DNA from: Anaerolineaceae bacterium
GTDB lineage: Bacteria > Chloroflexota > Anaerolineae > Anaerolineales > Anaerolineaceae
Length of the DNA stretch: 64,000 bases
Assembly (NCBI GenBank): GCA_029975475.1
Contig: JARKPB010000008.1
Coordinates: 620,001-684,000, forward strand
Direction: 5' to 3'
The notes beneath the pieces were generated by a model, which had not been told where the DNA came from, searched no databases, and worked only from the letters and a program-made list of their open reading frames with translations. The translations under genes were made by a program, and so were the position numbers. Shown one piece after another: positions 1 to 64,000 of the stretch (positions are counted from its first letter, which is position 1; each line of letters opens with the position of its first letter).

Positions 1-1
1 C

Positions 2-718
2 CAGCCAACGCCGGTTCAGCAGGGAAGTACGTCGGCGTACCAATGGACGTTTACCAGCAACACCAGCGCAGAGGATGCCGGGAATACGTTTACGGTTGAG
101 CAGGGCGATGCGAACAGCGCCTGGCGCGCAGCCGGGGTAAAGGTGAGCGGATTGGAGTTTACTTTTAACCGCAATGAAGTGACGCTGTCGGGCTCGGCGA
201 TTGGACAATCTCTGGAGCCGAACATTACGTTAACCGGTACGGTGAGCAGTATGTTGCCGCGCCCGGTACTTCCGGCTCATTTGAAGCTTTTTATGGCTGA
301 TTCGCAAGCTGACCTGGATTCTGCCCAGGTGACGCCGCGCGGCTTTTCGCTGAGCTGGTCATTGACGGATAAAAACACGCTTGCCTGGCCAATCGGGCAA
401 TCTCCGGTATTGATTGAGAGCGAGCCGAAACTGGAGGCGAAATTGAGTCTGGCTACGGATAGTATCGGATTGGGTTTGATTACGACCATGCGCAACGGCG
501 CGACCAAGTGGTTCCGTGTCCTGGCCGAGGGTGCGATCATTGCCAGCACTTACAAATACACCCTCCAGATTGACTTTCCCGGTCAGATTACTGAGGTCGG
601 CGAGTTTTCGGATGAGGATGGTTTGTATCTGGTTGAATACACGCTGGCAATGGTGCATGACGCTACCTGGGGGAAGGCGTTCCAGATTGATGTTATTGCC
701 GATGTCCAGACCCTTTAG
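2..718 (+). CDS. Major tail (tube) protein, 5' end cut by window
   Basis: The frame is open from base 2, so the first residues lie outside the window; an internal GTG at 143 is not the true start. The visible protein of about 238 residues is rich in Thr, Ser and Asp and has alternating beta-strand character with no membrane segment. It sits immediately before two small overlapping genes and a tape measure gene, the standard place of the tail tube subunit in siphoviruses. The family call rests mainly on position and general character, since I recognise no diagnostic motif. An alternative is another virion structural protein such as a tail-completion protein. Confidence 0.6.
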   Translation, partial: QPTPVQQGSTSAYQWTFTSNTSAEDAGNTFTVEQGDANSAWRAAGVKVSGLEFTFNRNEVTLSGSAIGQSLEPNITLTGTVSSMLPRPVLPAHLKLFMADSQADLDSAQVTPRGFSLSWSLTDKNTLAWPIGQSPVLIESEPKLEAKLSLATDSIGLGLITTMRNGATKWFRVLAEGAIIASTYKYTLQIDFPGQITEVGEFSDEDGLYLVEYTLAMVHDATWGKAFQIDVIADVQTL

Positions 719-729
719 GAGATTGTTGT

Positions 730-1059
730 ATGTCGATTAAGTTAAGCGATCTGACGAAACAGACCAGGATTCTTGCGGTGGATGTTGGTGCCGCTGAACC
801 GCTGGAGGTGGAATATCGGGTTCAGGCGTATACACCGGAAATTGAAAGTGAAATCAGTCGTGCGGACCAACGGCCAGCCGGAACGCTTTCCCGGATACTG
901 AGTATGCTGGTGGTGCGGTGGTCTCTGGTAGATGATGATGGCAGTATGTTTCCGCTGGATGAGGTGCACACGGCCAAGTTGCCGTTGTCGTTTATGCTGT
1001 CGGTATTTGCTAAGATTGCGGAGGATATGCGCCCAAACGCGATGAACGCCGGGGATTGA
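730..1059 (+). CDS. Tail assembly chaperone, short form (gpG-like)
   Basis: A 109-residue acidic protein between tail tube and tape measure, the position of lambda G, whose product keeps the tape measure protein soluble while the tube polymerises. Its last codons contain the heptamer C CCA AAC in the phase needed for a -1 slip, after which ribosomes would read on into the next frame and make a longer GT-like product of about 173 residues. The unshifted frame stops only seven codons past the slip site. Function comes from synteny and the slip site; sequence motifs alone would not identify it. Confidence 0.7.
   Translation: MSIKLSDLTKQTRILAVDVGAAEPLEVEYRVQAYTPEIESEISRADQRPAGTLSRILSMLVVRWSLVDDDGSMFPLDEVHTAKLPLSFMLSVFAKIAEDMRPNAMNAGD
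1032..1038 (+). promoter_or_regulatory. Programmed -1 frameshift heptamer CCCAAAC
   Basis: The bases read C CCA AAC in the frame of the upstream chaperone (CCA = Pro, AAC = Asn), which fits the canonical X XXY YYZ pattern. The -1 frame is open from 1014 to 1250, so a slip here fuses the two small frames without meeting a stop. Conserved -1 shifts at this locus are known in many long-tailed phages. Efficiency and any stimulatory RNA structure downstream are not shown by the sequence. Confidence 0.75.
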
Positions 1060-1250
1060 AACGGTGGCTGGTCTCCGGCGGGGAAATTGGCGCTGTACCT
1101 GATTGGTACCGGCTGATTCGGGCGGCGAGGTATCTGGGGGTGCCGCCGTGGGAATTACTGACACGCCCTGTGATCTGGATGGATCTGGCGATTACCTGTG
1201 AAAATGCGGAGTTGAGCGCTGAGCGCGCACAGATGAAGGGTAAACGATGA
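1038..1250 (+). CDS. Tail assembly chaperone, frameshift extension (GT-like T part)
   Basis: This -1 frame runs from the slip site to TGA at 1250. If expressed by the slip, it adds about 70 residues (RDERRGLKRW onward) to the short chaperone. A TTG at 1056 overlapping the upstream stop (ATTGA) could also start a separate 64-residue protein by reinitiation. The extension contains WLVSGGEIG and a basic C-terminus, and its stop overlaps the tape measure start (ATGA). By analogy with lambda T, it would contact the tape measure protein. I prefer the fusion reading because the heptamer is exact and in phase. Confidence 0.65.
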   Translation, partial: RDERRGLKRWLVSGGEIGAVPDWYRLIRAARYLGVPPWELLTRPVIWMDLAITCENAELSAERAQMKGKR

Positions 1251-3376
1251 TTAGAGCCGCAGAACTCGCTGTTGTAATTGATGCTGAAACGAAACCGGCA
1301 ATGGATGGTATCCACCAGGCGCTGGGTTTAATTGAGGGCGAGGTTTCACGTTCGTTTTCTGGTCTTGCCAATTTGGGCGGAGCAATTACGGATGTTTTGC
1401 TGATCAGCGCGGCAGCAGGCATTACGGCATTCGGCGCTGCACTGGGTGTTAGCATTCGCTCGGCGATGGATGCGGAGAAAGTGCAGGCTCAACTGCAGGC
1501 GGTTTTGAAATCGACGGGACAGGCTGCGGGGGTCACGGCGGAGCAGGTTAATCAGCTGGCGGATAAGTTGAGTACGATGACGCCGTTTGAAGATGAGGCG
1601 ATTATCAGTGCGCAATCGCTGCTGCTCACGTTTACAAAGATCGGTAAAGATGTTTTTCCGGATGCGACCAGGGTGGTACTGGATATGAGTCAGGCGCTGG
1701 GGCAGGATTTATCTTCGAGCGCGATTCAACTTGGGAAAGCGCTGCAGGACCCGGTCGAAGGAGTTGGTGCGCTGCGAAGAGTCGGGGTGAACTTTTCAGA
1801 AGATCAGAAGAAAATGATTGAGAATTTGGTCAGAACCGGTGATGTTTTGGGGGCACAACGGCTGATCCTTGAAGAGCTGAACCGGGAGTTTGGGGGAAGC
1901 GCGGAAGCCGCCGGGAAAACGCTGGCGGGCAGTCTGACGATTTTGAAAACGAAGCTGGGAAATATCGCTGAATCAATTGGCGGCGCGGTGCTGCCGGCAC
2001 TGTCATCCTTTGCGGGGATGCTGACGGAAAAACTGGCGGATCCGGCGGTTCAGGCGGCGATTGCGGCAATTGCGGAGAAGATTGGAGCATTTGCCATGAC
2101 TGTCGTGGATAGTTTTCCGAAGGTGGTGGAATGGTTTCAGGGTGTATTTGGCTGGTTACAGGAAAATCAGGGGGTTGTAGTGGCGGCACTGGCAGCTATC
2201 GGGGCGGCTATTGCGGCATTTGTTTATACGACCGTTATTCCGGCGATTGCGGCGGCAATCACAGCAGCAGCGCCCATTTTGGCTGTAGTGGCAGCGATCG
2301 CAGCGGTTGCGTATCTTCTGTACGAAGCCTGGGACAGTAATTTTCTTGGAATACGGGATTCTTTGACCGAGGTTTGGAAGAAGCTGCAGCCGGTTTTTGA
2401 CACGGTAAGAACCTGGCTGGAAGAAAAAATTCCTATTGCGATTCAGGCATTGACCGATTTCTGGAATAACACGCTGCTGCCAGCGCTGACGGCGGGATGG
2501 GAGTGGTTTCAGACCAATCTGGTCCCGGTATTTGAGAAGATTGGGGAGCTGTTATCTGTGGTAATTGGCAGCGCGGTTTCTAATTTAGCTGAGCTGTGGT
2601 CGACCACGCTGCTGCCGGCATTTCAGGCGGTGTGGGAGTTTCTTTTAAATTCAATTTTCCCCATTTTTGTGGAGATTGGCACGTTTGTAGGTGAAGCGTT
2701 TATGGCTGCGTTTCAGGGTTTGGCCGATTTGTGGGTCAATGTTTTGCAACCCGCGTTGATGGTGGTCTGGGGGGTTTTGAATAACTATGTTTTTCCGGTC
2801 TTTCAGGCGATTGGGAATGTGATTTCCGCAGTGGTCAATCTTGCACTGGAAGTCATGGCCGGGCTGCTGCAGAATGTTTTGATTCCTGCGATTCAAGATG
2901 TTATTTCCTGGGTGGGCGAGAAGCTGCAGCCGGTGTTTAATGCACTGGGGAAATTTTGGAATGAAACCATTTTGCCGTTGATTCGAGATCTGGTTAGCTG
3001 GTTTGATGAAAAACTGTCGCCTGCGTTAAAGACACTGGGGGACTGGGTGAAACGGGTGGTTGATTTCTTCAATGACCTGGCGAATAAAATTCGTAATTTG
3101 AAACTCCCCGATTGGTTGACGCCAGGCAGCCCAACACCGTTGGAACTCGGGCTGCGCGGGATTTCGTCAGCTATGCGCGAGCTGACGCGAGCCCAACTTC
3201 CAGAATTTTCAGAGCGACTGTCGCTATCTCCGGTTCAGCGCACGGCAGGATCTCTACAGGACGGCGGAAAGGCCGGCCTGGTGATTCAGAATGTATCACT
3301 GGGATTTCGCGATACTTCTCTCAATGCGGATCAGTTTCTTCGGGCAATGAAAGAAGTGGAGTGGCTGTATGGCTAG
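1247..3376 (+). CDS. Tail tape measure protein
   Basis: A 709-residue protein that sets tail length and is packed inside the tube. The N-terminal part (about 1-260) is helical and resembles phage tape measure domains, with AEQVNQLADKLSTMTPF and repeated Gly/Ala-rich helices. Residues about 300-360 form a strongly hydrophobic Ala/Ile/Val stretch typical of the membrane-active part. Residues about 370-620 carry a repeating pattern of aromatic helices (LPAL..GW.WF, LLPAFQAVWEFL, LQPALMVVWGVL). ATG overlaps the stop of the preceding frame. Using the common rule of about 0.15 nm per residue, a tail of roughly 100 nm is expected. Confidence 0.9.
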   Translation: MIRAAELAVVIDAETKPAMDGIHQALGLIEGEVSRSFSGLANLGGAITDVLLISAAAGITAFGAALGVSIRSAMDAEKVQAQLQAVLKSTGQAAGVTAEQVNQLADKLSTMTPFEDEAIISAQSLLLTFTKIGKDVFPDATRVVLDMSQALGQDLSSSAIQLGKALQDPVEGVGALRRVGVNFSEDQKKMIENLVRTGDVLGAQRLILEELNREFGGSAEAAGKTLAGSLTILKTKLGNIAESIGGAVLPALSSFAGMLTEKLADPAVQAAIAAIAEKIGAFAMTVVDSFPKVVEWFQGVFGWLQENQGVVVAALAAIGAAIAAFVYTTVIPAIAAAITAAAPILAVVAAIAAVAYLLYEAWDSNFLGIRDSLTEVWKKLQPVFDTVRTWLEEKIPIAIQALTDFWNNTLLPALTAGWEWFQTNLVPVFEKIGELLSVVIGSAVSNLAELWSTTLLPAFQAVWEFLLNSIFPIFVEIGTFVGEAFMAAFQGLADLWVNVLQPALMVVWGVLNNYVFPVFQAIGNVISAVVNLALEVMAGLLQNVLIPAIQDVISWVGEKLQPVFNALGKFWNETILPLIRDLVSWFDEKLSPALKTLGDWVKRVVDFFNDLANKIRNLKLPDWLTPGSPTPLELGLRGISSAMRELTRAQLPEFSERLSLSPVQRTAGSLQDGGKAGLVIQNVSLGFRDTSLNADQFLRAMKEVEWLYG

Positions 3377-4205
3377 ATTTGAGTGGCACTCAGCATCGGG
3401 TGAGGAGACCCGGTTGGATTCAGCTCCGTTTTATGTGCTTGATGAGATTAGCGGACATTTGCTCCCGACATTTGATCGAAGAGAGATCCGAACAAGTGCG
3501 TACACGCATTTACTGGGCATCGGGGTAAACGCGCGGGATCTCAGTTTGCCGCTTTTGATTCGGGCGTCATCGCTGGAAAATGTGATGCGATTGTGCGCCA
3601 GGTACTGGAATCCGCTAAACGGAGACGGGACGCTGGTTTATGTATCGGACAGTGGGGAACGCCGGCAACTGGCCTGCCGTTATACGGGTGGGTTGGAGGG
3701 GAGTGCTTCATACAACCGGGGATGGATGAAGGCGGTTTTGCGATTGCGCGCGTTGAATCCGTTCTGGCAGGCAACTGACTCGGAAACGTATCAGGTGCAG
3801 CTTTCCGAACCAGTGCCTTTTTTTCAGCCGCAATTTTTCCCGCTGCATATTTCCAGCGGTGTGCTTAACGGGAATTTAGTCATTCAAAATTCGGGCGATC
3901 TGGATAGTTTCCCGGTTTTCACTGTTACAGGACCGGCAACGTATTTAAAGGTTAACCGGAATAATGAGGTGTTTTTTGAATTTCCAAATTTGACGATGAA
4001 CACGGGGGATGTTCTTGTGATTGATACTCGCCCCGGTCGGTACTCAGCAATCATTAACGGTGAGAATGCGTTTCAGTTACTGTCATCGAACAGTAAACTT
4101 TTCTCATTTGTCCCGGGAGAAAATGTGGTTACAATCGCCGCCAACGGTGTGAGCGCTGCGAGCAAAGTGTATTTTGAATTTGTCAGGTGTTATTGGACGA
4201 TCTAA
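3369..4205 (+). CDS. Distal tail protein (Dit-like)
   Basis: A 278-residue protein that starts inside the end of the tape measure gene (8-base overlap), the usual place of Dit, the ring that joins the tube to the baseplate or tip. The N-terminal half (to about residue 145) has the mixed strand pattern of the Dit core, ending near LRLRALNPFWQA. Many siphovirus tail-component proteins have a similar NP.W motif. The C-terminal half is a beta-rich domain (about 155-278) like the galectin-type domain of longer Dits. No signal peptide or membrane segment is present. The call rests on position and on these motifs. Confidence 0.75.
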   Translation: MARFEWHSASGEETRLDSAPFYVLDEISGHLLPTFDRREIRTSAYTHLLGIGVNARDLSLPLLIRASSLENVMRLCARYWNPLNGDGTLVYVSDSGERRQLACRYTGGLEGSASYNRGWMKAVLRLRALNPFWQATDSETYQVQLSEPVPFFQPQFFPLHISSGVLNGNLVIQNSGDLDSFPVFTVTGPATYLKVNRNNEVFFEFPNLTMNTGDVLVIDTRPGRYSAIINGENAFQLLSSNSKLFSFVPGENVVTIAANGVSAASKVYFEFVRCYWTI

Positions 4206-5260
4206 TGGACTACACGATTTATGTTGAAACGATGGAGGGCGTTCGTCTCGGGCAGGTCGATTTTGAGTCGATTTCCGCGGTATTACGCTGGCGCGCGCCG
4301 GGTACGTACAAGGTAATACTATCTGATATTTCAGAAATTGATTTGAGGGGAAAACGGCTGCGGATTTGCCGCGGGGATAAAACAGTGATCAGCGGGCCGA
4401 TTACCGCAGTTACGGAAATCTGGGATGGTTTTATGAGTTCTTTTACAGTGACAGGGAAGGATGATCTGGCTCTGCTTGAGACCCGGTTGATCACTCCGGT
4501 GCCGGGTGGACCACCGTATACGGCATCGAGTCATCATGTTGTTTCTGGGCCGCTGGAGAGTGTGATTCACACGTATGTTGCTGCTCACGCCGGGCCAGAT
4601 GCGATCGCTTCACGCCAGATCGCGGGGCTGATGATGGGAACGGATTACGGGAGAGGCGTTTCGCTTGAAACACGCGCACGATTCGTTTCGCTGTTTAAAT
4701 GTATTGAAGGCTTGGCGGCGATTGAAAATTTTGGTCTGTCCATGTCGGAGATGACGTTTCGGGTTCTGGCCCCCCGGCATACTGAGTATACCCTGTCTGC
4801 TGACCTGCAAAATTTGCTGAGTTTTGAGTGTGTTCGGTCTGCGCCAGATGCAAACTATTTTTTTGTGGGCGGCAGCGGAGACGGAGCTGCGCGAGTGATT
4901 ACGGAGGTCGGTCGCGCAGAAAGTATTGCATTTTGGGGGAAGCGGGAGGGTTTTCTGGATCAGCGGGATGTAAGCAACACGGATGAGTTGTTGAGAACAG
5001 CGGAGTCGCAACTGGCGTATATTTCGGAGGCGAACATATCGTTTAGCGGACTGGCAACTCTGGATGAGGTATCTCTTGGCGATCAGATTCGTGTAATCTA
5101 CAAAGGGGTTATGTACGAGGAAACGATCGAATCAATGAATTTACTGGTTGACAGTATTGGAGAGGTTTTGACGATTTCGAACCGGCAGAGAACGGCCGGG
5201 ACGTTTGATGCGATGAAGAATATGAATGATCGCTTGCGGTTTTTGGAGGCGGTGAAATGA
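4205..5260 (+). CDS. Tail protein, siphovirus Gp37-like family
   Basis: A 351-residue protein starting at the ATG that overlaps the Dit stop (TAATG). The N-terminal strands (MDYTIYVE, LGQVDFESISAVLRWRAPGTY) and the later GDQIRVIYKG, GEVLTISNRQR and FLEAVK segments match the general plan of the ReqiPepy6 Gp37-like proteins. These replace the classical Tal/tail-hub protein in many phages of Gram-positive and related hosts. It probably forms the tail hub below Dit. An upstream TTG in the same frame at 4187 is less likely because it would overlap Dit more deeply. No peptidase or lysozyme domain is evident. Confidence 0.7.
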   Translation: MDYTIYVETMEGVRLGQVDFESISAVLRWRAPGTYKVILSDISEIDLRGKRLRICRGDKTVISGPITAVTEIWDGFMSSFTVTGKDDLALLETRLITPVPGGPPYTASSHHVVSGPLESVIHTYVAAHAGPDAIASRQIAGLMMGTDYGRGVSLETRARFVSLFKCIEGLAAIENFGLSMSEMTFRVLAPRHTEYTLSADLQNLLSFECVRSAPDANYFFVGGSGDGAARVITEVGRAESIAFWGKREGFLDQRDVSNTDELLRTAESQLAYISEANISFSGLATLDEVSLGDQIRVIYKGVMYEETIESMNLLVDSIGEVLTISNRQRTAGTFDAMKNMNDRLRFLEAVK

Positions 5261-6078
5261 CGAAAATTTCATATCCGTTTGATGATTCGGTTGTGATGCA
5301 GTCGCAGTGGAGCGCGATGGCGCAGAACTGGTTAAAATCGGGGGTAATTCCGGGAACCGGTGAGAATCTGCTGGTTTATGCGGATTCGACCGGTATGCAG
5401 GTGAAAGTTAAATCCGGCGCGGCCTGGATTAAGGGGCACTACTTTATGTCATCCAGTGAAGAGGTTCTCCAGATCGGGGCGGCTGATCCGACAAATCCGA
5501 GAATCGATCGAGTGATTTTGCGGCTTTCATGGATTAATAAAGTAATTGACCTTGCTGTTCTCACCGGCACGCCGGCTGCGAATCCGACCGCTCCGACGCT
5601 AACGCAGTCAACATCTGTCTGGGAGATTGGATTGGCGCTGGTACGCGTCAATGCGCAGGTTTCGACGATCTCCGCAGATAAGGTGAGCGATGACCGGTAT
5701 TTGCTGGGACGACGGTTGTCTGTGATCTGCGTGCCATACGATATTGGTCTGGTTGTTAAGAATGGTGTGACTCAATTTACGATTCCAAAGTGGGCGAATA
5801 ACTGGAAACTGCTGTCCGCAGAAGCCGGGCTTCATACGCCAAGCACTTCAGGGGCTCCGACGATTCAGCTTTACAGTCTGCTGCAGGCTCAAAATTTGCT
5901 GTCGACGGCGATTTCTATTGATGCGAATGCGTACACGTCATATTCAGCGTCAACTCGATCAGCGGTAAATCCGGTGTACGCGACACTGCAAACCGGTGAA
6001 CGCATTCGGGTTGATGTAACCGCGGCGGGCACGAATGCGAAGGGGCTGGAGCTGTTTTTGATCTTTCAGGAGGGATGA
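5257..6078 (+). CDS. Baseplate or receptor-binding structural protein
   Basis: A 273-residue protein coupled to the preceding gene by an ATGA overlap. The N-terminal region (about 1-150) resembles upper-baseplate proteins: short beta strands with a GMQVKVKSGAAWIKGHYF motif and a Pro/Thr-rich turn (PAANPTAPTLTQ). The C-terminal part (about 160-273) is a small beta sandwich of the kind used for host binding. There are no catalytic motifs. Position after the Gp37-like gene supports a tail-tip role. I cannot name a family with certainty. Confidence 0.55.
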   Translation: MTKISYPFDDSVVMQSQWSAMAQNWLKSGVIPGTGENLLVYADSTGMQVKVKSGAAWIKGHYFMSSSEEVLQIGAADPTNPRIDRVILRLSWINKVIDLAVLTGTPAANPTAPTLTQSTSVWEIGLALVRVNAQVSTISADKVSDDRYLLGRRLSVICVPYDIGLVVKNGVTQFTIPKWANNWKLLSAEAGLHTPSTSGAPTIQLYSLLQAQNLLSTAISIDANAYTSYSASTRSAVNPVYATLQTGERIRVDVTAAGTNAKGLELFLIFQEG

Positions 6079-6692
6079 TGCCGATCTCGATTGTATCCAC
6101 TGTGAACACGACCGGTACATCCGTCTCATTGACGACCTCCGGGGTGGATCGGGCAGTGGTTGTATTTGTCTCCGGGGCAAATTTGACCAAACCAACAGCG
6201 ATCACTTACGGAGGTGTGTCGCTATCAAAAATTGTTGAAAATACTACAGCAGCGACGCGCTATGCTGCGATCTGGCTGCTGCTGAATGCTCCTCTGGGAA
6301 CAAATTCTTTGGTGCTCAACCAGAACGGGGGATACAGGGTTGTCGCCTGCGCGCTTCAGGATGTGCTTTTAGGCGCGGGTGTGGTTGGAACAAATACCAA
6401 TCAATCTACTTCTACTGAGGCGATTGGTGTAACGATCAGTAATCTGATCGAATCTGACTGGGTTCTGGCGACGATGGGAGCGCAGTATGACGTCACATCG
6501 TTTAGCGTGACCACGGGTACGCAAATTTATAACGATAATAATCATCACGTCTCCGCTTACAGAATCAGCCCTGACACATCCGCGACCGTGAATTTTGCGA
6601 TTAATCCAGGTAGCAACGTGGCACTTGCGGCGCTTGCACTGCGAGCGGCAGACAGTCTGAAGGCGGGTCAATTGCTTGATTGGAACTTATAA
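6078..6692 (+). CDS. Last tail-module protein, beta-rich, function unknown
   Basis: About 204 residues, rich in Thr, Ser, Val and Gly, with a strand-turn pattern seen in carbohydrate-binding or fibre-tip domains. Of two adjacent ATG codons (6075 and 6078), the second is better spaced from the AGGAGG at 6068-6073. It is the last gene before the convergent integrase and its TAA overlaps the integrase stop by six bases, so no separate terminator fits between them. A receptor-binding or decoration role is a guess from position; I do not recognise the family. Confidence 0.5.
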   Translation: MPISIVSTVNTTGTSVSLTTSGVDRAVVVFVSGANLTKPTAITYGGVSLSKIVENTTAATRYAAIWLLLNAPLGTNSLVLNQNGGYRVVACALQDVLLGAGVVGTNTNQSTSTEAIGVTISNLIESDWVLATMGAQYDVTSFSVTTGTQIYNDNNHHVSAYRISPDTSATVNFAINPGSNVALAALALRAADSLKAGQLLDWNL

Positions 6693-7628
6693 TTTCCAGC
6701 AATCGGCAGGGCTTGCCCTGCGGTGAGCAGACTGTGTATCGAGATCAGCCAGTGCCAGGTAGTTTTGCACCATATTCAGTGTGGTGTGGCCAAGAATGCG
6801 CTGGAGGGTGAAGACATCGCCGCCGTTGCGCAGGTATTGGATAGCAAAAGTATGACGGAAACGATGGGGATGAACGTTCGGGATGCCGGCGCGGTTGCCG
6901 ATACGGTTTAGCAATTTGCGGAGGGTGTTTTTATCCAGCGGATGTCCTGCGCGACTGGTAAATAATTCATCCCCCGGGTACTCAGTATCCCGGGCGGTCA
7001 GATAACGCCAGAGGTTCTTTTTGGCAGCTTGGCCTATGGGAACAATCCGCGGTCTGGATTTGATGCCTGACAGAAATGGCCGTACAGTAAGGGCGGCGTT
7101 CTGTATATCAATATCAGCGATTGTCAGGCGGCACAATTCTGAAGCACGGAGACCGGTGTCGAGCAGAAGTATGATAATGGCGCGGTCTCGGTGAGCTGTA
7201 GAACGAGGCATGGTAAACGGTTCGCGTTTTCCCCGGGATGGTGCGGTGCGGTCAATCGCCTTGAGCAGGGCTTTTATTTCGGCTTCTGAAAGTGGCTGGA
7301 TTTGGCGGTAGGCAAAGCGAGGTTTGGTCAGGAGTTTATCAGGGCGGTCTGAAAGACCTTCTGATGCGGTCCACTTGTAGAAAGCCCGCAGTGCTTTCCA
7401 TACATGAAATACAGAGGTGCGGGATAGACGGGGGTTTTCTTGAACCGATGCCATAAAACGGCGGAGGTCGTCTACGGTGACCTGGCGGAGCGGCTTATCC
7501 ACGACCTGTCTCAGCATACTGAGTGCCCAGCGGTACTGATCAATGGTTTGGGGACTGTAGCCGTCGGCGCGGCGGGCGATGAGAAAGCCTTCGATTGTCT
7601 GAGAAAGTAAGAGGCCTTTGGTTGACAT
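6687..7628 (-). CDS. Tyrosine-type phage integrase
   Basis: A 313-residue site-specific recombinase. The N-terminal core-binding SAM-like domain (about 1-100, TIDQYRWALSMLRQVV) precedes the catalytic domain. Catalytic residues are visible: Arg in DTGLRASEL, Lys in SGIKSRPRIV, HxxR in HRFRH, His in LGHTT and the nucleophile Tyr in MVQNYLAL. A GGGAGG ribosome site lies upstream. Transcription runs away from tRNA-Pro toward the tail genes. It should catalyse integration at the tRNA-Pro 3' end. It is only distantly like the recombinase at 44024-44998. Confidence 0.92.
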   Translation of the reverse strand: MSTKGLLLSQTIEGFLIARRADGYSPQTIDQYRWALSMLRQVVDKPLRQVTVDDLRRFMASVQENPRLSRTSVFHVWKALRAFYKWTASEGLSDRPDKLLTKPRFAYRQIQPLSEAEIKALLKAIDRTAPSRGKREPFTMPRSTAHRDRAIIILLLDTGLRASELCRLTIADIDIQNAALTVRPFLSGIKSRPRIVPIGQAAKKNLWRYLTARDTEYPGDELFTSRAGHPLDKNTLRKLLNRIGNRAGIPNVHPHRFRHTFAIQYLRNGGDVFTLQRILGHTTLNMVQNYLALADLDTQSAHRRASPADCWKL

Positions 7629-7647
7629 TGGAATCCTCCCGAAGTCA

Positions 7648-7771
<124 letters not shown>

Positions 7772-7821
7772 AACAATTCAGCATTATATTCCATCCAGGC
7801 TGATTGCGCAAGCGAGAAATC

Positions 7822-8565
7822 TTAAAATTCTAGGCTTTTTTTCCCGGCGGCATAAAAAGTGGGGATAAACATCCATTCCGGTGTGGCGAAGTTCCCAGGT
7901 GGGGCACCTGCTGCCAGCCGGTTAAGATCATCCTCAAGAACCTTTCTCTCGATTAAATTCGAGACTTGATTGCCTGTCCATTCACCGCCCATCACGCCGT
8001 AAATCACTTCTTTCAATCCCGCCTGGATGATTAACGGGCCAATCCGCCGTCCGGTATCCAGCCGCGCGCCTTGCTGGATCAAGGATTCATTTTGCAATTT
8101 GCCCCGCTCAACTGCCGCGGGCGGGAAATCGATCCGCGCTTGATAATCCGGTTCGGCAAAGACGGCCAGAATGCCGCCGGGTTTTAGCACCCGGATCATT
8201 TCCCCGATCAGCGGTTCCATTCTCCTGACCCAGAGGAGAAGATAATGGCAGTACACCAGATCGAAAACGCGATCCGGCAGCGGCAGTGCGTATCCATCCG
8301 CGCAGATCAGCCGCTGAGATCCCTCCCGCGTTTTTTGCTGATGAAAAAGTAAACTGCTGAACGCCAGATCAATCCCGAATACCGGGCTATCTGGGTGGGC
8401 GGTGCGAATAGAGGTCATGACCGCCCCGGTACCGCAGCCGACTTCCAGCACAGAACCTGAACGAAAACCCATCCTATCTAAAAGGCGCGCGCGGACCTGT
8501 TCGCTCCAGCCAGCCTGTTCAAGGTATCGGCTGTGCCAAAACTCGAGATCAAGACTCGTCGACAT
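7822..8565 (-). CDS. Class I SAM-dependent methyltransferase of the radical SAM operon
   Basis: A 247-residue Rossmann-fold methyltransferase. Motif I is VLEVGCGTG (about 39-47), the acidic residue of motif II is in FGIDLAF, and later motifs include DGYALPLPD, FDLVYCHYLLLWV and VLKPGGILAVF, the pattern of the UbiE/COQ5-like Methyltransf_11 group. Its start overlaps the preceding gene by 17 bases, so the two are probably translationally coupled. It is the last gene of a five-gene operon with a Cys-tailed membrane protein and two radical SAM-fold proteins. Methylation of the same peptide is an inference; a small-molecule substrate is equally possible. Confidence 0.85.
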   Translation of the reverse strand: MSTSLDLEFWHSRYLEQAGWSEQVRARLLDRMGFRSGSVLEVGCGTGAVMTSIRTAHPDSPVFGIDLAFSSLLFHQQKTREGSQRLICADGYALPLPDRVFDLVYCHYLLLWVRRMEPLIGEMIRVLKPGGILAVFAEPDYQARIDFPPAAVERGKLQNESLIQQGARLDTGRRIGPLIIQAGLKEVIYGVMGGEWTGNQVSNLIERKVLEDDLNRLAAGAPPGNFATPEWMFIPTFYAAGKKSLEF

Positions 8566-9706
8566 TTTTTAAGACGGCCGCGATGGCGTCCCATTCATCC
8601 GTCAGCAGATTACCGCACGGCTTTAGAATGTCCTGTCCAGGCAGCACGTCTCCATCGGGCTCTATATAAATCCACGCTTTCCCGGCTCCCCGTGGATACT
8701 CATCGCCCTCCTCCAGCGCGACTGGGTTCTGGTCGGAGTAAGGAACCGGTAAATTCCAGACCAGGTGGCCGCCGCGCGCGGCAATCAGGTCTGCGGCTTC
8801 CCGCAATTCCGGCTGAGCGGCGGCGTCTGCGGCGCTTAATGAAAATTCGTTTACGCCCAGATCCAGCAGTTTCTGGATCGCGCCTTTCGTCCTTTGAAGG
8901 CTGCCGCGAAGTACGGTCAGGTGAACGGTCAGATGGATGTCCTCTGCCAGTGCATCCCGAACTGCCTCCCAGGCCTGTTCTTCCTCGTCCTGCAGGATGA
9001 TCATCAGGTGATCCAGACCCTTCTCCAGGAGGGAGTGTAAGTAACGGGTTTCTGATATGCGGCTGCCGTCGGTAATTACTCCAGTCACCTGGCCAATGGC
9101 CTGGGCGATCCCAATCAATTCCGGTAAATCCGGACGGGTTGTCGGCTCTCCCCCGGTAAAAACAATGTGAACGATGCCCGCCTGCCAGCATTTTTCCAGG
9201 ATGGTTTGCCATTCGGCGGTGGTTAATTCGCGTTTTACCCGATCAGCCAGAGAACGGCCGGGGAGATTTATGGAGGTTCGGTAAGTCAGGGCGCAATCCG
9301 CCCGCAGGGGAGAGCCCGCGGAGTGAATTTCTCTGCGTTCCAGCCCCAGGTTAATTTCAGGGTCCAGGTCTTCCGTAGTTAAAAGCGTGTCAATTCGTGC
9401 CTTAAAATCTTCAAAATCCGTCCGCGCCTGAGCCGCAGAGACGCGGTACCGCCGGGCAATCGTTGTTTCAACCGCTTCACGCGGGTTGGTTTCGCACATG
9501 TAATAAGCGAATTCTGCGGCTGTCTGGTTTAAATGTAAGATAACCCTGGCATTTAAGACCAGCGTGCCGTTCCCATCTGGATGTATTCTCAAATGTGCGC
9601 GCACGGGTTTTTCCTGAATATTCCAGGTCGCCTGATAGATTCCAGGCGGCAGGCGGTAAACAGGCGGGAATAATTTGTTAAAAATGTTAGTGATCCATGA
9701 TTTCAT
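8549..9706 (-). CDS. Radical SAM-fold pseudoenzyme with PqqD-like N-terminus
   Basis: A 385-residue paralogue of the neighbouring radical SAM/SPASM protein. Residues 15-115 match that protein's N-terminal region (PGIYQATW, VRAHLRIHPDGNGTLVLNARVILHLN), which looks like a PqqD-type peptide-recognition winged helix. The core keeps ALTYR and the SAM-contacting FTGGEPTTRPDL (183-194). The three cysteines that hold the 4Fe-4S cluster are replaced by Thr144, Leu148 and Arg151, and the SPASM cysteines are gone too (LPGQ where the partner has IPCQ). It should therefore be unable to do radical chemistry. A regulatory, scaffold or substrate-presenting partner is likely. The frame is long and intact, so it is not simply a decaying pseudogene. 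Confidence 0.8.
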   Translation of the reverse strand: MKSWITNIFNKLFPPVYRLPPGIYQATWNIQEKPVRAHLRIHPDGNGTLVLNARVILHLNQTAAEFAYYMCETNPREAVETTIARRYRVSAAQARTDFEDFKARIDTLLTTEDLDPEINLGLERREIHSAGSPLRADCALTYRTSINLPGRSLADRVKRELTTAEWQTILEKCWQAGIVHIVFTGGEPTTRPDLPELIGIAQAIGQVTGVITDGSRISETRYLHSLLEKGLDHLMIILQDEEEQAWEAVRDALAEDIHLTVHLTVLRGSLQRTKGAIQKLLDLGVNEFSLSAADAAAQPELREAADLIAARGGHLVWNLPVPYSDQNPVALEEGDEYPRGAGKAWIYIEPDGDVLPGQDILKPCGNLLTDEWDAIAAVLKNVDES

Positions 9707-9721
9707 GGGTTCCTCCCGTAA

Positions 9722-11089
9722 TCAACACCAGCTTTTTTCCATTACGGCTTGCGGGGAAAAATGATCTCTCGCCAGCGGACATCCGCCCCCGCAAACATCA
9801 AAAATGGCGCAGTGTTTACATTCATCCGCGGCATATTCCCGATTTCGAATGGATTGAGCCAGCGGCGCGTTCCAGATTTTTTCCCAGGGGTCTATAAGAA
9901 TTTGCCCAAGCGGTTGGTAATAAGACTGGCATGGGATGACCTGCCCGTTGGGCTCGACACACATGTTGGTGTATGCCGCTGTGCATCCCTTCACACCAAA
10001 ACCCGCCTCAACCGGGTCAAAATGGCAGTATTGTGTGGGTGTGTACCAGATCAATTTTTGACCGTATCGGCCAGTTATTTCGCGGGCGATATCCAGCAAG
10101 GGGTGAAGTTCGGTTTCGGACAGTCCAGCGTCGGATGCCGCGCCTTTTCCCGAGTAAATCAGCGCGTTTAAGCCAATGGTTGGCACACCCAAACTTCCCA
10201 GAAAGTGAAGCATATCTTCCAAATAAGGCGCATTCGACCGCAGCAGGGTGGTGTTGGTCATGATGAAAAGCCCGGATGCGACCGCGTTGCGGATCCCCTC
10301 GGTGGTTTCCTCCCAGGCGTTCTTTGCCTGGACCATGTGGTCGTGAATTTCAGATCGGTGGGATTCGAGGGTAATCTGGATATGATCTAAACCGGCGGCT
10401 TTTAATTCTTCAACATAACGTTTATCTGCAAGCCGGCGGCCGTTGGTGTTGATCCCGGTGATTTGCCCGTTTTTTTCAGCGTGGCGGATTAGGTTGGTCA
10501 GGTCGTTGCGTAAAGTTGGCTCTCCGCCGGTAAAAACCAGGTGAGGAATGCCCTCTTTCCAGCATCGATCAATGATGGTGTGCCAATCCGCTTCATTCAG
10601 CTCTGGAAAATTTCGGGGCCGCGCGTTGTAGCAATGGCTGCAATCATTGTTGCAGCGGTAGGTCAGGGCGAGATCCATGCGGTAAGGCGCGGTCAGGCTG
10701 GCAGAAAACGGTGTTTTCACCTCGAGATCAAAATCGCAGATTGGGCAGCTTCCGTCTGAAAAGATCAACTGATCCAGCTGCTGACAGTGATTGTTATAGG
10801 TTGATTCGAAATCCTCAACCATTCCCTGAAAATATTGTCTGAAAACTGCCTTTCCCGAATTTGCCGAATGGTTATTTAACGCGAGAAATGACATTAATGC
10901 CGCGCTGGGATTCAGCGCAAATACCCTGGCAGCGTTGATCAGCAGCGCGCCGCTTAGATCGGGGTTGACCCGCAGATGAACTCGTGCCCGGTCTCCGTTC
11001 TCACGCTGGCGGTCAAAATGATACACACCAGGCGTGAAAGTGGAGGAAGTTTCGCCTGAAGGTTTTTTCAATCGGGCGAGGAGATCCAT
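9722..11089 (-). CDS. Radical SAM/SPASM peptide-modifying enzyme
   Basis: A 455-residue enzyme. Residues about 18-125 form a PqqD-like recognition region that also holds a CPIC pair (115-118). The radical SAM core has Cys146, Cys150 and Cys153 (CNNDCSHC) and GGEP at 188-191. The C-terminal SPASM-type region has Cys355, 369, 377, 387, 424, 427, 433, 437 and 455, enough for two auxiliary 4Fe-4S clusters. Such enzymes install thioether, C-C or other bonds in ribosomal peptides. The start codon lies two bases after the Cys-tail gene, and its ribosome site (GGAGGCGG) is inside the tail codons. I infer that it modifies that tail. The family call is firm; the substrate is not proven. Confidence 0.88.
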   Translation of the reverse strand: MDLLARLKKPSGETSSTFTPGVYHFDRQRENGDRARVHLRVNPDLSGALLINAARVFALNPSAALMSFLALNNHSANSGKAVFRQYFQGMVEDFESTYNNHCQQLDQLIFSDGSCPICDFDLEVKTPFSASLTAPYRMDLALTYRCNNDCSHCYNARPRNFPELNEADWHTIIDRCWKEGIPHLVFTGGEPTLRNDLTNLIRHAEKNGQITGINTNGRRLADKRYVEELKAAGLDHIQITLESHRSEIHDHMVQAKNAWEETTEGIRNAVASGLFIMTNTTLLRSNAPYLEDMLHFLGSLGVPTIGLNALIYSGKGAASDAGLSETELHPLLDIAREITGRYGQKLIWYTPTQYCHFDPVEAGFGVKGCTAAYTNMCVEPNGQVIPCQSYYQPLGQILIDPWEKIWNAPLAQSIRNREYAADECKHCAIFDVCGGGCPLARDHFSPQAVMEKSWC

Positions 11090-11091
11090 GT

Positions 11092-12792
11092 TTATCTACC
11101 GCCTCCGGCGCAGGCACAGGCACAGCCCGCGCAGGCGCACGCGCAGGCGCAGGAACCGCCGCCGCCTCCACGCCAGCCAGACCTGGAGCTGGAGGGAGGT
11201 GGGGGAGGATTGGTCACGTTTGTAACCGCGCCAGTGAAACCGGTCAGATCGCCGATCACGTTGCTGCTAAAGTTTTGAATTGAATTTGCCATGGATGCCG
11301 CGAAGTCAGCGCCTGGCAGAGTGGGCAGATTGATATTAATCGTCCTGCCGCCGCCGCTTCCCGTTCCAAGGGACGCTCCCGCGTTGCTGGCCGCGGGGCG
11401 CAGGCTGGGATCGAAGCGCCCCCACCACTGCGGGACGATCACCGGTCCGCTGCCAAAGGTTCTGGAAGTGCGAGTGTCAAAATCTCGATCCAGCAGTGTC
11501 CAGCCCATGACTTCGTCATAGACCTGGCTTTTAACCTCTGGCGTGCCAGCCGCTTCGACCTGCTGCCAGGCGCGTTCCATAATCGCATCGTAATAAGCGA
11601 TGGTTTCCTTTCTGCTGAATCCTTTCATTTTTTCGGTAACGCTTTTCACCAGGCCAACCATCATGGTCTGCAGCAGACGTTTTCTACCAGCCGGGTTCGG
11701 TTCCTGGAAGGCGCGCAGAAAATCCTGCTCGTACGGATACAACCCTTCGGGCAGCGGCGATTCGACCTGAATGGTCAGGGGATCTTTGCTGACCACGCTG
11801 GCAGCGCCTTTCTTGACCACAGAAAAGAGCGTCATGGTCATGACTTTGTCCAGCGGAAGTTCTTTTAGAACGGCTGCTTCGATCGCCGTCAAACCGCGTT
11901 TGACGCCGTGACCTTCTATCGCGATTTTTGGCGGCAGGTACTGCAGTTTGCGCTTCTTGGCCGCGCTGATGGAACCAAAGATAGCCACGATAAAGAACAG
12001 CAAAAAGCCACCCGTGCAAAGAAAGCCGAACAATCCGTCTTCTGAAATCTGAATGCTCGGTTGAGAAGCCGGGCGGGGCTGTTCTGATGCAACGGCAGTG
12101 GAAGGAACAAGTCGGGCTGGAAATGCCGCTCCAAATATGTAAGCGCGCGAGGCTGACCCCTTTTGCGTTTCCCAGGTGAAATACACCCTGCCGTCTTGAT
12201 CGAATCCAGATTCAGTCGGCTGGTCGGCTTCTGGCCAGCCCTGAGGGGGATAGTAACGCGGTTCCTGATCGGTCATGCCAGCGGGCAAGACCAGACTGAC
12301 TTTAACCCTCGTGGAACCTTTGACAAATTCCGAGCCAAAATAATTGGTGGCGATTTGAAAGCTCGCGTACGGTTCACTCTCGCTGGCAGTGCCCGAATAC
12401 AGAACACCGGAAATGTTGGCGATGGTGACATGCACATTTCCGCGCTGCCCCGGGCGGATGGAATTCGATCCCAGTCCCAGAGCGATGCCCGGATTGACAT
12501 AGGGCGACTTTTCAATATTGGTTATCGGTTTTCCATCAACATCGGCTTTGATGTAATTAAAATCATAATTGCTGTTCGGAAGGCCAATATCCACGTAATC
12601 AATTGGTCCGGCCCCCGGGTCATTCAAGAAAACATAATCATACTCAATCGTAATTGTCCCATTCTGGTTGACAAATACGATCATCTCCATGCTTTCCACT
12701 TGAAAATAATAATCCGCCGCCGCAACCGGGCTCGCGGACGCGCCGAGGGCAAGAAGGATAAGAAAGACGCTCGCCAGGCGTAAAATTTTCAT
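11092..12792 (-). CDS. DUF2207 membrane protein with Cys-Ala repeat C-terminus
   Basis: A 566-residue protein starting at the ATG preceded by GGAGGGAG; an upstream in-frame ATG (12825) lacks such a site. A signal peptide (1-25, ending SPVAA) leads to an extracytoplasmic DUF2207-type beta domain (26-250). One membrane helix follows (about 254-277), then AAKKRK and a cytoplasmic domain (280-460). Next come a Gly/Ser-rich linker, five prolines (529-533), a Gly run and the tail at 547-566 with seven cysteines alternating with Ala. Many DUF2207 proteins end in plain Gly/Ser runs; a Cys-Ala end is unusual. The predicted topology puts the tail in the cytosol, where the two radical SAM-fold partners encoded just downstream could reach it. 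Confidence 0.85.
   Translation of the reverse strand: MKILRLASVFLILLALGASASPVAAADYYFQVESMEMIVFVNQNGTITIEYDYVFLNDPGAGPIDYVDIGLPNSNYDFNYIKADVDGKPITNIEKSPYVNPGIALGLGSNSIRPGQRGNVHVTIANISGVLYSGTASESEPYASFQIATNYFGSEFVKGSTRVKVSLVLPAGMTDQEPRYYPPQGWPEADQPTESGFDQDGRVYFTWETQKGSASRAYIFGAAFPARLVPSTAVASEQPRPASQPSIQISEDGLFGFLCTGGFLLFFIVAIFGSISAAKKRKLQYLPPKIAIEGHGVKRGLTAIEAAVLKELPLDKVMTMTLFSVVKKGAASVVSKDPLTIQVESPLPEGLYPYEQDFLRAFQEPNPAGRKRLLQTMMVGLVKSVTEKMKGFSRKETIAYYDAIMERAWQQVEAAGTPEVKSQVYDEVMGWTLLDRDFDTRTSRTFGSGPVIVPQWWGRFDPSLRPAASNAGASLGTGSGGGRTININLPTLPGADFAASMANSIQNFSSNVIGDLTGFTGAVTNVTNPPPPPSSSRSGWRGGGGGSCACACACAGCACACAGGGR
11095..11154 (-). other. Putative modified peptide: C-terminal Cys-Ala tail
   Basis: Codes for residues 547-566, SCACACACAGCACACAGGGR. 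The codons vary (TGC/TGT; GCC/GCG), so the repeat is kept at the protein level and is not a simple DNA microsatellite. Seven cysteines separated by single alanines or Gly-Cys resemble the core of a ribosomally made, post-translationally modified peptide, here fused to a membrane protein rather than encoded as a small precursor. Metal or cluster binding is an alternative. Confidence 0.6.
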
Positions 12793-12825
12793 GGTTCTCC
12801 CTCCAAACAGTAATCGGGAAGCCAA

Positions 12826-13179
12826 TCACCACTTCGGTTCTTCGGTGATCTGGTACGTTGTTTTGCAGTACGGACAGGTGACGATTGGTGCGCCGTTGGA
12901 TAAAGTAATATTCTCGGCTGATAACACGCCCCCGCAGGATCGGCATTTCATCGATTCCATGGTCATATTACCCGGTAAGTCAATTTTGACCACCACATTT
13001 TGATCGCCCGGAGCAGATTTTTTCCGGTTGATAAAGAAAATTAATGCCAGTCCGATTGCCACAGAGATCAGACCCACAGGAATCCAACCAGTGGATCCAT
13101 TCGGGCTAAATGCTCCCCAGATGAACAGCACCCCGAAGAATATTAATATTGAGGCGATGATATTGACGACAATTTTCAT
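12826..13179 (-). CDS. Small membrane protein with zinc ribbon
   Basis: A 117-residue protein, first in the operon. Two membrane helices (about 3-24 and 32-51) are followed by a basic turn (NRKK) and a soluble C-terminal part with four cysteines (79, 82, 102, 105) in the pattern CRSCGG...CPYC, a rubredoxin-like zinc or metal ribbon. The ribbon is likely cytosolic, the same side as the Cys-Ala tail of the next product. Only 33 bases separate it from the DUF2207 start. It could guide or stabilise the membrane protein, or handle metal for it. The name of the family is not known to me. Confidence 0.75.
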   Translation of the reverse strand: MKIVVNIIASILIFFGVLFIWGAFSPNGSTGWIPVGLISVAIGLALIFFINRKKSAPGDQNVVVKIDLPGNMTMESMKCRSCGGVLSAENITLSNGAPIVTCPYCKTTYQITEEPKW

Positions 13180-13195
13180 AGCATCCTCCGATGCT
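13180..13195 (-). repeat. 6-4-6 palindrome around the ribosome site of the operon
   Basis: AGCATC and GATGCT flank CTCC, which on the coding strand is the GGAG of the first gene's Shine-Dalgarno. It directly precedes the ATG. Because the predicted start of transcription falls inside one arm, it may work as a DNA operator rather than as an mRNA hairpin. Confidence 0.4.
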
Positions 13196-13198
13196 TAC

Positions 13199-13227
13199 AG
13201 TGTAGCAAAAAGGTGGTGGACTGGCAA
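13199..13227 (-). promoter_or_regulatory. Promoter of the Cys-tail/radical SAM operon
   Basis: On the minus strand TTGCCA (13222-13227), 17 bases, TACACT (13199-13204), with TGC just before the -10 (an extended -10). Transcription would start near 13192, some 12 bases before the first ATG. All five leftward genes down to 7822 are closely spaced and can be read from it. Confidence 0.6.
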
Positions 13228-13274
13228 ATGGTTGAAAGGCAGCTTTTTTGCGACATTTCACATGCTGACATCAC

Positions 13275-16523
<3,249 letters not shown>

Positions 16524-16527
<4 letters not shown>

Positions 16528-16551
16528 CCAGACCACAATGGGTCTGGTTAT
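16524..16551. terminator. Bidirectional hairpin between two convergent genes
   Basis: An 11-bp perfect stem, ATAACCAGACC with GGTCTGGTTAT, and a six-base loop. It contains the TAA of the methyltransferase and ends three bases before the tmRNA 3' end. No long T-run follows on either strand, so its strength is uncertain. Confidence 0.55.
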
Positions 16552-16553
16552 AG

Positions 16554-16944
16554 TGGAGATGGCGGGAATCGAACCCGCGTCCGAAAGATTCGACCGCCGA
16601 ACATCTACAAGCTTGTCCCTTCTTTAGTTTAGCCTGGCTGGGTAAGAAAGGCAGAAACCTTCGCCTGGCGATCTGCTCGGACCCGAAAGCCCTCTTTCGC
16701 AGTGATCGCAGCAGTCACTGCGGCACCTTGACTTTCTTACGCCCGCTCTGTCATCGGCCAAGGAGCGAGACAGGCAGACGGATACCCCGAAGGATATCGG
16801 CTGATTCACCTCACTTATGCAGCGAGGGGAAGAGCAGCGTAGTTCGTGCGGTTGGCACTTAATTGTTTGTGCTGATTTTACGAGGTCGGCACCTCTCGGC
16901 TTGCAGTTCGGGATCAGCCTCCCCCGTCGAAGCCGATCATCCCC
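16554..16944 (-). ncRNA. ssrA: tmRNA (transfer-messenger RNA)
   Basis: It rescues stalled ribosomes and tags their products for proteolysis. The 5' end GGGGATG pairs with CATCTCC at the 3' end. The 5' side has the hallmark ATCGGCTTCGACGGGGG and the 3' side a T arm CGGGTTCGATTCCCG. The tag frame (16815-16856) starts at GCC after the AATTAAGT context and encodes ANRTNYAALPLAA followed by TAA, with the LAA-type degradation end. CCA is not encoded. Length 391 nt. Confidence 0.97.
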
Positions 16945-16954
16945 GTGCCTTTTT

Positions 16955-16963
16955 ATTTTACCA
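16955..16963 (-). promoter_or_regulatory. Extended -10 promoter of tmRNA
   Basis: On the minus strand TGGTAAAAT precedes the mature tmRNA 5' end by about ten bases, the right distance for a start at or just upstream of it. No clear -35 is seen. Confidence 0.45.
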
Positions 16964-17036
16964 TATCCACCTTATCCTGGCGGAAAGATGCAGTAAAATT
17001 GTTTTGCCCCTCATCTTATAAAAACGACGAGGAACC

Positions 17037-17969
17037 ATGCTGACAATTTATAAATCAACCGATCAGGGTTTGGTTGTCTTAAACGAAGTCATTTCAGGTT
17101 GCTGGATTAATTTGATAGATCCAACGACCGATGAAATTGAGCGAATTTTAAACCTAGGAGTTCCTCAAGACTTTCTGACATATCCTTTAGACCTTGATGA
17201 GCGTTCCCGCGTTGAAAAAGAGGATGACGGCACCATGCTGATCTTGCTGCGGATTCCATATTTTCAGGGCACCAAGGTTGATGTGCCGTATATTTCCATC
17301 CCGTTGGGTATTATTCTTAAGGACGATTTTTTAATCACGGTCTGCCGCAAACAAAATGACATCATGCAGGACTTTGCTTCAAACCGAATCAAAGGATTAT
17401 CCACAGCGAAACGGAATCGTTTTGTTCTGAAGATTTTATTGAATACAGCGATTCAGTATTTAAGTTATCTGCGGGTGATCAACAAAACAGTCGAACTGCT
17501 GGAAGATAAATTACAGCTGTCCATGAAAAATAACGAAGTCCTTGAGCTGCTGAAGTATCAAAAAAGTTTGGTGTATTTCACCACTGCATTGAAAGGCAAT
17601 GAATTAATGATGGAGCGCCTGCAGCGAAGTCAGATGTTCCGCATGTATCCTGATGATGAGGATTTGTTGGATGATGTGCTCACCGAAAACCAGCAGGCGA
17701 TTGAAATGGTGAACATATCTGGAACAATTCTCAGCTCAATGATGGATGCCTTTGCTTCGATCATTTCCAATAATCTTAACGTTGTGATGAAATTTCTGGC
17801 ATCGGTAACCATTGTTATGAGCATTCCAACAATCATCACCAGTTATTTCGGTATGAATGTCGCGTTTCCAACCGACGGGCTTCAAAGCGCGTATCTGTAC
17901 ATTCTGATCGGCGTTGCCGTCTTGTCCGCATTGGTGGTTGTGATCTTTATCCGCAGGGATTGGTTTTAA
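17037..17969 (+). CDS. corA: CorA-family magnesium/divalent metal channel
   Basis: 310 residues. A large cytosolic alpha/beta domain (1-245) precedes two C-terminal membrane helices. The signature YFGMN lies at the end of the first helix and is followed by the short external loop and the last helix ending in RRDWF. CorA forms pentameric Mg2+ channels gated by cytosolic Mg2+. ATG at 17037 follows GACGAGGAACC, a good ribosome site. A tRNA-Val gene lies convergently just after it. Confidence 0.93.
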   Translation: MLTIYKSTDQGLVVLNEVISGCWINLIDPTTDEIERILNLGVPQDFLTYPLDLDERSRVEKEDDGTMLILLRIPYFQGTKVDVPYISIPLGIILKDDFLITVCRKQNDIMQDFASNRIKGLSTAKRNRFVLKILLNTAIQYLSYLRVINKTVELLEDKLQLSMKNNEVLELLKYQKSLVYFTTALKGNELMMERLQRSQMFRMYPDDEDLLDDVLTENQQAIEMVNISGTILSSMMDAFASIISNNLNVVMKFLASVTIVMSIPTIITSYFGMNVAFPTDGLQSAYLYILIGVAVLSALVVVIFIRRDWF

Positions 17970-17970
17970 T

Positions 17971-17993
17971 AATAAAAAACCCCGCAAGGGGGT
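17971..17993 (-). terminator. Rho-independent terminator after tRNA-Val
   Basis: On the minus strand ACCCC-CTTGC-GGGGT forms a short GC stem and is followed by six Ts and ATT. It lies directly after the tRNA-Val 3' end and also just behind the corA stop. Clear stem and T-tract. Confidence 0.75.
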
Positions 17994-17999
17994 ATGCTG

Positions 18000-18073
18000 T
18001 GGGCGGAACAGGACTCGAACCTGCGACCCCATCTGTGTAAAAGATGTGCTCTAACCAACTGAGCTATCCGCCC
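18000..18073 (-). tRNA. tRNA-Val (anticodon TAC)
   Basis: The reverse complement gives acceptor GGGCGGA/TCCGCCC, D arm AGCTCAGTTGGTTAGAGC, anticodon stem CATCT/AGATG with loop TTTACAC (anticodon TAC, reading GTA and GTG codons), and a T arm with GGTTCGAGTCC. CCA is not encoded. A terminator follows. Confidence 0.96.
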
Positions 18074-18116
18074 GGCAGCGTTATTATACTTTGTTTTTTG
18101 AAAACAGGAAAAAAAC

Positions 18117-18890
18117 ATGCGCTTTGTTCGATTTCAGATTGGAAAAGAGCCTCCTCAATATGGATGGCTGTATGAGGAAATGGTCGGACGGCTGGAAGGA
18201 ACACCGCTGGGCGAATTTCGCCGGTTAGATGTGGAATTCCCGCTTGAAGCGGTTCGCCTGCTTCCACCTGTTTTGCCTGGAAAAATCATTGGAATTGGCC
18301 GTAATTATTTTGAACACGCGAGGGAGCACGGGGTTGAAGTGCCGGAAGTACCTTTACTGTTCTTAAAACCGCCCTCGGCGATTATCGGGCCGGGTGATCC
18401 GATTCTGCTCCCGCCGCAGTCGGCCCGGGTTGAACACGAAGCCGAACTTGCGGTTGTCATTGGCCGGCGCGCCAGGTGGGTTTCAGCGGATCAGGCGCAG
18501 CATTTTGTGCTGGGCTATACCATCGCCAACGATGTAACTGCCAGGGATCTTCAGCGAAGAGACGGGCAGTGGACGCGCGGAAAGGGTTTCGACACTTTTT
18601 GTCCCATCGGCCCCTGGATTGATACGAACTGTGATCCGGCAGATTTGTTAATCAACTGCCGGGTGAACGGCGAACTACGGCAGATGGCTTCCACACGCGA
18701 AATGGTATTCACCGTTCAACAATTAATCGCGTTTATTACTTCGGTGATGACCTTGGAACCCGGTGATATCATCTTAACCGGAACGCCGGCCGGAACTGGA
18801 CCTATTGAAGCCGGCGATCTGGTTTCGATCACGATTGAGGGATTAGGCGAACTGGAAAACCCGGCTGTCCAGGCTCTCCCCGAGAAATGA
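18117..18890 (+). CDS. Fumarylacetoacetate hydrolase (FAH) fold protein
   Basis: 257 residues, the usual size for the bacterial FAH family, which includes acylpyruvases, isomerases and oxaloacetate decarboxylases. The short N-terminal domain ends near residue 55. The catalytic domain has GIGRNYFEHAREHG, the metal-ligand motif HEAELAVVIG, NDVTARDLQ and the C-terminal PGDIILTGTPAGTGP, all typical. The substrate cannot be told from sequence. Its TGA abuts the stop of the convergent next gene, together forming the palindrome TGATCA. Confidence 0.9.
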   Translation: MRFVRFQIGKEPPQYGWLYEEMVGRLEGTPLGEFRRLDVEFPLEAVRLLPPVLPGKIIGIGRNYFEHAREHGVEVPEVPLLFLKPPSAIIGPGDPILLPPQSARVEHEAELAVVIGRRARWVSADQAQHFVLGYTIANDVTARDLQRRDGQWTRGKGFDTFCPIGPWIDTNCDPADLLINCRVNGELRQMASTREMVFTVQQLIAFITSVMTLEPGDIILTGTPAGTGPIEAGDLVSITIEGLGELENPAVQALPEK

Positions 18891-19160
18891 TCAGGCAGCA
18901 GGTGGGGGATTGTCAACCCGCTCAACCACAATCGTGAAATTCGCCGCCAGGGCAGCGATAGCCCCGAGCGCGACCCAGACTGGAATTAACATAGCGGTCA
19001 CCACCCCAAGCGTTAGGGGAATTTCCAGTAAGGGTTCTCCCTTTTCGTTTTTGACAATCACGCGCCGAACGTTGCCTTCCTGGATTAGCTTTTTGATTTC
19101 AGCGACCAGTTTTTCGCCCTCGACTTTAAACTCTTCATAATGCACATTGTTTTCAGTCAT
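18891..19160 (-). CDS. DUF4342 small membrane-associated protein
   Basis: 89 residues from the ATG at 19160 (MTENNVHYEEFKVEG). An amphipathic helix (GEKLVAEIKKLIQEG) is followed by strands VRRVIVKNEKGEPLLEIP and a C-terminal hydrophobic stretch (about 53-80, LTLGVVTAMLIPVWVALGAIAA). The order matches the DUF4342 family, common in Chloroflexota and Firmicutes and of unknown function. A longer in-frame start upstream would overlap the FHA gene end and lacks a ribosome site. Confidence 0.85.
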   Translation of the reverse strand: MTENNVHYEEFKVEGEKLVAEIKKLIQEGNVRRVIVKNEKGEPLLEIPLTLGVVTAMLIPVWVALGAIAALAANFTIVVERVDNPPPAA

Positions 19161-19213
19161 TGTTACCTCGCACACATATATACGAGACAGAACAGGTTTG
19201 GTTGCGGAATTTG

Positions 19214-20239
19214 CTATAACCTCGCTCCGCACGAGACGCAAAACGCAACCTCCGCTCCTACCGGTTTCCCGCACTGAGGGCATTCTTTGGCTGCCGGAGG
19301 ATGAAATGGCAGATCCATCACAAACTGTAAATCATTATCCCCAATCTGAATCACATCGCCCGATTTGACGGGTGTTGGGCCGGTGAGCAGCGCGCCGTTT
19401 AGGGTTGTGCCGTTACTGGACTTTAAGTCTTCCAGCACCCATCCATAGGGCGTTTCCATCAGTAGGGCGTGGTGGCGGGATACCTTCCGATCGTTTAATC
19501 GAAAAACATTATCCTCAGCCCGGCCAATCGTAATCCGCCCTGAAATGGTAAGTGATTTCCCGGTATCGATCCCGGAAATGATCTTAATTTTTGCCCGGAT
19601 TACCCGGGTGCTGTCTGCCTCTTGAGCGGATTCTTCTGGATGAGACTCATCAGGCGGTTGTTTTGTGATGTTTTCTTCTTCTGTCACTGGCGTATTGGTC
19701 AGTTTGGATTGGTAAAAGTCTTTTAGATCCGGATGATCTGGGAATACCTTGAGAAACGCCTGAATCAAATCAACTGCGTTTTGATCCGCGCCGGTAGATT
19801 TTAAAGCGTCTGCCAGCAAGATCGCCAGGGAGATATTTTCTTGTGCCGGTTCAACACCGAGTAACCAGCCGAGCGCGTCTATCCCCTCCGCCAGGTTGCC
19901 AGCGCGGATGCTGGCTTTTCCTAAACCTATTTTCAAATCAAGGTTTTCCGGATCGCACGCCAAACCGGCCCGAAACAAATCAGCAGCCAGAATATATTGT
20001 TCTTTTTCAAAAGCCTGATTCCCGATCGAACTTGCCAGCAGGCTGCCAGCGGCCTGATAGCGAAAACTATCCGCCGGGTTTTCGGTCAGGTATATTGGCA
20101 GTTCTAATATCAGGTGAGGAATCACCACCTCGTCACCGTTGAGGATGGTTTCCAACGCTTCTTTTCGGAATGGGAATGGATAAGCATCTGCTCGCATCGA
20201 TTCGGGCAAATGGTCGCGTATATCTAGAAATAAAAACAT
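19214..20239 (-). CDS. FHA-domain protein with TPR-like region and zinc ribbon
   Basis: 341 residues from the ATG at 20239; a GTG six bases upstream lies on the AGGAGG site itself. Residues about 50-180 are helical repeats (TPR-like). The FHA domain (about 215-310) shows GRAEDNVFRLNDRKVSRHHA and SSNGTTLNG, the phosphothreonine-binding signature. The C-terminus is a zinc ribbon (CPQCGKP...CVSCGARL). Such proteins read Thr phosphorylation by Ser/Thr kinases. No kinase gene is in the window, so its partner is unknown. Confidence 0.9.
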   Translation of the reverse strand: MFLFLDIRDHLPESMRADAYPFPFRKEALETILNGDEVVIPHLILELPIYLTENPADSFRYQAAGSLLASSIGNQAFEKEQYILAADLFRAGLACDPENLDLKIGLGKASIRAGNLAEGIDALGWLLGVEPAQENISLAILLADALKSTGADQNAVDLIQAFLKVFPDHPDLKDFYQSKLTNTPVTEEENITKQPPDESHPEESAQEADSTRVIRAKIKIISGIDTGKSLTISGRITIGRAEDNVFRLNDRKVSRHHALLMETPYGWVLEDLKSSNGTTLNGALLTGPTPVKSGDVIQIGDNDLQFVMDLPFHPPAAKECPQCGKPVGAEVAFCVSCGARL

Positions 20240-20286
20240 TTCCACCTCCTCGATACCGTCTCTTTAGTATACCTGAATCCCGCTGC

Positions 20287-21222
20287 TTAGCCGGATAGAA
20301 ATAATAAGGCAACGCCTGCGATTGCCGCCAACGAACCGAGGATGGTCTTGAAGGATACCTTTTCTCCCATTAAAGCTGTTATCGGGATCACAAAAATCGG
20401 ACTGGTTGCAATCAGCGTCTGGGTCACGCCTGCCGGGGTGGATTGCAGCGATAATTGCTGTAGGAAGATGCCTAAAAAAGTGGCGAAAAAAACGACTGTG
20501 ATCACCATCGCGAAAGTTTTCTTGAAGTTTGGCGCGTTTTTCCAACTGCCAAGGGGCTGTCGTTTTGCTAAGATTAGAATAAAGGCGGTGACGATCCCGG
20601 CAAACAGGCGAAAAAAGGTTGACCACATGGGTTGAACCCGGGTGATGGTAAGGGCCGCATGCGAGGCAACCACGCCAATGGCTTCGCAGATCGCGGCGAT
20701 GAGCGCCATCAGAATGCCGCGCCAGGCAATAGGAGAAGGTGATCCGGCGACCGGGTCGGGCAAATTTTGTCTTTCAGACCGTGTCCGTTCGACCACTACA
20801 AAGGCGACGCTGGCAATAATAATGACAATTCCCAACCAGGATTTAAAACCGAGCATCTCGCCTAAAAAGATCCAGGAGATCAACCCCGCAAATGGTGGGG
20901 CGGTAATTTTTATCAGGGTCGCCATGCGCGGACCGATCAGACGCAGGGCGTCCAAGTAGGCGGTGTCTCCAAGCCCTATGCCGAATGCGCCGCTGATGAA
21001 TAGCAGAAGGAAAGCCAGCGGGGTGATATTCGCCTGCCACTGGCGGGTGATAAATAGAGTTATGACCACGAATGAAATGGCCAGAACTCCTTTGATCAAA
21101 TTTAATTCCAGCGGGTGGATAACTTTACCAATTCGTGAATAAAGAATCGAGGATCCAGCCCATAAAAAAGCGACCAGTAACGCGTAGAGCTCACCGGAAT
21201 AATTGCTAAAAAAGGATTCCAA
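20287..21222 (-). CDS. EamA/DMT-family transporter
   Basis: 311 residues with ten hydrophobic segments arranged as two EamA repeats, such as ALLVAFLWAGSSILYSRIG at the start and the second repeat from about residue 165. Family members export or import metabolites such as amino acids; specificity cannot be read from sequence. It follows the lycopene cyclase by nine bases and shares its operon. Alternative start codons within the first helix are unlikely. Confidence 0.88.
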   Translation of the reverse strand: MESFFSNYSGELYALLVAFLWAGSSILYSRIGKVIHPLELNLIKGVLAISFVVITLFITRQWQANITPLAFLLLFISGAFGIGLGDTAYLDALRLIGPRMATLIKITAPPFAGLISWIFLGEMLGFKSWLGIVIIIASVAFVVVERTRSERQNLPDPVAGSPSPIAWRGILMALIAAICEAIGVVASHAALTITRVQPMWSTFFRLFAGIVTAFILILAKRQPLGSWKNAPNFKKTFAMVITVVFFATFLGIFLQQLSLQSTPAGVTQTLIATSPIFVIPITALMGEKVSFKTILGSLAAIAGVALLFLSG

Positions 21223-21231
21223 TGAATTGCC

Positions 21232-22398
21232 TTAATTCTTATTGAAAAGTATGGTCTGTAGAAACGCCTGCAAGAACGGCCAGGGCCTTAAAGAGGTTAA
21301 TACCTTGAGGATTTCGATTATACCCGTTTCTTCGTCCAGAAACCTGAAAATTCTGGCGGGTGGATTGTTCCTGAACAGCTGGGTGAAAAGGGAAGCCATC
21401 TCATTTCCGCGGTATTTCATCACATGAAGCATGATGCGGTCAAACCATTGATAGGCAGTGGAGGATTTGGTTCGATACACCATCGGGTCATTGAAGTCAA
21501 TCAGTCCGCGAACGATCGCCTTGCTGTCCTGATGAATTCTTAAAAAAGCATAACCGGAGGATGGTTTTACCCGGCCGGACCGGGTGCCAATATAAATATG
21601 GCGCGGGCTGGCGTTTAAAACAGCAGGGCGGTCGGTCATCGGGATCCTGCCGTTCTCTATTCCCGTAAGATGGTAATCGCGAATATTTAATATGGTTTCA
21701 ATATAGGTTTTTAACGCGCGATCGTATTCCTCGGAGGATAAAATACTTTCTGAGAAAATAGTGTATTCAATTAACGCTTTCTTTTCGGCCAAAGGAAGAA
21801 CATAAAAGAAGCGCATGGAGCCGTTTTGCGGCGTCCTGAAATCAAACAGGGTTACGGTTCGGGGATTGAAGGCGATCTGGTTGGCTTCAATTTCCCAGCC
21901 CCGAAAATGCTGAATCAGATCATGATAGGAGCCCGGATCTTTTTTTTGATCGGCGGAAAATATGTAACGACTGTCAAAACAATAAGCCCCCCTGTATGCT
22001 GCATCTTCCGTGGCGACTTCGACAGAATCACCATGATCGCGAATCTGAGTTACCGAAGTCTGGCGAAAATGGAAGTTTGGTTTTTTAGATAGCTGGCTGC
22101 GGGCATATTCATAAAAATCAATCCCGCGAACCATCGCGTAGTTGTACTCACCCAGTTCGAATAGATTCGACCAGCCAACTCCATTTATTTGAAGATTTCT
22201 CCAGGTGCGGTGGATTAAAACCGGAGAAATCTGATCTTTCGAATCCCAGAAACACCAGGTGCGGTCGTTTACTTTTTTGTCGGAAGGATCAATGATTAAG
22301 ATGCTGCGGTCTTTAAGAGAAGATTGGCTTAATTCCAGCGCAAGACTTAATGCAGCTGCACCTCCACCCGCGAAGATAAAATCATAATCATTACTCAT
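21232..22398 (-). CDS. Lycopene cyclase, CrtY/CrtL-like
   Basis: 388 residues from the ATG at 22398, which overlaps the stop of the upstream gene (ATGAGTAATG). The N-terminal dinucleotide site DFIFAGGGAAALSLA, the WCFWD motif, FDSRY, FFYVLPL, EYTIFS and GRVKPSSGYAFLRI match flavoprotein lycopene cyclases, which form the ionone rings of carotenoids. The motif order is complete and the frame intact. No other carotenoid genes (crtB, crtI) are in the window, so the substrate depends on genes elsewhere. An alternative is a CrtY-like enzyme for another polyene. Confidence 0.88.
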   Translation of the reverse strand: MSNDYDFIFAGGGAAALSLALELSQSSLKDRSILIIDPSDKKVNDRTWCFWDSKDQISPVLIHRTWRNLQINGVGWSNLFELGEYNYAMVRGIDFYEYARSQLSKKPNFHFRQTSVTQIRDHGDSVEVATEDAAYRGAYCFDSRYIFSADQKKDPGSYHDLIQHFRGWEIEANQIAFNPRTVTLFDFRTPQNGSMRFFYVLPLAEKKALIEYTIFSESILSSEEYDRALKTYIETILNIRDYHLTGIENGRIPMTDRPAVLNASPRHIYIGTRSGRVKPSSGYAFLRIHQDSKAIVRGLIDFNDPMVYRTKSSTAYQWFDRIMLHVMKYRGNEMASLFTQLFRNNPPARIFRFLDEETGIIEILKVLTSLRPWPFLQAFLQTILFNKN

Positions 22399-22777
22399 GG
22401 GTGATCTTAGGCTTAATTTGAATGAACAAGCGCTGATTGGATGGATTGCTGCCAAACAGATCGAAGATTTTCTTTATAAGACCATATTTTTTATAAAATA
22501 GGCGGTTAATTTCCACGCTTGATTGATTGTCCTTCAGGATCATGGCGGTTCCCTCATACCAATCCCCCTTCAAATTACCGCGAGCGTCGCAGGGCGCAAA
22601 CCTTACGTCAGGAAAATTACTGATGCGTTTTACTTTGCCGCTGCCCTTTTGTGTGGTAACGAAGATATCGTCACCCGCGGTCACAAACCAGACCGGCGTC
22701 TGAACCGTCGTTCCATTTTTCTTTCTGGTTTCCAGGTTGATGTATGCATGCCTGTTCAATAGCACTTGTATATTCAT
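22391..22777 (-). CDS. PPOX-class F420-type oxidoreductase
   Basis: 128 residues of the split beta-barrel PNPOx-like family. Motifs include RKKNGTTVQTPVWFV, GDDIFVTTQKGSGKVKRI, VRFAPCDARGNLKGDWYEGTA and a C-terminal LFIQIKP. These match the PPOX-class proteins that use F420 (or FMN) found in Actinobacteria and Chloroflexota. It is the first gene of an operon with lycopene cyclase and an EamA transporter. Cofactor choice is not proven; heme or flavin-binding relatives exist. Confidence 0.85.
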   Translation of the reverse strand: MNIQVLLNRHAYINLETRKKNGTTVQTPVWFVTAGDDIFVTTQKGSGKVKRISNFPDVRFAPCDARGNLKGDWYEGTAMILKDNQSSVEINRLFYKKYGLIKKIFDLFGSNPSNQRLFIQIKPKITHE

Positions 22778-22796
22778 GATAAGCTCCTGAAATAAT

Positions 22797-22825
22797 TTTA
22801 TAATTGATTTCGTCTGGAGTGTCTT
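22797..22825 (-). promoter_or_regulatory. Promoter of the PPOX-crtY-eamA operon
   Basis: On the minus strand AAGACA (22820-22825), 17 bases, TATAAA (22797-22802). The ATG at 22777 follows with an AGGAGC ribosome site. Confidence 0.5.
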
Positions 22826-22851
22826 GGCTGAATAAGGTTTTTCGAGGCAAT

Positions 22852-23301
22852 ATGAAAAAAATCTGGCTGGTCAGGCTGCTGATTTTCGGGGTGGCGTTTT
22901 GGAACCTACAGTGCGCTGCGGTATTCTTGATTTTCCCGGAGCGGTACGCGCCGTCTTTTGAACTGAATGGCGAAGTAGGGTTGGTTGTCATCCGGGCTAT
23001 GGCGGTTCTCTTCGTGATGTGGAATATCCCCTATCTCTTCGCCTTGATACATCCTTACCGCTGGTTTGTTTCTTTGATCCAGGCGCTGGTTATGCAAAGC
23101 GTGGGTTTTATCGGCGAGACCTGGCTGTTCACCACCATCACTGCGGAAAGGGTAATTTTACGATCATCGATCCTGCGTTTTATGATATTTGATGGTTTGG
23201 GGATACTGCTGCTCGGGATCGCCGTTATCATTGCCCTAAGGTTTCGGAAAATTCGGGACGTCCCTCCAGAAAATTCACCACCAGATCGAGAAATTGATTG
23301 A
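22852..23301 (+). CDS. Four-helix membrane protein, function unknown
   Basis: About 149 residues from the ATG at 22852 (MKKIWLVRL), preceded by CGAGG. An in-frame upstream ATG at 22804 lacks a site. Four hydrophobic helices are visible (about 6-29, 45-67, 73-97, 112-135) with a Pro/Asp-rich C-terminus. I do not recognise a family. Its last 74 bases overlap the end of the convergent dihydrouridine synthase gene, which may mean the true stop context is shared or that the C-terminus is dispensable. Confidence 0.65.
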   Translation: MKKIWLVRLLIFGVAFWNLQCAAVFLIFPERYAPSFELNGEVGLVVIRAMAVLFVMWNIPYLFALIHPYRWFVSLIQALVMQSVGFIGETWLFTTITAERVILRSSILRFMIFDGLGILLLGIAVIIALRFRKIRDVPPENSPPDREID

Positions 23302-24247
23302 GATCCAGCGTTCGCAAAAGGATGGGAAAAATTTCATCCGCTTTTCGATAAGGCTTCAGGTATCCTTTCGCAAATTTGCGAAAATTGATTAATCCCAACG
23401 GGTAACCATTATGTTCCATCGACCGCGTGAGGTGAGAAAGGAATAAATTTTTAACTTCCGCCGGGGAGATCTCCTCGCGGTTGCGCAGCGAAAAAATCCA
23501 GGGATTGGTCACCGCCGCCCTTCCAATCATCACCGCATCTGCACCTGTGCGGTTAAATACATCCGAGATGTCAGCCGGCGAAACAATATTACCATTGGCA
23601 ATGACAGGAATACGAAGGCTTTCCTTTATTTCCCGAATTGCTTCGTAATCAACAGGACCTTTGTAGCCCTGCTGGCGGGTTCGGCCGTGGACAGCGATGA
23701 TGGATGCTCCCTGGTCTTCCACGATTCTCGCGATTTGCAAATAATTGCGGTCGTATTCATCCCAGCCAAGTCGGATCTTTACACTGATCGGGATTTTGGT
23801 GAGTTTAGCCAGTCTGGAGATCATCGCTGAGATTTTATCGGGTGATTTCAATAAGGCTGAGCCTGCTCCACGCGAGCAGACATGCCGCGATGGGCATCCC
23901 AGATTGAGGTCAATTCCATCCGGCTGGAGGGGTATTAAGCGGCTGGCCGCCAGTTCAACGGCGGCCGGATCATCCCCTAAAATCTGAAGGAAAATTGGCC
24001 TTTCCTCAGATAAAAATCTTGAACGGCGGGAAAAGGAAAGAGTGTTATGGAGGATGTCGTTTGTATCTAAAAATTCGCTGACGCTGAAGCCCGATCCGAT
24101 TGCCCTGCAAATTTGCCGGAACGGGGAATCGGTGTACCCATCCATCGGCGCGAGGATAAGTCTTGAATCTGCCTGAATTCCAGAAAAACTCCAGGGTTGA
24201 AGCACACCTTGCCCGGAATAGTTGGATGGGCTATTCGCAGGACTCAT
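23228..24247 (-). CDS. tRNA-dihydrouridine synthase (Dus)
   Basis: 339 residues from the ATG at 24247, which has GGAGG upstream and overlaps the preceding gene by 17 bases. It is a TIM-barrel flavoprotein that reduces uridines in tRNA. Motifs: LILAPMDGYTDSPFR at the start, the catalytic-Cys segment LNLGCPSRHV, SVKIRLGW, IIAVHGRTRQQGYKGPVDYE, IPVIANGNI and GADAVMIGRAA. All are intact. It is closest in style to the DusA/B/C bacterial group, but I do not assign a paralogue. Confidence 0.93.
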   Translation of the reverse strand: MSPANSPSNYSGQGVLQPWSFSGIQADSRLILAPMDGYTDSPFRQICRAIGSGFSVSEFLDTNDILHNTLSFSRRSRFLSEERPIFLQILGDDPAAVELAASRLIPLQPDGIDLNLGCPSRHVCSRGAGSALLKSPDKISAMISRLAKLTKIPISVKIRLGWDEYDRNYLQIARIVEDQGASIIAVHGRTRQQGYKGPVDYEAIREIKESLRIPVIANGNIVSPADISDVFNRTGADAVMIGRAAVTNPWIFSLRNREEISPAEVKNLFLSHLTRSMEHNGYPLGLINFRKFAKGYLKPYRKADEIFPILLRTLDLNQFLDLVVNFLEGRPEFSETLGQ

Positions 24248-24995
24248 CGATTTGAACTTCCTCCACGTCCTGATACCAGCGAACGCGTTCGCCGATAAAC
24301 GCGCGGGCTTTCCAGGCGTTCGTTTTTGGCACGCTTTCAAGGTAAGCACCGATCCTGCCAGTTTGGTTGAGAATCCGCGCTTGTTCGTCTGATGTGAGAG
24401 AAATCTGGCGGATAAAATCTGAAAGAACGGACAAGGATCTTTGGATCGTGTGATAAAACCCCCAGTCTTTCCGAACCAGTTCCCCGATGACTTCCTGATT
24501 GATCTCGCCGCGGTCGCTGGTTCCCAGTGGATAATTCAACAGCAGGGCAGCCAGGTCGATCAAATCTTTTTCGTTGTGCTGGATGATTTGCGCTTTTCCG
24601 AGAAATAACTCCGCAGGAAACAAAACAGGTTGATCTTCCGGGAGTCTTTCTGTGAGCGGAAATTGATGGCACATTGAAAATTGGTGAATAAACACGTCGA
24701 TCTGCCGTCCGTTCAGCGGATCGTTGAAGATCAGCCGGCGGTCGCCGTTCAATAAATTAAATTCTCGTTCCTGGCTGTACCCTCTGTCGAGGAAAAAATT
24801 GATTAACTTGGGCTGATCCGATTTGCGGGCGGCCAGATCGATATCTTTGCAGGTTCTTCGCAGCGACTCGGGAAGGTACTTCTGACAGATGATTTGAATC
24901 CCAAGCCCGCCCATTATTCGAAGCCGAAGACCAATCTGGTCGCCCTTTGAGACGATAGCTAAGGCTTCCCTGGTTATATCTTTTTCGATGGGCAT
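24231..24995 (-). CDS. Nucleotidyltransferase-fold protein
   Basis: 254 residues. The N-terminus has the pattern of the MNT/pol-beta superfamily: RIMGGLGIQ (GG motif), KDIDLAA (Asp-x-Asp) and RQIDVFI (third acidic site). The C-terminal part is helical. Relatives are annotated as AbiEii-like or as general nucleotidyltransferases. It is coupled to the permease before it (TAATG) and to Dus after it, so it is not in an obvious toxin-antitoxin pair. Role unknown. Confidence 0.7.
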   Translation of the reverse strand: MPIEKDITREALAIVSKGDQIGLRLRIMGGLGIQIICQKYLPESLRRTCKDIDLAARKSDQPKLINFFLDRGYSQEREFNLLNGDRRLIFNDPLNGRQIDVFIHQFSMCHQFPLTERLPEDQPVLFPAELFLGKAQIIQHNEKDLIDLAALLLNYPLGTSDRGEINQEVIGELVRKDWGFYHTIQRSLSVLSDFIRQISLTSDEQARILNQTGRIGAYLESVPKTNAWKARAFIGERVRWYQDVEEVQIDESCE

Positions 24996-26647
24996 TATTC
25001 CACCGGTATCTCTTTGTGTACTTTGTCCAGATCTATGCCTGACTTTTTTCGATAGGCTTTGAAACTAAAATAGATCACCGCGGCTAGGCTGTACAGCACC
25101 AGAATAAAAATGATCGAGCTAGTATTTTGAATCCCAATACCGTACAGTTGCAGCGGATCGACCAGCCACAGATAGAGCAAGAAGATCAAGAAGCTGCCGA
25201 AAATAATCCCGGCAATGGTAATTAGCGGAATGCCCAGTATTTTGAACTTGACGATCGGTGATGCGCGGTACAGGTCTGGCTTTCTAAAGGGAAGAATGGC
25301 AGCCGCAATCGTCGTGCCTAAAAATGTGACCGCGATCACAAGGGTTGAATCAAGCGTCAGCGAACGGAAATTGAACACATTCCAGGCAAACAGCGCGCTT
25401 ACCACGAGGGAAGGCAGCACCATCAGGAGCAGGGCGTATATCGGAGTTCGCGATTTGGGATGGACTTCAGCGACTTTTTCGGGCAGCAGGCGGTCGAAAG
25501 CCGCGGCGAAGATGATCCGGGTGGATGACAGAAAGACAGTCCCGGCCCAGCCAAACCACCACATTCCCATCGCAAAGATGATCGCGAACTGGATCAGGGG
25601 GCTGTTGCTCATCAATGCAGTCAGCAAAGCGGGATACGGCCAAACGGGGATGGGAGGAACCTCGCTGGTATATCCCCATGCATAATTCCACCAGGCCCCG
25701 TTGGCATTCATGTAAAAATCCCAGCCCATGGTTTTGTTGATCAAGAGGAAGAAGATCGCGGCAAGGATCGTTGTAACGATTAATGCCGCAGCCATCCCCA
25801 GGAAATTCCGCTTAAAATCGTTCGCTCCGCGAATTTCACCGTAAAGGGTCGTGCCCCAGTTAGGCCAGAGGTTGAAGAATACGATAAACGGAATTGTGAG
25901 GAAGATCGCTTTAATACTGCCGCCAAAAAGTGGGGCTGCCGCGCCTGCTTCCTGGCCGGCAGCGTTTGTGGCGGCGATGACGTCGGAGGGGGAACCATAC
26001 AACTTTGGAAGATTGGTCTGCAATCCTGCCGCGAACAAATCACGATTACCGAAGAGCAGCATCCCAAACACAACCAGCAATCCTGCCATGCCAATCCAGA
26101 AGCAAATTTTTTGAATGCGCGCGTACCATTTCATTCCAAGGGCAACAAACAGCGCGGCAATTAGGCACACCGCGACACTGGTGAGGAAAAGGCCGAGGGA
26201 AGACTGGCCGATCCAGAGCGCTGCATCTCTCGCTCCTGTAATTGCCAGTAGGGGCGAAAGAAAGATGTGCCTCAGCATATCGCCATACAGAGGTACCCAC
26301 AGCCAGAGGATAAACCACCAACCGGTGACTGCCAGGACAAAACCGATCCCGCCGCCTAAAATTCGTGATTGCCAGACATAATCCCCCCCGGATCTCGGCA
26401 TCACAGCAATCATGGCGGCGTATACAACGACCTCAAAAATGATGAATAAGCCGCTGATAATTAACGTTGGCAGTAATCCCCCTTCAAGGTAATACATCTG
26501 GCTGAAGGAGTAAAGCCCTAATGTGATGAGATTAATCGAGAAAGTGGCGTAAATGAAGGCATCAAAAACCGACCAGGACCGGACAAGGCCGGTCGCTTTT
26601 CGTAAAAATAGATTGACAGAAGAATCCCCGACCTTTTTCTTCGGCAT
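24995..26647 (-). CDS. APC-superfamily amino acid permease
   Basis: About 550 residues with twelve or more hydrophobic helices. The start is probably the ATG at 26647, eight bases from AAAGGA; another ATG two codons upstream is too close. Residues such as SINLITLGLYSFSQMY in helix 1 and AMIAVMPRSGGDYVWQSR between helices 2 and 3 match amino acid-polyamine-organocation transporters. Substrate unknown. Its TAA overlaps the next start. Confidence 0.9.
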   Translation of the reverse strand: MPKKKVGDSSVNLFLRKATGLVRSWSVFDAFIYATFSINLITLGLYSFSQMYYLEGGLLPTLIISGLFIIFEVVVYAAMIAVMPRSGGDYVWQSRILGGGIGFVLAVTGWWFILWLWVPLYGDMLRHIFLSPLLAITGARDAALWIGQSSLGLFLTSVAVCLIAALFVALGMKWYARIQKICFWIGMAGLLVVFGMLLFGNRDLFAAGLQTNLPKLYGSPSDVIAATNAAGQEAGAAAPLFGGSIKAIFLTIPFIVFFNLWPNWGTTLYGEIRGANDFKRNFLGMAAALIVTTILAAIFFLLINKTMGWDFYMNANGAWWNYAWGYTSEVPPIPVWPYPALLTALMSNSPLIQFAIIFAMGMWWFGWAGTVFLSSTRIIFAAAFDRLLPEKVAEVHPKSRTPIYALLLMVLPSLVVSALFAWNVFNFRSLTLDSTLVIAVTFLGTTIAAAILPFRKPDLYRASPIVKFKILGIPLITIAGIIFGSFLIFLLYLWLVDPLQLYGIGIQNTSSIIFILVLYSLAAVIYFSFKAYRKKSGIDLDKVHKEIPVE

Positions 26648-26661
26648 AATCATTTCCTTTC

Positions 26662-27606
26662 TTACCCGGAGGTCATGACATGATTTTTTACTTTATGGTG
26701 GTCAATTGTGATTAATGATCCCAGCAGACAGGCCTGTTCATACATTGAACCCGGATTAATGCAAACAGTTTTACCAATACGAGTGACGCCTTTGCTTTCA
26801 TGAATATGTCCAAACAGCCCTAACATTGGCTGGTATTTTTCAATCACCTTTCGGCAGGCGGTTGACCCTACAGGAATCAGGGCGTTGCCGGCATTTTTTG
26901 GCCTCAAATCATCGCTTAATTCTGGCGCTTCATCTAAACCAGAATTATATGGCGGGACGTGGAAGTTCACAATACAGGCTTGAGGGTGATGAATTTGACT
27001 GAACAAGCGCTCGTATCGTTCTTCCAGTTTCGATTCTTCTTCTTCCCTGGCCGTGCGCCAGGGGGTAGGGTTTGACCAGCCTGAACTGATCATATCTATT
27101 CCCTTAAATACTTCCACCGCCTGATTATCTGCGAGGCATAAATTCGCTGCTTCGGATCGGATCAGGTCATCCAGTTCGAGGGGATCATCATTCCCCAGGG
27201 TAATAAAGCAGCGAATGGCGCTTCCAGCCAGCTTGCTATCAGCATATCGAATCCACTCTTGCATTCTTTGAATCACCTGAAGCTTAAACAGCGCAGATAA
27301 TTTCCCCGGGTCTTGCTGCAGCTCATCAATTTCTTCTTTGCTTGTCCGGTAAGGATAGTATCCTCGACTGCGGATTTTTTCTTCCATCTCAAGAACGGAC
27401 TGCTCATCTTTTAACAAGAAATTTTGTTGAAGAAGAACAGCTTGATATTTGCCACTGCCAAGTGCGATCAATGGAACGATGGCTTTCCCGGAAATATCTC
27501 CTCCCAGGATGATCACGTCTGCGCCGTAAAACTTTCCTGAATTGATAAATTTTTTCCAGCAAATATCAGAACCGTGAATATCGGTAGAAAAGAATAATTT
27601 ATTCAA
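26662..27606 (-). CDS. Calcineurin-like metallophosphoesterase
   Basis: 314 residues starting at TTG 27606, which follows GAGGCG and gives LNKLFFSTDIHGS, the usual N-terminus. A TTG at 27669 would force the gene into the hairpin before it and is unlikely. Two-metal motifs are present: STDIHGS, ILGGDISG, TLGNDD, NFHVPPY and GLFGHIHES. The protein should hydrolyse phosphoesters; the substrate cannot be read. Near the C-terminus NPGS is typical of the YfcE/Mre11-like folds. Confidence 0.87.
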   Translation of the reverse strand: MNKLFFSTDIHGSDICWKKFINSGKFYGADVIILGGDISGKAIVPLIALGSGKYQAVLLQQNFLLKDEQSVLEMEEKIRSRGYYPYRTSKEEIDELQQDPGKLSALFKLQVIQRMQEWIRYADSKLAGSAIRCFITLGNDDPLELDDLIRSEAANLCLADNQAVEVFKGIDMISSGWSNPTPWRTAREEEESKLEERYERLFSQIHHPQACIVNFHVPPYNSGLDEAPELSDDLRPKNAGNALIPVGSTACRKVIEKYQPMLGLFGHIHESKGVTRIGKTVCINPGSMYEQACLLGSLITIDHHKVKNHVMTSG

Positions 27607-27666
27607 GACGCCTCGGTTAAATTTTGAATTAATGAACCTGATTTTAACCGAAGGGTAATGAAACGA

Positions 27667-27690
27667 CAACCGCAGCGATTGCTGCGGTTG
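27667..27690 (-). terminator. Hairpin after the ferredoxin gene
   Basis: A 10-bp perfect stem, CAACCGCAGC and GCTGCGGTTG, with a four-base loop, eight bases beyond the ferredoxin stop. The following minus-strand bases (TCGTTTCATT) are only weakly T-rich. Confidence 0.6.
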
Positions 27691-27698
27691 ATTCGTGA

Positions 27699-27890
27699 TT
27701 ATGCTTCGATGCTGATGGCCTGTTCAGGGCATTCATCCGCCGCCTGGCGGGTAACCTCCCAGAACTCTTCTGGAACGGGGTCTAGCAAGACGATCGCGTA
27801 AGGTTTATCGCCAAGTTGAAAAACTTTGGGCGCCAGCGTCTCGCAAATCCCGCAGCCCATGCAGATTTCATTGTCAACTTTCGTACGCAT
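27699..27890 (-). CDS. Single-cluster 4Fe-4S ferredoxin
   Basis: 63 residues of the small bacterial [4Fe-4S] ferredoxin type. CMGCGIC supplies three ligands and CPEQAI the fourth; between them lies an acidic stretch. The ATG is preceded by AGGAGGTAAC. It is divergent from the phosphonate-type transporter and shares the intergenic promoters. It is a likely electron donor for radical SAM enzymes, AORs or other reductases of the cell; no partner is shown by position. Confidence 0.92.
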   Translation of the reverse strand: MRTKVDNEICMGCGICETLAPKVFQLGDKPYAIVLLDPVPEEFWEVTRQAADECPEQAISIEA

Positions 27891-27972
27891 CGGATGTTAC
27901 CTCCTAATGAATGATTGTACTGTTCTGTGGTTGTTTTTTTCTTAATGCAGTGAGTTGTATTGACCATAACCA

Positions 27973-28001
27973 ATTATACGGTAATCCAGCGCTTGCACCA
28001 A
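27973..28001 (-). promoter_or_regulatory. Promoter of the ferredoxin gene
   Basis: Minus strand TTGGTG (27996-28001), 17 bases, TATAAT (27973-27978). The -35 box overlaps that of the divergent phnD promoter, so the two cannot easily be used at the same time. Confidence 0.6.
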
Positions 28002-28021
28002 ATCATGAATGGGTATATGAT
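27993..28021 (+). promoter_or_regulatory. Promoter of the phnDCE operon
   Basis: TTGCAC (27993-27998), 17 bases, TATGAT (28016-28021). The predicted start lies near 28028, about 40 bases before the phnD ATG. Confidence 0.6.
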
Positions 28022-28043
28022 TTTCCTGCACTGTGTGGTGCAA
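27993..28043. repeat. 8-bp inverted repeat flanking the phnD promoter
   Basis: TTGCACCA (27993-28000) is mirrored by TGGTGCAA (28036-28043). A smaller palindrome TGCAC-N6-GTGCA (28027-28042) sits at the predicted start. The arms are 43 bases apart, close to four helical turns. Likely operator sites for an unknown regulator. Confidence 0.5.
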
Positions 28044-28066
28044 AAATCAGAAGAGGAGTGAGTCAG

Positions 28067-29164
28067 ATGAAAAAAAGTGGGATTTCATTTTTCCTGGCTG
28101 TCCTGATGGTTGTGGCGATAATTCTCTCAGCCTGCGCTCAGGCGACAGAAGCGCCCGTCCAGACAGAAGCTCCGACCGAGGTAGTAACCGAAGCCCCGAC
28201 CGAAGCCCCGCCTGCCATAGGCACAGCTGAACACCCTATCAAGGTGTTGTTCGTTCCGTCAGTTGATGCGAATGTCATCACAACTGGCGGAGAAATCATG
28301 GCCAAGGCGTTAAAAGCCGCCACGGGTTTGGAATTTGTAGTGAGCGTTCCAACATCCTATGCCGCGACCATCGAAGAAATGTGCGCTTCACCATCCGACA
28401 CGATGGGATTTATCCCGGGTCTCGGCTATGTGCTGGCGCATAATCTGTGCGGAGTGGATGTGGCCTTCAAGGCGATCCGTTTTGGAAACGATTCCTATTA
28501 CGCCCAGTTCCTGGTCCAGCGGGACAGCCCGTACAAAGAATTAAAAGACCTGGACGGCAAGAAGTGGGGGACGACCGATCCGGGATCGACTTCTGGCTAC
28601 ATGGTTCCGCTGGTGATGTTCCAGGAGGAAGGTATTAAACCCGGCGAAACAGTGGAAACCGGCGGGCACAATCAGGCTGTGAAAGCTGTATACAACGGCG
28701 AAGTTGATTTCGCCACCACGTTCTTCTCTCCGCCCTTAAGACCGGAGAACCTGGGGCCCTGGAAGGTCGGCGATCCCCCGGACATTCCGGATGAACTGGT
28801 GCCGGAATGCAAAGTCTCGGAAGATGGCAAAAACCTGGTTTGCGGCGGTTACACCGTTCTGGATGCGCGGCGAAACATCCGAACGGAAGCGCCGGATGTT
28901 ATCCAGAAAGTTCGCATCCTCGCGATCTCTCCGGCGATTCCAAACGATACCCTTTCTTTTGGTCCCGAATTCCCGGCTGACCTGCGCGCCAAGATTGAAG
29001 CCGCTCTGATCGATTTTAGCAAGACGGAAGAGTGGAAAGCTTCCATTGGTAATCAGGATTTCTACGGATGGTCAGGCATCGCTCCTGCCAAAGATGCGGA
29101 ATATGACTTCATCCGCAAGATGGTCGCCGCTGCCGGAATTACCCTGGAAAACATTGGAAAGTAA
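28067..29164 (+). CDS. phnD: Phosphonate/phosphite-type ABC transporter binding lipoprotein (PhnD-like)
   Basis: 365 residues from the ATG at 28067 with GAGGAG upstream. A lipoprotein signal (ending ILSAC) is followed by a Thr/Glu/Pro-rich linker. The binding domain has IKVLFVPSVDA, MCASPSDTMGFIPGLGYV, DLDGKKWGTTDPGSTSGYM and the AVYNGEVDFATTF segment, as in PhnD/PtxB/PhnS-like periplasmic proteins that bind phosphonate, phosphite or similar oxyanions. No phosphonate-degradation genes are near, so the ligand is open. Confidence 0.85.
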   Translation: MKKSGISFFLAVLMVVAIILSACAQATEAPVQTEAPTEVVTEAPTEAPPAIGTAEHPIKVLFVPSVDANVITTGGEIMAKALKAATGLEFVVSVPTSYAATIEEMCASPSDTMGFIPGLGYVLAHNLCGVDVAFKAIRFGNDSYYAQFLVQRDSPYKELKDLDGKKWGTTDPGSTSGYMVPLVMFQEEGIKPGETVETGGHNQAVKAVYNGEVDFATTFFSPPLRPENLGPWKVGDPPDIPDELVPECKVSEDGKNLVCGGYTVLDARRNIRTEAPDVIQKVRILAISPAIPNDTLSFGPEFPADLRAKIEAALIDFSKTEEWKASIGNQDFYGWSGIAPAKDAEYDFIRKMVAAAGITLENIGK

Positions 29165-29181
29165 TTTCCGGTGAATTGCTG

Positions 29182-29216
29182 ACAAACCCGGACAGGGATC
29201 TCCTGTCCGGGTTTGT
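29182..29216 (+). terminator. Intercistronic hairpin between phnD and phnC
   Basis: A perfect 15-bp stem, ACAAACCCGGACAGG pairing with CCTGTCCGGGTTTGT, and a five-base loop. The T-run is missing, so it probably weakens rather than ends transcription, or protects the phnD message, giving more binding protein than permease. Confidence 0.6.
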
Positions 29217-29240
29217 AAATTTGAGACACAGGATTTTGTA

Positions 29241-29993
29241 ATGCTCGAAGTCAACAACCTGACGAAAATATATGACGGCGGTGTGCAGGCTCTACATAAT
29301 GTCTCATTCAGCGTACCGCGCGGCCAATTTCTGGCGGTCATTGGATTAAGCGGATCGGGGAAGTCGACCTTGCTGAGGTGCATCAACCGGTTGATAGAAC
29401 CCACAGCCGGCACGATCACATGGAAAGGTGTGGATATTACCAACGCATCCGAGGAAGAGATGCGCCAGATCCGCCGAAAGATCGGGATGATTTTTCAGCA
29501 TTTTAACCTGGTCAATCGTTCCTCTGTCCTCACAAACGTTCTGGCCGGACGTCTTGGGTATGTCAACCCGGCCTACAGCCTGATCAACCGGTTTCCAGAA
29601 AAGGACATTCAAAAAGCCATGCTTGAACTGGAACGGGTCGGGATTGCTGATAAAGCCAAAAACCGCGCCGATGAATTAAGCGGCGGGCAGCAGCAGCGGG
29701 TTGGCATCGCCAGAGCGATGATGCAGGACCCTGAAATGGTTTTGGCCGACGAGCCGGTCGCCAGTCTTGATCCGGTGCTGGCTCATTCAATCATGCAGTA
29801 TCTGCAAAAAATAAATGAAGATTACGGTGCGACTGTGCTGTGCAGCCTGCACTTTTTAGACCTGGTTCATCGTTATGCGGACCGCGTTATTGCATTAAAC
29901 GCTGGCGAACTTGTTTTCGACGGATTACCTGGTGAAATCGATGATACCAAGTTTAAAGAAATTTACGGGCGCGATGCAGAACGGGTAGGGTAA
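29241..29993 (+). CDS. phnC: ABC transporter ATPase, PhnC-like
   Basis: 250 residues. Walker A GLSGSGKST, Q-loop FQHFNL, signature LSGGQQQRV, Walker B MVLADEP with the D-loop ASLDP and the switch His in CSLHFL are all present. The length and IRRKIGMIFQHFNLV match the PhnC group. It drives uptake with PhnD and PhnE. The stop is four bases before the permease ATG. Confidence 0.93.
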   Translation: MLEVNNLTKIYDGGVQALHNVSFSVPRGQFLAVIGLSGSGKSTLLRCINRLIEPTAGTITWKGVDITNASEEEMRQIRRKIGMIFQHFNLVNRSSVLTNVLAGRLGYVNPAYSLINRFPEKDIQKAMLELERVGIADKAKNRADELSGGQQQRVGIARAMMQDPEMVLADEPVASLDPVLAHSIMQYLQKINEDYGATVLCSLHFLDLVHRYADRVIALNAGELVFDGLPGEIDDTKFKEIYGRDAERVG

Positions 29994-29996
29994 TGC

Positions 29997-31817
29997 ATGA
30001 AATCAAAATTCGATTTTAAGAAATTTCGTCCAGTGGGAATTTTTCTTGCTATTCTGGCTGCCTTATTGATTTATGCTTATGGTTTTCAGGTTACCAAAGT
30101 CAATTTAGAGGAAACCAGATCGGAGAAGCGGCAAACCCAATTGGTGCGGATCATCCGGGCGCTGGCGAAGCCGGATTTGATTACCTACGACTATCAGGAA
30201 ACCGAAGCCACCTTTCGCATCCGTATCCCGTGTCCGCCCGAAGGATTTCAACCTACGCTGCCGAAAGAGGGCGCGCCTTATCTTAAGATGACTCCCGCCT
30301 GCGCTAATCCAAAAGATACCATCACTGTTGAAGGAGAAAATTTTCCTCCCAACGCGTCAGGGCCGTTGTATTTTATTCCCCCATCGGAAGTCACCCTGTC
30401 TCTGGGGACAATCCAGACGGACTCCGCAGGTCATTTTTCTATGACCGTTAAACTGCCGGATCGACCCGCTGAAGAAGATCAATATATTCGCGCGCTGGTC
30501 AAAGTCCCTTCCGGTGTTCCCAGGGCTTCGGCAGCGCTGATTGATACCTGGGATAAGATCGTTGAAACGGTTTTTTTAGCCCTCCTGGCAACCACGCTGG
30601 GAACGCTTTTAGCGGTGCCGCTTTCATTTTTTGCCGCCCGAAATTTAATGAAAGATGTCACCAGCCCGTTTATCAGTGTCGCCCTGTATATTCTGCTGAT
30701 CCCTTTGGGGATCCTGGCGGGAGCACAAATCGCCCGATGGGCGATTAGCCTGCGTTTATTGCTGGGAATCACTTTGTGGGTTGATGGTATTGGCATTATC
30801 GTGCTTCCCCTGGCGCTGCTTTTTCTCTTCCGTTGGTCCGTGCCGCAGACGGATGAGCAAAAACCATCATGGAAATTGCGAATTGCCCGGGCGCTCGCTT
30901 TGCTGCTGGCGTATTTCCTGGGCGTTCTGACTCTTTCATTTGTGTCAAATATCTTGATTGAAGCCGGAAATTTCATTCAGCCTGCCCTGGGTAGTTTTGG
31001 TTTTATCGGCAAATTTGTCCGCGATTGCGGTGATATTCTTGGAATGATCTTAACGATCCTGTCCGCTCTGGTGGGCGGCGGCGTGTTATTAAATATCGCC
31101 AATCGTTTTGGGGAATACGCGATCCGCCATTTTTCTTTCTCTGCCAACCGGCTGCTGAATTTGATCATCGGGACCGTATCTGGGGCCGGCCTGGCGGTGA
31201 TGCTCATGGCCGGTATTGATTGGCTGTATCAATTTGACAACCGCTGGATCTCGCTTTATTTTCCAGCGGGCATTGGCGGATTGCTCGGTTTGCTCATGGC
31301 GCTCCGATTTAAACCCCGAGACAAAGTTGGAATTGGCATGGTTGTGTACTTCATCTCCCGCACCATATTCAACGCGCTGCGTTCGATTGAAGCGTTAATT
31401 ATGGTGATTGTCTTTGTTGTCTGGGTCGGAATAGGTCCTTTCGCCGGTGTTCTCGCACTATCGCTGCACACGATCGCCGCTCTGGCGAAATTGTATTCGG
31501 AACAGGTCGAGAGTATTCTCCCGGGACCAATTGAGGCCGTCAAAGCGACCGGAGCGAACAGGCTTCAGACCATTGTTTACGCTGTGATTCCGCAAATCGT
31601 TCCACCTTACATCTCTTTCACGATGTATCGCTGGGATATCAACGTGCGCATGTCCACGATCATTGGCTTTGCCGGCGGCGGCGGAATCGGGTTTTTATTA
31701 ATTCAGAATATTAATCTGTTAAATTACCGGGCAGCCAGCGTTCAAATGATCGCCATCGCTCTTGTGGTAGCCAGCATGGATTATCTTTCTTCAAAGCTGC
31801 GCGAGAATATGGTCTAA
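29997..31817 (+). CDS. phnE: ABC transporter permease, PhnE-like, with extra domains
   Basis: 606 residues, about twice the size of usual PhnE. One N-terminal helix (about 13-33) is followed by an external region (about 35-180) containing an Ig/TIG-like segment (KDTITVEGENFPPN, DSAGHFSMTVKLPD). Then comes a permease part (about 183 on) that is itself long, with several extra hydrophobic helices before the C-terminal domain. The EAA-loop-like motif is GPIEAVKATGANR, about 525-537. Two permease domains may be fused, or the extra helices may be an insertion. Function as the membrane channel of the system is well supported; the extra domain's role is unknown. Confidence 0.85.
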   Translation: MKSKFDFKKFRPVGIFLAILAALLIYAYGFQVTKVNLEETRSEKRQTQLVRIIRALAKPDLITYDYQETEATFRIRIPCPPEGFQPTLPKEGAPYLKMTPACANPKDTITVEGENFPPNASGPLYFIPPSEVTLSLGTIQTDSAGHFSMTVKLPDRPAEEDQYIRALVKVPSGVPRASAALIDTWDKIVETVFLALLATTLGTLLAVPLSFFAARNLMKDVTSPFISVALYILLIPLGILAGAQIARWAISLRLLLGITLWVDGIGIIVLPLALLFLFRWSVPQTDEQKPSWKLRIARALALLLAYFLGVLTLSFVSNILIEAGNFIQPALGSFGFIGKFVRDCGDILGMILTILSALVGGGVLLNIANRFGEYAIRHFSFSANRLLNLIIGTVSGAGLAVMLMAGIDWLYQFDNRWISLYFPAGIGGLLGLLMALRFKPRDKVGIGMVVYFISRTIFNALRSIEALIMVIVFVVWVGIGPFAGVLALSLHTIAALAKLYSEQVESILPGPIEAVKATGANRLQTIVYAVIPQIVPPYISFTMYRWDINVRMSTIIGFAGGGGIGFLLIQNINLLNYRAASVQMIAIALVVASMDYLSSKLRENMV

Positions 31818-31838
31818 ATTAAGCGGTAAAAGCAGGGC

Positions 31839-32981
31839 TCACATCACCCGGTCTTCGCTTTCCAGCTGGAGATAATATAAGCGGTGGGTTTTACAGAAGT
31901 TGATTCCCAGTCCGCGCAGCTCTAAGAGCATTCTCTCATTATCGCTTCCGATCTGAACAATCTCGGCTGACCGGTAGCGTTTTGAGCGTAAAGTTTTCTC
32001 CAGTTCTGTGTATAACACTGCGCTTCCGCCGCTGCCGCGATATTTTTCCAGAATACCCGCGCCGTTAATATTGAGATGTGAGGTCGTCCTGGCTGCAATT
32101 AAGATCTTTAGCCACCCAAAGGGAAGCAATCTTCCCCGAATGCTCCGCGCAGCGCTGGTCACATCGGGGTAGGCAAGTAAAAATCCCGCTGGTTCTCCAT
32201 CCTTGAGGATGACTTTAATTAAGCGCGGGTCTGCAAACCAGATTAACTGATCGCTCATGATTTTCGCTTCTTTGAGTGAAAGGGGCGCATTGTCTGGCGC
32301 TCCTTGAAGGGCCTGGTTGTATAAATCCATCAGCCGGGGCACAAACTTCAATAATTCCAGACGGTTCCTAAAATTTACCACTTCGAAACCGCGTTTTTGT
32401 TTTGCTAGTTCTGCAGCGCGGTGAATTTTTTCCGGTAAAGTAATATTCATCGGTAAAAAGCCAGAAAGGATATCCGCCCTTGTTGTGAATCCGTAATTTT
32501 CCAGCAGCGGCTGGTAATACGGCGGATGATAAGGCAGGCCAAGCGCGGGTGGATATTCAAATCCCTTAATCAATAAGCCGATCCCGTCCAGCGGCGTAAA
32601 ACCCTTGGGTCCAATCAGGATATTCAGATGATTTTCGCGCGCCCAGCGGACGGCGGTATCCAGCAAGGCATTTGCCGCTTGAGGATCATCGAAACATTCA
32701 AACAGGGTGAACAATGCTGCCGAAACCGAATTGAATTGATTGTAGGCGTCGTTGCGAAATACGGCCAGGCGGCCAACCGCACTGCCAGACTCATTTTCAG
32801 CGATAAAAAAAGCGGCCTCCCCGTGCTCAAAGAGTGGGTTTTTGCTGGAATCAAAGATAGCAAAAGGGTTAAATTCTAGCGGTGGGGCATAATTCGGAAA
32901 CTGGTTGTAGATGCGATTTGGCAGCTGAATAAATCTTTTTTGGTCCTGGCGATTATCCGGCAGAATTTGAATGATCTTCAT
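31839..32981 (-). CDS. GNAT-type acyltransferase-like protein
   Basis: 380 residues. Two regions look like GNAT folds: about 40-150 (AAFFIAENESGSAVGRLAVF, IGPKGFTPLDGIGLLIKGF) and 250-370 (EPAGFLLAYPDV, GILEKYRGSGGSAVLYTELEKTL, then NERMLLELRGLGINFCKTHR). The C-terminal one has a recognisable acetyl-CoA loop (KYRGSGG). The family occurs widely as an uncharacterised acetyltransferase-like protein. No neighbour fixes its substrate. Confidence 0.75.
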   Translation of the reverse strand: MKIIQILPDNRQDQKRFIQLPNRIYNQFPNYAPPLEFNPFAIFDSSKNPLFEHGEAAFFIAENESGSAVGRLAVFRNDAYNQFNSVSAALFTLFECFDDPQAANALLDTAVRWARENHLNILIGPKGFTPLDGIGLLIKGFEYPPALGLPYHPPYYQPLLENYGFTTRADILSGFLPMNITLPEKIHRAAELAKQKRGFEVVNFRNRLELLKFVPRLMDLYNQALQGAPDNAPLSLKEAKIMSDQLIWFADPRLIKVILKDGEPAGFLLAYPDVTSAARSIRGRLLPFGWLKILIAARTTSHLNINGAGILEKYRGSGGSAVLYTELEKTLRSKRYRSAEIVQIGSDNERMLLELRGLGINFCKTHRLYYLQLESEDRVM

Positions 32982-33005
32982 ATCGCGTAGTATACATGAA
33001 GATTA

Positions 33006-34559
33006 TTAGGAGGGTAACTCATGATGGCGGATTCTTGGCAGCGCGGCTGCTGGATGGGTGGGCATTGGTTGAAGTGCGCTTTGATGGGCATTCACTTGAA
33101 TGATTTTGCGAAAATGATACCCGTAAATTGCCAGCGTGATAGCCAGGGGGAATTTAGATGGATACTTCAGTAATGTTCTGAAGAACAGGCGCCAGTATTG
33201 ACGTTTGCCTTCTTTCGCAAGGCCAATCCACACGATGGACCGAAGAAAAGCCTGAATTTCTGCCCACTGCAGGGTGACCGGGTGGTGGAGGGGCTTATAA
33301 TGGTCTAAAAAAGTATCAACCCGTTGATAAAAATTTGGATAAGCGTTGATCCTTGAAAGTAAACTGAAATATCCGCTCCTTAATTTTTCAGCATCCATTA
33401 AAGGGATAATATTGGTTGTCCCATCAGCGTTGTCGCCTGACATCTCTTTGAGTATTCGGCCTTCACTTTTCAATCTTTCGTACAGGCTGGTTCCATACGG
33501 AGCCTGCAACAATCCCACCATAGCCGCGATAATCCCGCTCTTCTGGATAAAATCCACCTGGCGGTCAAATATGTTTTCGCTGTCACTGTCAAAGCCGACG
33601 ATAAATCCAGCCATGACCTGAAATCCTTTTTGCTGCATTTTATGGACACTGGCCAGTAAATCCCTCTGGCTATTTTGCTTTTTATTGCATTCTTGAAGCG
33701 CGGCTTCATCGGGAGTCTCAATGCCCACAAAGATGTTGATAAAACCGGCTGCGGCCATCAAATTCATCAACTCATCATCATCGGCCAGATTGACTGACGC
33801 TTCGGTAACAAACAGGCAACCTTTTTTCCCTTTTTTCCACTGTATGATTGCGGGCAAGATCTCGCTCTTCAAGATTTTTTTGTTGCCAATAAAATTATCG
33901 TCCACAAAAAAAATATTTCGCCGCCAACCCAGTCGATATAAGTAGTCCAGCTCGGCAATGATTTGGTCGGCAGTTTTTATTCGCGGCTTGTGGCCCAGCA
34001 AGGCGGTCACATTGCAGAAATCGCAGTTATACGGGCAGCCTCTCGAAAACTGGATACCCATTGAGTCATAAGCCGATAACTTTAATAATTCATACCTCGG
34101 TAGTGGGCTTTTTGTGATCTCCGCATATTCTTTAGTCTCATATACACGCCTGGCATCGCCTGTCATCCAATCCTTCAAAAATTCAGGAAAGGTGATTTCG
34201 CCTTCATTGAGAACAAAATAATCTATTTCAGGAAAGTCCTGGTACTCACCGGTAAATAACGGGCCGCCAGCAACGATGGTGGCACCCAACCTTTTGCACT
34301 GGCGAGCGATCGTGTGAACAGAATTCCTCTGGACATCCATGGCGCTAATCAACACCAGATCTGCATTGAGAATATCCTGATCTTCAAGCGGTTCAATATT
34401 GGTGTCAACCAGCTTGATCTCCCAATCTTCTGGCACCATGGCCGCGATGGTAATGAGTCCCAAGGGAGGATTGCAGGCTTTTTTCCCGACGAATTTAATC
34501 GCGTGCTTAAAGGACCAAAAAGTATCTGGAAATTCAGGGTAAACCATCAATATCTTCAT
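33006..34559 (-). CDS. B12-binding radical SAM protein with DUF4070-like end
   Basis: 517 residues from the ATG at 34559, with GGAG upstream. The N-terminal cobalamin-binding fold (about 1-145) is followed by a radical SAM core with RGCPYNCDFC, then VDDNFIGN, FVGIET and a long C-terminal region of DUF4070 type (FIVGFDSDSENIF, PYGTSLYERLKSEGRI). Relatives include HpnP-like hopanoid methylases and many enzymes of unknown substrate, which methylate or rearrange inert carbons. No hopanoid genes are nearby. A lone gene, with its own promoter not evident. Confidence 0.87.
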   Translation of the reverse strand: MKILMVYPEFPDTFWSFKHAIKFVGKKACNPPLGLITIAAMVPEDWEIKLVDTNIEPLEDQDILNADLVLISAMDVQRNSVHTIARQCKRLGATIVAGGPLFTGEYQDFPEIDYFVLNEGEITFPEFLKDWMTGDARRVYETKEYAEITKSPLPRYELLKLSAYDSMGIQFSRGCPYNCDFCNVTALLGHKPRIKTADQIIAELDYLYRLGWRRNIFFVDDNFIGNKKILKSEILPAIIQWKKGKKGCLFVTEASVNLADDDELMNLMAAAGFINIFVGIETPDEAALQECNKKQNSQRDLLASVHKMQQKGFQVMAGFIVGFDSDSENIFDRQVDFIQKSGIIAAMVGLLQAPYGTSLYERLKSEGRILKEMSGDNADGTTNIIPLMDAEKLRSGYFSLLSRINAYPNFYQRVDTFLDHYKPLHHPVTLQWAEIQAFLRSIVWIGLAKEGKRQYWRLFFRTLLKYPSKFPLAITLAIYGYHFRKIIQVNAHQSALQPMPTHPAAALPRIRHHELPS

Positions 34560-34693
34560 GCCAATTTTCTCCACGATAATTGTCTGGTCCCAGTGTAGGT
34601 GGATTTTTGCCTCAGCACATGTGAAACCAGGCATACTTCAAGTCATATTTCGAGTTGTTACCGGTAGGTTAGGGGGCATATAAAAAACGCTGA

Positions 34694-34702
34694 TGCTATA
34701 AT
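34694..34702 (+). promoter_or_regulatory. Extended -10 promoter giving a leaderless kinase message
   Basis: TGCTATAAT at 34694-34702, with the kinase ATG at 34710. A start six or seven bases after the -10 would put the message 5' end at or next to the ATG. No Shine-Dalgarno is visible. Confidence 0.5.
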
Positions 34703-34709
34703 TGCTGGC

Positions 34710-35888
34710 ATGAGCGAGCGGGATCAAACGTTGACCTCCACAACCGCAATTAATCTGGCCTTCACCCTGGTGGTCATGGTTTCGTATTTCGCCATGTTTT
34801 CTTCCATGACCGTTCCCAGCCTGATGGATATCGCTCTTTTAACTTTCTTCGGGATTGCCTATATTTCGAACGGGATTTACGGATTTTCGAAATGCCGGGA
34901 GCAGCCCGGCCAGACAAAAACCTTTTTGTATTTCTTATCGCAAATAATTTTAGGGGTCGGAATTGTTTATACCAGCCGTGGTGCGGGATTAAATGCCCTT
35001 GTGCTCTTGCCACTGGTGGGTCATTCGGTACTGCTTCTTAGTAATAACTGGCTTTATTTATTCAATCTTTCGCTGGTGTTGTTGTATGTAGCGCTAAGCT
35101 ATCTCATCACCGGGAGTCTGCAAAATATCTGGACCAGCCTGCCCACCTTTTTTGCGGGTCAGGTCTTTATTGTCATTTTCACCGATATGGCTGTAAATGA
35201 AGAGAATGCCCGGAAAAAAGCTGAACGCCTGGTGCTGGATCTTGAATCAGCCAACCGCCAGCTAAAAAGTTATGCTGAACAGGCGCAATCGCTGGCGATT
35301 GTTGAAGAACGCAATCGGATGGCGCGTGAAATTCATGACGGTCTCGGACATTATCTGACCACAATCAACATGCAGATTTCCGCTGCTCTGGCGGCGTTAA
35401 GCCGCGGTGATGAAAAGCCTGAAAAATTGATGCGCTCGGCTCAAAAAATCACCCGCGAAGCCCTTCTGGATGTGAGGAAATCTGTTACCGCGCTGCGCCT
35501 CCCCAGCCAACCGCTGGAAAAGCGGATCGCCCTTCTTTGCGAACAAAGCAGCCTGACGGGAATACATTTTGATTTTGAGGTAAACGGCGATCCGGAGCGA
35601 TTGGATGATACCCTTGAACTGACGCTTTACCGAGGCGCTCAAGAAGGAATCCAAAACGTCCTCAAACACGCCAGGGCAAACAATGCCTGGGTTAAGTTAA
35701 CCTATTCAAGAGAGCGCGTATCCATTGAAGTGAAAGATAATGGTACAGGGGCTCAATTAGAAGATAATAAAGAACTTGGTTTTGGTTTGTTGGGACTGAA
35801 AGAACGGGTTGCTTCCATAAACGGGGAGATTACCTATGGTCGTGAAGCATCCGGAGGATTTTTCTTAAGGATTGAGGTCGCGCGATGA
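34710..35888 (+). CDS. NarL-family sensor histidine kinase
   Basis: 392 residues. Residues about 12-160 hold about six membrane helices without an obvious extracytoplasmic sensing domain. A coiled-coil-like linker (165-200) leads to the HisKA_3 dimerisation helix with phospho-accepting His209 in REIHDGLGH. The ATPase domain has NVLKHA (N-box), EVKDNGTGA and GFGLLGLKERV. It should phosphorylate the regulator encoded next (overlapping by four bases). Signal unknown. Confidence 0.92.
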   Translation: MSERDQTLTSTTAINLAFTLVVMVSYFAMFSSMTVPSLMDIALLTFFGIAYISNGIYGFSKCREQPGQTKTFLYFLSQIILGVGIVYTSRGAGLNALVLLPLVGHSVLLLSNNWLYLFNLSLVLLYVALSYLITGSLQNIWTSLPTFFAGQVFIVIFTDMAVNEENARKKAERLVLDLESANRQLKSYAEQAQSLAIVEERNRMAREIHDGLGHYLTTINMQISAALAALSRGDEKPEKLMRSAQKITREALLDVRKSVTALRLPSQPLEKRIALLCEQSSLTGIHFDFEVNGDPERLDDTLELTLYRGAQEGIQNVLKHARANNAWVKLTYSRERVSIEVKDNGTGAQLEDNKELGFGLLGLKERVASINGEITYGREASGGFFLRIEVAR

Positions 35889-36538
35889 TCAAGAAAATTC
35901 GCGTCATGCTGGTAGATGACCAGGCGCTGTTCCGGGAAGCCTTAAGAACGTTGTTATCCTACCAGGACGATCTTGAAGTTGTCGCTGAAGCGGCGAACGG
36001 CGAAGAAGCGGTCCGCTATTCGATTCAAGAGTTGCCCGATGTGATCCTGATGGATTTACAGATGCCGATCATGTCCGGAGTGGATGCCACGCAGCGCATT
36101 CGTAATCTACGGCAGGATGTGCAAATTATCGCGCTGACAACTTTTGATGACGATGAATTAATCATTGATGCGTTTAAAGCCGGCGCGATTGGTTATTTAC
36201 TGAAAGATGTTCCTTCAGAAAAACTTTTTGAAGCCATTCGCTCCGCTTCGCGTGGAGAATACTCCATCGCGCCGCCAATCATGGCCAAGCTGGTTTCTGA
36301 GGTGACCAAAACGGAAAGGGTTATTCAGCGGAAACCCGGGATTGATAACCCGCTCTCCAGACGAGAAAGGGAAGTGCTGCTCTTTGTAGCGGAAGGGTTA
36401 TCGAATAAAGAAATCGCCGATAAACTGGTGATATCCGAAGGGACGGTTAAGAATCACCTTTCAAATATTCTGGCGAAACTGGAAGTTCGCGACCGCGGCC
36501 AGGCGGTCATTCGGGCCAAAGAATCCGGCTTTATTTAA
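35885..36538 (+). CDS. NarL/FixJ-type response regulator
   Basis: 217 residues. The receiver domain has the acidic pair Asp11-Asp12, phospho-acceptor Asp57 (ILMDLQMP), the conserved Thr in LTTFD and Lys in LLKDVP. A LuxR-type helix-turn-helix occupies about 150-210 (LSRREREVLLFVAEGLSNKEIADKL). It is coupled to the kinase by ATGA. The targets are unknown, but the membrane protein just downstream is a natural candidate. Confidence 0.95.
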   Translation: MIKKIRVMLVDDQALFREALRTLLSYQDDLEVVAEAANGEEAVRYSIQELPDVILMDLQMPIMSGVDATQRIRNLRQDVQIIALTTFDDDELIIDAFKAGAIGYLLKDVPSEKLFEAIRSASRGEYSIAPPIMAKLVSEVTKTERVIQRKPGIDNPLSRREREVLLFVAEGLSNKEIADKLVISEGTVKNHLSNILAKLEVRDRGQAVIRAKESGFI

Positions 36539-36556
36539 AATTCGGAGTGATAAAAG

Positions 36557-37393
36557 ATGAACGGAAAGACCAACACAGGCACCCACTGGCTTGAATATGC
36601 TGGAATAGCTCTGATATCCATTGGCGTATTTACATTTTTAGGCATTCGGCTGGCGATCTACTGGCTGCCGTTCATCACAGTGCCAATAATTGGCTGCCTG
36701 ATTCTTATCGAAGGGATGCGCAAAAAAAAGGCGGGGTTGATGATCAGCGGCGCGGCAGCGGTATTACTTGGCACCGCTGGATTCGCGGTTCTATTTTTTG
36801 CCAACCATCTAAGCGTCATTCATCAGATTGGAATATTCCTATGCGCCGGTGGTGTGGTCTGGGCGTTAATCACGCTGGTTACCGGGGTTGCTTTATCAAA
36901 ACCATCCTGGTGGGCGCTAATTCCCGCCAGCCTTTTTCTGGGCACGGGCGGCGTTTTCTTATTTACCCGGCTGTATTTTGTCGATTTTGTTTTATACTTG
37001 TGCGCTGGCCTGGGACTGGCTTTTATCATCTGGGGTACTGCGGGCCGCTATCTCGGTTTAATCATCCCGGGATCTTTGCTGCTCGCCGCTGGTCCGGGAA
37101 TCTATGCTGCATGGGGTAAGATTGGCACGCCAAACGGTTTAATGCAAACAGGGATTATGCTGGTCTGTTTTGCTTTTGGCTGGGGTTTGATCACGGTGCT
37201 TTCAAAAGTAATCACCAGTCGGTTTGTCTGGTGGCCCTTGATCCCTGGAGGAGTATTTGCAGTCGTGGGGTGGGGATTATATATTGGCGGTGATCCGGGT
37301 TCGGCGGCTTCGTTTATTGGAAACACTGGTTCTGTCGGCCTGGTCATGGTCGGTTTGTATATGCTGTTGATGAGGCGCGGAATGCGCTCATAA
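36557..37393 (+). CDS. Polytopic membrane protein next to a two-component pair
   Basis: 278 residues with about eight hydrophobic segments of 18-22 residues separated by short loops (for example IGCLILIEGMRKKKAGLMISGAA split by RKKK). No conserved catalytic motif is visible and I do not recognise the family. It starts eighteen bases after the response regulator and shares its direction, so it may be co-transcribed with, and controlled by, the two-component pair. Confidence 0.7.
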   Translation: MNGKTNTGTHWLEYAGIALISIGVFTFLGIRLAIYWLPFITVPIIGCLILIEGMRKKKAGLMISGAAAVLLGTAGFAVLFFANHLSVIHQIGIFLCAGGVVWALITLVTGVALSKPSWWALIPASLFLGTGGVFLFTRLYFVDFVLYLCAGLGLAFIIWGTAGRYLGLIIPGSLLLAAGPGIYAAWGKIGTPNGLMQTGIMLVCFAFGWGLITVLSKVITSRFVWWPLIPGGVFAVVGWGLYIGGDPGSAASFIGNTGSVGLVMVGLYMLLMRRGMRS

Positions 37394-37444
37394 AGCGCGG
37401 TCCGGCACCTGTTCAAAGCGCAGTAGATTTGATATGATTGGCGT

Positions 37445-37469
37445 CTGACCCCGGAGATTCCGGGGTCAG
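37445..37469 (+). repeat. Hairpin upstream of typA
   Basis: CTGACCCCGGA and TCCGGGGTCAG form an 11-bp perfect stem with a three-base loop, 20 bases before the typA ATG. A -10-like TATGAT (37433-37438) lies just upstream, so the hairpin may cap the 5' end of the message. It may instead end the preceding membrane-protein message, though a T-run is lacking. Confidence 0.45.
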
Positions 37470-37489
37470 GTTGTGTGGAAAGGAACAGT

Positions 37490-39343
37490 ATGGCTATTCG
37501 AACGGATCTGCGAAATATTGCGATTATTGCCCATGTTGATCATGGTAAAACAACGCTGGTGGACGGGCTGTTAAAGCAGGCTCGCGTTTTCAGGGAAAAC
37601 CAGCAGGTTGTTGAACGCGTCATGGATTCCAACGATCTTGAACGAGAACGCGGCATCACGATTCTGGCAAAAAACACAGCCATTATGATCCCGCATCCTG
37701 ATACCGGCGAAATGGTAAAAATCAATATTGTCGATACGCCCGGGCATGCGGATTTTGGCGGGGAAGTGGAGCGCGTTTTAAATATGGTGGACGGCGTTTT
37801 GCTGCTGGTGGATGCTGCCGAAGGTCCGATGGCGCAAACAAGATTCGTCCTAAAAAAAGCGCTGGCTCGGGGTTTAAAAGCGATTGTTGTGATCAATAAG
37901 ATGGATCGAAAGGACGCTGACCCGGATCAGACCTTAAATGCGACCTTTGACCTATTTATCGAACTGGGGGCGACTGACGAACAGGCGGATTTTCCGGTTA
38001 TTTACGCCAATGCGATTACCCAGCAGGCGGGATTAACCCCCAGCTTATCACCTGATCTTCAACCTTTGTTCAGGGCAATCCTGGATCATATTCCCGGTCC
38101 CAATGTTGACCGCACCGCGCCGTTCCAAATGCTGGTTACCAACCTCGGATACGATGATTACCGCGGCATTACCGCGGTGGGGCGGATATTTTCGGGAAAA
38201 ATCACCGCGGGGCAGGCTGTGGCGCGAATAAAAACCGACGGCACGATCCTGCCGGAGCGGGTTCGTTACCTGTACGTCCATCAAGGTTTGGAGAAAGTTG
38301 AAGTTGAAGAAGCCGAAGCAGGCGAAATTATTGCTTTGGCTGGGCTTGAAGGAATTGAAATTGGCGAAACACTGGCTGATCCTGAATCACCGGTTCAGCT
38401 TCCGCCAATTACTGTAGAAGAACCCACCGTTCGGATGACATTCGGGGTAAACACCTCGCCGTTTGCCGGCCGGGAGGGGAAATGGGGCACATCTCGCAAG
38501 CTGCGGGAACGGTTATTCTCCGAGCTGCGCAACAACGTGGCGTTGCGTGTAGCCGAGACAGAAACGGCGGATACCTTTCTGGTATCTGGGCGCGGCGAGC
38601 TTCACCTCGCTATACTGATCGAGACAATGAGAAGGGAAGGATATGAGTTTCAGGTTTCCAGGCCGGAAGCCATTTTGCAAAAAGGCGCTGACGGCGAAAT
38701 CTTGGAGCCATACGAAGAAGTTCATATCGAAACGAGCGCGGAAACTGTCGGCACCGTTGTAGAAATGCTTGGCTCGCGAAGGGGCCGAATGGTTGATTTG
38801 CGGAATAATCCCGATAATTCTGTCCACCTAACCTATATTGTTCCCACCAGGGGATTGCTCGGATTTCGATATCAATTCTTGACGGCAACACGCGGCATGG
38901 GGGTTATCAACACCATTTTTAAAGAGTATGGGCCCTTTGCAGGTCCAATTCTATCGCGCACAACCAGTTCTCTGGTTGCTTGGGAGAACGGGACAACCAC
39001 CACTTACGGCTTAAAAAATGCAGAAGAACGCGGCACATTGTTTGTAGAAGCCGGTGTTGAGGTGTATGAGGGGATGGTGATTGGTGAAACGTTGCGCCCT
39101 GAAGATGTGGTAGTGAATGTGTGTAAGAAAAAACACCTGACCAACATGCGCGCTGCCGGCAAAGACATCGAATACAGGCTGACACCGCCGCGGGAAATGA
39201 GCCTCGATCAGGCGCTAGAATATCTGGCAGATGATGAGTTGCTGGAAGTCACCCCGCTCGCCTTCCGTATTCGAAAGCGAATCCTGGATACGGAAGAACG
39301 CGGAAAGCAAACGAAAAAAGCCAAAGAAATGTTGGAGCAGTAA
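37490..39343 (+). CDS. typA: Translational GTPase BipA/TypA
   Basis: 617 residues from the ATG at 37490 (AAGGAA upstream); the GTG at 37475 is less likely. G1 AHVDHGKTT, switch [20 protein letters not shown] and the domain order of EF-G-like GTPases without domain IV are seen. The TypA C-terminal domain has [12 protein letters not shown]. TypA binds the ribosome and helps 50S assembly and stress growth. Length and motifs are normal. Confidence 0.97.
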
Positions 39344-39413
39344 TTTCGATCGGAGTGCTTGGGTTTATTCGCAGTCAGCGCGAAGGCGTCAGAGATCGGG
39401 TGGGACATCTCGA

Positions 39414-40055
39414 TTATATGGCGCCTTTCGCAAATAAAACCGTCATCACACCGATATACCAGTGGATAAGAAACGGGTAAAGAAACGAGCGCGTTCTCCA
39501 TGCAATCCATCCAAATACCGCGCCGCCAAAAATGCAGCTGATGGTCTCAAGCTGTGGTTTCCCGAAATGGGCAATTGTGAATGGTACTGCCTGAAGCCAG
39601 ACAGCATAAGAGCCGGCGATTCTTGCCAGACCGAATAATAAAAATCCGCGAAAAAAGAATTCCCATCCAAATAAATCAGCCGCAGTGTATCCGATGGTTT
39701 CGGCCAGGTTCCCATACCATGACCCGTAATAAGCTTGAAAATCCGGTGTCCTTGCCACAACAAATAAGACAGCCGTCATAACCGCCGAGCACAACAGGGT
39801 GAGTTTTATCCCCGTGCGCCAGTCTCCCAAACCAAAACCGTAGCGTCGCGGATTTTCGCGAAAACCCGCTACGATGATGGCCAACGGGAGAACCAGATAG
39901 AGCAATATTCCATCCAGGTAAATATTTCCAGTGAATTGGTTGTAAAACCGAACTGTCAGTATCAGGGTGGAAACAATGATAACGGTGATTGCCTTCCAGT
40001 CCGTTTGTAACTTCTTTTTAAGTATAGTGTCATGGATATATTGAAGTTTTTTCAT
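39414..40055 (-). CDS. CPBP-family intramembrane protease-like protein
   Basis: 213 residues with about six membrane helices. The CPBP (Abi, Rce1-like) motifs appear as GWEFFFRGFLLF and FTIAHFGKP. The first motif normally reads EExxxR; here the first Glu is Trp (WEFFFR), while Glu, Arg and the later His remain. This could reduce or alter protease activity. The start is taken at ATG 40055. No neighbour in the same operon. Confidence 0.75.
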   Translation of the reverse strand: MKKLQYIHDTILKKKLQTDWKAITVIIVSTLILTVRFYNQFTGNIYLDGILLYLVLPLAIIVAGFRENPRRYGFGLGDWRTGIKLTLLCSAVMTAVLFVVARTPDFQAYYGSWYGNLAETIGYTAADLFGWEFFFRGFLLFGLARIAGSYAVWLQAVPFTIAHFGKPQLETISCIFGGAVFGWIAWRTRSFLYPFLIHWYIGVMTVLFAKGAI

Positions 40056-40079
40056 AATAGAATGCTTGTGCCGTATAAT
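40051..40079 (+). promoter_or_regulatory. Promoter of the terC-like gene
   Basis: TTCATA (40051-40056), 17 bases, TATAAT (40074-40079); the start would be near 40086, with AGGGAGTG before the ATG at 40109. It overlaps the 5' end of the divergent CPBP gene. Confidence 0.55.
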
Positions 40080-40108
40080 GTTTTTTTCACCAGATCAGGG
40101 AGTGTAAA

Positions 40109-40975
40109 ATGGACTGGAGCATCCCATTAATTATATTGCAGCTCATCATCCTGGAAGGACTGTTGTCCATTGACAACGCTGCTGTGCTCGGCGCTCTGGT
40201 TACCCGACTGCCCGACGATAAAACAATAGACTGGCCTGCTTCTTTTCAAAAAGTTGGCCACGCCCTGGACAAAGTGCTCGGGAACCAGCGTATGGCCGCT
40301 TTGCGGGTAGGTCTGCTTGGCGCATACGCAGGCCGCGGATTGATGCTGGTTTTGGCGTCATTTATTATTCATAATCCCTGGCTAAAGGTCCTTGGCGCAG
40401 CCTACCTCATTCATCTCGCGTTTGATAATCTTGGCACACCGGATGAAAGCGACACAGAAGGGGATCTTAAAAGCACCAGGGCAACGTCTTTCTGGGGGAT
40501 TGTAATCACGGTTGAAGTGGCGGACCTTGTGTTCAGTCTGGACAATGTCGTTGCCGCTGTCTCTCTTTCCAGCCGCTTATGGGTGGTTATGATCGGTGTG
40601 GCGATTGGCATTCTTTTTATGCGTTTTGCTGCCGGCATCTTCAGTTACCTGGTTGAAAAGGAGCCGGTCCTCAAACCGGCTGCTTATCTACTGGTTCTGA
40701 ATATTGGCATCGAGCTGCTGCTTGAGGAATTCGCAGGGGTTGAAATTGGGGATTGGCTGCGTTTTGGTATTTCTGCCGGGACAATTGCGCTGGCGCTTTT
40801 ATACGCGAATATCCCGTTTTTCAAAATATTCCGCCCTGCGCTTTTATGGTTCGCGCAGGGCTTTTCCAGGATAAACGGGCTGGTCAACTGGGCGTTAATC
40901 CCCTTATTTAGCCTTCTGTCCTTAATATTTGATGGAATAAAATTCTTGTTTCGTAAGCCAGAGATCGCGGATTAG
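40109..40975 (+). CDS. TerC-family membrane protein
   Basis: 288 residues with seven to nine membrane helices and the TerC signatures LEGLLSIDNAAVLGALV near the N-terminus and VEVADLVFSLDNVVAAV in the middle. The acidic residues in the helices are retained. TerC proteins are linked to metal (Mn2+) export and to metallation of secreted enzymes. The longer loop (KKVGHALDKVLGNQR) is normal for this subgroup. The stop overlaps the end of the convergent GNAT gene by four bases. Confidence 0.88.
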   Translation: MDWSIPLIILQLIILEGLLSIDNAAVLGALVTRLPDDKTIDWPASFQKVGHALDKVLGNQRMAALRVGLLGAYAGRGLMLVLASFIIHNPWLKVLGAAYLIHLAFDNLGTPDESDTEGDLKSTRATSFWGIVITVEVADLVFSLDNVVAAVSLSSRLWVVMIGVAIGILFMRFAAGIFSYLVEKEPVLKPAAYLLVLNIGIELLLEEFAGVEIGDWLRFGISAGTIALALLYANIPFFKIFRPALLWFAQGFSRINGLVNWALIPLFSLLSLIFDGIKFLFRKPEIAD

Positions 40976-41415
40976 CAATTGAGCTTTTTCTCCATCCACA
41001 TCATCTGCAGTTTTCCAAAAAGATTGCCGCTGATCCCTACCTTTGAAAAACCGCACTTTTCATAGAAACCGGTAGCGGTGATGCGGGTTAATGTGCCGAG
41101 GGTATGATATCCTTTCTGACAGCACAGTTTCTCGATTTCATCAACCAGCATCTTGCCAATGCCGCGGTGCTGGTATTTTTCATCCACAGCGATATGACTG
41201 AACTGGCCAACCCCTGGTTCTTTTTCAAATAATTTGGCAGTACCGACGATTTCTCCCGTGTCGCTGTCCACAGCAATAAAATGAGTGCTAATCGGCTCGT
41301 AGTCATCTTTTTCGGTGCCGCGCGGCAGCCCGAGCGGTTCGCGCAGGATTTTGTAGCGAAGCGCGTAAAGCTTCTTAAAATCCTCTTTCGTCTCCGGATG
41401 GCGTATGACGATCAT
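40972..41415 (-). CDS. GNAT N-acetyltransferase
   Basis: 147 residues with a complete GNAT core. The first strand and helix (HPETKEDFKKLYALRYKILRE) are of the YitH/ElaA-like group. SHIAVDEKYQHRGIGKMLVDEIE is motif A with the acetyl-CoA loop. The C-terminal motif TATGFYEKCGF is also clear. It acetylates an unknown amine. A stretch of about 50 bases follows before the MoaD-like gene with no feature. Confidence 0.93.
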   Translation of the reverse strand: MIVIRHPETKEDFKKLYALRYKILREPLGLPRGTEKDDYEPISTHFIAVDSDTGEIVGTAKLFEKEPGVGQFSHIAVDEKYQHRGIGKMLVDEIEKLCCQKGYHTLGTLTRITATGFYEKCGFSKVGISGNLFGKLQMMWMEKKLNC

Positions 41416-41464
41416 GGGTGATTTCCTTAGAATGGGATACGAAGATTATAGCACCAATAAAAAT

Positions 41465-41689
41465 CTACCCCCCACCGACAATTCCCAGCACTACTATGCT
41501 ATCACCGTTCTGGATAATATATTCTTTGTTCCTCACTTCCTGGTTCACAATGACCAGTGCGACCAGGAAGGGAGGGATGCCGACTTGCTGCAAGGCAGCA
41601 GAGATCGAAATTCCGTCAGGTACTTCGACCTCTGCCTGCCCGCCGCAATAGTCTTTTAGAAAAGCCGCTGGTTTTAACGTCGCTGGCAT
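41465..41689 (-). CDS. MoaD/ThiS-like sulfur carrier protein
   Basis: 74 residues with a beta-grasp pattern and the C-terminal Gly-Gly (IVGGG) that becomes a thiocarboxylate. In this family it donates sulfur to molybdopterin or thiazole. Here its ATG overlaps the TGA of an AOR gene (TGATG). That context suggests a role in making the tungstopterin cofactor of the AOR. Similar MoaD-AOR pairs are common in anaerobes. Confidence 0.85.
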   Translation of the reverse strand: MPATLKPAAFLKDYCGGQAEVEVPDGISISAALQQVGIPPFLVALVIVNQEVRNKEYIIQNGDSIVVLGIVGGG

Positions 41690-43512
41690 CAGTTAGCAAA
41701 CGCTGTCAGCCCAAGCTCTTCCAGTTTTTCAGGCCTGGGCCTACCATTGGTATCCCAACCGCGCTGTTCATAATACATGTCTAACAGTCTGTGCACATCC
41801 TCAAGTTTAGTGATCTGACCGGCGGTGGCCCCGCTGGCAGGAGGTTCTGTATAAAACCGCGGCGCAGGCAGATCCCACGTGCGGTCAAAACCGGGGATTT
41901 CGCGGATCCAGTAGAGACGGTTCAGATTCCAGATCCTTTCGCCGACCTTCTCCAGATCTTCCCAGGTGCGGCGAATTCCGGTGATGGCTTCCAGCGCTGG
42001 CAGATACAAATCGCGGTCAATGGCGAGTTCAACCCACTGCAGGCGGCACGCGCCTAAGACATCAAACATGGGCCTGAAATTTTGCAGCCAGATGATTCGG
42101 GCGACTTTTTCCGGACTGACGATATCGCGGCCCACCTGAAGATCGTAGGTAATCGCCCAGGATCGGTTATGATGAGCGCCTACATCACAGGTCATGTATG
42201 CCAGCAGCATCGCGGTGGCGTTGTGGGTCGCGTAAGCAGATTGCTCCATCCCCTTGACATGGATGGCAAATTGATCGCTGCCTTTGCCCAGTTTCTGCGC
42301 TGCTTGCTTGACCCCAGCCGCTAAAAATTCGCCAAACCCTTGACGGTAGGCAATCTGTTTCAGAAGCGTGAACACGGCTTCGGTGTTACCAAAATTCAGT
42401 TCAAGTCCGCCAGTGTTCTCCTTACTCAATAAGCCCTTCTGGTAACATTCCATTGCCCAGCCAATCACGCCCCCCGCGCTGATCGTATCCAGGCCAAGAT
42501 CGTCTGCGAGGCGGTTCGCCATGGCGACATCCTGAATATCCGCGATACCGAGGTTTGACCCAAGCATGCCAATCGTTTCATATTCCGGTCCTTCAACATA
42601 GGCGGAATATTTTTTTGCTCGGCTGTACTTTCCGCAAGGGGAGGGGCAGCCAAAACATCCCTTGTCCGTGATCACGATTTCTTTGCGCATCACCGGACCG
42701 TACAGGGTTTCACCTTTTTCAAAAGAGCCAGCCGAAAAGTTTCGGGTGGGAAGCGCGCCAACTTCATCGCACCAGCTGGTCACGATGGTTGTTCCATACA
42801 TCTGCCAGGGCTTCAGACCCTCAGCTTCTTTGCAGGCTTTGAAAAGAGCCAGCCCAGCCTGGCGATACGCTTGCAAGTCGGCTGCAGGGATGGACCTAAT
42901 ACCGCGCACAGCAACCGCTTTTACTTTCTTTATCCCCATCAGGGTTCCGACACCGCCGCGGCCCGCCTGGCGGCCGTAGTCATGATTTACAGACGCGAAC
43001 GCCACGCCATTTTCTGCCGCGGGACCAATGACAATTACCTGATATTCTTCTCCCAGAGATTCTTTCAGGTATTTTTCAACCTCAATGGTTCCTTTTCCCC
43101 ACAGGTGGGCTGCATCTTTGATTTCGATTTTGTTATCCGAGATAACCAGATAAACCGGTTTCGGGCTGTTTCCTTCCAGAATAATGCTGTCGATGCCCGC
43201 ATACTTGAGTTCGGCGGTAAAGTGCCCGCCGAGCGAGGAGCTGGCATATCCCCCTGTCAATGGAGACTTACAGGTAAAATCGCATTTCCCAGCGCCGGGG
43301 ATCATCATGCCAGAAAATGGTCCAGACGAGATGATCAATTTGTTTTCTTCGCCGCGCGGATCAGCGCCAGGTGGAACCTCGGTGAACAAAAAATACGCGC
43401 CAAAACCTCGCCCGCCGATGTAGTCCCGGGCGAGATCATCCGGAGTGGCTTGCTTTTTATAAGTGCCCTGCCTTAGATCAACGCGAAGAATTGATCCTCC
43501 ATATCCATTCAT
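41689..43512 (-). CDS. aor: Aldehyde:ferredoxin oxidoreductase (AOR), tungsten type
   Basis: 607 residues, the full AOR length. The N-terminal pterin-binding domain shows GGRGFGAYFLF and GKCDFTCKSPLTGGYASSSLGG; the 4Fe-4S ligands are in CFGCPSPCG and DVLGAC (near 500). The enzyme oxidises aldehydes to acids and reduces ferredoxin, or works in reverse. It sits between a four-cluster ferredoxin-like subunit (overlap ATGA) and a MoaD-like gene. Substrate is unknown; W over Mo is usual for the family but not provable here. Confidence 0.92.
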   Translation of the reverse strand: MNGYGGSILRVDLRQGTYKKQATPDDLARDYIGGRGFGAYFLFTEVPPGADPRGEENKLIISSGPFSGMMIPGAGKCDFTCKSPLTGGYASSSLGGHFTAELKYAGIDSIILEGNSPKPVYLVISDNKIEIKDAAHLWGKGTIEVEKYLKESLGEEYQVIVIGPAAENGVAFASVNHDYGRQAGRGGVGTLMGIKKVKAVAVRGIRSIPAADLQAYRQAGLALFKACKEAEGLKPWQMYGTTIVTSWCDEVGALPTRNFSAGSFEKGETLYGPVMRKEIVITDKGCFGCPSPCGKYSRAKKYSAYVEGPEYETIGMLGSNLGIADIQDVAMANRLADDLGLDTISAGGVIGWAMECYQKGLLSKENTGGLELNFGNTEAVFTLLKQIAYRQGFGEFLAAGVKQAAQKLGKGSDQFAIHVKGMEQSAYATHNATAMLLAYMTCDVGAHHNRSWAITYDLQVGRDIVSPEKVARIIWLQNFRPMFDVLGACRLQWVELAIDRDLYLPALEAITGIRRTWEDLEKVGERIWNLNRLYWIREIPGFDRTWDLPAPRFYTEPPASGATAGQITKLEDVHRLLDMYYEQRGWDTNGRPRPEKLEELGLTAFAN

Positions 43513-43913
43513 GCTGCCACCTCCTCACCGGCTATCCATAACGCGTCTGTTCCGCACACGGCCACACAGTCGCCGCAAAGATCGCATTTCCAGGAGTGCT
43601 GCGCAAGTTCCGTTTTCACAAACATCACACCCTCCGGGCAGGCAGCCACGCAGGCCTCGCATAAATCACAACGTTCAGGAATAACGCGGTAAACCCCATT
43701 GGCATTTTTCTGGATTGCTTCTGTCGGACAGACAGCCGCGCATTCGCCGCATTGCGTGCAAACCTTCAGCTCATATTCTCCGGGTTCGGGGAAATGAAGA
43801 AGAACAAGTAGCGCCGCCATTTTTGGATTCGTCTGCGAAAAGAGGTTAAGGGAGCAGGCTGCCAGGCAGGCCCGACACCCGGTGCACAAAGCTGAATTTG
43901 CGTATAGCCGCAT
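43509..43913 (-). CDS. Polyferredoxin subunit of the AOR operon
   Basis: 134 residues from the ATG at 43913 (AGGAGGAG upstream). Four CxxCxxC-type clusters are seen: CTGCRACLAAC, CTQCGECAAVCP, CDLCEACVAACP and CDLCGDCVAVC. It is like the HycB/AorB electron-transfer chains that take electrons from AOR. It overlaps the AOR start, so the two are co-translated. The last cluster has Val-Cys-Gly instead of CP, a small deviation. Confidence 0.92.
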   Translation of the reverse strand: MRLYANSALCTGCRACLAACSLNLFSQTNPKMAALLVLLHFPEPGEYELKVCTQCGECAAVCPTEAIQKNANGVYRVIPERCDLCEACVAACPEGVMFVKTELAQHSWKCDLCGDCVAVCGTDALWIAGEEVAA

Positions 43914-43959
43914 TTCTCCTCCTGTTTGCTGAGATTTAATCTTGCATTTAACTTTAATG

Positions 43960-43988
43960 GTATTACGCTGTTTTGAATAGCGATGCAA
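43960..43988 (-). promoter_or_regulatory. Promoter of the ferredoxin-AOR-MoaD operon
   Basis: Minus strand TTGCAT (43983-43988), 17 bases, TAATAC (43960-43965). It gives a leader of about 40 bases to the ATG at 43913. Confidence 0.5.
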
Positions 43989-44023
43989 ATCAGCAATGCG
44001 TTACGAGGAACATCACAACCTTG

Positions 44024-44998
44024 TTATTCCTCAATTGCCCGGTGATATCCCTGGTCCAATTCCGAATCGGCGAGGTGAGCATACCGCTGCGTGACGGCGA
44101 TATTTCGATGTCGGGCGAGGGATTGCGCCAGCTTGAGATTATTGGTGCGTTTCAAGATCCGGGTTACAAAATAATGGCGAAAAGAGTGGGGGGTGATGGT
44201 GCCGGCCGCTTCCTGTCCTAAAATCGCTGTAACCCGGGCGGCGACGATATTCCGACCGGTGATCGTGGAAATCGGCAGGATTCTTCTGCCAGCGGCTTTA
44301 TCGTGGCGGGCGAATAACGCCAGGGAGGTTAAGGCTTTGCCGCTGGCACCGTCTTTTGCCGCCCTTGCGCGCAGATAATCGTTTATAGCGCGAAGAGAGC
44401 GGCTTGAAAACCGGATAATATCTTGACGATCGCCTTTACCGATGATCATCGCTTTGCCTTCGATCCAATCAATGTCCCCCCGGCGTAGATTGCAGGCTTC
44501 GTGCACGCGCAGCCCTGTATCTGCGAGGGATAAAATGAAAGCTCTGTCGCGAAGTTCAATCAAACGATCAAGATCTGAAAGTTCCGTGGTGATCGGGGTT
44601 TGCAGGGCTGCGAGAATGTTCTCGATCGCCTCGGCGGGGAATTGGGGCAATCGCAAACCAGGGCGTCTGGCTCGTTGCCGAATCAACAACCGGATTTTGG
44701 GAAGATTCAGATTGCAGATCGATTCCGCGACCAGGTATTCAAAAAATCCTGTTGCCGCAGTGAGGTACAGCCGCTCGGAAGTTGGCGAAAGGTCCTTCAA
44801 CCGGGCAATAAACTGGTTGATGGCGTCCTCGCCAAGGTTTTCTGCCAGCTCCTGCTCAATGAGAATTCCGTGATTCGCCAAAGTCAAAGCGAAGAGGTTT
44901 AACCCATTTTTATAGGTGCGGGCGGTATGTTTGCTGCGCGCCAGCGCAACCGTTTGGAGATATTGATCAATCGCCTGCTGTATGGTGGGACCGTACAT
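44024..44998 (-). CDS. Orphan XerC/D-like tyrosine recombinase
   Basis: 324 residues. The N-terminal SAM-like domain (about 1-100) is followed by the catalytic domain with Arg in DTGLRVHEA, Lys in the KGDRQD strand, HxxR in HSFRHYF, His in ARHRN and Tyr in TQRYAHL. It is complete. No phage genes or tRNA are adjacent, so it may be a solo integrase or a domesticated recombinase such as XerC/XerD. Its 5' side is a 430-base non-coding stretch with a promoter. Confidence 0.85.
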   Translation of the reverse strand: MYGPTIQQAIDQYLQTVALARSKHTARTYKNGLNLFALTLANHGILIEQELAENLGEDAINQFIARLKDLSPTSERLYLTAATGFFEYLVAESICNLNLPKIRLLIRQRARRPGLRLPQFPAEAIENILAALQTPITTELSDLDRLIELRDRAFILSLADTGLRVHEACNLRRGDIDWIEGKAMIIGKGDRQDIIRFSSRSLRAINDYLRARAAKDGASGKALTSLALFARHDKAAGRRILPISTITGRNIVAARVTAILGQEAAGTITPHSFRHYFVTRILKRTNNLKLAQSLARHRNIAVTQRYAHLADSELDQGYHRAIEE

Positions 44999-45429
44999 TG
45001 TTCGTTCCTTTATGCGTATAGGTTATGTGTGAATGCATTCGATAATATCGATCCTCTGTACGCCTGTATGACCACCTGCTTACAGGCACATTGGTAGGGG
45101 GACCCTAAATATGATTGTGGATATGAGCATTCCACAGCGATGCGAAGCGGTTGAGGGGGTTGCAGGTTTGTTCTTATTCTTCTCCCGCACAGATAGGGAT
45201 TGCCTATCTTGCTCAAGCATTACCGAATATGGCACTTTCCAGGCGTTCTTTATGATTAATATAATAATACTTATCGATACCATAGTCAAGTGTCAGTTTT
45301 CACTCCCCCGCACCTACCAGGATTCCTGTGGTAGAAATATTTTGATGGCTACAGATCTTGTTGTTCTGTTTAATACGAAAAGGAATTCGCGCGGAAAAGT
45401 CCAGAAAAAAACTGAATAAATTAAATCCC
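44999..45429. other. 431-base intergenic region with several inverted repeats
   Basis: No convincing gene. It contains a consensus promoter on the minus strand (separate entry). Small hairpins are GCCTGTA-N12-TACAGGC (45062-45087), TGTGGA-N9-TCCACA near 45120, AGATAGG-N5-CCTATCT (45191-45209) and CTACC...GGTAG with inner pairs (45313-45333). A 255-base leader for the recombinase, a recombination site or an uncharacterised RNA are possible. An open frame at 45111-45419 looks non-coding. Confidence 0.45.
45261..45289 (-). promoter_or_regulatory. Strong-looking promoter upstream of the recombinase
   Basis: Minus strand TTGACT (45284-45289), 17 bases, TATTAT (45261-45266): five of six matches in each box. 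The start near 45254 would leave a leader of about 255 bases before the recombinase ATG. Confidence 0.6.
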
Positions 45430-47412
45430 CTACCCTCGTTTGTCTCTTTGTAAAAATCCATGCTCCTGATGGGCTGGCTCGTCCATCCCTTCTGCAAATG
45501 CCTGGTCAATGCCGCGCAAGATTTCATTCCAGTATGCCAGAGCGGCGGATCGCGGATCCAGAGTAAATTCTTCCAGCCAGTCGTCCAACGTTGGATCCTG
45601 TAAACCGTCCTCTTTCCATTTTTTTAAATACTGGTAAATGATTTCAACCACCCTACCCGATTCCCAGGGTACGCATTGATTGCGGTTATTGATGTGTATT
45701 TCTTTGGCAAGATTGAAATTGTCCTGCCAGTAGTTGATTTTCAAATCAAAATGGCTCAAGATGATTTCGTCAATGATGTCCTCGACCCATTTTCGGTGAA
45801 ATCTACACGAGCCGGAATTTTCGGAGTAAAGCTCATACACAAAACGTTCTACATTTTTTCGCCCGAGTTCGAACGGCGGCAAATAATCCACATTGTAATA
45901 GCAAAAATACTTTCCCATTAATGGCATCGGAGAAAACATACCAGGCACCCAGTATTGGTTGGGACCCATACTCCCGTTTTCGCCGTTGCAATAATAAACC
46001 GCCAGATCACCGCTCTGGATGGAATATCTGGTATCGAGAGCTTTAATTGCCGGTCGGAATCCATTTCGAAAAATTTCGCCTTGAGGCGTGGAAAGGATCA
46101 TTTTCCCTATTTGGCAGGCATAGCTGGCATTTGCCATTGAGTCTTTCTCAATATCAAAATCATTCTGGCGGCTGGCAAACTCAAAATTCATTTGATCTCT
46201 GGGTGGCAAGCCAAAATCCGCTGGATCAATCATCTCTTTCCAAATTAATTCCATCACCCATGAAATGATCGCCCCAAAATGAATGGAATCAGCCCCGCTG
46301 GTATCGACAAAACGGTTTAGCAGCTCGGCGGCACGTTGGTCGAATATGCCGCAGTTCGGGCCAAGGGCTTGATACGGCTCATAATCCTTTTTATATTCCT
46401 GGAAATATTTTTTGCAGGCAACCGCGCAGGGTTCGCCGCAGTGAGCATAATTTTTTTGGACGATAATCTCTTCGTTAAACTGCCGCAAATAATGATTCAA
46501 GATCAGATGCTCGTGCTGTTCCAGCCGTTTCTGGTTTGGCTGACTCACGGATGAAAAATTGAATGAAAAAAGTCGGTCATCTGCGGTATGCATATTCACA
46601 CCAAACGTACCGCCTGTTTCAAATTTCGGCACATACCGGTATTTTTCGCTGAGCAGCAAATCCGTGGCAATCGCCCGCTGTCCGAAATGCTCCAAAAAGT
46701 ATTCGTCCAGCGCTCGGCCTTCGCTGAGCGCAGGGTCTGACCAGTCACCGCCAAAGATAATCCCGACCAGGCGGTGATGCTGCAATAGTCTGGACCCCAA
46801 TCCGCCCCTTCCAGCCCAGTCATCGATAGTAGTTAAATCGCCGTCTTTGACAGCATTGGAACCGATTGCGCCAAAATTGGTCGCAGCTGCGGCCGGGCCC
46901 AGCGCGAGAATCCGAAAATAATCCCCTTGAAAACGGCTGCCGAATTGTTCAAAAATCGCTCGCTGCAGCGCATAAAAACCCTTCCATTCCCTGCCCTGCC
47001 GGTCAAGAAATCCGTCCCAAATCGATTGATAATCAGGCATCGGGCGCAGTTCTACCGAATACTGTCCGTCTTGAAGCTGTAGAACCAGGACAGAAGGGAC
47101 TTCACATTGCCCTCTTATCCAGACATAATTAACCCCCAACCGGTGAAAGACAAACATGGCGCCGCCCAGTGCGGAGACATAAAAATTTTCCCATTGCGGA
47201 GAATAACCGCAAAAAATCATCCTTCTGGTGCCTGGCAGCGGTGAACCGGCCAGCAAACCTCCCCCAAAGGTCATACTCTCCGGGTCTTTCTTATACCTGT
47301 CCCATCCATATTGCACCGGGCCAATTAAACTCTGATCTAATAGACAATCCACTCCCCACGCGCGATCGGTGAGATTTACCTGTAATTCATACAATACGGA
47401 TCGATTGGACAT
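45430..47412 (-). CDS. Second AOR-family protein, divergent clade
   Basis: 660 residues, larger than the AOR at 41689-43512 and only weakly like it. Fe-S ligands are at CGEPCAVAC (about 325) with a late Cys in SGSCRFHR. Fold features such as GWDRYKKDPESMTFGGGLLAGS, GAIGSNAVKDGD, AGRGGLGSRL and GADSIHFGAIISWVMEL match the AOR N-terminal and central domains. No ferredoxin or MoaD-like gene lies next to it. Its substrate is unknown; a W- or Mo-pterin oxidoreductase is likely. Confidence 0.82.
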   Translation of the reverse strand: MSNRSVLYELQVNLTDRAWGVDCLLDQSLIGPVQYGWDRYKKDPESMTFGGGLLAGSPLPGTRRMIFCGYSPQWENFYVSALGGAMFVFHRLGVNYVWIRGQCEVPSVLVLQLQDGQYSVELRPMPDYQSIWDGFLDRQGREWKGFYALQRAIFEQFGSRFQGDYFRILALGPAAAATNFGAIGSNAVKDGDLTTIDDWAGRGGLGSRLLQHHRLVGIIFGGDWSDPALSEGRALDEYFLEHFGQRAIATDLLLSEKYRYVPKFETGGTFGVNMHTADDRLFSFNFSSVSQPNQKRLEQHEHLILNHYLRQFNEEIIVQKNYAHCGEPCAVACKKYFQEYKKDYEPYQALGPNCGIFDQRAAELLNRFVDTSGADSIHFGAIISWVMELIWKEMIDPADFGLPPRDQMNFEFASRQNDFDIEKDSMANASYACQIGKMILSTPQGEIFRNGFRPAIKALDTRYSIQSGDLAVYYCNGENGSMGPNQYWVPGMFSPMPLMGKYFCYYNVDYLPPFELGRKNVERFVYELYSENSGSCRFHRKWVEDIIDEIILSHFDLKINYWQDNFNLAKEIHINNRNQCVPWESGRVVEIIYQYLKKWKEDGLQDPTLDDWLEEFTLDPRSAALAYWNEILRGIDQAFAEGMDEPAHQEHGFLQRDKRG

Positions 47413-47446
47413 TTATTCACCCGGATATTTGGAATTTGATGTCAGA

Positions 47447-47455
47447 ATTATACCA
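47447..47455 (-). promoter_or_regulatory. Extended -10 promoter of the second AOR gene
   Basis: Minus strand TGGTATAAT, a perfect -10 with TGN extension. The start would be near 47440, about 28 bases before the ATG. Confidence 0.5.
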
Positions 47456-47473
47456 ACTGGCAGACGAATAAAA

Positions 47474-47501
47474 TTGCAATCCCGCCATTTTTCTATATAC
47501 T
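47474..47501 (+). promoter_or_regulatory. Promoter of the MFS transporter gene
   Basis: TTGCAA (47474-47479), 16 bases, TATACT (47496-47501), about 27 bases before the ATG at 47529, with CAGGAG as ribosome site. It lies back to back with the second AOR's promoter. Confidence 0.5.
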
Positions 47502-47528
47502 AATAACATCTTTATTTCAGGAGTTACC

Positions 47529-48824
47529 ATGAAGGCAAATAAAGATCGCGCTACTGTCCTGGTTATTTTTTTCCTTTTCATGCTGTTACATCAATCTGAC
47601 AAACTATTGATCGGTTCTCTAACCATTCCGATCCAGACTGAATTTGGGTTAACCGACACACAGATGGGCGCTGTTTCGACTGGGGCGTTGTTTGTAGGCG
47701 CAATTTTATATCCGCTATGGGGATATTTATATGACCGCTACACACGACCCAAACTGCTCGCGCTGGCATCATTAATTTGGGGTGCCACGACCTGGTTGAG
47801 CGCGATCGCGCCAACATACAATACTTTCTTAATCACCAGGGCTTCCACAGGAATAGACGACTCAAGCTACCCGGGTCTTTATTCAATGACCTCGGACTAT
47901 TTTAGTCCCCGGGTGCGCGGAAAAGTTTACGGCCTGTTGCAGCTGACCATGCCCATCGGTTATCTACTCGGAATGGTCATGGCGCTGACCCTGTCAGGAA
48001 CCATCGGCTGGCGGGCTGTATTTTATATCACCGGGTCGCTGGGTATCGTTCTGGCCGTCGCGATATTTTTTATTGTAAAAGATGTTCCCCGCGGCTCCAG
48101 CGAGCCAGAAATGGAAAATCTGGAAAACGCGGGTTTCTATAAATTCAACTGGCAATCCGCCCGTGAGCTGTTTAAGAAAAAGACGCTAATTCTTCTGTTC
48201 ACGCAGGGTTTTTTTGGCGTTTTCCCGTGGAATGTAATCTCATTTTGGTTCATCAAGTATCTCGCTGATGAGCGTAAGTACAATGAAACCCAGGTGATTT
48301 TCACCATGATCCCGGTCATCTTAATCCTCGCCCTGGGTTACCCGCTTGGCGGCGCCCTGGGTGATTTCTTCTTCAAACGCGACCGCCGCGGCCGGGTGTT
48401 TGTGGCTGCCACGGGTGTAATCACCGGCGCAGTTTTGCTGTATTTTACGCTCAACGTTCCGCTTGAACAGACAACCCAATTTGCGATTCTACTGGGTTTG
48501 ACGGCGTTATTTATCCCGCTGGCGGCGCCGAATGTTGTTTCGACCGTTTATGATGTGACCCTGCCTGAAGTTCGATCATCCGCGCTGGCTGTCCAGTATT
48601 TTATTGAGTCTTTTGGCGCGGCTGCGGCGCCTTTGCTGGCTGGGATTATTTCGGACGGCTCATCTCTTAAGACCGCCATTATGGTGATCTGCATATCAAC
48701 CTGGATTATTTGTGCCATTGCCTTTACTCTGGTATCCCGGTTTGTGCGGCACGACATTGACACCCTGCGCCATCAGATGAGTCAGCGCGCCGAATCTGAA
48801 AAGCAGCGTCTCGAGACCATTTGA
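47529..48824 (+). CDS. MFS transporter
   Basis: 431 residues with twelve membrane helices. The loop between helices 2 and 3 has the MFS motif as GYLYDRYTRPKLLALA. The second half repeats it with GGALGDFFFKRDRRGRVFVA. The group resembles Spinster/sugar-phosphate type carriers (VYDVTLPEVRSSALAVQYF). It is divergent from the second AOR, so it may carry that enzyme's substrate or product; this is only a hint from position. Confidence 0.88.
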   Translation: MKANKDRATVLVIFFLFMLLHQSDKLLIGSLTIPIQTEFGLTDTQMGAVSTGALFVGAILYPLWGYLYDRYTRPKLLALASLIWGATTWLSAIAPTYNTFLITRASTGIDDSSYPGLYSMTSDYFSPRVRGKVYGLLQLTMPIGYLLGMVMALTLSGTIGWRAVFYITGSLGIVLAVAIFFIVKDVPRGSSEPEMENLENAGFYKFNWQSARELFKKKTLILLFTQGFFGVFPWNVISFWFIKYLADERKYNETQVIFTMIPVILILALGYPLGGALGDFFFKRDRRGRVFVAATGVITGAVLLYFTLNVPLEQTTQFAILLGLTALFIPLAAPNVVSTVYDVTLPEVRSSALAVQYFIESFGAAAAPLLAGIISDGSSLKTAIMVICISTWIICAIAFTLVSRFVRHDIDTLRHQMSQRAESEKQRLETI

Positions 48825-48834
48825 GAAATCCTTC

Positions 48835-49590
48835 ATGCTATGGATCGCTGCAGGTCTGATCGTCTCCGGCTACTTGATTGCCGGAATAATAAATACCCTC
48901 GCGGATTCCCTACCGCTTGGTAAACCCGGATGGTGGGTTGGCTGCAAGAATTGTCTGCAAACGGCAGGCTTCTTTGACTACCTGTTCCTAAAAAAATGCT
49001 CCGCCTGCCAGGTTGAGCCAGGGCTCCGCCGGATAACCCTCCAGATCATTTTTCCGGTAGCGTTCCTCTTTTTGTGGTTCTTTCCGCCCCGCAATCTTCA
49101 TCCACTGCTGGCGATGGTCATCTTTGCCTACATGGCGCTGGTATTTGTCATCGATCTGGAGCACAAAGAAGTATACGGGGTGACCAATGTCGTTGGGTTG
49201 CTTCTTGCGATTGGGACAGGGATTTTTTATCGAGGTTTTTCCGACACGCTGGTTGGTGGTGCAGTTGGGTTTGCCGTCATGGCCGTTTTTTACTTGTTTG
49301 GCAAGGTTTTTGTCTCTTTGCTGAACAAACGGCGAACTGAAAAGGTGGATGAAGTTGCCCTGGGTTTGGGAGACGTCTATGTAACGCTGATTCTGGGGCT
49401 TTTTGTTGGCTGGCCGATGATTCTATTGCTATTGATGCTGGCCATCCTGAGCGGCGGAATTGTCAGCGCCGGCATACTGATCTTTCAAAAAACCCGCCGT
49501 GGCGGCAGAAATTTAACCGCCATACCGTACACCCCGTTTCTCCTTACTGCCGGCGCTGTGCTGCTGTATCTGATAAAACCGGGAGCCTAG
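48835..49590 (+). CDS. Prepilin peptidase-like A24 protease
   Basis: 251 residues, polytopic. The N-terminal cytosolic loop holds two CxxC pairs (CKNC and CSAC) as in the zinc-containing PilD methylase domain. The aspartate motifs appear as VIDLEHKEV and GLGDVYV, the second being the GxGD site of type A24 proteases. The protein cleaves type IV prepilin leaders. No pilin gene is near. ATG lies 10 bases after the MFS gene, so it is co-transcribed. Confidence 0.85.
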   Translation: MLWIAAGLIVSGYLIAGIINTLADSLPLGKPGWWVGCKNCLQTAGFFDYLFLKKCSACQVEPGLRRITLQIIFPVAFLFLWFFPPRNLHPLLAMVIFAYMALVFVIDLEHKEVYGVTNVVGLLLAIGTGIFYRGFSDTLVGGAVGFAVMAVFYLFGKVFVSLLNKRRTEKVDEVALGLGDVYVTLILGLFVGWPMILLLLMLAILSGGIVSAGILIFQKTRRGGRNLTAIPYTPFLLTAGAVLLYLIKPGA

Positions 49591-49607
49591 ATGCTCCCGG
49601 TTTTATC
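49572..49607. terminator. Bidirectional terminator with a stop codon in its loop
   Basis: GATAAAACCGGGAGC pairs with GCTCCCGGTTTTATC in a perfect 15-bp stem. The six-base loop contains the TAG of the prepilin peptidase gene (49588-49590). Four Ts on each strand lie at the stem foot. It can serve both that gene and the convergent pckA. Confidence 0.75.
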
Positions 49608-49631
49608 GCTTATATTGTTCGCTCCGCATCT

Positions 49632-51221
49632 CTATCCGTGCGGTCCCGAATGGAGAACATTTTCAGGGACAAGTGTTTCAAACTGCTCAAAGTTCTGCGC
49701 AAATTGGTCGGCCAGGTGTCTGGCAGCGGCGCTGTATGCCTCGCTGTTTTCCCAGGTCATCTCTGGGTTCAAGATTTCCGCAGGAACTCCCGGTACTTCG
49801 CGCGGTATCATCAGGCCAAAATACGGTTCTGAATAAAAATCTGTCCTTTCCATATCGCCGTTAAGAACTGCATGAATCAGTGCGCGAGTATGCGGCAGGC
49901 TCATTCTTCTGCCAATTCCATACGGTCCGCCTGTCCAACCGGTGTTCACCAGCCAAACGGCTGTATGATATTTCTCAATTTTTTCACCCAGCAGTTTTGC
50001 ATATACCCCGGGGTGTAAAGGCAGAAATGGCGCGCCAAAGCAGGTTGAGAAGGTCGCTTGCGGCTCGGCTCCAAGTCCCTTCTCTGTTCCGGCCAGTTTG
50101 GCGGTATATCCAGAGAGAAAATAGAACATCGCCTGTTCTTTGGTCAACCTGGCAATTGGCGGTAACACGCCAAAGGCATCTGCGGAAAGGAAGAAAATAT
50201 TTTTAGGATGCCCCCCTACTCCGCTTTTCATAAAACCCGGAATGTAATGGATTGGATATGCCACGCGGGTATTTTCTGTCACCGCGTCGCTGTTAAAATC
50301 TAGGCGCCGCGTTTTGGGGTCCATGGCTACATTTTCTAACACCGCGCCAAACCGATGGGTCGCCTGCCAGATGAGCGGTTCAAACTCGGGGTTCAGCTTG
50401 ATCGCTTTCGCATAACAGCCGCCTTCCAGATTAAAAATTCCGCTTTCCGACCAGCCGTGTTCGTCATCCCCGATTAGACCGCGTTCAGGGTCTGAACTTA
50501 GGGTTGTCTTTCCGGTTCCGCTTAAACCGAAGAATAAAGCGGTGTCCCCGGCAGTGCCAACATTGGCTGAACAATGCATGGAAAGCACCTGTCGGCGAGG
50601 CAGCAGGTAATTCATCACGGTAAAGATTGATTTTTTTATTTCGCCGGCGTAGCTGGTTCCGCCTATTAAGACGACCCGCTTCTGTAGATTCAGGATAATA
50701 AACGTTGAGGTTTTGGTGCCATCCTTCACTGGATCCGCCAGGAAATCTGGACAATGCAGCACGGTAAAAGTGTCTTCCGGGCTGAATTTTCCGGCATTGA
50801 ACTCTCGGATCAGCAAATCTCGCGCAAATAATGCCGCCCAGGCTTTTTCAGTGATCACCCGGATTCCAATTTGATAATTTGGATCTGCACCTGCGGCTAA
50901 ATTCTCGATATAGATATCCCTTCCTTGAAGGTAAGCGCACATTTTTAATAACAGCTGTTCAAATTTCTCCTGGGCAATCGGACAATTTATCTCTCCCCAC
51001 CAGATTTCATCATCACCTGTTCCACTGGATACAATGAATTTATCTTTTGGAGATCTTCCTGTATGGATGCCCGTGTAAACCAGTAAAGAACCGGAATTGG
51101 TCAGGCTGCCTTCCTGATTGGTCAGTGCTGCTTCAACCAGCCGGCCTTCTTCCAGATCGGTGAAAACTCCTCGAAGGTTTTTCAATTCCACATCAGCAAC
51201 GATGATTTGGTCAGCGCACAT
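49632..51221 (-). CDS. pckA: ATP-dependent phosphoenolpyruvate carboxykinase
   Basis: 529 residues from the ATG at 51221, preceded by GGGAGGG; a longer frame upstream runs into the lipoprotein gene and is rejected. P-loop GLSGTGKTTLS, GGTSYAGEIKKS, the DDEHGW metal site and the substrate motif HTGRSPKDKFIV are present. PckA makes PEP and CO2 from oxaloacetate, or runs anaplerotically to oxaloacetate in fermenters. Normal length. Confidence 0.96.
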   Translation of the reverse strand: MCADQIIVADVELKNLRGVFTDLEEGRLVEAALTNQEGSLTNSGSLLVYTGIHTGRSPKDKFIVSSGTGDDEIWWGEINCPIAQEKFEQLLLKMCAYLQGRDIYIENLAAGADPNYQIGIRVITEKAWAALFARDLLIREFNAGKFSPEDTFTVLHCPDFLADPVKDGTKTSTFIILNLQKRVVLIGGTSYAGEIKKSIFTVMNYLLPRRQVLSMHCSANVGTAGDTALFFGLSGTGKTTLSSDPERGLIGDDEHGWSESGIFNLEGGCYAKAIKLNPEFEPLIWQATHRFGAVLENVAMDPKTRRLDFNSDAVTENTRVAYPIHYIPGFMKSGVGGHPKNIFFLSADAFGVLPPIARLTKEQAMFYFLSGYTAKLAGTEKGLGAEPQATFSTCFGAPFLPLHPGVYAKLLGEKIEKYHTAVWLVNTGWTGGPYGIGRRMSLPHTRALIHAVLNGDMERTDFYSEPYFGLMIPREVPGVPAEILNPEMTWENSEAYSAAARHLADQFAQNFEQFETLVPENVLHSGPHG

Positions 51222-51240
51222 TGATACCCTCCCGATCACT

Positions 51241-53682
51241 TTATTTGCTATTCCATTTTGAAAACCAGTACCAGAGGATTGATGAGGCTGGTTTCCCGCG
51301 CACTGAGGCGGTATTGTCCTCTGCTGCCAGGCCAACATCATATCCACCGCTGATAAAGCCGCTGATTTCAGGAATATCGTTGACCGCGTTCAATACGGCA
51401 GAATAGCTCTCGAGCTGTTCCTGCACATCTGGCCTTTGGTGGGCTCTAAGGTACCAGTAATCCATCCATAAAGCTGGCGAACAGGTTCCGCTATCTCCGC
51501 TGCAGCCAGTGCGGCTGTTCCTCTCCGCTGGCAGCTGGTATCGAAAAATTACTGGTTTATTCTCAGGTTTGTTATTGGTGAAAAATTCAGCCAAATCTTT
51601 TTTTACCAGGTTCGTCAGATCATTGTAAGAGAAATTTTGGCCAGAAGCGACTTTATGCTGGTAAATTAGATAATAACCGTCAACATCTAGCGGCGGTAAT
51701 TTTTCAAAGCTGTCTGGATAAATAATCGCCCAGAAAATTTTCCCGGTGTAGTGCTTACGGATCTCTGTTAGATATGCCTTCCAGCGCGTGTCCGAATACC
51801 CCGGTGCGACGACTGTGTTTGTACCGGGCATTTTTCCACCCGGTAAAGATGGGTTCAGAAAAGGATCGCCCAGAATGAGTATTTTTGCGCCTGATTGACT
51901 GGCAAGGTCAGCGTAATAAATTAGAAAGGGTCCCAATCGGTCGTAAAAACTATCCCACCAGGCATCAGATAATTCAGCATCATGCCAGAAATCATTCCCT
52001 GGTTGCAGCGGGTCTATTAATGGAAAAATCGCAGCGTTTTGACCGGCGTCCTGGGTTTTCCGGATCATGCCGGTCAATTCTTCCCATAAATAATTCTTTA
52101 TCGGATCAATTGACAGCGACGGCGGGTTAACGCTGATGATTTTCCAGGAAGGCGTGAAAACGATCCAGCCGCCGTTTAGGGACAGAATGTCCTGCAAGGC
52201 TGGTAAAAACCCGCTTTTCCATGCCGGCTGATAATTAGGGGATAATTCCACTCCGGTGATAAAACCGTCAGGCCGCTGCAGCACAGGATTGGCAGCAACC
52301 GTGAGCTGATTTTGGCCCTTCGGCCAGTTCACCCATTCATTTAATTGATCTTGCTGAAATTTTGACGTTTCTGGCGAAAGCTGCCGCTCCAGCGGGTCAA
52401 ATGGGACGGCAGATTGATCTAGAGAGGCGCATAAGTCATTGCGGCAGTATCGGTAGCGCGCGGTCTGGAAATAACTCACCGGATTGAGTAGATAAATTTC
52501 CCACTGGTTCGGTTTACTGGTTCTGGATAAAGGAATCGGTTCGGTCCAATCATAGGGATTGATTTGGATGGAGATTTGGTCACCAGAGGGTGTGTTTTCC
52601 GGGGCAGTAAACAGAATATGGTACGGCATTGTACCCGGCGCGAGGAAGGTCTCAACTTGATCTGTCACGGTTATGTTACTATCCGGGATAACCATCGATC
52701 TTGTGCGGGGGGTTCCGTCTGCGTTAAGCTCTCCATTCCAGAAACCGTCGCCCAGAGAATATTTATATTCAAGCGAGTAGCCGGCTGGAAGCCTGACGGT
52801 AATCTGCCGCGTGCCGTCTGGAAGTTTATGAACAACCGGTGCTCGACTCGCCAGGGTTGTCATTCCCCCTTGCCCGTCTCTCAGTAAAATCCCCAGGGAT
52901 GGATGGTTTCCAAGTAAACGCAAGGGTAAATCGGGGGTTCCGTCAGGTAAAGTCACCATAAAAGTTACTTCGACCCAGTTGACTGCTGATAAAGGCACAT
53001 CGACGGGGGTCGAGGCTTGATCGGCAATCGTAACCCCTTGTTGAAAGGCAGGATACGGGCTGGCAGGCGTAATCACGACCAGATTGTGCGTACCGGTTGG
53101 AATACGGTCGAGAATAAAGCTTCCCGTGGAAGATGTTAGCGTGGTGATACCGCAAATCGAGATGATGGCATCCGGGATTGGCGCGTTTGTGGCAGCGTCC
53201 CGGACTATTCCAAAGATTCTGCCTGCCGGTCCAGTATATTTCAGAGGACTCCAGAAGAAGATTTGATCTCTGGTAATAGACGGCCCCTCAACCTGATAGA
53301 GTCGGTAGCGGATTTGCTCCTGATATGGGCTGAACTCCCTTAGGGGTACCTCCCCTTCAAGAATATAGCGGTACCGGAGAGTTTTTCCTAATGGCAAGGT
53401 CAGCTTGATGAAATACACACCCGGTTCTTTTTGCGCCATTTGGTACCGGGTTGGGTTAAACGCCAGCCCGGTAATCTCATCCACCATTTCAAGAGATACT
53501 TGCGCATCAGGGGGTGTGCCTTCAGGTACGGTGGCTTCAAAAACCACTTCTGCCAGGACGGTTTTTTGAGATTGGATAACGGGGGAATCGTTAGCCGGAA
53601 CGACTGAGCAGCCGCATATTGTTGCGATTTGAAGGCAAACAAAAAGAAACCCTGCAACCCATTTATTAATTGAATGCGGCAT
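51241..53682 (-). CDS. Large modular lipoprotein with glycosidase-like barrel
   Basis: 813 residues from the ATG at 53682 with AGGAAC upstream. The lipobox reads IATICGC. Residues about 45-130 resemble a starch-binding/AMPK-type beta sandwich (PEGTPPDAQVSLEMVD, LGKTLRYRYILEGE), followed by a carboxypeptidase regulatory-like repeat (about 155-240) and two more beta domains. The last 300 residues look like a TIM barrel (GVELSPNYQPAWKSG, GGWIVFTPSW, AKILILGDPFL), as in GH113-type mannanase relatives. Catalytic residues are not certain. A surface polysaccharide-binding or hydrolysing role is likely. Confidence 0.65.
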   Translation of the reverse strand: MPHSINKWVAGFLFVCLQIATICGCSVVPANDSPVIQSQKTVLAEVVFEATVPEGTPPDAQVSLEMVDEITGLAFNPTRYQMAQKEPGVYFIKLTLPLGKTLRYRYILEGEVPLREFSPYQEQIRYRLYQVEGPSITRDQIFFWSPLKYTGPAGRIFGIVRDAATNAPIPDAIISICGITTLTSSTGSFILDRIPTGTHNLVVITPASPYPAFQQGVTIADQASTPVDVPLSAVNWVEVTFMVTLPDGTPDLPLRLLGNHPSLGILLRDGQGGMTTLASRAPVVHKLPDGTRQITVRLPAGYSLEYKYSLGDGFWNGELNADGTPRTRSMVIPDSNITVTDQVETFLAPGTMPYHILFTAPENTPSGDQISIQINPYDWTEPIPLSRTSKPNQWEIYLLNPVSYFQTARYRYCRNDLCASLDQSAVPFDPLERQLSPETSKFQQDQLNEWVNWPKGQNQLTVAANPVLQRPDGFITGVELSPNYQPAWKSGFLPALQDILSLNGGWIVFTPSWKIISVNPPSLSIDPIKNYLWEELTGMIRKTQDAGQNAAIFPLIDPLQPGNDFWHDAELSDAWWDSFYDRLGPFLIYYADLASQSGAKILILGDPFLNPSLPGGKMPGTNTVVAPGYSDTRWKAYLTEIRKHYTGKIFWAIIYPDSFEKLPPLDVDGYYLIYQHKVASGQNFSYNDLTNLVKKDLAEFFTNNKPENKPVIFRYQLPAERNSRTGCSGDSGTCSPALWMDYWYLRAHQRPDVQEQLESYSAVLNAVNDIPEISGFISGGYDVGLAAEDNTASVRGKPASSILWYWFSKWNSK

Positions 53683-53695
53683 AAAGTTCCTGTAT

Positions 53696-54130
53696 TTACC
53701 TTGAATCGCTAAGCATGCGGTGGATTTCTTCCTGCCGGCCAGCGAGGCTGCCCAATACGCCATTGACGAATCGGGGAGTACTGTCCGAGCCAAAAATCTT
53801 GGCCAGTTCAACCGCTTCATTAATAGCCACCTTGATGGGTGTACATTCTGCCACGGCAAACTCCCACATGGCCATGCGTATGATATTGCGATCAATAACA
53901 GCCACCTGGTCCATCGGCCAGTCTGGGGCATGCTGAGCAATGAGTTTGTCGAGTGTATCAGCCAGCGGGATAACTCCAAAAATCAGCTGTCGAGCGAATT
54001 CCCCCAGATGTTCATCAAGTTTTCCGTCTTCAAGGTGATGATTCAAGATCAAACCGGGTTCATGCCCGGTAAGATCGTACTCGTATAAGACTTGCAAGGC
54101 AATGCTGCGCGCCTTGGTTCGCGTTTTCAT
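53696..54130 (-). CDS. nusB: Transcription antitermination factor NusB
   Basis: 144 residues, all-helical NusB fold. The start MKTRTKARSIALQVLYEYD and the C-terminal VAINEAVELAKIFGSD and RFVNGVLGSLA are the family hallmarks. NusB with NusE binds boxA of rRNA leader RNA. The asp23-like gene lies directly upstream, an order also seen in Firmicutes. Normal size. Confidence 0.96.
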   Translation of the reverse strand: MKTRTKARSIALQVLYEYDLTGHEPGLILNHHLEDGKLDEHLGEFARQLIFGVIPLADTLDKLIAQHAPDWPMDQVAVIDRNIIRMAMWEFAVAECTPIKVAINEAVELAKIFGSDSTPRFVNGVLGSLAGRQEEIHRMLSDSR

Positions 54131-54138
54131 GGCGGGAT

Positions 54139-54489
54139 TTAATTCCCCTTTAAATAATCGATGTCTTCTACATGGACATTAACTTTTCCAACATCCATGC
54201 CGACCATTTCTGAAATCGCTCTGGAAACTTTATTCTGGATAGCGTGAGCCACGTCGCGGACATTCATGTCTTTTTCGATGATCACATACAGATCCACAAA
54301 AACCGTATTCCCTTCCACCGTGATATTAACGCCTTCTTGACCAGCCTTTTTGAACAATCGTTGAATATCTGCCGGCCCGGATGATATCCGGCTGACACCG
54401 GGAACACTCAGGGTGGTCAATTTGGCAATTGATGTCAGCACATCCGGCGCGATGGTGGTTTTTCCGGTTTTTTCCATTGAATTTGACAT
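54139..54489 (-). CDS. Asp23/Gls24 family envelope-stress protein
   Basis: 116 residues from the ATG at 54489 (GGAGGAAAC upstream). Residues include IAPDVLTSIAKLTTLSVPGV and VFVDLYVIIEKDMNVRDVAHAIQNKV, typical of the DUF322/Asp23 family, whose members lie at the cell membrane and are linked to envelope stress. It is the first gene of a run with nusB. Members are small and stable. Confidence 0.92.
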   Translation of the reverse strand: MSNSMEKTGKTTIAPDVLTSIAKLTTLSVPGVSRISSGPADIQRLFKKAGQEGVNITVEGNTVFVDLYVIIEKDMNVRDVAHAIQNKVSRAISEMVGMDVGKVNVHVEDIDYLKGN

Positions 54490-54532
54490 GTTTCCTCCAC
54501 AGAATAAACGCTTTCTAATTATAACCCATTGC

Positions 54533-55303
54533 TTAGCGCATGGGTTCACCGCTTTCTCCCATGATTCTGCGGATAAAATGCCCGGTCAGGGTAAATGCCA
54601 TTTCCTTTTGGCTGTCAAGCAAGATCACATGCCCGGATTCTTGAAGTATATGTTTTTCTTTCTGGAGATTAGGCAAGCGCTGGTAAGTTGACAAAGCGTA
54701 AAGGTTGCTGATGGTATGATCATTACTGCCCAGCACCAAAAGCACGGGTCGTTTTACGCTTTTAATCTTCATTTTTACGATCTGTTGCAGGAGAAATAAC
54801 TGGACGGCTGCTTTTAACGGGATGACATTGTAACCCTGCCAGGGCATACTTTCATCCGTGTTCGCCTTCCAGATGTAATTCTTAAACGGCCAGACGAAAA
54901 GCGTTTTCCACAACCCCGGAGTTTTTAACGCTGGAGAATATAGAAGCAATCCGGCTATTTCCGGGTGTCTTTCAGCCAGATAGAGGGCTAACAATCCACC
55001 CATTGATTCTCCGCCGACAAACACCGCCTTGCAATTCTGGGTCATCTCAAAAAGCGCGGTTTCTGCAGTCTGAACCCAGCTTCGCCAGGTTGCCCGGTTC
55101 ATATCCTCCGGGTTTGTGCCGTGTCCGGGCAGCAACGGACCTGCAACGCTAAATCCCTGCCCGCGGAGGTATTCTGCCAGTCCCCTCACCTCTACCGTAG
55201 TGGCGGTGAAGCCGTGGAATAATAAAACCCCCACATCTCCGTTTTTCCAAAAAAAGGAGGTTCCATCCAATTCAGGATGCTGATAAATCGGTGGTGTGCT
55301 CAT
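54533..55303 (-). CDS. Alpha/beta hydrolase (carboxylesterase-like)
   Basis: 256 residues. The nucleophile elbow is GESMGG, the oxyanion motif LFHGFTATTVEVRGLAEYL, the acid Asp in GSNDHTI and the His in ESGHVILLD. The group matches Est30-type thermophile carboxylesterases and monoacylglycerol lipases. It shares a base with the start of the broken LarA-like gene, so it is co-transcribed with it. Substrate not known. Confidence 0.92.
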   Translation of the reverse strand: MSTPPIYQHPELDGTSFFWKNGDVGVLLFHGFTATTVEVRGLAEYLRGQGFSVAGPLLPGHGTNPEDMNRATWRSWVQTAETALFEMTQNCKAVFVGGESMGGLLALYLAERHPEIAGLLLYSPALKTPGLWKTLFVWPFKNYIWKANTDESMPWQGYNVIPLKAAVQLFLLQQIVKMKIKSVKRPVLLVLGSNDHTISNLYALSTYQRLPNLQKEKHILQESGHVILLDSQKEMAFTLTGHFIRRIMGESGEPMR

Positions 55304-56567
55304 TAATTTTTCTCCAGAATCGGTACTGTCGTCGAACCATAAGGGATCACCGCAACTTTATGAATGGTTCTGGTTTCATCAGCTGTCAGACATTTATTTA
55401 ATACTGATTTGATATCCGTGTAACCCGCCAGCAATAAGCGGTCCGTAATTGGTGTTGGAAGGGTTGAAACCAGACACACTTTAATCCGCTTTGCTATCAA
55501 ACCAAACTGGACGGCTTTGTGCGGTCCGACTTGAAAACCCAGCGAAGCAAATTTGTCTAGAACATCGTCGTATGACGTGGTGTTTTCCATAAAGTCCAGA
55601 TAGCTCTGGCTGCCCACGCCATCCCTGCATTCCGCCACCAGGATCGCCGTTCCACCATCCCTGGTAATGGTTGCGGCATTGGTCAGCGCTTTTTGCGCCT
55701 GGTAAAGATTGATATCTTTGGGATACCCCCCTGCACTTGCGATAACAAGGTCATATTGGTGCGGCACCTTCACCATCGTAATCTGATTCGCAAGTTGAAT
55801 CCCCTTTTCCATAATTAACCTTGGATGACCTGCGACTGCTGCATTGATAACCTTGTCAGGAGACAGGATCGCGTTCACCGCATAGTGCACCCCCATCTTT
55901 TCGCCGATTTCTTCCGCGTCCATCCGGGTCGGATTACTTTGATAGGTTCCAATTTTGGATGCTGGATCAAGCAAAAACTGGTGATTTTGATTGATTGTTT
56001 TTCTACCCGCCAGCCCTATCGCGGCGCTCTTCACGCCGCCTGAATAACCCATAAAATGATGCGGTTCCAGATTCCCGCAAACGATCCGCAGATCTGCGGC
56101 ATGAAATTGACGATTTACCCAGACCTCTGTGCCTCTGCTGGTTCGGCCGCAGTATGCCAGATTGTCCAAATCATCGCAGTTGTGAGAGATGACCGGATAT
56201 TTCCTGATGATTGTATCTGGCAGGATCAGGTTAAATTCCTTGGGCTTCATCGGAGAATGAGAACCGGTTGCGATGAGAATCGTAATATTATCCGGCTTTA
56301 TTCCCGCCTGTTCCAACCTGGCAAGCAAAGGCGGCAGGAGAAGTTCATTGGGAACCGGGCGGGTTTTATCATTGATCGCAATCGCTGCTGTCTTCGCATT
56401 TCTCGCCAGATCACAAATAAGCTGCTTCCAATTTCTTGAGAAAAGGCTTCCTCAATTATGGCGGCGGGACTGATTGAACTGGCTGAATCCGGCGGCATGA
56501 TCCAGTTTATTTCCCAATCCTGCGGCAGGTCGAATGCGATCGTGCTTTTTCCGAATGGAATTTCCAT
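55303..56567 (-). pseudogene. larA: Lactate racemase (LarA)-like gene with a single-base frameshift
   Basis: The 5' part (56567 to about 56430) encodes the usual LarA N-terminus MEIPFGKSTIAFDLP...EEAFSQEIG. The 3' part, from about 56427, continues in another frame as KQLICDLARNAKTAAIAINDKTRPV and then LLARLEQAGIKPDNITILIATGSHSP, GNLEPHHFMGYSGG, GLAGRKTI. Adding one base in GGAAGCAGC (56421-56429) restores a full LarA of about 421 residues. No slippery heptamer is present. A true mutation or a sequencing error are both possible. LarA needs a nickel-pincer cofactor made by LarBCE; those genes are not in the window. Confidence 0.85.
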
Positions 56568-56649
56568 GTGATTTCCTGATGGTGTGTTTCTATAATTTTA
56601 TAGTAGATTGGATACCCGGACGGATTAAATCGCTTAAAATATTACCACT

Positions 56650-57894
56650 ATGCTTCTTAACCGAATTCCTGCTTTAGCCTTTCGAAATTTTAGAATATTT
56701 ATTGCCGGTCAAACCGTCTCGTTGATTGGTTCCTGGATGCAGAACATGGTCTTGCCGTATCTGGCTTATAAGATCAGCGGCGAGCCATTTTTACTGGGAC
56801 TGGTCGGGTTTTCTTCCAGCTTGCCAGCACTGTTGTTTATTTTACCCGCCGGGGTGATCATTGAGAAATTGGACAAACGAAAAGCAGTGATTGGTTTTCA
56901 GAGTATCCTGATGGTTTCCGCGTTTACTCTGGCCTGGTTGGCTTTTTCTGGGGTGATTTCCATCTGGCATATCGTCCTTATTTCGTTTGTTATTGGCGGA
57001 GCGTCATCGTTTGAAATCATCGCCCGTCAAGCAATGCTCCTGGATTTAACTGACCGAAACGCACTGCCAAGCGCGATTGCTGTTAACGCGACCATTTTTA
57101 ATCTTGCCCGTGTACTGGGACCGATGCTGGCGGCTCCTTTTTTGGTTTTTGTTGCCGGAAACGGGGCTGGGTGGGCATTTCTGGTAAACGGGATCAGTTT
57201 CTTATTTGTAATCGGTTCTTTACTGTTGGTGAAAATCGCTCCGCGGACAAATCAGAACAGAGCAGCCTTCACAATGTCCGATTTTCTTGAAGGCCAACGA
57301 TTTATATTGTCATCAAAATTTATATTGACCATTATTCTCATGGTCATGATGGTCTCTTTGCTGGGTTTTCCAATCATTCAGCAAATTCCCGCAATCGCCC
57401 GCGATGTACTGGGCAGCCCGGGTGAAACAGAAAGCGCAATCGCTGCCAGAAACAGTTTTATGGTTACGTTTCAGGGCATCGGTGCTTTAATCGCAGCGGT
57501 CACTCTGGCGTTGTTTAATAAAATTAAGCGTAAAACCAGGCTGCAATTCATTGGCCAGTTGGTTTTTGCTCTGGGAATCATTGGTATTGGCCTCAGCCGC
57601 TCTGAAACCTTTACGTTTTTATTCATTGCAGTCTGCGGCTGGGGTATGGTCACCCAGCTGGCACTGACCAATACATTAATCCAGCTGGAAAGTCCAGAAT
57701 CATATCGCGGAAGAGTCCTGAGCTCCTATTTATGGGTGCTGCAAGGATTGGGTCCCTTTGGCAGTCTTTTTGTCGGATGGTTAAGCCAGACGATCGGCGT
57801 GGCGAATACTGCGGTGATTTGCGGAAGTGTGTGCTGTATTGGTTATCTTGTTTTTCACTTTACTCAGCCGCAGCTGCGCTATCACATGAGCTAG
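56650..57894 (+). CDS. MFS exporter, enterobactin-exporter-like
   Basis: 414 residues with ten to twelve helices; FRIFIAGQTVSLIGSWMQNMVLPYLAY at the start and VIIEKLDKRKAVIG at the first cytoplasmic loop match the MFS_3 (EntS-like) group. TAAAAT at 56635-56640 is ten bases before the ATG and no Shine-Dalgarno is seen, so the message may start at or just before the ATG. Substrate unknown. Six bases separate it from the helicase gene. Confidence 0.85.
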   Translation: MLLNRIPALAFRNFRIFIAGQTVSLIGSWMQNMVLPYLAYKISGEPFLLGLVGFSSSLPALLFILPAGVIIEKLDKRKAVIGFQSILMVSAFTLAWLAFSGVISIWHIVLISFVIGGASSFEIIARQAMLLDLTDRNALPSAIAVNATIFNLARVLGPMLAAPFLVFVAGNGAGWAFLVNGISFLFVIGSLLLVKIAPRTNQNRAAFTMSDFLEGQRFILSSKFILTIILMVMMVSLLGFPIIQQIPAIARDVLGSPGETESAIAARNSFMVTFQGIGALIAAVTLALFNKIKRKTRLQFIGQLVFALGIIGIGLSRSETFTFLFIAVCGWGMVTQLALTNTLIQLESPESYRGRVLSSYLWVLQGLGPFGSLFVGWLSQTIGVANTAVICGSVCCIGYLVFHFTQPQLRYHMS

Positions 57895-57900
57895 GGAATT

Positions 57901-60426
57901 ATGCCGACAGATATTTCATCCCTTATTGCTCTATGGAATAGAAAGCCTGAGATCAAAACCCTGATTACGCACGTTGAGCAGGAACAAGAAAAAGCAGCCA
58001 CTTACGCCGATTTTCCTGGATCAATCGCGCCCGAAGTAATTAAGGCTCTCGCTGAACACGGTATCCGGCAGCTCTATTCTCATCAACAGCAGGCTTATTT
58101 GCTGTGCGAATCAGGAAATAATATCGTGATTACCACCGGAAACGCCAGTGGAAAGAGCCTGTGTTATCAGCTGCCGATCCTTCAATCACTGCACTGCGAT
58201 TCGGAAGCCTGCTATTTGTGCATTTTCCCAACCAAAGCGCTTGGGCATGATCAACACAAATCTTTTATTGACTTTACCAGAGCTTTGTTTTCATTTTCGG
58301 TAACTGAACCCAGCGAAATGGCGGCTGTTTACGACGGTGACAGCGCTCATGGAGCACGACAAAGGGCAAAAAAAAATGCGCGCATCTTAATCACAAACCC
58401 GGACATGCTGCATGTAGGAATCCTGCCAAGACACCCTGAATGGGCGCGCTTTTTAGCAAATCTAAAATACATTGTGCTGGATGAAATCCATCTGTATCGA
58501 GGGATTTGGGGATCGCATGTCGCCAATATCCTCCGCAGACTGGATCGCATTCTTCGGTTTTATGGCGCTTCTCCTCAATATATTCTGACTACTGCGACTG
58601 TAGCCAACGCAGCCGTTCATGGCGAGAAGCTGACTGGCCAGCGGTTGAGGTTGGTTAGTGATGATGGTTCGCCAAAAGGGAGAAAAACGTTTTTGATGAT
58701 TAATTCTCCAGTAGTGAACCGCGATTTAAATATTCGGCAAAGTATTGCAAAAACTTTTCTTCCGTTTGCCGCTGATATATTAAGCGCGCAGGTTCAAACC
58801 CTTTATTTTGGGCAAACCCGCAAAATGGTAGAAAATTTGGGACGAATGTTGCGAGATGAATATCCTGAAGCCGGCGATCAAATCGCGATATACCGTTCCG
58901 GTTATCTCCCGTCTCAGCGCCGAACAATTGAAAGTCAAATCAAGAAGTATCAGGTCGCCTTAACGGTCGCAACCAACGCGCTGGAAATTGGTGTTGATAT
59001 AGGCCAGTTGGATTGCGTTTGCATCGGCGGATTCCCCGGCACGATTTCATCATTCAGGCAGCAGGGCGGCCGAGCCGGCCGTTTGCAGCAGTCATCAGCT
59101 GTCTTATTTTTTGCGAGCATGTCCTCTGTTGATCAGTATCTGGCCAATCATCCAGAATATTTATTTGAAAAAAGCCCGGAAGTAGTCTCCATTAACCCGG
59201 ATAATTCACAGATCGTTCATCAACACCTGCAATGCAGCCTGTTTGAGCTGCCTTTCCAACGCAACGAGTCGTTTGGAACATTGCCCCTTGACTGGTTGAC
59301 ATCTTTTCTTCAGGTACTTTGTTTGCAGGGAAAAATCCATCTTCGCGGTGATACCTACTACTGGCTTGCGGACGCTTACCCTGCTGCTGATATTTCCATC
59401 CGGTCAATCGGAGGAAAACCATACCGACTTCTGGTTTTTGATCAAGAAGCAAGTGTTGAGATTGGCGAAGTTGATCCAGCTTCTGTTCATTGGTATGTTC
59501 ACCCGGGGGCGGTCTACATTCATCAAGGCGTGAGTTACCTGGTTCAGGACTTGAATTTCTCAAATCGAGAAGTAATTCTGAATCAAAAACAAACCGATTA
59601 CTACACCGTTCCCGTTCAGCAGCATGAGATTACCCCGGCCGACCCTGAAGAGGAAGGAAGCGATCGAGGGTTTAACCGATATTACGGGGAAATCAACGTT
59701 CTGTCCCAGGTAATTGGTTATAAAAAAATCAACTGGGAAGACCCGCTTGCTGTTTCGCTGCAGACACTGGAAATGCCCCCGACCAATTTGCAGACTTATG
59801 GAACATGGATCACCATAGCTCCTGAGATTGTCGAGGGATTAAAGGGAATGGGCTTGTGGTCGTCAGAAGCGAACTCGTATGGAAAAAACTGGGAGCAGCA
59901 AAAAGCGCTGGCGCGTAAACGGGATCAGTACCGCTGTGTCAACTGCGGGTTACCAGAGACCGATCAAGCGCACGCGGTTCATCACAAGATTCCTTTTCGG
60001 CATTTCGCATCTTACCAACTCGCGAATTCTTTGGACAATCTGGTGACGTTATGTCCGGCCTGCCACCGGCTGGCTGAGGCTCATGTGAAAACGCGGTCAG
60101 GAATAGCGGGGCTGGCGCAAATCGCATCCAATCTATCGTCTCTGAGATTAATGTGCGATCCTCATGATATGGGATGGTGGGTTGCCTCAGCCGCGCCGCA
60201 ATTTCACGGGGCGGCGGTTGTGCTTGCCTATGATCTTGCGCCGGGCGGGATTGGTCTGGCTCAGCATCTCTTTTCGCAATGGCCGTTGTTGCTAAATGAA
60301 TGTTTGTTGCATCTCGAAAGCTGTCCGTGCGTTAACGGTTGTCCATCCTGCGTGGGTCCATCCGGTCCAGATGGACTGGGCTGTAAAAGCGAAGTTAAAG
60401 CCTTGCTGTCCTTGATGGTGCCCTGA
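57901..60426 (+). CDS. MrfA-like DEXH helicase carrying an HNH nuclease domain
   Basis: 841 residues. Helicase lobe 1 has GNASGKSLCYQLP (Walker A) and LDEIHLY (Walker B); lobe 2 has TNALEIGVDIGQLDCVCIGGFPG and QQGGRAGR. The C-terminal zinc-binding domain of MrfA/YprA type has CPCVNGCPSC and a late Cys (about 800-830). Between them, near residues 665-735, lies an HNH domain: RKRDQYRCVNCG, HAVHHKIPF, LVTLCPACHRLAE. Bacillus subtilis MrfA repairs mitomycin-type DNA damage, and its partner MrfB is encoded directly after, as here. The HNH insertion is not part of the Bacillus protein as I know it. Confidence 0.87.
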   Translation: MPTDISSLIALWNRKPEIKTLITHVEQEQEKAATYADFPGSIAPEVIKALAEHGIRQLYSHQQQAYLLCESGNNIVITTGNASGKSLCYQLPILQSLHCDSEACYLCIFPTKALGHDQHKSFIDFTRALFSFSVTEPSEMAAVYDGDSAHGARQRAKKNARILITNPDMLHVGILPRHPEWARFLANLKYIVLDEIHLYRGIWGSHVANILRRLDRILRFYGASPQYILTTATVANAAVHGEKLTGQRLRLVSDDGSPKGRKTFLMINSPVVNRDLNIRQSIAKTFLPFAADILSAQVQTLYFGQTRKMVENLGRMLRDEYPEAGDQIAIYRSGYLPSQRRTIESQIKKYQVALTVATNALEIGVDIGQLDCVCIGGFPGTISSFRQQGGRAGRLQQSSAVLFFASMSSVDQYLANHPEYLFEKSPEVVSINPDNSQIVHQHLQCSLFELPFQRNESFGTLPLDWLTSFLQVLCLQGKIHLRGDTYYWLADAYPAADISIRSIGGKPYRLLVFDQEASVEIGEVDPASVHWYVHPGAVYIHQGVSYLVQDLNFSNREVILNQKQTDYYTVPVQQHEITPADPEEEGSDRGFNRYYGEINVLSQVIGYKKINWEDPLAVSLQTLEMPPTNLQTYGTWITIAPEIVEGLKGMGLWSSEANSYGKNWEQQKALARKRDQYRCVNCGLPETDQAHAVHHKIPFRHFASYQLANSLDNLVTLCPACHRLAEAHVKTRSGIAGLAQIASNLSSLRLMCDPHDMGWWVASAAPQFHGAAVVLAYDLAPGGIGLAQHLFSQWPLLLNECLLHLESCPCVNGCPSCVGPSGPDGLGCKSEVKALLSLMVP

Positions 60427-61652
60427 TGGACGATCCAATCCAGGCATTATTAAGAGCGCTCAACATCCAAATGGGAATGAAAGATATCGTTCCCAGAAAA
60501 AACACCCGAATAGAGGATATTGTAGCGGGTCAGGAAATTCTCACAGAATTCGGCCCGGTCTATGCGATCGAAAAATCTGTTCCCTATGATCAAATGCACG
60601 GGGTCGTAAAAATATCCATCCCCGCTCAGGTTGAGATGCTGCATAGCTGGGCCGGGATTAATACTTCGGTCTTCGATTTGCTTTTCTTTGATTTAGAGAC
60701 GACGGGTTTGTCTGGAGGCAGCGGAACCCTGCCATTCTTAATCGGTTTCGGTTATTTTTCTCAGACCTCATTTGAAATTCGGCAGTTATTTTTACGTGCC
60801 AGTGATCCAGAACCGGCGCAGTTGGTTGAATTTCTTAAATTTGTTACGCCCAGGTCATGCCTGGTTAGTTATAACGGAAAATCATTTGATGCGCCTATTT
60901 TGAAAAATCGATTAATTTTGAACCGATTCCCCGCAGTGCTTGATTCACTGCAGCACATGGATTTGTTACATCTGGCCAGAAAAATATGGAAATATCGTTT
61001 GGAAAGCCGCGGACTCAAGGACCTCGAACGGGATATCCTCCATTTTGAACGGAATGCGGACGAAATACCCGGATGGATGGTACCGGAGGTGTATGCTGCG
61101 TATGTCCGTAACGGAGAAACGGACCTTTTATCGGGGGTCATCTCCCATAATTATCTGGATGTTTTATCTCTGGCTGGCATCTACATCTACCTCGCCAAGA
61201 TGTTTTCTGACACTCGGGGATATAACGAATATCCCACTGAAGATCAATATTCAATTGCCAAAGCATTTCGGGTAATTGGTCAGAACGATCAGGCTGAAAA
61301 GTTGTTTGATTTGTCCGTGAAGTCCGGGCTGGGTGAAGAACTGACCGCGGATGCTTTTTTGCAGAAAGCTGCGATGGCTAAAAGCAATGGGGATTTGATA
61401 AAGTTTGAAGAATACTGCCAAAAAGCGGCTTTCCGAGGCAGTCCGTCCGCGTTATTACAGCTAACAATTTTTTACGAACACGTCAGGAAAGAGTATCAAC
61501 TGGCACTGCAATTTGCACAACTCCTCTTGCAGACTTATACCAATCGAGACAAGAACGCAAGGGTCAATAAAAAAAAGATAGAAAATCTGAACCGGAGGAT
61601 CACACGCCTAAATGAAAAAATAAAACTTTCCGCTCAAAGCGGTTCAAGGTGA
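60426..61652 (+). CDS. MrfB-like RNase H-fold exonuclease
   Basis: 408 residues. DEDD-type exonuclease motifs: FFDLETTGLSGGSGTLPFLIGFG (first acidic pair), SYNGKSFDAPILKNR (second) and NYLDVLSLAG (third). The C-terminal part (about 265-408) is helical and TPR-like. Matches YprB/MrfB, the partner of the MrfA helicase. The ATG overlaps the helicase stop, so the two are co-translated. Its C-terminus overlaps the convergent aminotransferase by 19 bases. Confidence 0.9.
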   Translation: MDDPIQALLRALNIQMGMKDIVPRKNTRIEDIVAGQEILTEFGPVYAIEKSVPYDQMHGVVKISIPAQVEMLHSWAGINTSVFDLLFFDLETTGLSGGSGTLPFLIGFGYFSQTSFEIRQLFLRASDPEPAQLVEFLKFVTPRSCLVSYNGKSFDAPILKNRLILNRFPAVLDSLQHMDLLHLARKIWKYRLESRGLKDLERDILHFERNADEIPGWMVPEVYAAYVRNGETDLLSGVISHNYLDVLSLAGIYIYLAKMFSDTRGYNEYPTEDQYSIAKAFRVIGQNDQAEKLFDLSVKSGLGEELTADAFLQKAAMAKSNGDLIKFEEYCQKAAFRGSPSALLQLTIFYEHVRKEYQLALQFAQLLLQTYTNRDKNARVNKKKIENLNRRITRLNEKIKLSAQSGSR

Positions 61653-62476
61653 TTTTCAACCCACTGAGAATACCTTCCGTGTATTTGCTGTGTTAACAGC
61701 CCTGGCTGGTTGTTGGCAATGATTTGCTGATCAATTTGGGTGATTGGCAAAACGCCTCGAGAAACGCTGGTAATGAATGCCTCGGTTACCGCTGGCAATG
61801 CGTCCTGTCTGATGCCTGTTGGTTCAACTGGCAGCGACAATTCGCGGCAAATTTTTAAGATGATTTCTCTCGTAGTCCCAAATAGAACGCCTTTTTCAGC
61901 TGTGTAAATTTTCCCGTCGAGAACCGCGTAAAAATTGCTGGACAAACCTTCAAGGATCTCTCCATTGGGTGACACCATCAAGATTTCTTCAATATTCGGT
62001 GAAAATTTGGACCGAATTTCAGCGGCAAACTGGCTGAATTGGATATTTTTTGCTTCTGCGTGTTCCCGCTGGTAAATGACTGTGGCCGCTTGATACCCCT
62101 TAAATGGATAGGCAGGAAGTTCTTCAATACGGATAAACAGGCTGGTTTGTGAAGAATTCGCTACTTTGGGAATTATGATCCTCAACCGGACATCTTTCGT
62201 CTGCTGAATCGATCGATGGATGGCTTCTCGCAAAACCGATCTTAAGACATGGATACCAAAGTTGATGGGAATTTGGAGAATTTCGGCTGAAAGGACGAGT
62301 CTTTGATAGTGCGCGGCAAAATTCAACACACGGTCATAGTGGTAAGTGCGCAGCGTGGTATAGGCGGCTGCCTCATCAAAGTGATCAAGCGAGCCCTGAA
62401 AAGGATGGATGCGGTATTCACCGCGGGAATCGATCTCAACCATGAATGCGGGATTTGGGTTCGTCAGCTCGGTCAT
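61634..62476 (-). CDS. Class IV PLP aminotransferase
   Basis: 280 residues of the fold-IV group (branched-chain aminotransferase, D-amino-acid aminotransferase, aminodeoxychorismate lyase). The catalytic Lys is in EAKNIQF and the cofactor Glu-Ser-Asn segment reads EGLSSNFYAV; GTTREIILKI follows. The N-terminus is short, so it is nearest to the D-amino-acid/PabC type. The reaction is not certain. It is divergent from the sirtuin. Confidence 0.88.
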   Translation of the reverse strand: MTELTNPNPAFMVEIDSRGEYRIHPFQGSLDHFDEAAAYTTLRTYHYDRVLNFAAHYQRLVLSAEILQIPINFGIHVLRSVLREAIHRSIQQTKDVRLRIIIPKVANSSQTSLFIRIEELPAYPFKGYQAATVIYQREHAEAKNIQFSQFAAEIRSKFSPNIEEILMVSPNGEILEGLSSNFYAVLDGKIYTAEKGVLFGTTREIILKICRELSLPVEPTGIRQDALPAVTEAFITSVSRGVLPITQIDQQIIANNQPGLLTQQIHGRYSQWVENHLEPL

Positions 62477-62479
62477 TCT

Positions 62480-62507
62480 TTGGTAAAATCCTCTGGGTTA
62501 TTATAAA
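62480..62507 (+). promoter_or_regulatory. Promoter of the sirtuin gene
   Basis: TTGGTA (62480-62485), 16 bases, TATAAA (62502-62507), 30 bases before the ATG. On the other strand TATAAT overlaps the same site and could serve the aminotransferase. Confidence 0.45.
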
Positions 62508-62537
62508 ACGATCCTGGCTGTTTAAGAGATAACGCGC

Positions 62538-63287
62538 ATGCCCGCTGAATTTGAATTTCCATCTGCTCTGGCTGGATGCATTAACGCAACCACGAAAGTG
62601 GTCGTGTTAACAGGTGCCGGGATTTCAGCCGATAGCGGTATCCCGACATTCCGCGATTCTCAAATCGGTCTGTGGAAAAATTATAAACCGCAGGAACTGG
62701 CGAGTATCCGGGCGTTTGAAAAAGACCCAAAACTGGTTTGGGACTGGTATCGCTGGCGAAGGGGTTTGATCGACCGCGCAGAACCAAATCCAGCCCATTA
62801 TGCGTTAAAGCAATTAGAAGAGTGCGCGCCTGAAACGACCATCATTACGCAGAATATTGATGGATTGCATCGAAAAGCGGGAACAACCCACTTAATTGAA
62901 TTACACGGTAATATTCACCGGGCGCGCTGCCTGCCTGAAGATAAATCGTTGCTGACCTGGGATTACAAAGCTGATATTCCCCTCTGCCCGGATTGCGGCG
63001 GTAGACTGCGGCCGGACGTGGTCTGGTTTGGCGAGCCGCTGCCCAATGAAGAACTAGCCTATGCGGTGCGGTGCAGTCGCGAATGCGACCTATTTCTTTC
63101 AATTGGCACATCAGGACTGATCGAGCCAGCAGCAAGCCTGGCGTATGAAGCCTTGAGATGCGGCGCGAAAGTCATTGAAATCAACCTCGAAGCTACACCT
63201 CTGACGGTTTATGCAACCCACGTTTTTACTGGTCAGGCGAAATCTATTCTTCCACCCTTAATCGAGTGGATGATCACATCCCGTTGA
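62538..63287 (+). CDS. Sirtuin-type NAD-dependent protein deacylase
   Basis: 249 residues. GAGISADSGIPTFR, TQNIDGLH, catalytic His in ELHGNIH, zinc-type Cys in CLPEDK and CPDCGG, and GTSGLIEPA are seen. A YxxR motif (WYRWRR) is the class III signature, which binds succinyl- or malonyl-lysine, so desuccinylation is likely. The first zinc CxxC lacks its second Cys, as in some CobB proteins. It could still bind zinc with other residues. Confidence 0.92.
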   Translation: MPAEFEFPSALAGCINATTKVVVLTGAGISADSGIPTFRDSQIGLWKNYKPQELASIRAFEKDPKLVWDWYRWRRGLIDRAEPNPAHYALKQLEECAPETTIITQNIDGLHRKAGTTHLIELHGNIHRARCLPEDKSLLTWDYKADIPLCPDCGGRLRPDVVWFGEPLPNEELAYAVRCSRECDLFLSIGTSGLIEPAASLAYEALRCGAKVIEINLEATPLTVYATHVFTGQAKSILPPLIEWMITSR

Positions 63288-63891
63288 TTTCTTTCTGATA
63301 ATCTTCGGGTGTATCCAGGTCCTTGAGGATATCAGGGGTATCTACGACCAGGTATTCGATATGCTTTTCCTGGGATTGTAAATAATCCCGCATTGTCTGA
63401 TCATCACGCATGGATAAAATTTCCTGGATACATTCAGGGGCCAGCATCCAGGGATGCCCACGGCGCATTTGATAGCTGGGAATTAATATTTTCGGCTGCT
63501 TCTTGTTCCAGGCGGTGATTAAGTCCGCCACCAGGCTGGGATGTATCTGCGGTTGGTCCCCTAGCCCGATAAAAAAAGGATGGATTTTCATATCAGAACT
63601 TTCGAGATATAGCAGCCCAATTTTTAAAGAAGTAAACATTTCTGTTGTTTCAAACCTTTTATTTTGGATGACTCTGACAGTATTATTGTTTCTAAAAAGA
63701 TGTTGAAGCTCATCGTGCGCTGCGCCGCTGACGACGATAATCTGGTTCACCCCTGCCTGTTGAAATGCGCTAACGACCGTTTCAATAACGGTTGAATCTT
63801 TCCACGGCAGGATTAATTTTTGTTTACCCATTCTTTTGGATTGTCCTGCGGCTAAAATAATCGAAAAAAGTAAGTTATTGGCTACACGCAT
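63274..63891 (-). CDS. MobA/MocA-like nucleotidyltransferase
   Basis: 205 residues. The NTP-binding motif LAAGQSKRMGKQKLILPW is at the N-terminus, with GLGDQPQI (metal-site Asp) and DLDTPEDYQ at the end. It resembles MocA (CTP:molybdopterin cytidylyltransferase) and GDP-type MobA. Two such genes lie in tandem here (see the next). It overlaps the sirtuin gene by 14 bases and starts one base into the next gene's stop (TAATG). Confidence 0.85.
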   Translation of the reverse strand: MRVANNLLFSIILAAGQSKRMGKQKLILPWKDSTVIETVVSAFQQAGVNQIIVVSGAAHDELQHLFRNNNTVRVIQNKRFETTEMFTSLKIGLLYLESSDMKIHPFFIGLGDQPQIHPSLVADLITAWNKKQPKILIPSYQMRRGHPWMLAPECIQEILSMRDDQTMRDYLQSQEKHIEYLVVDTPDILKDLDTPEDYQKEINGM

Positions 63892-64000
63892 TATTTTCTT
63901 TCCTCTACTTCGGAATAATCAATTGGCTCGTCAATGTCCCTGAGCACTACGGGGTCGAGCCATGGTACTCTATGGATTGGCCGCCCCTTCATTACCTGCC
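63891..64000 (-). CDS. C-terminus of a second MobA-like nucleotidyltransferase, cut by window
   Basis: The 35 visible residues end with LDPVVLRDIDEPIDYSEVEER and TAA. The DID-P-DYSE motif matches the C-terminus of MobA/MocA-like NTP transferases (compare DLDTPEDYQ in the downstream gene). The ATG of that gene overlaps its stop. The start and active site lie right of the window, so the family call is tentative. Confidence 0.6.
   Translation of the reverse strand, partial: QVMKGRPIHRVPWLDPVVLRDIDEPIDYSEVEERK

What the first reader, a model, noticed from the sequence alone, without database searches (positions are those of the whole stretch)
7822..13227. Operon that may modify a membrane-protein Cys-Ala tail with a radical SAM pair
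The DUF2207 membrane protein ends in [20 protein letters not shown] with seven cysteines. Two bases later starts a radical SAM/SPASM enzyme with PqqD-like peptide-recognition region and full auxiliary-cluster cysteines, then a cysteine-less paralogue, then a methyltransferase. The tail lies on the cytosolic side by predicted topology. Ribosomal peptide modification normally acts on small precursors; a C-terminal core fused to a transmembrane protein would be a different arrangement. The codon variation in the tail shows selection on the protein. Functional roles of the tail and of each partner are inference.
Basis: partly seen in the sequence, partly recalled or inferred. Interest (0 to 1): 0.9.

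Follow-up and report, generated by a model that had tools for sequence, protein, structure and literature searches.

The report
Cysteine-tailed membrane protein with its maturase
A membrane protein ending in an almost unchanging cysteine-alanine tail is inherited together with a radical enzyme that probably modifies that tail, in many bacterial phyla and in Asgard archaea; our searches found no description of the pair in print.

Summary
The window protein ends in [20 protein letters not shown] (7 Cys); two bases after its stop begins a radical SAM/SPASM enzyme, then a paralogue without radical SAM cysteines and a methyltransferase. Tail and close enzyme co-occur: in 400 genomes of the phylum 28 have both, none has one alone, 372 have neither; in 249 of the class 30 have both, 4 the enzyme only, none the tail only. 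The tail recurs in about ten bacterial phyla and Asgard archaea. It is the only run of invariant columns in 62 proteins, written by many different codons. A homologous pair has tails of HSAC repeats beside a 31-37% identical enzyme, in 24 of 30 genomes. The enzyme's nearest solved folds are peptide maturases (SkfB, SuiB). Best reading: a SPASM enzyme with a recognition domain acts on the cytosolic tail of an intact membrane protein. The chemistry, perhaps thioethers, is unproven, and the paralogue is not universal. Predicted MNIO-modified TIGR04222 tails (PMC12452194) are a partial precedent.

The parts
12826..13179 (-). 117-aa membrane protein with CxxC...CxxC ribbon; first gene of the cluster
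   Evidence: found upstream on the same strand in 55 of 58 tail-A loci with room
11092..12825 (-). DUF2207-like membrane protein: signal peptide, extracytoplasmic beta domain, one TM helix (residues 251-285 of the 566-aa form), cytosolic helical domain, Gly-rich linker, Cys-Ala tail; likely ATG start at 12792
11095..11154 (-). Codons of the tail [20 protein letters not shown] (7 Cys)
9722..11089 (-). Radical SAM/SPASM enzyme with N-terminal RRE/PqqD-like domain; presumed tail maturase
8549..9706 (-). Paralogue of the rSAM without CX3CX2C and without a SPASM match; presumed accessory subunit
7822..8565 (-). SAM-dependent class I methyltransferase (Methyltransf_11), substrate unknown

Best explanation
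The operon makes a membrane protein whose cytosolic C-terminal tail is the substrate of a dedicated radical SAM/SPASM enzyme. The enzyme's N-terminal PqqD-like domain holds the protein (inferred). Radical chemistry then acts on the Cys-Ala repeats on both sides of the central Gly. The most likely product, by kinship to sactipeptide maturases, is a set of thioether cross-links, giving a small Cys-derived knot that stays attached to the membrane protein (inferred). The paralogue without radical SAM cysteines is an accessory or docking subunit in part of the family, and the methyltransferase adds methyl groups to the tail or acts later (inferred). Shown here: the invariance of the tail, the near-perfect co-occurrence, the predicted fold and conserved cysteines of the enzyme, and a homologous second system with HSAC tails. 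Not shown: any modification, its chemistry, or the function of the tail.
For: Co-occurrence (both / tail only / enzyme only / neither) 28/0/0/372, 30/0/4/215, 87/0/1/13. Adjacency: rSAM within 3 kb downstream on the same strand in 65 of 73 tail-A loci with room; the other 8 have an rSAM on the opposite strand of the locus (L199, L211) or elsewhere in the genome. Tail under strong purifying selection: 17 of 17 last columns invariant in 62 proteins of 28-56% identity to the window protein, the only invariant run of two or more; 190 distinct tail proteins, 186 ending GGGR. rSAM: CX3CX2C and seven SPASM-region Cys invariant in 67 of 67; best folds SkfB and SuiB, then 5why; PqqD in 43 of 67. HSAC tail upstream of the distant rSAM in 24 of 30 genomes; both proteins homologous to the CA pair by profile comparison (membrane protein E 1.1e-33, enzyme E 2.8e-89). 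On the rSAM tree the HSAC enzymes form one clade (support 100) and tail types cluster (3 changes against 29.0 in shuffles). Tail of the window protein predicted on the cytosolic side, where rSAM enzymes work (recalled).
Against: No mass or activity data. Co-occurrence shows a functional link, not that the tail is the substrate; the ribbon protein and the methyltransferase are also conserved neighbours. The paralogue is absent from the fetched stretches of several phyla (for example Hodarchaeota L195 and L236, Zixibacteria L203, Coatesbacteria L205), and one genome of 97% completeness (G292) keeps the paralogue with neither tail pattern nor close rSAM. In G200 and G273 tail and enzyme lie on different contigs. 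Topology is not uniform: 41 of 74 tail proteins have one hydrophobic segment after residue 60, 33 have more, and positive charge is higher on the C-terminal side for 85 of 125 segments; some type B proteins may have a TM hairpin, which would leave the side of their tail open. One HSAC-type enzyme with room upstream has no such tail (L374). In two whole genomes with a tail (G718, G723) no rSAM was found at E<=1e-30, and in G719 only a 36% fragment.
Confidence: 0.62

Rival explanations
1. The enzyme modifies the tail, but not by thioether cross-links: for example oxidation of Cys as in sulfatase-maturating enzymes, epimerisation of Ala, or methylation together with the methyltransferase.
For: anSMEcpe (rank 10), PqqE (11) and EpeE (43) are also among the fold neighbours. 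The unit shared by the two tails is Ala-Cys rather than an obvious Cys-acceptor hairpin (inference). A methyltransferase is in the cluster in 10 of 15 tail-A loci with 5.5 kb of room downstream.
Against: The nearest neighbours by fold are SkfB, SuiB and 5why, and by sequence SkfB. SkfB makes thioethers (title and start of abstract of PMC6231123 in the listing), and the entry title of 5why names thioether formation (the enzyme name CteB is recalled). SuiB makes a Lys-Trp bond (recalled).
Confidence: 0.25
2. The tail is not covalently changed. It is a metal or Fe-S ligand, or an electron or metal donor for the rSAM, which acts on another substrate.
For: Alternating CxCxC and CHSAC repeats are good metal ligands (inference). 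The tail is kept with the enzyme even when unlinked. The ribbon protein upstream is conserved (55 of 58).
Against: Two divergent enzymes match two different repeat tails. The enzyme has a recognition domain and the fold of peptide maturases. No other substrate gene stood out in the cluster, though small peptide genes were not searched for systematically.
Confidence: 0.15
3. A classical RiPP: the tail is modified, then cut off and released.
For: Same enzyme class as sactipeptide maturases.
Against: In the window cluster no protease, transporter or immunity gene was seen among ORFs of 80 aa or more; other loci were not annotated gene by gene for these. Housekeeping-like distribution: one match in most members of the family. 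The tail sequence is almost the same across phyla, unlike bacteriocins (recalled).
Confidence: 0.06
4. The tail is a low-complexity repeat kept by replication slippage, with the rSAM next to it by operon accident.
For: The tail is close to a 6-base repeat on DNA level.
Against: 104 distinct DNA sequences encode the identical 17 residues; co-occurrence even when unlinked.
Confidence: 0.01

Closest known systems
TIGR04222 membrane proteins with MNIO (DUF692) enzymes (PMC12452194; abstract and passages seen)
   Same: Membrane protein with large extracytoplasmic domain and a C-terminal Cys/Gly/Ser-rich low-complexity tail, encoded beside a metal-dependent peptide-modifying enzyme; predicted substrate only. 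A weak TIGR04222 match in the window protein lies at residues 307-383 (E 0.027).
   Different: Enzyme is MNIO, not radical SAM. The paper places the tail in the periplasm and reports a loose association (a third of the genomes with TIGR04222 genes lack MNIO genes). The window protein is far below the TIGR04222 cut-off (14.1 against 43 bits).
SPASM/RRE radical SAM peptide maturases (SkfB, SuiB, and 5why, recalled as CteB)
   Same: RRE, radical SAM barrel and SPASM domain; nearest solved folds; SkfB nearest by sequence (E 1.9e-17).
   Different: Known substrates are small peptides (recalled); here the putative substrate is the tail of a 566-aa membrane protein, kept with almost no change across phyla.
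DUF2207 membrane proteins (for example SMU.243 of Streptococcus mutans, PMC10457818; passages seen)
   Same: Extracellular N-terminal part, TM, intracellular C-terminal part with a Gly/Ser-rich stretch; an HSAC-tailed protein passes the Pfam cut-off.
   Different: The word cysteine does not occur in the main text of that paper. The window protein falls below the Pfam cut-off.
Pseudo-radical SAM partners (IPR026418 in PMC10352776, passages seen; TIGR04347)
   Same: A paralogue without radical cluster cysteines encoded beside an active rSAM and a putative substrate.
   Different: Not a member of TIGR04347 (34 bits, 525 needed). PqqD matches in 23 of 37.
rSAM systems with repeat substrates (TvgB, TVGG repeats; Asp-Cys repeat clusters; PMC9062424, passages seen)
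   Same: rSAM enzymes acting on, or predicted for, repeated short motifs.
   Different: Precursor peptides; the passages seen show no membrane-protein tails and no Cys-Ala or HSAC repeats.

Membership tests
RRE-containing radical SAM/SPASM peptide maturase | CX3CX2C radical cluster motif | tested here: met
   Invariant C146, C150, C153 in 67 of 67; 72 of 72 full-length close copies
RRE-containing radical SAM/SPASM peptide maturase | SPASM auxiliary-cluster cysteines | tested here: met
   Pfam SPASM in 67 of 67; C355, C369, C387, C424, C427, C433, C437 invariant; but a Cys after CX2CX5CX3C in only 17 of 67
RRE-containing radical SAM/SPASM peptide maturase | PqqD-like recognition domain | tested here: met
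   Pfam PqqD in 43 of 67 members, not in the window copy; strands and helices at residues 21-109 of the model in the order of that fold
RRE-containing radical SAM/SPASM peptide maturase | Modifies a peptide substrate | not testable with these tools
   Only genetic linkage
Sactipeptide/ranthipeptide system | Small leader-core precursor peptide | tested here: not met
   Candidate substrate is a 566-aa membrane protein
Sactipeptide/ranthipeptide system | Cys-derived thioether | not testable with these tools
   Needs mass spectrometry
DUF2207 (PF09972) | Pfam gathering score | tested here: not met
   13.2 against 24.4 bits; an HSAC-tailed homologue has 31.0 bits, met; the two groups are homologous, E 1.1e-33
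TIGR04222/MNIO system | TIGR04222 cut-off and an MNIO neighbour | tested here: not met
   14.1 against 43 bits; no MNIO match among the five window genes
TIGR04347 pseudo-SAM | Curated score | tested here: not met
   Paralogue 34 against 525 bits

The most novel reading that the evidence does not exclude
The Cys-Ala and HSAC tails are two forms of one ancient system: a protein-derived cofactor or metal-binding knot, built by a radical SAM enzyme on the cytosolic tail of a membrane protein and kept there for life, shared by many bacterial phyla and Asgard archaea.
Probability: 0.3. Interest if true: 0.92.

Novelty: new variant of a known kind. Interest (0 to 1): 0.8.

Why it matters
If true, radical SAM peptide chemistry is used not only for small natural products but to finish the tail of a conserved membrane protein, in lineages known mostly from metagenomes. 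The invariant tail, the dedicated enzyme and the second, HSAC version give a clear and cheap test (co-expression and mass spectrometry) and a handle on the unknown function of DUF2207-type proteins.

Tried and rejected
Rejected: chance or slippage origin of the tail (codon variation; one site in the own genome). Rejected: tail without enzyme as the common state. Hits of the CACAxCACA pattern without Gly in the middle were counted as not this tail: G283, G293, G294; G404, G616, G641. Of the 119 stretches, 12 have no C-terminal tail. Searches for [18 protein letters not shown] and DUF2207 plus radical SAM gave no paper; some searches listed papers, of which I opened five; only the held open-access library was searched.

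Rows left out and how counts were made. 'Close' rSAM means 39% identity or more over most of the enzyme (37% or more in the scripts); that is 34 of the 65 matching genomes, the rest being G292 (paralogue only) and 30 with the distant enzyme (31-39%; G314's 39% is a partial match); 28 of 31, after setting aside G292 (paralogue) and G136 and G168 (distant enzyme). Alignment A1 has the window plus 61 of the 74 non-redundant tail proteins; left out were 11 with tail type B, L185 (broken frame) and L258. A2 has the window plus 66 of 72 full-length close rSAM copies. The family table was read by eye; G054's single pattern hit is not a tail, and only the fetched loci were checked at sequence level. 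The 190 tails need a central Gly, so the G083 form (L090) is not among them. L199 and L211 carry label A in the tree, but their rSAM belongs to a B-like branch. The 4 class genomes with enzyme and no tail pattern: G105 (85% complete; rSAM in a 108-kb contig), G106 (rSAM at contig end), G228 (3.5-kb contig), G257 (68% complete).
Full report
What is there. On the minus strand of 7822-13179 lie five genes in one direction: a 117-aa membrane protein with two CxxC pairs; a membrane protein of 566 aa (from the ATG at 12792) ending [20 protein letters not shown]; a radical SAM/SPASM enzyme that begins two bases after its stop; a paralogue of that enzyme without CX3CX2C; and a class I methyltransferase.

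The tail is conserved beyond chance. The 29 best homologues of the whole membrane protein in the family sample (L002-L030) all end in (CA)4-5-G-(CA)3-GGGR. In the own genome the pattern of three CA pairs occurs only in this tail. Among 62 proteins of 28-56% identity to the window protein, the last 17 columns are invariant and form the only run of two or more invariant columns. Nine of these 17 were fixed by the pattern that found those rows; the others were not. The same 17 residues are encoded by 104 different DNA sequences among 124 fetched copies, some genes having been fetched twice. Over all loci fetched there are 190 distinct tails by their last 120 residues, with (CA)n-G-(CA)m of 4+3 (117), 5+3 (23), 3+4 (18), 3+3 (17), 2+4 (12), 4+2 (2) and 2+3 (1); 186 end in GGGR. 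Members of one genus vary (for example [19 protein letters not shown] in L090, GGGGGR ends in L086 and L089).

The tail and the enzyme go together. Phylum sample of 400 genomes: tail with central Gly in 28, close rSAM in 28, the same 28 genomes; Fisher p 1e-43 without correction for kinship. Class sample of 249: tail in 30, close rSAM in 34, all 30 within the 34. Family sample of 101, by eye: 87 with both, 1 with the enzyme only (G039, 69% complete), 13 with neither, among them the one-contig genome G017. In named genomes, 107 of 119 pattern loci carry a true C-terminal tail; 81 of the 107 have the close rSAM inside the fetched stretch. The genomes of the other 26 were searched whole: 24 have a match at E<=1e-30, 23 of them at 39% identity or more (three of these clearly partial) and one (G719) a 36% fragment that may be the paralogue; the two without are G718 and G723. 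Where 1.5 kb or more is held downstream, 65 of 73 type A loci have the rSAM within 3 kb on the same strand; type B loci have it upstream where held (4 of 5). In G200 and G273 the two lie on different contigs, so physical linkage is not needed.

Spread. By record titles and tree labels, loci with a true tail come from Chloroflexota, Fermentibacterota, Aminicenantes, Acidobacteriota, Zixibacteria, Coatesbacteria, Edwardsbacteria, Planctomycetota (Pirellulales), Armatimonadota, Hydrogenedentota, an actinobacterial and a deltaproteobacterial MAG, and Asgard archaea (Hodarchaeota, Heimdallarchaeota, Sigynarchaeota, Lokiarchaeota). Those seen outside Chloroflexota are nearly all MAGs, so single cases may be binning errors.

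A second system. The rSAM search of the class also found 30 genomes with a distant, 31-39% identical enzyme. Upstream of it, in 24 of 30, lies a membrane protein ending in HSAC repeats (for example ...[50 protein letters not shown]). In five of the other six the contig ends close upstream; L374 has room and no such tail. One HSAC protein tested is over the Pfam DUF2207 cut-off, and its enzyme matches Radical_SAM, SPASM and PqqD. Profile comparison shows that the CA-tail and HSAC-tail membrane proteins are homologous (E 1.1e-33), and so are the enzymes (E 2.8e-89). On the enzyme tree of 97 rows the HSAC type is one clade with support 100 and tail types cluster. So two divergent enzymes each keep their own Cys-repeat tail on the same kind of membrane protein. 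This is the strongest sign that the tail is what the enzyme works on.

The enzyme. In 67 aligned sequences the radical cluster cysteines and C355, C369, C387, C424, C427, C433 and C437 are invariant. The model (pLDDT 90.5) has an N-terminal domain of strands followed by helices, a barrel and a SPASM region. Foldseek's best matches are SkfB, SuiB and 5why (recalled as CteB); BlsE, anSME and PqqE follow. By sequence SkfB is nearest (E 1.9e-17). A Cys after CX2CX5CX3C is missing in 50 of 67; an open cluster site that could bind a substrate thiol is possible (inference). The paralogue has CX3CX2C in 0 of 46 copies, keeps a PqqD match in 23 of 37, and is not found in the fetched stretches of several phyla, so it is probably accessory.

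The membrane protein. The model shows a signal peptide, a beta domain with weak resemblance to M1 aminopeptidase N-domains and, in part, to subunits of the oligosaccharyltransferase complex, one TM helix, a helical domain and a disordered tail. Positive residues follow the TM helix of the window protein, so its tail should lie in the cytosol, as rSAM chemistry requires. Over 74 tail proteins the topology is less clean: 41 have one hydrophobic segment after residue 60 and 33 more than one; some type B proteins have two possible TM segments, which leaves their side open.

Mechanism. I commit to this: recognition by the RRE, radical chemistry on the Cys-Ala repeats, product kept on the membrane protein; thioethers are the likeliest product (about 0.35 of the total probability), other Cys or Ala changes next. 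The function (metal binding, redox relay or stress sensing) is open. A DUF2207 protein of Streptococcus mutans affects stress tolerance and biofilm (PMC10457818, passages seen), which fits but does not decide.

What is known. The nearest printed idea is that of TIGR04222 membrane proteins as MNIO substrates with a Cys-rich periplasmic tail (PMC12452194, abstract and passages seen). I found no paper that names this tail or the HSAC tail (searches; held open-access library only, and listings not read in full). Hence a new variant of a known kind, with a wide distribution.

Noticed in passing
L307-L310, L368-L393: HSAC-repeat tails on DUF2207-type proteins beside a related rSAM; a system in its own right.
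   Followed up: yes
L305:978-4409: A protein kinase-AAA protein (1143-aa open frame) whose C-terminal part resembles the end of the tail protein and carries the [19 protein letters not shown] tail; fusion or MAG misassembly.
   Followed up: partly
L199, L211, L324, L331: B-like rSAM copies with a Cys-Gly extension of their own (GCSGSCGTG) beside a short DUF2207-like protein; in L199, L211, L207 and L272 the tail A gene is followed directly by the paralogue.
   Followed up: partly
L302:4319-5164: A type B cluster holds a small protein matching the methionine synthase B12 activation domain (25.3 against 25 bits).
   Followed up: no
L181:3823-5232: Between rSAM and paralogue of a related genome lie a small protein with weak PAS matches below the Pfam cut-offs and a protein without a Pfam match.
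   Followed up: no
window 4187-7771: Phage tail and virion genes, an integrase and a tRNA-Pro (7695-7771) right beside the operon: a prophage or remnant at a tRNA gene.
   Followed up: partly
L402:2942-5644: Part of the beta domain of the tail protein occurs in a frame that begins like a protein kinase and lacks the tail; the domain is not specific to the system.
   Followed up: no
L313:2598-3752: Genome G292 keeps the paralogue but shows neither the tail pattern nor a close rSAM.
   Followed up: partly
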